DNA from: Nanobdellota archaeon
GTDB taxonomy: Archaea; Nanobdellota; Nanobdellia; Woesearchaeales; JAHJEM01
Direction of reading: 5' to 3'
Length of the DNA: 35,032 nt
NCBI GenBank assembly: GCA_018825425.1
Contig: JAHJEM010000140.1
Location: forward strand, 1 to 35,032
The translations under genes were made by a program, and so were the position numbers. Shown piece after piece: positions 1 to 35,032 of this stretch (the first letter of the stretch is position 1; every line of letters starts with the position of its first letter). Under the pieces are notes generated by a model that was not told the DNA's origin, searched no databases, and saw only the letters and a program-made list of their open reading frames with translations.

Positions 1-139
1 CGACATCATCACTCTCAGTGTATCTTATGTAATTATCAAGATGCAAACCCAAATCCAACATCACAGCTTCATCACCAGATTTGATGACAATGCAATTCCT
101 TCCAATTTCCTTGTAGCCGCCTACAGGTATTATTTCCAT
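1..139 (-). CDS. beta-CASP metallo-beta-lactamase ribonuclease (RNase J-like), 5' fragment truncated by window edge
   Basis: Minus-strand translation from ATG at 139..137 gives MEIIPVGGYKEIGRNCIVIKSGDEAVMLDLGLHLDNYIRYTESDDV, the typical N-terminus (VGGxxEIGRN...LDLG) of archaeal RNase J/beta-CASP nucleases. Not in the ORF track because it is open at the edge. Confidence 0.85.
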   Translation of the reverse strand, partial: MEIIPVGGYKEIGRNCIVIKSGDEAVMLDLGLHLDNYIRYTESDDV

Positions 140-191
140 ATAATTACCAATCATCGATTGATTTATATACTTTGCTATCATTTCTTCGAGT

Positions 192-581
192 ATGATAATA
201 GAATCCAGATCACACCAAGAACTCATTGATATTACTGACCTAATAAATGAAGAGATACGAAAATCAGGAGTGAGTGAAGGTCTGATCAATATATTTATTC
301 CGCATGCAACAGCCGCATTAATCATCAATGAGAATGACGATCCCAACGTGTGTGTTGATTTCTTAAAGAAAGTGGATGATCTTATTCCACTACATGATAA
401 TTATCTGCATGACCGCGTAGACAATAATGCTGCCGCACATATTAAAGCCAGTTTTTTCAGACCAGAGTTCACGCTCCAAATAAGGAATGGAACGCTTTTG
501 CTAGGCACTTGGCAGCAATTGATGCTTGCAGAGTTTGATGGACCAAAAACAAGACGCATCGAGATAATGATCAGAAAATAA
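192..581 (+). CDS. YjbQ/UPF0047 family protein (secondary thiamine-phosphate synthase family)
   Basis: 129 aa; IPHATAALIINENDDPN, HDNYLHDRVDNNAAAHIKASFF, LGTWQQLMLAEFDGPKTRRI match the UPF0047 family. TATA-like element atttatata about 25 nt upstream suggests a leaderless start. Confidence 0.9.
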   Translation: MIIESRSHQELIDITDLINEEIRKSGVSEGLINIFIPHATAALIINENDDPNVCVDFLKKVDDLIPLHDNYLHDRVDNNAAAHIKASFFRPEFTLQIRNGTLLLGTWQQLMLAEFDGPKTRRIEIMIRK

Positions 582-585
582 TTGA

Positions 586-2583
586 TTATACTAAATCCTG
601 TTTCTTACTCTTTTTCTTTGGAATAGCTTGTGCCAAATCTGCTTTTAAAATAGTTATCATTTGTTGGCGAGTTTTTCCTCGTAATTTGCGTGCCAGAGCA
701 GCCTCTTGTAATATTCCCTTGAGCCAGATAGAGAAATCATTATTTTTTTGATAGCAATGGTTCTTAAACTCCACTTCACCCATGTTCTTCAGGGCATCTA
801 ATAGTTCAGCCTTTGATTTCACAAGTCTTCCCTTTCCTAATTTCAAATAACTATCCTCTGGAGCGTTGAGTTTATTTTTTTTGAAGAGCGCATGGAATCC
901 TTGCAAATACCTATTTTTTGAAACACTTTTTGTTAGTAATATTAGACCCAGAATTACCACAGAGTATAAGAAAAGCAATCCTAAGGGCACAAGCAGTTCT
1001 TGAAATGAACTACCAAACAACATGGATTTCTTAACAGCACTTGCAGCTATCACAAACGGATTGAACTTAGCTACAGAGGATAACATACCAGAAATATCTT
1101 CAAGTGGTAGGATAAAATTTGAGAGTAATAAGCATATTGTTCCAATGGAAATTGTTATCATCATAACTCCTTCTTGAGTTGAGAAAATACTTCCAATGAG
1201 CATACCCATAAACACGAATATTGTAATGGTTAGTAACAGAATCAGGAGTGTGATAAAGAAATTATTAAAAAGCGGACTCTTGAGGAAAATATATGCCAAT
1301 CCTGTAAGAACAATTACTTGGACCAGTACAACAAATAATGATGTCAAGTAATTTGCCAATATAAACTTGTAGTCTCTTGTAGGCGTTATGAAATTTCTGA
1401 AATAGGCTCTCGATGCCTTTTCCATAATTCCAATAGTCCCTGATAACAAAAGACTGATAAACATTATTAGCAAAATGAGTAAGCTAGGATACAAGAATAT
1501 AAGCTTGGATGTCTGAGTACTTACAGGTTCCACCTTTGTTGTTATAGGTGCAACTATACTTTCTGCAGATGTCACCTTGACAGATTCAATATTCTTCACA
1601 ATACCTTCAAGATTTAACTTTAGTTCATCCAAATCTTTGCTAAACCCATCTAATTCAAGTCTGATCTGCCGTATTACATCTACAACTCCTGTGATTTCGC
1701 TGGTTGCACTCTTTAATTTAACCTCTAAATTATCTAACTCAGCAGATGTCTCCGCTACAGCATCCCGTATATCATTAAGCTTATCTGGAGTCGAATTATA
1801 AAGCACAGTGATATCTTCCTTCAATGTATCCAATGATGCCTCAAAATCTGTTGTACTGAATGATGTATTTTGCTTGACTTCTAATGCAAACGCCTTTGCT
1901 GTGTCAACAACAGACCAGCCTTTGTCTCGCAACTCTTTTGCAGAATTCATTATGTCTTGACTTTCAGAATTGATTGATGATAGATCAACCTCGTCCATGG
2001 AAAGATCAAGCTTGTTAAGGCTTGTCATTGCTGATTCTGCTGTTGAATATGTGTTCTGATTTGCCTTTTTCAGATTTACTAGCTTCAATATGTCATTATT
2101 CAGATCATCTTTGGTGCTAAAAAGCATCTGTATCAGCGTATTGGTAAGTCCCAGAGACAATTCTTGGGATTTTAACTCCAGATTCTGGGATAATGTGCTG
2201 ATTATCTGATATACCAGATTAGTTCGAGAATTATCCACATAAATTACTATCTGGTTAGTGACTTCGTTCTCAATGCGAAAGTTATCTGGAAATACGATGC
2301 ACGTGTGCACTGCACCTTCTCGAATTTTTTGAACGCAGACATCTTTTGAATCAAATTTTTGAACATTAAAATTGTTGCCCTCCAAATTGGTGACAAAACT
2401 GTCTGTAAGCTTATTGTATTCATTAGAATAAACACCTGTTGAGAGCTCAAATGATTTTGAGTTATTGAATGCAAGACCAACAAGAAGTATAATTACAAGA
2501 GGACCAAAGATAGTCATGATGGCACTGCCTTTGCTTCTGAACAGTACCTTGAGATTCTTATTAATTATTCTAATAAGCTTCAT
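586..2583 (-). CDS. ABC-2 type transporter permease with a large extracytoplasmic coiled-coil insert
   Basis: 665 aa; N-terminal TM (IMTIFGPLVIILLVGLAF), long helical region, then five to six C-terminal TM segments; directly downstream of an ABC ATPase with a 3-nt gap. Confidence 0.85.
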   Translation of the reverse strand: MKLIRIINKNLKVLFRSKGSAIMTIFGPLVIILLVGLAFNNSKSFELSTGVYSNEYNKLTDSFVTNLEGNNFNVQKFDSKDVCVQKIREGAVHTCIVFPDNFRIENEVTNQIVIYVDNSRTNLVYQIISTLSQNLELKSQELSLGLTNTLIQMLFSTKDDLNNDILKLVNLKKANQNTYSTAESAMTSLNKLDLSMDEVDLSSINSESQDIMNSAKELRDKGWSVVDTAKAFALEVKQNTSFSTTDFEASLDTLKEDITVLYNSTPDKLNDIRDAVAETSAELDNLEVKLKSATSEITGVVDVIRQIRLELDGFSKDLDELKLNLEGIVKNIESVKVTSAESIVAPITTKVEPVSTQTSKLIFLYPSLLILLIMFISLLLSGTIGIMEKASRAYFRNFITPTRDYKFILANYLTSLFVVLVQVIVLTGLAYIFLKSPLFNNFFITLLILLLTITIFVFMGMLIGSIFSTQEGVMMITISIGTICLLLSNFILPLEDISGMLSSVAKFNPFVIAASAVKKSMLFGSSFQELLVPLGLLFLYSVVILGLILLTKSVSKNRYLQGFHALFKKNKLNAPEDSYLKLGKGRLVKSKAELLDALKNMGEVEFKNHCYQKNNDFSIWLKGILQEAALARKLRGKTRQQMITILKADLAQAIPKKKSKKQDLV

Positions 2584-2586
2584 TGT

Positions 2587-3621
2587 CTATCCGACTTCAA
2601 TTTTGATTTCTTGATCGTCATCCTTATCTGCGCTCAAATAATTCACATCATTCTCCTTTTTTGAAGACATAGAAAGGAATACGTCCTCTAATGTGGGTTT
2701 TATCACCCTTAACTCTATTATTTCTTCTTTAGCTTCTTCTACAATGTGAAGAATCCTATGAAGTACCTTTGCAGGATTCGTTGTAAAAATGGAAAGTTCA
2801 GTCCCATTAACTCCTGTCTTAATTATTGATTTAAGCTTGAGCTTTGAAAGCAGTTTTTTATAATCTCCAGGATAAGATTCAATTACAATCTCTTCAGCTT
2901 TTTGATATTTTATTCTAATTTCATCAGGAGGACCAATATCAACAATCTTACCATATTTAAGCAAGGCGACCCTTGTACATAGTTTTTCCATGTCCTGCAG
3001 ATGATGACTCGAGACGAGAACGGTTGTCCCTTTTTTGTTTATGCTTCTTAACAACTGCCAAATATGATTTTTTAGCAGAGGATCCAAATCTGCTGTCGGC
3101 TCGTCCAGGATGAGCACATCAGGATCATGCATCATGGCACAGGCAATATCTAACCTGCGTTCCATTCCGCCAGAAAGATTTTCAGCAAGAGTGTTCTCAG
3201 CTAAGTTAAGGTCCATCAATTTTAACAAAGTATTTCTATTCTGAACTATTGCAGTTTTGGAAAGGTCATAAAGTGTGCCAAAATAGTCAAGATTCTCCTT
3301 TACACTTAGCTTCTTATAAAACGATGGCAGTTGGGATGCAAAACCATACGTTTGTTTTACCAAGAATTTTTTTCGATAAACAGAATCATATCCTGATCCA
3401 GTTCCACTCTTAAGAAGATGGGCTTGTCTAAACAGGACATCGCCTTTTTCTGGCTTTAGAAATCCAATTATTGTATTTAGCAGGGTTGTTTTACCAGAAC
3501 CGCTTGAGCCAATCACTCCAAGGACTTCTCCAGCGTAGATGTCTAGGTTGATATTGGATAGCACAGTCTTTGAACCAAATGATTTGGAGACATTTCTAAT
3601 CTTAAAGATTGGTTCAGACAT
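2587..3621 (-). CDS. ABC transporter ATP-binding protein
   Basis: 344 aa; Walker A GSSGSGKTT, signature LSGGMERR, Walker B VLILDEPTADLDP, H-loop SSHH. Confidence 0.95.
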   Translation of the reverse strand: MSEPIFKIRNVSKSFGSKTVLSNINLDIYAGEVLGVIGSSGSGKTTLLNTIIGFLKPEKGDVLFRQAHLLKSGTGSGYDSVYRKKFLVKQTYGFASQLPSFYKKLSVKENLDYFGTLYDLSKTAIVQNRNTLLKLMDLNLAENTLAENLSGGMERRLDIACAMMHDPDVLILDEPTADLDPLLKNHIWQLLRSINKKGTTVLVSSHHLQDMEKLCTRVALLKYGKIVDIGPPDEIRIKYQKAEEIVIESYPGDYKKLLSKLKLKSIIKTGVNGTELSIFTTNPAKVLHRILHIVEEAKEEIIELRVIKPTLEDVFLSMSSKKENDVNYLSADKDDDQEIKIEVG

Positions 3622-3745
3622 TCTACTCTATTCACCCCTCATCATGAAAAACAAACATGTTTTTTAAATCTGTGTCTTAACTCCTCAGAGAGAACTGGTG
3701 ATTTAGTTGGGAAATCACGAAGCCGCAGCAAACATATCAGCAATA

Positions 3746-5221
3746 TCAGAATCGGATATAATTCCTCAGATGTTTGACAATCTCATATTGGAAGAACAAG
3801 AAGCCTCCTGCATAGAAAAAGACCTGGATTAAGAGTAACAGCATAAACATCATGCTTAAGAATATTTGAGTTGAAATAAGTGAATTTATCAGGGTAAGAT
3901 GGTATCCTAGGACATTTATGAAGTAAATCCCTGTATAGTAAGCAAAAAACACCTGGGACAGAATTATTGCTAGAATTGTTGCCCCTTTTCTGATGATTTC
4001 AAATCTTGCTCCAAACCAGAAAATAAGGGCCAGAACAAGTGAACCCGCAAGTATGGACCCCAATGGAATCAATGTATTGATTATATGGGGCACGATATCC
4101 ACACCAACAAGAACTTTAGAAGAAATGGAAACAATATTGAAGGTTGATGCAATGAGAAGTGAAGGTATTGAAAGATAGAACACCAGTAAGTACCATCGCC
4201 GGATCCTGATCAGTTTTCCTGTATAGATAAAATACCACAATATACCTGGAATTGCCAGAAGAAGAATGATTCCAAGTACATTGCAGATATACACAAGGAT
4301 TACAAATATTGATTCAATTAAGGATTTGCCAGCAACATCCACTGAAATAAGAGAGTAAATGGTTTCATGAGAACCCAAAGCATGATAATAGAACACATCT
4401 CTCAAACTGAAGAGATAAGGAAGTATGAAATTGGCAAAATCACTCAGAAGATGAAGCACAAGCATACCTGAAATTCCCAGCAATAAGGTCTCTTTGTACT
4501 TGAAATGCCCCAGTACGTGCTCATAGAAGCGTTCTCCTGTATCTCCAATCCTGTACAGGAAAGATTCTGGATGGAACCTTTTTGCATGCTTGACAAAATA
4601 GAATATGTATGCCAATAGAACGATCATTGCAAGCGGAGCATCGACAGCAATTGCAAGCCATTCAAAAAGCAGATTAAACACAATTACAAAGAATGCTAAC
4701 AAGACAAATAAGACCTTGAAATAACGCCATATATAGTTCAGAACCCTATGAGGATGGCCTACACTGTGTAAGATAGCCATTATGCTTGGACCTTTGAAGT
4801 CCCACTTAAGTGCAAAGTACAGGGCACCGCATAGCAGCATGATTGAACCAATAAAAAAACTGCTATAAAGCAATGCCAATTGGTTATAGACAAGGAACCC
4901 AAGAAAGTCTTTCATCCAGTGTGTGGTTGCTTCGTGAAGCAAAACAGTAGCCCAGTGAAGAATGCTTTTGAACATGAGCAATAGATATGCCAGAATCAGA
5001 TACAAGTCAAAGAATCTATTCTTTACCCCGAAGAACAGGTTGGTCAAGCTGACCTTGTAGAGCAAGTAGCCTAGTATTCCCCAAGAGACAATCTTTTTGA
5101 TCCAATCCATGTAATCAGGCAGGATCTCAAAGAAATCCAATACATTAAGGATTATCACGAAAAGGATGATAAAATCCTCAATACCAAATGCAATTCTTGT
5201 TGATACCTTTCTTACATCCAC
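3746..5221 (-). CDS. polytopic membrane protein of unknown function
   Basis: 491 aa with about 10-12 hydrophobic segments; no recognised catalytic motif. Confidence 0.75.
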   Translation of the reverse strand: MDVRKVSTRIAFGIEDFIILFVIILNVLDFFEILPDYMDWIKKIVSWGILGYLLYKVSLTNLFFGVKNRFFDLYLILAYLLLMFKSILHWATVLLHEATTHWMKDFLGFLVYNQLALLYSSFFIGSIMLLCGALYFALKWDFKGPSIMAILHSVGHPHRVLNYIWRYFKVLFVLLAFFVIVFNLLFEWLAIAVDAPLAMIVLLAYIFYFVKHAKRFHPESFLYRIGDTGERFYEHVLGHFKYKETLLLGISGMLVLHLLSDFANFILPYLFSLRDVFYYHALGSHETIYSLISVDVAGKSLIESIFVILVYICNVLGIILLLAIPGILWYFIYTGKLIRIRRWYLLVFYLSIPSLLIASTFNIVSISSKVLVGVDIVPHIINTLIPLGSILAGSLVLALIFWFGARFEIIRKGATILAIILSQVFFAYYTGIYFINVLGYHLTLINSLISTQIFLSMMFMLLLLIQVFFYAGGFLFFQYEIVKHLRNYIRF

Positions 5222-5312
5222 AATATCTCATCTCATCTCATCTTTTTAAAGGTTTAGAATTTATATGAAATTTCCAAAACCTATTTAAACAAAGAATGTA
5301 TAAGTACTAAAT

Positions 5313-7358
5313 ATGAAAAGAGGTGTGTTAGCTTGGCTCTTAATCTTGCTCATTCCTATATGTCAAGCCGCTCCAGCTAATTTTACAACAGAAGGAAAGG
5401 GTTACCTTCTGATATACGCACCATCTGAAGTAATTGTTGGAGAAGAATTCGAGATTTCAGGAACATACTTTTTTACAAACCAACTTCTAAGACATGCAAA
5501 CGTGACTTTAAGATACCAAACTGTAATATATTATCAGAATCTTTTTGAGTTTAGTGAAGATCCAAGTGAATTTGTGATTGCACTTCAAGAAGATCAAGAA
5601 GCAGTATACACATATATTCTTGAAATTAATGAAGCAAGCAATCTAGATGAAGAGTTCACAACAGAAATTCCCTTAACAGTCGCGATAGTCTCAGACCAGT
5701 TTGAAGACGAAAAGGTTATGCGTTATTGGGCTATAGACGTAGACAATGAAGAGTTAACTTTTGATGATTTATCAGCATATGAACCCCCAAATATGAGAGG
5801 AAACATCCACTATACTGCTCAGAAGAATATCAATACAGTTAACTGCCAACTCCAGGATAATCTGGTGATTTTTCTGGCTTCAGATGAATTTAGAAGTTCA
5901 AAAGGAGGAGAGGCTGAATGTATAATCAAAGGAGACTTTGAAGGAGAAGACATAATAGAATATACTTATCGAATATTTGTTGGTACTGCTTCTGAAATTG
6001 AAGAATGGGGTAAGGCAGACATTGTGCCCTCTTCTGATTCTAATACAGATACAGACCAATCACAAGAATATGTAACAGAAGAAAGCGATACTTATCTTCA
6101 TTCTGACCTGGTAAATGTCGATGTCAGAACAGATCCACCTCAACTCTCTGAAGGAGAGACCGGAACAATAATAATAGAAGTTGAGACATTCCATCCTGAG
6201 ATTGAAGGAATCGGAAGCATAACCGTACTCATTGATGGAATGGAAGGCAACCAGACAGAACCTTGTAATAATCAGACTACCTGCACATATACGTACTCAA
6301 AGAAGTTCCTTGCGCAAGGATTGAACTTCTTTTCAGTATTTGTTGATCTTAATCCCACAGCAGGTTTTGAATATCAAGAAGACTTTCAGTATTGGCCTAT
6401 TCAGGACCAATCAGATACACTTATTATGCTAGCAAATGCAAACAGCAATGTCATGGTCTATGCTAAGCAGCAAGATATTGATGTTCCTATAAGAGGAGTA
6501 TTGACTGATCCCACCAGTGTTGATGATAGTAGTACAGCCAAATCCCTTCTTATCGAATACCAAAGGAAAAAACGCATACCTGTTAATTTTGATGAGGAGA
6601 TAAAAAAGATGGGTGAGTTGGCAAAATATCTTAAGGTTGAAAAAGACATATGGCCAGTCACTGTTGTAAACAACAAAGGAATTCGAGAAGAGCATACCAA
6701 GTACAGGATCAAGCTCATTCCAAACAAACCTACCATTATGGATTATCTATTAGGATTAAGAACTTTTAAGAATCTAAGCATCTATGAGCATATTGCTAAG
6801 GAAAGCGCGGTGGATCTGGGTCATATACGCTTTGATAATGGAAACTATGAGATAATTAATGAGGATCCTCTTGTCGTATGGCACTTTGATGAAATTGATT
6901 CTGAAACAGAGATAAGTTATGATGTAGATAAAGTAACTGAAAACCAAGGAAACACATTGGTTATAGGGGAAGCTAAAAGAGGATTTCCTAACATAGTCTT
7001 CGCAATTATTCTCATACCAATAATTATCCTAGCATTAATTTATTTTGACCGATTCAAGAAAAGTCCTGCAGGAGAAATCGAGGAATTAAAGGATAAGCCC
7101 CCTGATTATAGTGGATTGGAAGAGAAAACCAAAGATGACATATCAGATATAAGCACCAAGATTGATGAAAAACCCCCTGAAGATATTAATAATATGGGTG
7201 ATTTTGACAAACTAATTGATTCTGTAGAAGCATATATTGTAAAACGTCTCAATAGAGGAGAACCGCGAGACCACATAAAACAGGAATTGACCAAGGCTAA
7301 CTGGCCAGGGGATATTGTCGAAAAGCTTATTGAGAAGCACGAGATTAAGGATAAGTGA
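5313..7358 (+). CDS. secreted/membrane-anchored protein with large extracellular region, one C-terminal TM and a cytosolic helical tail
   Basis: 681 aa; signal peptide MKRGVLAWLLILLIPICQAAP; TM IVFAIILIPIIILALIYF; tail RGEPRDHIKQELTKANWPGDIVEKLIEKH. Promoter-like aaaacctatttaaa about 25 nt upstream. Confidence 0.8.
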   Translation: MKRGVLAWLLILLIPICQAAPANFTTEGKGYLLIYAPSEVIVGEEFEISGTYFFTNQLLRHANVTLRYQTVIYYQNLFEFSEDPSEFVIALQEDQEAVYTYILEINEASNLDEEFTTEIPLTVAIVSDQFEDEKVMRYWAIDVDNEELTFDDLSAYEPPNMRGNIHYTAQKNINTVNCQLQDNLVIFLASDEFRSSKGGEAECIIKGDFEGEDIIEYTYRIFVGTASEIEEWGKADIVPSSDSNTDTDQSQEYVTEESDTYLHSDLVNVDVRTDPPQLSEGETGTIIIEVETFHPEIEGIGSITVLIDGMEGNQTEPCNNQTTCTYTYSKKFLAQGLNFFSVFVDLNPTAGFEYQEDFQYWPIQDQSDTLIMLANANSNVMVYAKQQDIDVPIRGVLTDPTSVDDSSTAKSLLIEYQRKKRIPVNFDEEIKKMGELAKYLKVEKDIWPVTVVNNKGIREEHTKYRIKLIPNKPTIMDYLLGLRTFKNLSIYEHIAKESAVDLGHIRFDNGNYEIINEDPLVVWHFDEIDSETEISYDVDKVTENQGNTLVIGEAKRGFPNIVFAIILIPIIILALIYFDRFKKSPAGEIEELKDKPPDYSGLEEKTKDDISDISTKIDEKPPEDINNMGDFDKLIDSVEAYIVKRLNRGEPRDHIKQELTKANWPGDIVEKLIEKHEIKDK

Positions 7359-7368
7359 ATGCTAATTC

Positions 7369-8442
7369 TTAAATTGTCATTTGATGTAATTTAGTTAATA
7401 GTTGTTCAGCGCCTTCAACACCAATAATTTCTATCATTTCTCTTGTTTTCTCTTGCGCATTAGTTCTTTCGAATTGGTCCAGGGTATGGAATTTTCCAAC
7501 TCCATTGATTGCATATCCTGCAAAGCCTAATAGCACACCTACTCTGAATCCCAGTTGATCTTCATAATCCATCTGCAAATATCTGTCTGTTATATCAAGC
7601 ATCTTCTGCTTATCTTGTGGAAGTGTACCTTTTAGTTCCATCAGAGTATTTAACATGTGATCACTTTCGATTCTGCTAGTAACTCCATCCAATGAATCCA
7701 CAAATAATCTAATTTCTCGAACAATTGCGGGATCACTTAGTCTTTTAAACTCTCCTGCCGCTGCTTCTTCGAAAAGAGGAGAACGAGGAGATATTGCAAG
7801 GGTTCTGATTCTAATATAGTTTGGATTCACTTCATTACACACCCTTGCAGTCTCTCTTGCATGGCCCATCCATGCAGGTTGATCATCAAACTTAAGGTTT
7901 CCTGCAAGGCCAGCTAACACATAATCACTTAAGATAATCCCTGCTTGTTTTACCTTATGGCCACTCTCAATTTGGATTCTAGCAATGGACCCTTTTTTCA
8001 TATACTTTTGCAAAGGATCATATCCTGTTTCCAAACCCCTATGAATTCTGGAAAGACCTGCTTCCTGTAGTTCCCTCAATTCATCTAAAGATTTCTTATT
8101 GATTGAACTTGCCCGTCCATAAACTGTGATTCGAGATATCGAAGGAAACTTGTCCCTGACTCGACCAAGTATTGCAAGCAAGTTTTCAGTGGGTTCTTTT
8201 ATGGCATCTGCGTCTTGGATAAATGCGGATTTATACGAATCTCCATGGAAATCTGCTGCAGAATCAACATCTTTAAGAACATCATCTAATGGTCTTGAAC
8301 TTGGTTCTGTCCCTTTGTAGACTGGACAGAATTTGCACCTGTTCCAATGACAATTTCTAGTTGCACGTATATATAAGCTTGCAGCTTCACTAGGAGGTCT
8401 TATCGGACCAATTTCGTAAGGAGGAATAATACTTGTAGTCAT
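7369..8442 (-). CDS. radical SAM protein with non-canonical CX4CX2C cluster motif
   Basis: 357 aa; RATRNCHWNRCKFCPVYKG near the N-terminus; downstream GRASSINKKSLDELRELQEAGLSRIHRGLETG fits the radical SAM barrel. Confidence 0.85.
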   Translation of the reverse strand: MTTSIIPPYEIGPIRPPSEAASLYIRATRNCHWNRCKFCPVYKGTEPSSRPLDDVLKDVDSAADFHGDSYKSAFIQDADAIKEPTENLLAILGRVRDKFPSISRITVYGRASSINKKSLDELRELQEAGLSRIHRGLETGYDPLQKYMKKGSIARIQIESGHKVKQAGIILSDYVLAGLAGNLKFDDQPAWMGHARETARVCNEVNPNYIRIRTLAISPRSPLFEEAAAGEFKRLSDPAIVREIRLFVDSLDGVTSRIESDHMLNTLMELKGTLPQDKQKMLDITDRYLQMDYEDQLGFRVGVLLGFAGYAINGVGKFHTLDQFERTNAQEKTREMIEIIGVEGAEQLLTKLHQMTI

Positions 8443-8510
8443 TAGTTATTGGCAAAAGCAGGGGAGTTAATATACTTTACGAAGAAGGTTTAAAAGTAGA
8501 ACAGCGATAG

Positions 8511-8660
8511 GGTGGGTTAACGCATTTTTGCGTTATACCCGCCTCCGTGCCAGCTTAGGTAACGGAAACTTTGCAGAGCAAAGTTTCTGGAACTCTTAAA
8601 TCGAGCAAGCTAACCTACAGTTCACACGTATGGAGTGTTGGCTCGATTTAAGAGTAAGCT
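8511..8660. ncRNA. candidate structured non-coding RNA (three long hairpins, two of them inside an AGCTTA/TAAGCT closing helix)
   Basis: Hairpin 1: 8511-8524 with 8529-8543, about 14 bp with one bulge. Hairpin 2: 8565-8574 with 8578-8587, 10 bp. Hairpin 3: 8593-8606 with 8641-8654, 14 bp perfect. Closing helix AGCTTA 8552-8557 with TAAGCT 8655-8660. Promoter-like AAGGTTTAAAAG at 8485-8496 on the plus strand. Confidence 0.45.
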
Positions 8661-8856
8661 GCGGGGGAAGGGGTTTGAACCCTCGTAGGCACTAAGCCAA
8701 TAGATGGCTCCTTGAAGTTCTTCATTAGGCCTTTGAGGCCTTCAGCACTCAATCAAACTTGAGTTTGGATTTTCTAGCGCCTATGCGCGGAAAACTATCC
8801 CGTCTGGTCCCAGAATCAGTTGACCTGATTGAGATTGACCACTCCGGCACCCCCGC
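8661..8856 (-). tRNA. interrupted type II tRNA (Leu or Ser class), probably with one or more introns; anticodon not resolved with certainty
   Basis: Minus strand 5' GCGGGGG pairs with 3' CCCCCGC (7 bp acceptor); T-arm GAGGG-TTCAAAC-CCCTT; variable arm TGGC-TTAGT-GCC; D-arm start TGCCGGAGTGGTCAA with the matching CGG displaced about 30 nt. Total 196 nt, so about 105-110 nt exceeds a mature type II tRNA. TATA-like tttataaata lies 24-34 nt upstream on the minus strand. Confidence 0.7.
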
Positions 8857-8877
8857 GTCAAGAATCAAAAAACAGGA

Positions 8878-8892
8878 CCTATTTATAAATAT
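8878..8892 (-). promoter_or_regulatory. archaeal TATA-box-like element for the interrupted tRNA
   Basis: atttataaatag (minus strand) about 25-30 nt upstream of the tRNA 5' end at 8856. Confidence 0.5.
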
Positions 8893-8913
8893 TACAGAAA
8901 AAATATGGAAAAA

Positions 8914-9321
8914 CTAAAGCTTATTGAGCTTCTGCTCTATATTCGCTAGAGCATCCTGAAGCTTATCCACATCAGACATATGATCATCTTCTTTGGGTTT
9001 TTCTTTCTCTTTAGGCTTCTCGATTTTCGGCACTTCTTTTAGCTCTTTTTTCTTTTCCATTACATTTTTTATTGACGCTTCATACATTTCTCTCTCATAT
9101 TTGATCTTCTTATCTGGAAGTGCCCCATCAAGTTTCTCAAATAAGAACGACACTTCCTTAATTTGCTCTTTAAGAATCTCCATGAGCGCCAACTTGTTCT
9201 TGCGGATACTGATAATAGTATGATAGTCTTTAAGACTCATAATTACTGATTTTGATGACTGAAGTATCCCTTTTCTAAACTCCGCAGGATCTTCAATCCT
9301 AATATAGTATGGGTCAGTCAT
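8914..9321 (-). CDS. small helical protein of unknown function, third member of a paralogous trio, with Lys/Glu/Pro-rich tail
   Basis: ORF 8914..9405 with probable start at 9321 (MTDPYYIRIEDPAEF...); overlaps the upstream ORF stop by 8 nt; N-terminal half resembles the other two proteins. Confidence 0.65.
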   Translation of the reverse strand: MTDPYYIRIEDPAEFRKGILQSSKSVIMSLKDYHTIISIRKNKLALMEILKEQIKEVSFLFEKLDGALPDKKIKYEREMYEASIKNVMEKKKELKEVPKIEKPKEKEKPKEDDHMSDVDKLQDALANIEQKLNKL

Positions 9322-9535
9322 TTTTTGCAAATAATGTTTGTGAGATGTCCTCCACTCTTTTTGATATCTCATCCATTCCTTTATTCCAACCAGCCAGAAT
9401 ATCATCCTCTTTTTTCTTCAGGCTATTGATGGATGAAATAGTCTGTTTTGTCTTTAAGAGATTTGCTTTAATCACATCAACTATGTTCAATATCTCTTGG
9501 TAATCATCGATTTTTACAAATACGGGTTTGTTCAT
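9314..9535 (-). CDS. small helical protein of unknown function, second member of a paralogous trio
   Basis: ORF 9314..9571 with probable start at 9535: MNKPVFVKIDDYQEILNIVDVIKANLLKTKQTISSINSLKKKEDDILAGWNKGMDEISKRVEDISQTLFAKND. Confidence 0.7.
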   Translation of the reverse strand: MNKPVFVKIDDYQEILNIVDVIKANLLKTKQTISSINSLKKKEDDILAGWNKGMDEISKRVEDISQTLFAKND

Positions 9536-9539
9536 AATA

Positions 9540-10625
9540 TCACCTTTCAAAGAGTTTCTTATCCATTTCAATCAGTTTTTCTTGACAAAGATTCAGGCCA
9601 GTATACCAGCCTTCAAGCACATCTTGTTGCTGCTGAGACGTATTTATAAATTCGTCACATTTTTCAAAAGCATTTGCCAGAAGAACTGTAATTTTCTTTT
9701 TCTCTTCCATAAGTCTTAGGTAGTCGAATGCCCTAATAAATACGGTTTCGTGGTTTGTTGAAACAGGTTCAGATAATGGAACAATTTTTGGTTCATCCAT
9801 TACACCATTCATATCTTCTGGTAAATCATCGAAATCAGGCAAAGTGAAATCATCGGTTTCTGACAAAATACCTTGACTTTCATCTGGTTTTGCAGGCGGC
9901 CCTATGGAATTCTGTTTTGAAGCATCAGATTTCATTTCTTTATAAGGTTTAGTTACATTTGCGAATTCATGAACAGGAGGTTCTAGTTCTTCAGATGTGG
10001 GTTCTGGTTCAGATATGGATTTGGGTTCTTTTGCAGGCAGAGAGCTTTCCTGAGCATCCTCAGGTGCGTCATTAAGTTTAGGAGGTTCTGGAAGAGCTAT
10101 TGTCTTATCGCCTAGCTTGACCACACCATTAGACGCAGGAATATCGGCAGGCAAGGGATCTTGTGTCGGAATCGTTGCTTGCTGCTCCAATTCTTGTGGT
10201 GAACTTGCTTCTGGTTTCTTACGCGCAGAATCATTCTCGATATCTTCTTTGGATGATTTATACTCTCCAGACACATCTGCAAAGGGATCACCAAGTGTAG
10301 GATCATCATCAGATGACTTGGCCACATCTGTTTTCTCAAGATTTGTTTTTACAGAATCCATTTCTGCAGGCTTTGAAGTATGAACAGGGGACGCTGGAGG
10401 CTCTGGAGGCTCTGGCGGTAATTTTGGTGCTTTTAGAGTACTCATATTTGATTTGGGAGTTACGGGCTCTGGAACTTCTTTTGGAGAATATGGAGTAACA
10501 AAAGCCTTTTTTTCAGGTTCTTTGGGTGTTGGCTTATTATTTGGCTTAATCATGGACTCTGGAGGCAAGGGCACATTATCTAGGTCTGTCTTTGGTTTTC
10601 CAGCTTTCTTAAGAAATTTAAGCAT
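9540..10625 (-). CDS. protein with long Pro/Glu/Ser-rich disordered region and C-terminal helical domain, first member of a paralogous trio
   Basis: ORF 9540..10646 with likely start MLKFLKKAGKP at 10625; C-terminus TVFIRAFDYLRLMEEKKKITVLLANAFEKCDEFINTSQQQQDVLEGWYTGLNLCQEKLIEMDKKLFER aligns with the 73-aa downstream protein. Confidence 0.75.
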   Translation of the reverse strand: MLKFLKKAGKPKTDLDNVPLPPESMIKPNNKPTPKEPEKKAFVTPYSPKEVPEPVTPKSNMSTLKAPKLPPEPPEPPASPVHTSKPAEMDSVKTNLEKTDVAKSSDDDPTLGDPFADVSGEYKSSKEDIENDSARKKPEASSPQELEQQATIPTQDPLPADIPASNGVVKLGDKTIALPEPPKLNDAPEDAQESSLPAKEPKSISEPEPTSEELEPPVHEFANVTKPYKEMKSDASKQNSIGPPAKPDESQGILSETDDFTLPDFDDLPEDMNGVMDEPKIVPLSEPVSTNHETVFIRAFDYLRLMEEKKKITVLLANAFEKCDEFINTSQQQQDVLEGWYTGLNLCQEKLIEMDKKLFER

Positions 10626-10770
10626 AGTACACCCCTTTTCCCCCAATATAATATTATTTACTTTAGAAGGATGATATATATGGCATTATTAAAAGTTTTC
10701 TTATTATTGCAGGATAGTGAATGACACATATCCGCGAGAATTAAGTCGACAATATAAAGCGGAGTGGAAA

Positions 10771-10780
10771 AAGGTTTAAA
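10771..10780 (+). promoter_or_regulatory. BRE/TATA-like promoter element aaggtttaaa
   Basis: About 25 nt upstream of the ATG at 10805, consistent with leaderless archaeal transcription; same motif at 8485-8494. Confidence 0.5.
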
Positions 10781-10804
10781 TCACAAGATAATACGCTTCA
10801 ACTA

Positions 10805-11794
10805 ATGAAACAAGCATTATTTTATCAAAAGAAATCTGGAAACAATGTCCAATGCGATCTCTGTCCACGAAATTGCACAATATCACCTGATAAGACTGGT
10901 GTGTGCAATGTCAGGAAGAACATTGATGGCAAACTATATTCTCTTGTGTATGAAAAACCTTGTTCTGTCAGTATTGATCCAATAGAAAAAAAACCATTGT
11001 ATCATTTTCTCCCAGGATCAAAAGCATTGTCAATTGGCACAATAGGATGTAATTTCTTCTGCAAAGGCTGTCAAAACTTTGACATAGCAAGAGCAAAGTC
11101 AGAAGAGCACCAATTCAAGACTGTGAGCTGCCAAGAAGTTGTTCAGATTGCAAGACAAAAGAACTGTCCAATAATTGCTTATACATATAATGAACCCACA
11201 GTATTTTATGAGTACATGCTTGATACTGTTAAACTTGCCAAAGAACAAGGTATCAAGAATATTGCAGTAAGCAATGGTTATATCAATGAAGCTCCGCTTA
11301 GAGAGCTCTGCAAAGTGCTTGACGGAGTGAATATTGATCTGAAATCATTCAGCACTGCATTTTACAAGGAATACACCAAAGGCAGCATAGAACCTGTCAA
11401 AAGAACTATCAAGATATTGAAAGAAGAAGGGATTTATTTTGAGATAACAAATCTTCTGATACCTGGACTTAATGATGACTTGGTTGAGTTTGAAAATATG
11501 TGTAAATGGATTGCCACCCTCAGTAAAGACACTGTGTTGCATATTTCACGGTTTTTTCCATTCTATAGAGCCAAAGACATAGCACCAACTCCTGAGAAGA
11601 CTATTGACCAGGCAGCACGTATTGCAAGAAAACATCTTAATTATGTCTATGTTGGAAATATGGGAAGAGAACAGCACACCCTTTGTCCTGCTTGTGCTAA
11701 AATCGTAGTTGAAAGAGGTTTACTGGGTGTAAAAGTTATTATGGAAAATGGTAAATGTTCTTGCGGAAAAGAAATCCCAGGCATATGGAACTAA
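10805..11794 (+). CDS. amrS: AmmeMemoRadiSam system radical SAM enzyme (PflA-like, AmrS family)
   Basis: 329 aa; N-terminal CDLCPRNCTI...TGVCNVRKN; CX3CX2C as CNFFCKGC; IDPIEKKPLYHFLPGSKALSIGTIGCN; C-terminal Cys pairs. Typical of this family. Confidence 0.9.
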   Translation: MKQALFYQKKSGNNVQCDLCPRNCTISPDKTGVCNVRKNIDGKLYSLVYEKPCSVSIDPIEKKPLYHFLPGSKALSIGTIGCNFFCKGCQNFDIARAKSEEHQFKTVSCQEVVQIARQKNCPIIAYTYNEPTVFYEYMLDTVKLAKEQGIKNIAVSNGYINEAPLRELCKVLDGVNIDLKSFSTAFYKEYTKGSIEPVKRTIKILKEEGIYFEITNLLIPGLNDDLVEFENMCKWIATLSKDTVLHISRFFPFYRAKDIAPTPEKTIDQAARIARKHLNYVYVGNMGREQHTLCPACAKIVVERGLLGVKVIMENGKCSCGKEIPGIWN

Positions 11795-11799
11795 ATACA

Positions 11800-13821
11800 T
11801 CATCGAGGTTTGATTGTACTGTCCCCTTCTAATACTGAATCTAAGAAAGAGTTGAGCAATTCAATGATTCCTCTCTGAGTGATTATTCCCTCAAGTTCAC
11901 CCGCAGTAATCACTGCCAGAGTCTTTACTTGTTTGTCTAGCATAAGATTATTTGCTTCAGTGGCATATGTTCCAGGAATGACATGGTAGATGTGTAGGCT
12001 CATGAGCTGGCCAACTTTCGTGTTCTTCAGGAATAAAGGATTGTTATACAATTCAGCAATAAGATCCCTTTCAGTAATTAATCCTTTTAACTTATTATTA
12101 TGTTTTATTACAATGCAATCTGCCTTTTTCTTAATCATTTGAGATATGGCAACTCCCAAATTATCCTCTTCCTTTGCCTCAATATAATCCTTGGTTATTG
12201 CGCTTTTTACAATCGGCAAATCAGATTCAAATGAGTATTCTTTGAAGAATTTCTGAAGCTCTTTTGATATATCTGTGTGAGTTACTATTCCGCGTAATTT
12301 CTCCTCACGTACAGGTATTTTTCTAATGTTATTGTGAAGAGAAAATTTTATTACTTCAGAAAGATTCATATTTGGAATAACAGTTTTCAAAGGAGAATTC
12401 ATTACGTCTTTTACTTTGATATCCTTAATATCCTTTCTAAGGGCAATCTTCAATACATCTCGTTGGGTGATTATTCCTACTGGCTGGGTGCCCTCTACAA
12501 CAATCATTCCACCGATGTTTAGAGAAATAAATTGACTTAAGACCTCAGATATACTTGTTTCTTTTGAAATCGTGATTATCTCTTTTGTCATTATATTCTT
12601 GGCTTTGATACGTTGAAGTTTTGTTACTGACCGCTGTAGATTTGAAATCAAATATGAATCTACCATTGAAGTAACGCCACCACTGACAGTGTCCCAATTG
12701 CGTATTGCCAAAGCCACCCCAATCAGAATCACAACAAGGATAATCCATTTAAGGTGTTTCATAGCAGTTGAACCCACCTTAGCACCAACATTGGCTGCAA
12801 CACCAGTAGCTGCAGTCTTTACCTGCTCAACAACAGTCTCTTCATTTTGCTCTTCTTGTTTTTTCGGAACAGTGTGAAATATTGTGGTGCTTATATTTTT
12901 ATTAGAATTCAAAGTTATGTTTATTTGCTCTTCCTCTGTCTCCAGAGTAACTGATGCATTTGGCATTGGAGGTAGTTCGCTTCTTGGAAACCAATAATGC
13001 CCCTCAAGAGAACTGTTTCCTAACTCTTTGGCTTCTTCTTCTGATAGGGTAGTTGTGGTTCTTTCATGGACTTGTCCGTCTTCACCTTCCCATTTCAGGC
13101 TTACTTCGTAGTCAGGCATAGGATTTCCATCCTCGTCCACAATCTGACCCTGTAAAGGCATATCTTCTGCCAGTCTCTCTCTTTGTAGAGCCTCAAGCCC
13201 CTTTGCTCTGCTTATTGGAGCATCTGTAACATTGTTCTGAGGAGATAAAAATTCCCAAATCTTTCTTGCACTTAGTCTGAGAAGATCAGCAAGTTTCATC
13301 CTATTTCCTTCTCCCCCTTCTGCAGAAGCATCAGGATCACCAAAGCCCATGTCTCCAGTTGATGCACCAGTTGTTCCACCCTCATGTCTGCCAGATCCAG
13401 GCCCACCTGAACCTCCACCACCGCCTGAACTTTCTTGATTGGGAATATCTGGAGCTTCAGTTAGCAGGATTGATTCAGCTCTCAACAGTCCACTTCCAGG
13501 GTTTGCCGTAACTGTACTTCTCACGCCTGCAGATTCAATAATGATTTCAGTTCCGGCTTTTGCCTGGAGATAACCCTGATTGAAAAAATAGTATCCTGCT
13601 TCATTACCTGTCATGGTCTGGGTAGATATGCTTCTTTGTGTGCCGTCACTATCTACAAATTTGGCAGTAACAGTAATCCCACTGACAGGAGTGTAGTCTG
13701 GACCGATAACTCTTCCATGCACAAGTGTAGGTAGAACTGGTTGGGCACCAAAGACCAGAGAATATGTCAAAATACTACCAACCAGAAAGACAAGTATTAA
13801 CCATATTTTATTTGTATGCAT
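11800..13821 (-). CDS. membrane receptor-like protein: signal peptide, two extracellular carboxypeptidase-regulatory-like domains, single TM, four cytosolic CBS domains
   Basis: 673 aa; signal peptide MHTNKIWLILVFLVGSILTYSLVFGAQ; VHGRVIGPDYTPVSGITVTAKF and LQGQIVDEDGNPMPDYEVSLKW domains; TM HLKWIILVVILIGVALAI; four CBS motifs (MTKEIITISKETSISEV...; VMNSPLKTVIPNMNLSEV...; ITKDYIEAKEEDNLGVA...; MSLHIYHVIPGTYATEA...). Confidence 0.85.
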   Translation of the reverse strand: MHTNKIWLILVFLVGSILTYSLVFGAQPVLPTLVHGRVIGPDYTPVSGITVTAKFVDSDGTQRSISTQTMTGNEAGYYFFNQGYLQAKAGTEIIIESAGVRSTVTANPGSGLLRAESILLTEAPDIPNQESSGGGGGSGGPGSGRHEGGTTGASTGDMGFGDPDASAEGGEGNRMKLADLLRLSARKIWEFLSPQNNVTDAPISRAKGLEALQRERLAEDMPLQGQIVDEDGNPMPDYEVSLKWEGEDGQVHERTTTTLSEEEAKELGNSSLEGHYWFPRSELPPMPNASVTLETEEEQINITLNSNKNISTTIFHTVPKKQEEQNEETVVEQVKTAATGVAANVGAKVGSTAMKHLKWIILVVILIGVALAIRNWDTVSGGVTSMVDSYLISNLQRSVTKLQRIKAKNIMTKEIITISKETSISEVLSQFISLNIGGMIVVEGTQPVGIITQRDVLKIALRKDIKDIKVKDVMNSPLKTVIPNMNLSEVIKFSLHNNIRKIPVREEKLRGIVTHTDISKELQKFFKEYSFESDLPIVKSAITKDYIEAKEEDNLGVAISQMIKKKADCIVIKHNNKLKGLITERDLIAELYNNPLFLKNTKVGQLMSLHIYHVIPGTYATEANNLMLDKQVKTLAVITAGELEGIITQRGIIELLNSFLDSVLEGDSTIKPR

Positions 13822-13822
13822 T

Positions 13823-14370
13823 CTAAGGAGTCCATGTTGAGTGTTTTTTCATATCAATGACTAGTCCAACTCCTGGTTGCAGATTATTGAGTGTGTTCTG
13901 TTGATACACTGTTGGATATGTCTGATATATATCCCATTTTCCTAGAGCATTATTCCAGGAATATATCCTGTGAAAATCTTCTTTTATGGAATTGAAGACA
14001 ACTGCGCTCTCTCGTTGGTCGAGGAAAGGATAACCAATAAAATTCCATCCAGGAATTAGGTTCTGAGAGTATTCAGCTACAGGATAACCTACAACACTCA
14101 ATTGAGCAGGAGAATTCATATCAATCCAATAACTTTTTCCAATGCTTAATTGAATCAAGGTGTTATCTGGATCATAAATATCTCTTCCAGGAGTATACGC
14201 TTGCCAGAGTCTTGTCGTGGGCTCATAATAATATATCCTATTGTATGCTCCTGCGATTGAACTAAGAACAACAGAAGTGGATTGGTCTGCCGGTATTACA
14301 GGTAATGATATGAGATTCCAGCCAGCTTGCAATGATATAATCTGCTCTCTGCTTTCACTTGCATTTATTA
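13823..14370 (-). other. C-terminal duplicated GWNLI/GWNFI domain of the giant protein
   Basis: SLQAGWNLISLPVIPADQSTSVVLSSIAGAYNRIYYYEP and NLIPGWNFIGYPFLDQRESAVVFNSIKEDFHRIYSWNN are two copies of one unit. Confidence 0.8.
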
Positions 14371-17300
14371 CCTCTGTCTGCTGTTCGATTCCTGTTGCAG
14401 TATTATTATTCAGATCTGCAGCCTTGAAATTATAAGTATACGTCGTTTTATCTATTCCTGTTGTATCCCATTCATATGTACAAGTGCCATTATTAGCTCC
14501 TTGTATGAAATTGTTATCAACACCATCATAGGTAAATGCATCACAGGATTCCCCTTGTTCAATACATACTGCACAAGAATGAGCAAGTCCTGATCCTTCA
14601 TCTGATACTGATGCACTTAAGACCACAAGTCCTGCCACTCTTGGTCCCACATCATGCACATTGACAATTGGAGGCGTGACATCATCAGGCATGCCACCTG
14701 TTGCTATGACTTCTGGATTCTCATTTCCATCATCATCCACACCAGTCACAGCATAATAATGAATTCTTCCTTCTGCAAGGTCAACATCAACATATGAAGT
14801 GTCTGTAGTGGTCTTGATTGGAGTCATTGTACTAATATCTTCAAATACTGCAAGAGAACGATAGATATTATAATATTCCAAATCTGTAGCATTTGATTGG
14901 TTCCATACCAGTCTCATTGAAGATTCTCCTTCAATCATTTCTAAACTTAAACTGTGGATTGGTCCGGGTGGTGTGACATCTGCAACTTGACCATCTCTAG
15001 CAAACACATCTTTATTCTCACGTCCGTATATGTCAACCGCAGTGATTGCATAATAATAAATTCCTTCACTGTCCAGACCAGGGTCAGTAAACGAAGCAGT
15101 TACTACCTCTTCAATTGGAGTCATTGCTTCAACATTGTCAAAATCATTATCTGATCTGTAAATATTGTAATGATCAAAGTCAGATTCAGGAGCAGGATTC
15201 CAGCTCAATCGCAATGATGTCACTCCAGGAATAGTGACCACGTTCAATCCTCCGATAGGTGCTGGCGGACTCAGATCAACCTCAAAATACCTATTGGTAA
15301 AACCAATATTTTCACCCATATCCATGCACTGCACTGTCACAAGATTATGGCCTTCAGGCACAATCATGATTGTTGTACCATTGACTGAATGATTTTCTCC
15401 ATAATTCAGAGAGAATGTACACCAATCAACATCCTCATTGACCACATAGACCAGATTCACTTCCTCTGATGTGTATTTCTGGTTTTCAGGAGAGATTATG
15501 GTTATTTCAGGAGGTATAGAGTCGGCAACAACACCTTCGACACTCATCACTTCATCAACCTCGTTTCCAGCCATGTCAACTGCAGTGATTGCATAATAAT
15601 AAGTCTCTTCACTAAACACACCCTCATCAAGATACTCATTTCCAATTGACTCAACAATGGCAGTCATTGATGAAATATCTGTAAATTCTGTTTCAAGCCG
15701 ATAAATATTGTAATGATCAAGACCTGTATCAAGCGACTCATCCCAATTAAGTTGTAGAGCAGAGTTTTTTGGTATTGATGTTACCCTTAATCCAGTAATA
15801 TCCTGCGGTGGAATTGTATCTACTTCAAAAGTGATTGGTTCAGATTCACCAGTATTACCTGATGTGTCCTCACACCCCAAAACCACTATGTGTTCTCCGT
15901 CTCCTGCAATCAATACATCTGTTGCAGGTACAAATTCTGAAGAATCCAAGGAGTATGTGCAGTCTCCTAATTCTTCATCTCCATAATAGAGTAGAGGAAT
16001 TGAAGGAGTATTGTACAAAATTGATTCAGGAGACACCAAAGTGAGGATTGGTGGAGTGATATCTGAAACATGTCCTGTTCTGGCAGACACATCTTTGTCC
16101 TCATTTCCAGAATCATCAACTGCAGTGACTGCATAATACAGTATCTGATCGCTTTCTAGATCAACATCCTGATACGTGGTTAAGGTAACTTGCGCAATTG
16201 GATCTAATTCAGTGATATCAAAGAACCAGTGCTCTAACTTATAAATATTATAATGATCAAAGTCTTCAGCTTGGTTTTCTCCCCATTCAAGGTCAAGCAC
16301 CAATTCTCCAGGCACAGTTATGACTGCAAGATTCAATATTGGATTAGGAGGTTCTACATCTGCTACGGTTCCAGCGACGGCATCTACCTCTGTCAACATA
16401 TTATCTACCTCGTCAACACCAACCACTGCGTAATAATACGTTGTCTCACTATTCAGACCTGTATTTGTAAATGTAAGTACACCATTATCTGTGGCGCCGA
16501 TCATGCTGGCGTCGTTTATACTGGTGAAATCATTACGTGAACGATATATCCTATAATATGAGAAATCACTGGGTAAGAAACCAACAGTCCATGTAAGCAA
16601 AAGCTTTGCTTCTCCTGGAACAGATGCTACAGTAAGCTCTGTTGGAGGAGGCGATGTTGTGTCTACAGTGTACATAACAGTATTTGAGAATCCTGTATTG
16701 GCAGAGAGATCATCACACTTCATCTGTACTGTGTTCAGACCTTCTCCAGATGTAATCGTAGACGTGAATGGTTGGTACTGCTGACTGTTCAAAGAGTATT
16801 GGCATGCTGTGACCTGTTCATTAGCCACATATCTTAGATGGACTGTATCAGTATTATATGTCTTGTCTACAGGGGAGATAAGATCAATTTCTGGATCTAT
16901 AAGATCAGCAGCAGTTCCTGAAACTGAAGGTACATTTGTATCCTTATTTCCGGCGTCGTCTACTGCGACAACAGTGTAATAGTATGTTTTTCCATTCTCC
17001 AGATCAATATCTGAATAGGATGTAGTGCTTCTGGAATAGATTGTTGTCAGTAGTTGACCTGGACTTGCGTGCCTATATATATTATAATAATCAAAATCAT
17101 CTGCAGTTGAGGCATCCCACGATATCTCAATCTCGTATCTGCCTTGAATTGATTCTACTGTAACTCCTGTAACTGGTTCAGGAGTTATATAGTCAGGAAC
17201 CTGAGCCCAGACAGGCACCACATTCTTGTTCTCGTAGCCACTTCTATCAACAGGAGTGACACCATAATAGAATGCTGCCTCGCTTTCCAGACCTTCATCA

Positions 17301-20300
17301 GTAAAATAATCTGCAAAAGAAGTCATAATCTTTGTTGCAGCATCCGCATGAGTAAATGGTTCGATAGACTTATATATGTTGTAGTGTGAAATATCTGTAG
17401 CACCACTTCTGACCCAATGAATATACAAGTCATCTGCACCCGGAACTGAATCTACCCAGACCATTTCCAAAGGTTCGGGTGGTCGAGTATCAATGTAGAA
17501 GATGATGGTTCCTGATATTCCAAGATTATTTGATTCATCAACACAGCTTGCAAAGATATAATTCTCACCTTCAATTCCTGTTATTGATCCGTTTGACTGA
17601 TTTATGTTTACATCTCCTGCACCATTGAGGTTGTACCAGCACTCGACCACGTCTTCGCTGCCAATAACTGTTAATGGCAGTGTGAAAGTATCATAAGTAT
17701 TTAATTGAGGAGAGATCACACTGACTAACGGGGGAGTCAGATCTGCAACTGTTCCTGCAACAGAGCTCACAATATTATTTTCATTCCCTCTTAAATCAAC
17801 ACCAGTTACTGCATAGTAATATGTCTGCTCACTAATCAATGTCTCATCAAGATACTCTGTTTCTTGTGCGTCTGGGGAATCCCTTAGTTCTGCTTGGGAA
17901 ATATCGCTGAAGCTTTGATCTGCTCTATAAACATTATAATATTCTATGTCCGCGACTTGACTTGCCTGCCAAGATATTTGAAGAGCAGTTTCTCCAGGTA
18001 CAGCTTGCACAGTTACACCTTCGATTTGATTGGGTGCAGTATTATCCAATACCACTTCGATTGGCTCTCCAGCACCCATGTTGTCTGTGCCATCTCTAAT
18101 TCTGAAACTGATTGTGTAGGTCTGATCAGGATAGCCTTGTGTTATCCATTCAAAAGAACAAGCACCATCCATATCTCCAGGTAGGAAATCATTTAATACA
18201 CCTTGAGATGACCATTCAGTATCACAAGTACCATCTGAGCTTATGCAGACTTCACAAGTCTGCGCTAGTTCATTGGTCGGGTCTGAGACCATTGCACTTA
18301 GATAAATTATGCCCCTTGGTAAATCAACTTGGTTCATCAAAACTATTGGTGGCACAGTATCATTTACCTGGAAATTAACTGTGGACTCTCCTTCAAGTCC
18401 AATGATGTCTCTAGCGACGAGAATGAGATCATTTTCTCCAATCACAGGAGTTATTGGAATGTTCTCACCTTGCATACTTGTAACAGTAACAAAGTCACCG
18501 CCATTCAGGCTGAACCTAGCCCATTCAATCTCTTCATCAACACTATATCGCAAATTGATATTCTGTGTTGGATAAGTTGCATGGATTGGTGAGTGTATAG
18601 TAACAACAGGAGGTGATGCGTCCACAATGATCGGACCTCCAATTATTTCATGAGATTGCCCGCCAGGATCTGCAGGTACATATGGATCAGGTTCAGTTAT
18701 ATCATTTGGAGCACTAACAGTAATTGTTGTGCCTGCTTTGGCTTGAACATTTCCTTCATTGAACATGAAATAGCCAACCATGTCAGGTTGTCCCATTTCC
18801 AATGCCTCTTCAATAGTCAGAGTTACAGCAATTGTCTCTTGGCTTTCATTGGCAGCATCAGTCCAGGCCGCCGTAACAGGAATTCCCTGGACAGGACTCT
18901 GGTTATTTGCAAACCGAACTGCACCGAATAAAGTTGTGGGCAGGTATGGCTGGAACCGTTCAGGCACTGTACTAAACACATAATAGTTACCACCATTAGT
19001 ATAAAGAGCGGAGTTGCCCAGAATATCTTCTGATTCCACACTGGACATATATGTTGTATCAGGTTCTAGACCACGCAAGGTCACTGAATGGTGTTCTTTC
19101 AAGAAGTCTCGCGCCTCTTCCTCATCAGGAGGAATGCCGGTTCCATAATGTACTGTACTCGTAGCTGGTTCATTGGTGTCCCATTCAATTGTTGCTGTAT
19201 CTGCATTTACCTCAGTAACCTCAATGTTTGACAGTACTGGTTTTGATGTCTCTAATTCTTCAGTGGTCTTTAAGTAAACAGTCTGATTATTGCCACCATT
19301 TGATTGCCAGAAGACAGATCTGAGCAAGTGCGTAACTTTAGGATTGGTTGAAAGGGCAGCATCATAAGTCATCCTGTTTCTGTCAATCAATTCATAAAGG
19401 TCTCTATGTATCTTTGCATATACAATCTCACCTTCCTCTTGCCAAACTGCATGGAGCTGGAATCCTAAAACAAGGTCAAGTTCTGTGGCTGTTGGATTCG
19501 CATTCAGGTCAATGGAATTGCCAAGGCTTGTCCCGTTCACCCCTGTAATGCGTATGGTGTTATTGGTTATCAATCCCAGATATATCCCTCCACTCACTCC
19601 GACCGCAGGATAGGATCCTTGGCCAAAAGGAATGTTCTTAATGGTATTAGCATCATTATCTAACAACAGATAATGATTATTATTGGATGAATCTTGCCAC
19701 ACTACATGGATGCTGCTTGAAGCATATTCAGCCTCATAATCAACTGCTCTCAATCCAGAACTTATCTTTCTTGCAGCATAGACTGTATTGCCTTGAGTAT
19801 TCAGAGTCTTGATATATAGTTCAGGAATTCCATCCCTGTCATCAATCATTAGCAGATAAACATATGTGTCTCCTGCAAGGATTGTTGGTTTTTCTGAATT
19901 GTAAACATTGGTTGTGATTCTCTTGTTGTCAATCAAGAATTCTCCTGTCGAATCAAGTTTTGACATGTATATCTCCTTATTTGCATCGCGATCATCAACC
20001 CAAGCAACATATGAAGTTCCCGAACCATCCACGTCAATGTTCGGATTGTTAGAATTATAGAAATTATTGGTCAGTCTCGTGCTATACCATTCCAATCTGC
20101 CAAAACCATTCATCTTGGTATAGAAAATCTCAGGGTTATCATAACGCGTATCCTCATACACTAGATGCCTGTTGCCTTGGCTGTCTGACATCGCATACAT
20201 TGAGTCAGGAGAATCTTCTCTGGTCATCTCAATCGTGCTTGACCATTCAATTGGCTCATTAACTCTAAGTTCAGTTTCAGTTGATCCATACAATCCGACA

Positions 20301-23300
20301 TAATCATACGCAACAATGGTTACAGTATAATATCCTGGATTTGCAGGGGCAGTCAAATCAGCCTCATACACATTGGGTGATACAATGGTCATTGAATATG
20401 CTTGACCTCCAAGATATGCTGTAACATTAGACACACCAACAGTATCATTAGCAATGACCGTCAAATGGGCCAAACCTCCTGCATCTGTAGGATTTGTCAT
20501 CTCCAGAACATATACTCCTGGAGGATTAGAATCTTTCAAGCTGTATCCAGTAATGTTTGCAGTGTTATTTGCAGTATCTGACAATCGGAAGGTTATAGAA
20601 TAGTTACCGTCAGGATATGTTGCTGCGTCCCATACAAAATGACACATACCGCTTGAATCACCATAATTATACAATGGATTGCCTGCTTGCCAAGCACAAC
20701 CTGGAAGAGCAGAGAAACAGACTTCGCAATCAGTAGCAAGGCCACTGTAATCAGATGCGTTTATTGCAAGAACAACTGTTGTGTTTACAATAGGAGGAAT
20801 GTTTACAAATGCAAGGGTTGGAGGAGTTCTGTCTTCTCCACAGAAATGAGTCTCACGGACATAGTATTCTCCTTCTCCACTGAATTTCATATGATATTGG
20901 CCAGGATCAGGATGATATACAGTAATCATGTCTGTCTGACCAGGTGCAACAGTCAATGAATTATCATAAGGTTCACTGCAAGAAGCGGCTTGCTGCTTTG
21001 TATCCATGGTGATTGTACCAGAAATGGATTGGAGCGTTAGATTAAGTTCACAAGCGCCGTCTGTAAATGCTACGTGGCGGTATTGCACACCCTCTGATTC
21101 AGGAAATGATTCAGATATGTTGGTTTCATTCGTCGTCACATTTTCTTCTAAGGAAGTGGCACTGCCTTCAAGCCAACCATGTGCTTCACCGTCAAGAAGA
21201 CACGATTCAGGACAGGATACGCATTCAAGTTCTTGACTGCAAGAATATGATCTGTCCAATGAGAATTCTCCGGATCCTGTGACCCGCACATAGTAATTTC
21301 CAGCAGCAGTCAAGTATTGACTAACAGTCTCTGTTTGACCTGCAGATACAAATATTGATTGATCAAATGTATCTGTGCAAATATTTGGCTGAGAATTTAT
21401 TGAAAGCGCATGACCTTCTCCAAGAGATGTTATTGAAAATACGACAGCACAATTGTTATCAGATAATGTGTGGGTATAGAAACGAGAATTGTATATATTG
21501 TTGTCTTGATTATCTTGTTCTTCTTGTTCCTCATCATCCTGTTCTTCTTCCTGTTCTTCTTCATCAAATTGGCCTTCAGGATATCTGACCATAACCTTAT
21601 CAGGATTATTCGTATGCCACGTAATTGTGTCCCCATCGATATCCATGCCGAAATTAGCCCAATTCGTGGTTGTGCTTATCCTACTTTCCACGCCAGATAC
21701 CAAATCTTTGCTATATGTATCCCAACCACCATTACGATAGTCGGCCCAGATCACTTGGTCTCCAGAAATCTTTGGACCGAGTGAAGGAGTCGTGGAAATT
21801 CTGGTGTGAGTACTAGTTGAAAGATCATACATATAGATATTAAACTGCCCGTTGCGTTCATCTTCCCAGACAACGCGATTTCCATCAATATCAACTGCTC
21901 GTTGTAGCCAACCTCCAGAATAGATAGTTGTTATTCTTTCAGTATCCATATGATAAACCAGCACGTTGGATGACGAGCCATCAATAACTGCAACATTATT
22001 TCCAGATATTCTTGGCGCGGAAAAATATTCCCCAGGTATTAGCAAGGATTCTTCACCAGTATTTATGTCGTACAGATAGATACCATTAGCATCAGAATTA
22101 GACCTACGAAAGACAATATCTGTTCCATCAATATCAGGAAAACCCCAATATTCATCATCAGGAGATAATTGAGTGGTTACCCCTGTTTCATAATCGTATA
22201 AGAAAATTGCTCTATTAGTATATGGCCTATCCCAAACAACATAATTACCCGATATTTCCTGATATGCACCTGTTGTCTGAAATGATGCTATATCCATTAA
22301 TTCATCTGACTGTAAATCATAGAGGAATAACCTGGTGCTATTATAGCTTGAACCTCTTCCAAAAAAAGCCACCAGATTACCAGACACTCTTGGTGAACGT
22401 GCGATATCCAATCCAGGGGAAATCGGCTTGGTTATGTATCCGTCGGCCAATACAGGTCCAGTATCTAAACCAGGCATCTCAGAAGCATCAATTGAACCAA
22501 ATACCTGATCACCCAAAGAACACGCAATACCACAATTACTGCACATAGGTGCCTCAAAGCATCTTGTCTCTTTGACAATCTGGAAAGTACCTACTCCGCT
22601 CACTGCAGCATAATAATTACCTGGCCCGACCAGCATAGATATTGTTCCTGATTGTCCTTCTGGGACATTGATTTGCTGCTTGAACTCTTCACCACACACA
22701 TTTGAATTCTCATTCACAGAAAGCTTGAATGGTCCTCCAAAAGGATTCAACGTAATATTAACTTCACAAGAATTGTTTGTGATAGGAATAAAAAAGAAGC
22801 GACTGGTGTCTGCAGGGATGGTGTAACCTCCCTGCTCCTGATCATCACCTTGATCCTCTTGATCTCCATGATCTTCTATAGGAAGACCAAATGTGAACAT
22901 CTGTAGCAGTCTATTTCTGTCATCAATCCAAATAATTCGGTTGTCTGATACAGATGGCCAAATTTGTCGTCTGCTATCAGAGGTTACTTGGAGTTCTTGA
23001 CCTGTGCTAAGATCATACATGAAAATATTCTCATCAGGGAAACTATTACCCATTTCATCAGTAACCATTCCCGCACGAGCATCACTCCAGGTCACCCAAT
23101 TCCCTTCAATATCATAATCTTGTTCTTGCACAGAATTTGTGGTTATGCGTGTTTCTTGACCGGTTGACAAGTCATGAATAATGAGCTCTGACGGAGAATA
23201 TGTGTTATCTGAGTACATAATTTTGTTACCTGATATTGACGGCTGATACTGACCGTTTGGTTTACGAATTCGTGTAGCATTCTGCGTTCCATTCTGATCA

Positions 23301-26300
23301 GTTAGCTCATATACATAAACATCATAGTCAGTCCAATCTTCAGAATCACGATCATGAAATACGATTTTATTTCCTGAAATACTTGGCTTCATATGAAGAA
23401 AAGATGTCTCCATAACAAATTGATTCTGACCTGTGGCAATATCATAATAATAGATGCTCTTTCCGCTTGAATAAGCAACATAGTTACCTTCAATCTCTGG
23501 CATTTCGCCTCCTGCAGGGACGCTGATAACATCTTCCTGACCAGAATTCAAATCATACATGATAACTCTAGTGATATCATCCCGATTATCTGTAAATACG
23601 ACATAGTTATCGTATATGTCAGGAGTGTACATAGGGTCTTCAGAAGGTATTATGGTTTCTGTTCCTGTATCAAAATCATAAAAATAAACGTCCCCGTTCC
23701 TTATCCAGACTGCCCTGTTGTCATCAACCGAGTTTCTTCCCCCTTCTGTCCATGTTGGAAAATTCTGTAAGACATATGGAAGGCCATCAAACTCAATGTA
23801 CACAGGATCAGGAAGCGGAGGTTTGAACTGATCAACATCACATAACACTCCTTGTCTTGAGATCTGAGCACCCCATGTTCGAAGCACTTTCTCCCCTGTT
23901 TGTTCATCAACAGATCTCCAATACAATCGATTTTCAGCCACAATAGCTTTGGATTCATCTTGAGGAGTTGATGTAATCTGCGTAGTTGATCCTGTATTTA
24001 GATCATACAAAAACACATCCCAGTTACCATCTGGATTGCCCAAAAAGACTATCCAATTTGATTCCATCATAAATTCCTTTGGATTCCCTGCTCCAGAAAC
24101 AAGATCAGGAATGGCTTGAGTTACACCAGTAGCCCTGTTAAGAAGCATATTCCCGTATGTAACATAGTTGCCTGATATACGAGGATTTTCTCCAGCCGCA
24201 ACCTCAGAAATCTGACCTGTAGAAAAATCTTTAACCATTAGAGGATTTGCTGATCCATAAACATATTTCGCCCAAATCAATTGGTCCCCATCTGAATGAG
24301 GATGATATGAAATTTCAGAGGCAACCAAGGTGGTTTGGCCTGTAGATACATCATAAGTACGCAGTTGCCCAAGAGAACTACCGCTTGCTCCTGTCCAATA
24401 CACTATATTGTCAAATATTCCTAGGCCATCACCAGTCCAAACAGTGTAGGTTGGATTGGATGCAGGTTGGTGAATTAGTTGATTCTGTCCTGTGGTAAGA
24501 TCATGCATATGTATTGTCGATACTCTAATAGTATCTGCACTTCTTTGATTATGCCACACAATATGGTCTCCTGAAATTGCAGGTGTAATCTGATACCCAA
24601 GTTCTTCCGTGATCTGAGTGGTCGTGCCCGTCTCAAGATCGCAATAAAATATATCAGTACCATAATTTGTATCCAAAATATATCTTTCATCCCAGACGAT
24701 CTGTGCTCCTGAACCATCAACATTCACTCCAAATCCAGATGCGTCAGTCCACAAATATCCTACATCCTGGATAACATAATCAGCATAATCCCCCTGATCT
24801 TGTTCTTCATCCTCTTCCTCATCTTCCTCTTGATTTGGATAATTATCTACGCCAGCCCCGCCACCTTCAATGTAGTACACGTTTGGATATCCTGAATTCT
24901 GGGAAAAGTCATCCCAATAATTTCCCTCACTTCCTGAATCCCAAGTTGTAACCACACCAACATTCTCGTATGCGTTCTGTCCATTGTTCTCAAAGGTATT
25001 ATTATACGCTCCATCAATAATGCCATCACGAGCCACGAAAACTCCTCGTCCCGAATTGCCACTGATAATATTATTATGGAAATAACGTGTACCTGCATTT
25101 GCAGTAATCATAATACCCTCATTGTTGTTTTGGATTGTATTGCCATATATTTCAGCAAAGGTAGAAGATATTCCAAGGAAAATTGCTCTTCGAATACTAT
25201 TGCGGATAGTATTATCACGTATTCTTGAACTAATCACACTATTAGAAAAGTTGACTCCTGCATTACAACCATTAAAATCATTAAGCATTACTGACATATA
25301 GCTTGTAAATTGCGCTTTAACACCATCATGAACATCATTGAAAGTATTATCAAGTACAAGACTTCCGCTGCCTCCATTAACATAAACGCCTGTTTGTAAT
25401 CCTTCAAAATTGCAGTCCCTCACAGTTATGGTTTGACCTAATATTTCAATTCCAATATTCCCATATGTTCCTGGACCAGATATTGTATGACCATGACAGT
25501 TTATTGTGAATTCAGATCCTGTAGCTCGGAGCCCGACACCCTCACAATACATATCTTCTGTCAAATCAGTTTTTCCTGACACAGTGCCACCACACAAAGG
25601 AGATGGAGTGACATTTGTGTCATTACTATCATTACCTGGAGCACCAATAGCCATTCCAGTAATCATTCCCAAATCAGATGCTTTTAGAGTAAATTCTGGC
25701 GCGGATACACTGGATATCGGATTTCCTGAAATTACCATCCCAGTCATTTCACCAGGTGCGCTTTGTGGCTCAATCTCGCCTGAAAAAGAATATCTAAGCA
25801 AGCATGCATCTCCACAATCCATGCATGTATTGCCTAATTCATCACCTTCCAGCCAATGACATACATAATCATCTTCAAAATAGGTCAGTCTAGGGTCTGA
25901 ATCGTCACAGTCAGGTTCACTCTTACAATATTCAGAACAGCTAGCAGGCATGTCAGGAGATATTCCCCAATTGCAATAAGTATCATGATCATTATCATTA
26001 CACTGGATCTCATAATCACCAGTCAAGGTAGTAATAGGAGCAAGAACCGCATGAGTCCAACCAATGTTTGATATCGGGGTCTTGACGTATGCATAACCAT
26101 GATCGCCATATCCTGAACCCCAACTGTTCTTGAAGATCCAGATGGTCTTGCCGTCGTTAGGATCTGTCTTCCAACCCTCAAGGCTCATTGCGTGACTCCA
26201 ACTATATATTCCACCGCTGACAGCACCATTTACAATGTGCCCTTTAAGTACTTCCTCACCTTGAGAACCATAGAATGGAACGCGTCCTGCAACCCACAAT

Positions 26301-29300
26301 TTCTCTGATGGATTAGAACATTTATTAGCACAATTATTGTTTGTTGCAGTATACGGGAAACAACCCTCATTGACAACACCTGTTGTTGTATAATAATCCA
26401 AGGTCCTCCAAGGCCAACCTCCTGCACAAGATCCTGCCCCACTACACGAAAGAGCATCTTGCTCTGCCATGTTAAAATCAATGTGCTGATTGAAATATAA
26501 GTTTGCAGCCAGTTCGGTCGCACCAGTTGCAGCAAACGCCCAACAGCTTCCGCATTGCCTTTGATCCTTGATAGATGTCGGCCACCATTCTCCATGCCTA
26601 TCTCTCCAATCCCAACCAGAAGGATAATTGGATCCTGGAAGGCTTGGTTCTGGAGGAGTATAGTCTCCTGGAGGCTCTGCTCCTTCTGGAAGAACAAAAT
26701 CATCATCAAGAATAATATCAAATACACCTCCCGTATAATATTCAAATCCCTGAAGATTTGGAAGCTCGTCAATCTCACCAACTCCAAGCAAATTTTTCTT
26801 CTCTTCATAAGTCAGATCAGAAATAGGAGTTCTTCCTGCAGTCCAATCTAGATTGTTCCTATCTATGTAATCTCGGATCCTCTGAATCTTATAATCCTCT
26901 TGAGCAATATCTCTCTCAGAAGAACCTGCATCTACTGCTCTTCCTGTAATAAGACCTGAATCTCCCAGATCATCCATATCAACTGATCGAATCACCACGC
27001 GAGCATCTTCAATTTGAAGCTTGATACTGCTTGGAATAACACCCTCCAATTCACACGTCTCTTCACACACATCACTGATCTTAAATTTATCAGAAGGCGC
27101 GAGTAGAGTATACGTTTCATACACCAAGTATTCCTTGCCTTCTGTATCAACCAACACAACACGTACCAAACCATTGAAAGATGTAAACTCGATATCTGCA
27201 GTCAGTGCCAGACCGTCAATTGGTTTATCTATATTCAATGAATATTCATGATCAGATGTGAAGAACGCATTGATATCCCTCTTATCTGTCTTTTCAGAGA
27301 GCTTAAATATATCTGGAAGACTATCATCAATAGTCTCGTTTGTCTGGTTCTTGTCCTGTCTCTTCTCCCCGCACTTCTGTTCCTTGGCCAACTGATACCC
27401 TCCTTCACCGTGCACAGAGAGATAATATGTTCCTGGATATGTCAATTGTAGCTCAAGCGAACCAGATTGTTTTGCTGGCACAGTAATCTGCTCCTCATAG
27501 TTTTCTGAACAAACATCAGGAGAGGTACTTGCACTCAACACCAATTCTTCTTCGAGAGATGTAAGGATGAGCGTAATATCACAATCATTCTCATCAAGTA
27601 TGAAATGATGATTATTGGTCATGATCCCGTCATATCTGACACAGTAGAAATGTTTTCCTCCACCACTACCGCAACCAAGATCTTCTTTATTTATCCAATC
27701 AGGACCTGTCTCACCAATAAGGCCTATAGTTGCTTTCTTACTGTCAGTCTTAATTGTCCAATCAGCACAATTCTTGCCTGTTAATCTACCCTGCTCATCA
27801 GATCCTGTCCAGACATACTCCTTCAGCGGACTGACCCCTTGTGATGTCAGCTCAATAGGAGATAGAATATTTCCATCAAAAAGATCTGCTTTACTGTTGG
27901 CAACTATCTTACCATCTAGAGTCTTATACACAACATTTGGAAGCCTGTCTTTTGCATTGGTTTTTGAATCAGAAAGGATTGCAACATAGTTACCTTCAGG
28001 ATCAACATTGTATCCAGAACCCATACAGGTTCTATCTGCACTTCTTAGACCTCCAAAAATCCCTGATACTGCACTGCTGCTCACAAACATTGTACCATCA
28101 TAAACTGGTCTAGGAACCTCGTTTTTGGTTTGCTCTACCAAAAGACAGCTTCGGTGACAGTCTCTGCACTCATCCAATTGAGATAGTTGTTGATGGCAAA
28201 CAGCATCCTTACGTAATATGTACTGTCCGGATCCTTGGACACTTACACCATATGAACCTGATTCCAGATAATGTTTTGATATGGTTCTTGTCTGGCCTTC
28301 AGACACTGAAATGACGTCTGAGTCAGTTCCGCAAGAATCTTCTTGCGTTGCCAGCATAAATGAACCAGTCACAGCTGTAAGGGTTAATTCCACATCACAA
28401 TCCATTGCAGATAAATAATAATTATAATATTGTGTGGATTCTGAATTTGCAGTCACTTGATCAGCCAGTGCACAAGCATCATGGCACAATGTACACTCCT
28501 CTGCGGGTTTAGTCTCATAACGCACAAAATCAACACCAAGAACAGAACCAATATTTAGTTCAGATATTATCTCCTTTTTCTTAATGTCTGCAATCTTGAA
28601 TCCATAATATTCATCTGCAAGATATGCATAATTTCCATTGATATCGAGTTCCCGTATACTGCCTCTAATCTCAATCTTTGCATGTTGTTTAAGATCAGAT
28701 ATCCGTACAATATCTAAACCACTTTCCAAGCCAACATACAGATAGTCGCCTTGAGCCTTAACATCCAGCTGGAACATCTTGCTTTCATAATAATTCAGAT
28801 ATTGGAATGTGGATGCAGTTAAATCATTAATATCAAATTTTACCAGATCCGCAGTCAGCGACACGATAAATGCATGTGGTCCTTGAACAGCCACTCCAGA
28901 CGGACTTGTGGCGGCACTGTAACCCTTTCCCACAAGTCGCGGATTCGCCTTATTGGAAATGTCAATAACAGTTAGATCCGCATTTGCACAAGCAAGAAAG
29001 GCATGATTATCTCTAACTGTTACATCCTTGTTCTGAGAGCAATCGGCATAGGTTCCAACAATATTCATAGAAGTCGGATCTGAGATATCCACAATCCTAA
29101 GACCATGATCATCTGTAGCAAGATACGCATAATTATCCTGTATATCCATCCCCCAAATGAGATCCGAAGGCATGCTACCCATAATTGTTGGATTCGTGGG
29201 ATTGCTAATGTCAACAGCAAGTAAAACCGTTCCAGCAAAATATGCAGTATTGCCTACCACAATAGCATCTCGTAAAAATGTGTCCGGAGCAGTAGCACCA

Positions 29301-29452
29301 ATAATACTTGGCGCCAGAGGATTAGTCACATCAACAATCTTTACACCTTCGCGCGTACCCAAGACAGCTAAGTCCTGTGCAGCAACATAATATGTGGAGA
29401 GCACTAACAATAGAACAAATACTACTAATCTACTTACACCACCACTCATCAT
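13823..29452 (-). CDS. giant secreted multidomain surface protein (5209 aa): LVIVD propeller, papain-like C1 protease, beta-helix, WD/TolB-like propellers, Cys-rich modules, FN3/Ig-like array
   Basis: Signal peptide [26 protein letters not shown]; one continuous ORF of 15.6 kb with coherent domain content along its whole length. Confidence 0.93.
   Translation of the reverse strand: [5209 protein letters not shown]
14650..18600 (-). repeat. array of about 8 fibronectin type III domains interleaved with Ig-like domains in the giant protein
   Basis: Eight YYNIYR/YYNVYR/YYRIYR-type strands, each followed by [9 protein letters not shown]..GNE; intervening Ig-like units of type PP.(I/V)..(I/L)SP....Y.T....L.Y....E..W/C.YSLN. 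Confidence 0.88.
19230..20250 (-). other. sialidase/BNR-like propeller segment of the giant protein
   Basis: [100 protein letters not shown]. Confidence 0.6.
21580..24770 (-). other. two blocks of TolB/surface-type beta-propeller repeats (about 24.77-22.88 kb and 22.42-21.58 kb)
   Basis: Recurrent [IV]SGNxI[VW]WxDxR...[IV][YF]xYDLxTGxxxxI[ST] strands, e.g. [33 protein letters not shown]. Confidence 0.8.
24880..25600 (-). other. NosD/right-handed parallel beta-helix domain of the giant protein
   Basis: [20 protein letters not shown]...[21 protein letters not shown]...[15 protein letters not shown]...[17 protein letters not shown]...[39 protein letters not shown]. Confidence 0.85.
26035..26620 (-). 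other. papain-like cysteine peptidase (C1 family) domain inside the giant protein
   Basis: [36 protein letters not shown] (Cys codon 26543-26545), SHAMSLEGW (His codon 26192-26194), [19 protein letters not shown] (Asn codon 26126-26128). Confidence 0.92.
28520..29380 (-). other. LVIVD-type beta-propeller repeats at the N-terminus of the giant protein
   Basis: Repeats [66 protein letters not shown]. Confidence 0.85.
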
Positions 29453-29708
29453 TTAACAACCCTGTTTGTATATCCCTGTTAAACTAGCCGTATCTTTACT
29501 TTTTGCAACTTTTATTTATAAATGTTTCTTGCTTTGGGAGAATAGTGACAAAAGAGCTGACAAAAATACAGCAAACTTGAATATTATAATGTTATAAACA
29601 AAGATTAGTGAAAATCAAGCTGAAAAATCGGTAGGTGTACGCTTCTTGAGAATAATCTTCAATGTGGAGCCATGAATGTATATTAAGAGATTCAAATACT
29701 AGTAACGC

Positions 29709-31928
29709 ATGAATAAACTCCCAATTATTGTGATTTCAATAATCTGCATACTGAATGTACACGCAGAACCAAGAATCAATGAGATAATGTATAATCCTAT
29801 TGGAAATGACAACAATAATGAGTTCGTAGAATTATTCAGCAACAACAGCACCCCAGATTTATCTCAATATACTATAGGAGATTTTGTTTTTAATGACAGT
29901 CTCGAATTACTCCTGCATATTCCAGACTCAAGATATAGCCTGATTGTGGAGCAAGATTTCAATTATTCTGGACTGAATTGCAGTGTATACACTGTAGGTG
30001 CAACTATCGGGGACAATTTGAACAATGATGAAGACTCAATATTTCTTTGGCTCAATCAAGAATTGATTGATTCAGTACAATATAATAACAGTCTGGCAGA
30101 TGGAAATGGAAAGAGTTTGGAATTTGATCCGTATATCCAATTTTGGAATGAATCAAGAGCACTTGGTGGAACTCCTTGCTCAATGAATAGTGTTTTATCA
30201 AATGAAACATACAATGAAAGCCCAGAAAGTCCAGGAACATACGATATCGAACTAACTACAGTTCTTGACGACATAATCTATCTGTATATGGATTACACAG
30301 CATTGTTTAAGGTAAAGAACCTTGATCATGTGAATGGAGTAGAAGAAAACATATTTGTATTAGTAGAATATAATATCACAAATCAAACAAAGCACACAAT
30401 TCTCCATGATACGTTTAATAAGACCATCAATTACTATTCATCATCTGATACTGGTTTCTTTGCCCCCATAGGTGTAGGCAACTATTCTATATGTGGTAAG
30501 ATTGTCAATACTAGCAAGCCAGATCCTAATCCAGAAAATGACTTCTCTTGTAATAATTTCACTGTGATTGACCCAACAACTATACCTTGCAACGTGAGTC
30601 TCCATCTTGAAATTGAAAAAATGATCTATCAGAACAAGGAAAAAGTAAAATTCCGCAATATAGTAAGCGAAGACACATATCCCTATATTATCAGATATAC
30701 CATTACAGACATCTTTGGAATTGAGAAAAGCAACAGAACAACCAAGAACACCAACCAAAAATCATTCACTCCAAGTCTATCTCGAGAATTAAATGTGTTT
30801 TTCATACAGAACTCTTTTGAATTTCTTGCCTGCAATAACTCAAATAATCAAACAAATAATTCTCTACCAATAATTGTGTATAATCCTATCCAGGAAACAT
30901 CAGAAAATCTGATAAAAATTGAAGAAGTCAAACCAGGCACAGAAAAACCCGCCAAATTTGGAGATTGGATACATGTAAAGACAAGAATCGTTAAAGGAAA
31001 CACCTTAAAGAAGAGTGTCCAGGCATTTGTTCATAAGAATAAAAAAAAAGTATCTGAAGTAACAAAGTTGAGCATGGAGAAAAAAAACACAGAAGTTATA
31101 ATTAATATTCCTTTGTTTATTGATTCAAATTGTGACGGCAGCTTAGCTGATTCAAGATATGAGGTGGTGGTTGACGGACTCGGTACAGGAGATGAAGAGA
31201 CAATAGATATACAAGGCATAAATACAAAAATGTGCGAAGAGACTAATGTTTCTAAACAAAATACATCAAAAAAACCAAAAAACACTACATCAGATTCCAA
31301 AATTGAATCATTCTATACACGCACTAAGAACTTCAAGGATGAAATCAGGTTCTATGCCCGAATAAGTGGAGCAAACATAACTCTGAGAATCCAAAATACA
31401 GCAAATAAATTGGTCAAAAAACAGATCCCAATCCACGCAATATTCACAAAAACATATTACATGGACGATATCAAAAAAGCTGTTGGTAATCTTAAAGAGC
31501 ACACTGAGACGGTAACAGAAACAATCTATGCAAAAGAGATACATATAGATGGAAATCCTGTTGGAACCAGCGTGGATTTCAATGTTAGTTTAGTAGAAGC
31601 AGACAATAACATCACGCTATTATTGCTACGAGATGAATATATCATTGATGAAAAAAGTGTAATAATGAATTTTGGCCATGAACAAGCTGAGCCAGAAATA
31701 TTTGCAGACAGAAAAGAAGAAAAAATACCTCAAAAAAACCCAGAAAACCAGATAACAGCAAATACAGTGCTCTATGAGTCAAAGAATGTGAAATTGCAAA
31801 AATATATAAACTACTTGCTCGTCATTCTTTTGTGCTTAGCTGCTTATGTCTACTCGAGAGAACATAAAAAATGGACAAAAAACAAATCAAAGAAGCAATT
31901 GAAAAAGGATACATCAGAGTTCACGTAA
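29709..31928 (+). CDS. secreted lamin-tail-domain (LTD) protein with C-terminal TM anchor
   Basis: 739 aa; signal peptide MNKLPIIVISIICILNVHA; LTD signature EPRINEIMYNPIGNDNNNEFVELFSNNST...LSQYTIGDF; many N-X-S/T sequons; TM INYLLVILLCLAAYVYS plus Lys-rich tail. Confidence 0.8.
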   Translation: MNKLPIIVISIICILNVHAEPRINEIMYNPIGNDNNNEFVELFSNNSTPDLSQYTIGDFVFNDSLELLLHIPDSRYSLIVEQDFNYSGLNCSVYTVGATIGDNLNNDEDSIFLWLNQELIDSVQYNNSLADGNGKSLEFDPYIQFWNESRALGGTPCSMNSVLSNETYNESPESPGTYDIELTTVLDDIIYLYMDYTALFKVKNLDHVNGVEENIFVLVEYNITNQTKHTILHDTFNKTINYYSSSDTGFFAPIGVGNYSICGKIVNTSKPDPNPENDFSCNNFTVIDPTTIPCNVSLHLEIEKMIYQNKEKVKFRNIVSEDTYPYIIRYTITDIFGIEKSNRTTKNTNQKSFTPSLSRELNVFFIQNSFEFLACNNSNNQTNNSLPIIVYNPIQETSENLIKIEEVKPGTEKPAKFGDWIHVKTRIVKGNTLKKSVQAFVHKNKKKVSEVTKLSMEKKNTEVIINIPLFIDSNCDGSLADSRYEVVVDGLGTGDEETIDIQGINTKMCEETNVSKQNTSKKPKNTTSDSKIESFYTRTKNFKDEIRFYARISGANITLRIQNTANKLVKKQIPIHAIFTKTYYMDDIKKAVGNLKEHTETVTETIYAKEIHIDGNPVGTSVDFNVSLVEADNNITLLLLRDEYIIDEKSVIMNFGHEQAEPEIFADRKEEKIPQKNPENQITANTVLYESKNVKLQKYINYLLVILLCLAAYVYSREHKKWTKNKSKKQLKKDTSEFT

Positions 31929-32476
31929 TGTTTGAAGTGGTTGGGAATCCAAAAGCCCATGTTGAGAAAGCCATTAAGACATATATTGCTGAAATCAAGA
32001 AGGATCCACAGATTCTTGTGTTCAAGGAAGAATATGCGGAACCTGTAGAAAAAGATAAATTATGGAGTACATTTTGCGAAGCAGACTTGATGGTTCTGGG
32101 ACTTGAAAAGCTGAATTGGCTCTGCATCAACTATACTCCTGCAAGCATTGAATTAATCGAACCAGACACCTTAACATATAGAAATAAGGATCTTACTATC
32201 TGGGCTAATGATCTGCTATCAAAACTGCACGAGATAGGCATAATCACAAAATCCCTCAACCAGAAGAATAAGTATCTTGAAAAGAATATCAGCATGGTGA
32301 TCAGAAATTGTATTCTGGCACTTGTGGAAGAGGATAAGACTGTAAAGCAGATATCAAAAGCATTGGGTCTAAGCGAAAAGAATATTCAGCAGTTCCTGAA
32401 TGCTTTAGATGCAGAAGGGAAGATTAAGAAAAAAGGAACTAAATATGTCAGGGTGAGTAAACATGCCAAAAAATGA
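31928..32476 (+). CDS. conserved protein of unknown function with C-terminal winged-helix-like domain
   Basis: ORF 31871..32476. The internal ATG at 31928 overlaps the upstream stop (TAATG) and gives MFEVVGNPKAHVEKAIKTYI...; C-terminal KTVKQISKALGLSEKNIQQFLNALDAEGKIKKKGTKYVRV is winged-helix-like. Start 31871 is an alternative. Confidence 0.75.
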   Translation: MFEVVGNPKAHVEKAIKTYIAEIKKDPQILVFKEEYAEPVEKDKLWSTFCEADLMVLGLEKLNWLCINYTPASIELIEPDTLTYRNKDLTIWANDLLSKLHEIGIITKSLNQKNKYLEKNISMVIRNCILALVEEDKTVKQISKALGLSEKNIQQFLNALDAEGKIKKKGTKYVRVSKHAKK

Positions 32477-33422
32477 GGTTGAAGCATTATTGTTCTCAGC
32501 AGGAAAGAACATGAGTGTAGAGAATATTGCAAATATCATAGGAAAAGACAAGCGGGAAATATTAGAGGAATTAAGTCAGCTTAAGAAAGAATATAATGAA
32601 AGAGATGGCGCACTCATGATTATAGATGAAGGTGAGCAATGGAAAATACATGTTCGTGAACAATATCTTTCTTTGGTTAGGAAAATTGTTGCAGATACAG
32701 AACTTCCAAAAACAGTACTTGAGACCCTGGCCATAATTGCGTATAGGAGCCCCATCTTGCAATCTGAAGTGGTTGAAGCAAGATCTTCTGTTGCTTACGA
32801 GCACATCCCTCTTCTTATGGATATGGGCTTTGTCACCAAAGAAAAGAAAGGAAGAAGCTTTCAGCTAAAAATTACAGAAAAATTCTTTGAATACTTTGAT
32901 GTAGAAGGCGATAAGGACCTTAAGACTCTTTTCAAAGAGGTAAAAAAGCCAGTAAAGATTGATGATAAACAAGAAGAAGAGCTGAGCGAACTTGGAGAAG
33001 CATTATATAATTTAAAACACCACAAGCCTCACGGAGAGATTGTAGATATTCCAACTCAAAAGACAGCAGATCCTGACAAACAAGCAGAAGAGAGTCTGAG
33101 TAATAAAACTGATGAAAACGTGCATGATGAATTTCCAAAAGGACCATATCATGAAGAAGAAAAGACAGTTGAAGAACCTAAAGAAAAACAAGCTACAGAG
33201 GATAATGATGATAACGATTCAGATGTAAAAAAAGTGTTAGATAGTGTAGAACAAGAGATTGATGAAATTGTAGAACACAAGGAAAAGTTTGCAAAATCTG
33301 TTGAAAAAGAGATAATTGAAGAAGAACCTGAGGAAGAGCCAGAAAAGACAGAAGAGATTAAGGAAGAAGAGATCAATGAAGAAGCTGGCAAAGAAAAGGG
33401 GAAAAAAGATGCTAACAGTTAA
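32463..33422 (+). CDS. scpB: ScpB-family chromosome segregation protein with long acidic C-terminal tail
   Basis: 319 aa; VEALLFSAGKNMSVENIANIIG, PKTVLETLAIIAYRSPILQSEVVEARSS, MGFVTKEKKGRSFQLKITEKFFEYF are ScpB hallmarks; tail is Glu/Lys-rich. Confidence 0.9.
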   Translation: MPKNEVEALLFSAGKNMSVENIANIIGKDKREILEELSQLKKEYNERDGALMIIDEGEQWKIHVREQYLSLVRKIVADTELPKTVLETLAIIAYRSPILQSEVVEARSSVAYEHIPLLMDMGFVTKEKKGRSFQLKITEKFFEYFDVEGDKDLKTLFKEVKKPVKIDDKQEEELSELGEALYNLKHHKPHGEIVDIPTQKTADPDKQAEESLSNKTDENVHDEFPKGPYHEEEKTVEEPKEKQATEDNDDNDSDVKKVLDSVEQEIDEIVEHKEKFAKSVEKEIIEEEPEEEPEKTEEIKEEEINEEAGKEKGKKDANS

Positions 33423-33564
33423 ATGCCCAAGATGCAAACACAATATGAAATATGATCCAAAACCAGGCAAAATAAGCCAAAAGGTCAAAAAATGCGTTTA
33501 TTGTGGACACTCATTTAAGATTTTTATTTCTCCGGACAAAAACAGAATCCGAAAAATGATATAA
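33409..33564 (+). CDS. mini zinc-ribbon protein (about 51 aa)
   Basis: MLTVKCPRCKHNMKYDPKPGKISQKVKKCVYCGHSFKIFISPDKNRIRKMI; two CXXC knuckles; start overlaps the scpB stop by 14 nt. The track ORF starts earlier, in the scpB acidic region. Confidence 0.75.
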   Translation: MLTVKCPRCKHNMKYDPKPGKISQKVKKCVYCGHSFKIFISPDKNRIRKMI

Positions 33565-33675
33565 GTATAATAATGGTTGATGCCTACTGAAACCAACGAA
33601 TTCTGGCTTTTCAAGCCTTGTATCCTTATTCTAAAACCAAAACCTATTTAAATGGCCCGCAGTTCTATAATATAG

Positions 33676-35032
<1,357 letters not shown>

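Follow-up and report, generated by a model that had tools for sequence, protein, structure and literature searches.

A giant secreted protein with a papain-type protease cassette and its membrane CBS-domain partner: a candidate two-gene cell-surface apparatus in a probable small archaeon

Introduction

What could a secreted protein of 5209 residues, carrying a protease within its chain, do for a small cell? The question is raised by a 15.6-kb gene, for which the preliminary description offered two answers: a contact or predation/attachment device, or a self-processing surface polyprotein. The window, i.e., the whole stretch of DNA analyzed, is the complete contig C18 (35,032 bp) of a MAG analyzed at the level of its assembled contigs (G000; 1.51 Mb, 143 contigs, 82% complete). 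The source organism is probably a small archaeon; its archaeal identity is put no more strongly, since the assembly, which is incomplete, yielded no archaeal 16S. L153, a weak relative retrieved with a C-terminal query, carries the label Woesearchaeota.

The Giant Gene and Its Domains

The reading frame is unbroken from ATG to TAG and lies on the minus strand, a detail missing from the preliminary description. It cannot be a chance frame; the probability of its staying open is about 10^-156 from composition alone, and a codon-usage score trained on the remaining genes of the contig ranked this frame first in 102 of the 103 windows (300 bp each) into which the gene was divided. Exact 25-mer repeats are absent from the gene, and an internal misassembly caused by repeats is therefore unlikely. 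The product (573 kDa, pI 4.1) contains all the domain types named previously (LVIVD propeller, Cys-rich modules, papain, beta-helix, further propellers and FN3/Ig domains), as profile matches and motifs demonstrate. Signal peptides and transmembrane segments were called here from hydropathy alone. The features of the gene are as follows.

13823..29452, minus: giant gene, 5209 aa (stop codon 13823-13825)
29378..29452, minus: signal peptide, about residues 1-25 (MMSGGVSRLVVFVLLLVLSTYYVAA; hydropathy and sequence)
28538..29374, minus: LVIVD beta-propeller, about residues 27-305 (PF08309, E=1.3e-36)
27353..28498, minus: Cys (CxxCxxxC) and beta-sandwich modules with a weak DUF1554-like stretch, about residues 319-700 (motifs, internal homology)
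25826..27331, minus: papain cassette, residues 708-1209, comprising a beta-sandwich, pro-region, C1 domain and CxDxDxDxYCxWGI module (alignment to stand-alone secreted proteins)
26042..26623, minus: Peptidase_C1 domain with Q964, C970 (26543-26545), H1087 (26192-26194) and N1109 (26126-26128)
24902..25510, minus: NosD-type beta-helix, about residues 1315-1517 (PF05048, E=3.9e-20)
21503..24655, minus: TIGR04275-type propellers with a Cys/beta-sandwich module between them, about residues 1600-2650 (TIGR04275, E=1e-26 and 2e-52)
13826..21145, minus: conserved backbone, residues ~2770-5209 (27-34% identity to three complete giants; part also in G018)
18620..18952, minus: domain in common with the ectodomain of the downstream partner (sequence similarity)
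14363..18595, minus: FN3/Ig array, about residues 3620-5030 (fn3, E=2e-17; motifs)
13826..14347, minus: duplicated C-terminal GWN (GWNLISLP) domain with no anchor signal (no transmembrane segment by hydropathy)

The TIGR04275 propellers are followed by more Cys/beta-sandwich modules and another propeller, then by the FN3/Ig array and the GWN domain. There are five CxxCxxxC modules in all. The region at about residues 319-700 is internally homologous to residues 2219-2301, 2652-2753 and 2792-2875, and its DUF1554-like stretch (PF07588) falls just under the cut-off. Neither the GWN domain nor the first Cys module matched any PDB sequence.

Two neighbors on the plus strand complete the picture of the window. 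The divergent neighbor of the giant (29709-31928) encodes a secreted protein of 739 aa that weakly matches a lamin-tail domain and has a hydrophobic segment at its C-terminus. A GyrA gene with an intein (33694-35031; NCBIfam GyrA_w_intein, LAGLIDADG domain) is cut by the contig end.

The Papain Cassette

Peptidase_C1 matches the giant twice in the same frame (E=9e-25 and 5e-7), and the active-site Gln, Cys, His and Asn are all present in the expected contexts, which places the domain in the papain family (peptidase C1) and bears out the earlier reading of a secreted mosaic with an intact-looking papain. Its top-scoring solved structures are those of dipeptidyl peptidase 1. AlphaFold2, run on a single sequence only, was uninformative (pLDDT 33.7). 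From the retained catalytic residues, the domain is predicted to be proteolytically active.

About 26 profile positions are absent ahead of the catalytic His. Several stand-alone papains of the order have the same short form and retain the Cys, His and Asn, and for this reason it looks like an established variant and not a private decay of the giant.

Stand-alone secreted proteins can be aligned with the cassette of about 500 residues; in several, the alignment begins directly behind the signal peptide, and it takes in the conserved pro-region and the CxDxDxDxYCxWGI module. Identity to the G252 protein is 38.5% over ~500 residues. Since the cassette exists as a stand-alone secreted protein in relatives, the papain of the giant is a whole enzyme inserted into it. 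Among 359 genomes of the order, a C1 match was found in 51; the C1-containing frames other than the giant are 191-2057 residues long, and none of these proteins (G252, G340, G001, G133 and others) is joined to the backbone. The stand-alone papain of G340 carries TIGR04275 propellers and that of G133 the beta-helix region. No relatives of the cassette were found among viral contigs.

The Downstream Membrane Partner

The hydropathy profile of the giant has one signal-like segment, at the N-terminus, and no convincing C-terminal transmembrane segment. Anchoring by an archaeosortase was considered and rejected, exosortase (PF09721) having no match in the 82%-complete assembly. The preliminary description, which saw no anchor, was thus right for the giant itself; the product of the next gene, which starts one base past the stop codon of the giant, is the likely anchor.

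11800..13821, minus: partner gene, 673 aa, with a signal peptide, two CarboxypepD_reg-like ectodomains, one transmembrane segment and four CBS domains
13456-13746 and 12922-13155, minus: CarboxypepD_reg-like ectodomains of the partner
~12682-12777, minus: transmembrane segment of the partner (hydropathy)

In an independent BLAST comparison, the partner ectodomain is 43% identical to the domain of the giant at 18620-18952. Because its ectodomain is related to a stalk domain of the giant and it crosses the membrane once, the partner is proposed to dock the giant. A PDB sequence search with this ectodomain gave nothing convincing.

A profile (A2) that includes the copies from the window detects the partner ectodomain in 16 of the 359 genomes of the order; among 377 sampled genomes of the phylum, the ectodomain is confined to this order. 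Ten of the 16 partner-bearing genomes were checked, and these have a partner-like gene with no adjoining backbone giant, so the partner has other uses and its family is wider than the pair. Such genes are found at L177-L185, most with homology to the TM-CBS part; at L178 (G181) a 1176-aa Ig/PKD-type membrane protein is encoded 7 bp upstream of the partner-like gene.

The Gene Pair in Other Genomes

The C-terminal query, run over the 359 genomes of the order, retrieved three complete collinear giants, in G290 (5647 aa), G288 (4654 aa) and G283 (4457 aa), and a fourth in G018, which is cut by a contig end (1437 aa seen). The homology of the three complete proteins spans residues ~2770-5209 of the window giant at 27-34% identity; their N-terminal modules differ from those of the window giant (PEGA, CARDB and FG-GAP in G283 and G288). 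A backbone giant with the partner as the next gene is found in five of five genomes (G000, G018, G283, G288 and G290). These represent three families; the four genomes besides G000 come from two families of the order other than its own. No pair was seen in G001, a genome of the same genus that is 71% complete, and its incompleteness may be the reason. A genome_contigs scan with the C-terminus of the giant gave mostly FN3-level matches in other phyla. The collinear giant and its partner thus recur in four genomes, and papain is absent from the three complete giants among them. No characterized close homologue of the giant was found, and the open-access literature searched yielded no account of the gene pair.

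Papain and Subtilisin on the Same Backbone

The giants of G283, G288 and G290 share the backbone and downstream partner with the window giant; they contain no C1 match and carry an S8 subtilisin in papain's place. In G283 and G288, an I9 prodomain and a subtilisin (PF00082, E=3e-56 and 2e-58) are located upstream of the backbone. The S8 of G290 is 55% identical to that of G288, lies within the FN3/Ig array and is permuted: the His/Ser part (~3235-3470) precedes the I9/Asp part (~4010-4120), and the flanks read as one Ig domain. In the gene (L154:2106-19049), the module is seen as an insert of ~889 residues within that Ig domain; its junctions have only GAT in common, and the gene has no 25-mer repeats. 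The permuted order could result either from insertion of a circular intermediate or from an assembly error.

A protease of one of two unrelated folds is thus present in all four complete giants. Because the S8 domains are homologous and form one lineage, the proteases represent two acquisitions, not four. The window organism also has a separate stand-alone S8 of 531 residues elsewhere in its genome. Distant relatives keep the gene pair with an unrelated protease, which points to the presence of some protease at the cell surface as the important property. Possession of a protease is not general among the giants of the order, since none was seen in the parts read of four others (G000:C59, G041, G142 and G017:C98). 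The first, from the window's own genome (L070:7613-14563, 2316 aa), has a Vgb-lyase-like propeller and a GWN domain with no protease match. A non-orthologous giant ending in GWN (L068:1-7716 of G021, frame of 3386 aa) carries I9 and S8 and a ThuA-like stretch under its cut-off. A 10,861-aa frame in G292:C29 (L160, L159, L161) was discarded as a giant, as it crosses a long stretch of N.

Proposed Function and Alternatives

The giant and its partner could form a two-gene cell-surface apparatus, in which an FN3/Ig stalk bearing an exchangeable protease head is docked on the membrane CBS protein; we hold this reading with about even confidence. The giant would be exported by Sec. Its C-terminal half would be a stalk of tens of nanometers if extended, and its N-terminal half a substrate-binding head, in which the complete papain-type zymogen cassette is combined with propellers and the beta-helix. 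The downstream protein would serve for docking and sensing, its CBS domains, predicted to be cytosolic, possibly signaling contact or nucleotide state to the cell interior. From its position at the cell surface or beyond it, the protease would cleave surface or environmental proteins. This is supported by the partner gene next to every backbone giant, the domain common to the two proteins, the homology of the backbones, the papain/subtilisin difference, the complete cassette with its catalytic residues, the signal peptides on both proteins and the transmembrane segment of the partner; the partner genes without a giant in ten genomes, the G018 partner, which has a transmembrane segment and no CBS match, the count of only two acquisitions and the missing C1 positions speak against it. 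A contact or predation/attachment role is plausible; conservation of the membrane partner and retention of a protease despite the change of fold make it more so. A more specific version, a contact apparatus not described before, with interchangeable non-homologous proteases directed at partner or prey cells from a giant stalk on a membrane CBS sensor, is advanced tentatively and is rather doubtful.

The main rival is a secreted or loosely bound exoenzyme for nutrient scavenging, with the partner as a co-expressed sensor that does no docking and with no function in cell contact. The propellers, beta-helix and Ig domains would bind particulate protein or polysaccharide, and the protease would feed the cell. 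The stand-alone secreted enzymes, with their propellers or beta-helix region, agree with this, and bulk proteolysis would tolerate swapped folds; however, scavenging needs neither a large stalk nor a conserved partner that shares an ectodomain with it. This reading is possible and on the unlikely side.

Self-processing, the second of the earlier answers, fares much worse and is judged improbable. A single chain does hold the protease together with a substrate-like array that it could cut into fragments, and the pro-region implies activation by cleavage. The backbone, however, persists with either protease at different places, as expected of a late, lineage-specific and exchangeable cassette; the three complete collinear giants are without papain, four other giants of the order show no protease in the parts read, and no conserved cleavage sites were identified. 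A papain that has lost catalysis and acts as a binding domain would agree with the gap ahead of the catalytic His, but the recurrence of that short form with its catalytic residues kept makes this similarly improbable. An assembly chimera, joining a papain-propeller protein to a backbone giant, could be suspected from the separate relatives of the two halves in a fragmented MAG, but is very improbable: the gene is in frame throughout with a uniform codon signal and similar GC, and has no internal repeats to force a join, and related Cys/beta-sandwich modules flank the boundary at residue ~2770.

Comparison with SPEARE Proteins

The nearest described objects are the SPEARE giants of Nanohaloarchaeota, proteins of thousands of residues with a signal peptide and a long Ig-type ectodomain in small host-dependent archaea. 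Most are anchored by a transmembrane segment of their own near one end, in most members the C-terminus, and carry a cytosolic domain that was first interpreted as restriction-type and later as a VirB4/TraG-like ATPase; an embedded serine protease was proposed by the first authors, and the later paper doubts any protease (PMC6642349, PMC10266531). The window giant resembles them in its signal peptide and in the very long, Ig-rich ectodomain that follows. In contrast to SPEARE, it has no transmembrane segment of its own by hydropathy, the membrane part being a separate CBS-domain protein; no ATPase or restriction-type domain (no Pfam or NCBIfam match); and no laminin-G match (Pfam, E<=0.1). Because of these differences, it is not filed as a SPEARE. 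By analogy, it may act as SPEARE proteins do, placing a long Ig-rich ectodomain between cells.

Implications

The gene pair bears on how tiny, probably host-associated archaea make contact with other cells and exploit them. The recognizable two-gene signature with an exchangeable catalytic part provides a handle for searches across genomes, and the enzyme can be tested directly. The case also shows that whole enzymes are moved as cassettes in the construction of giant surface proteins in this order.
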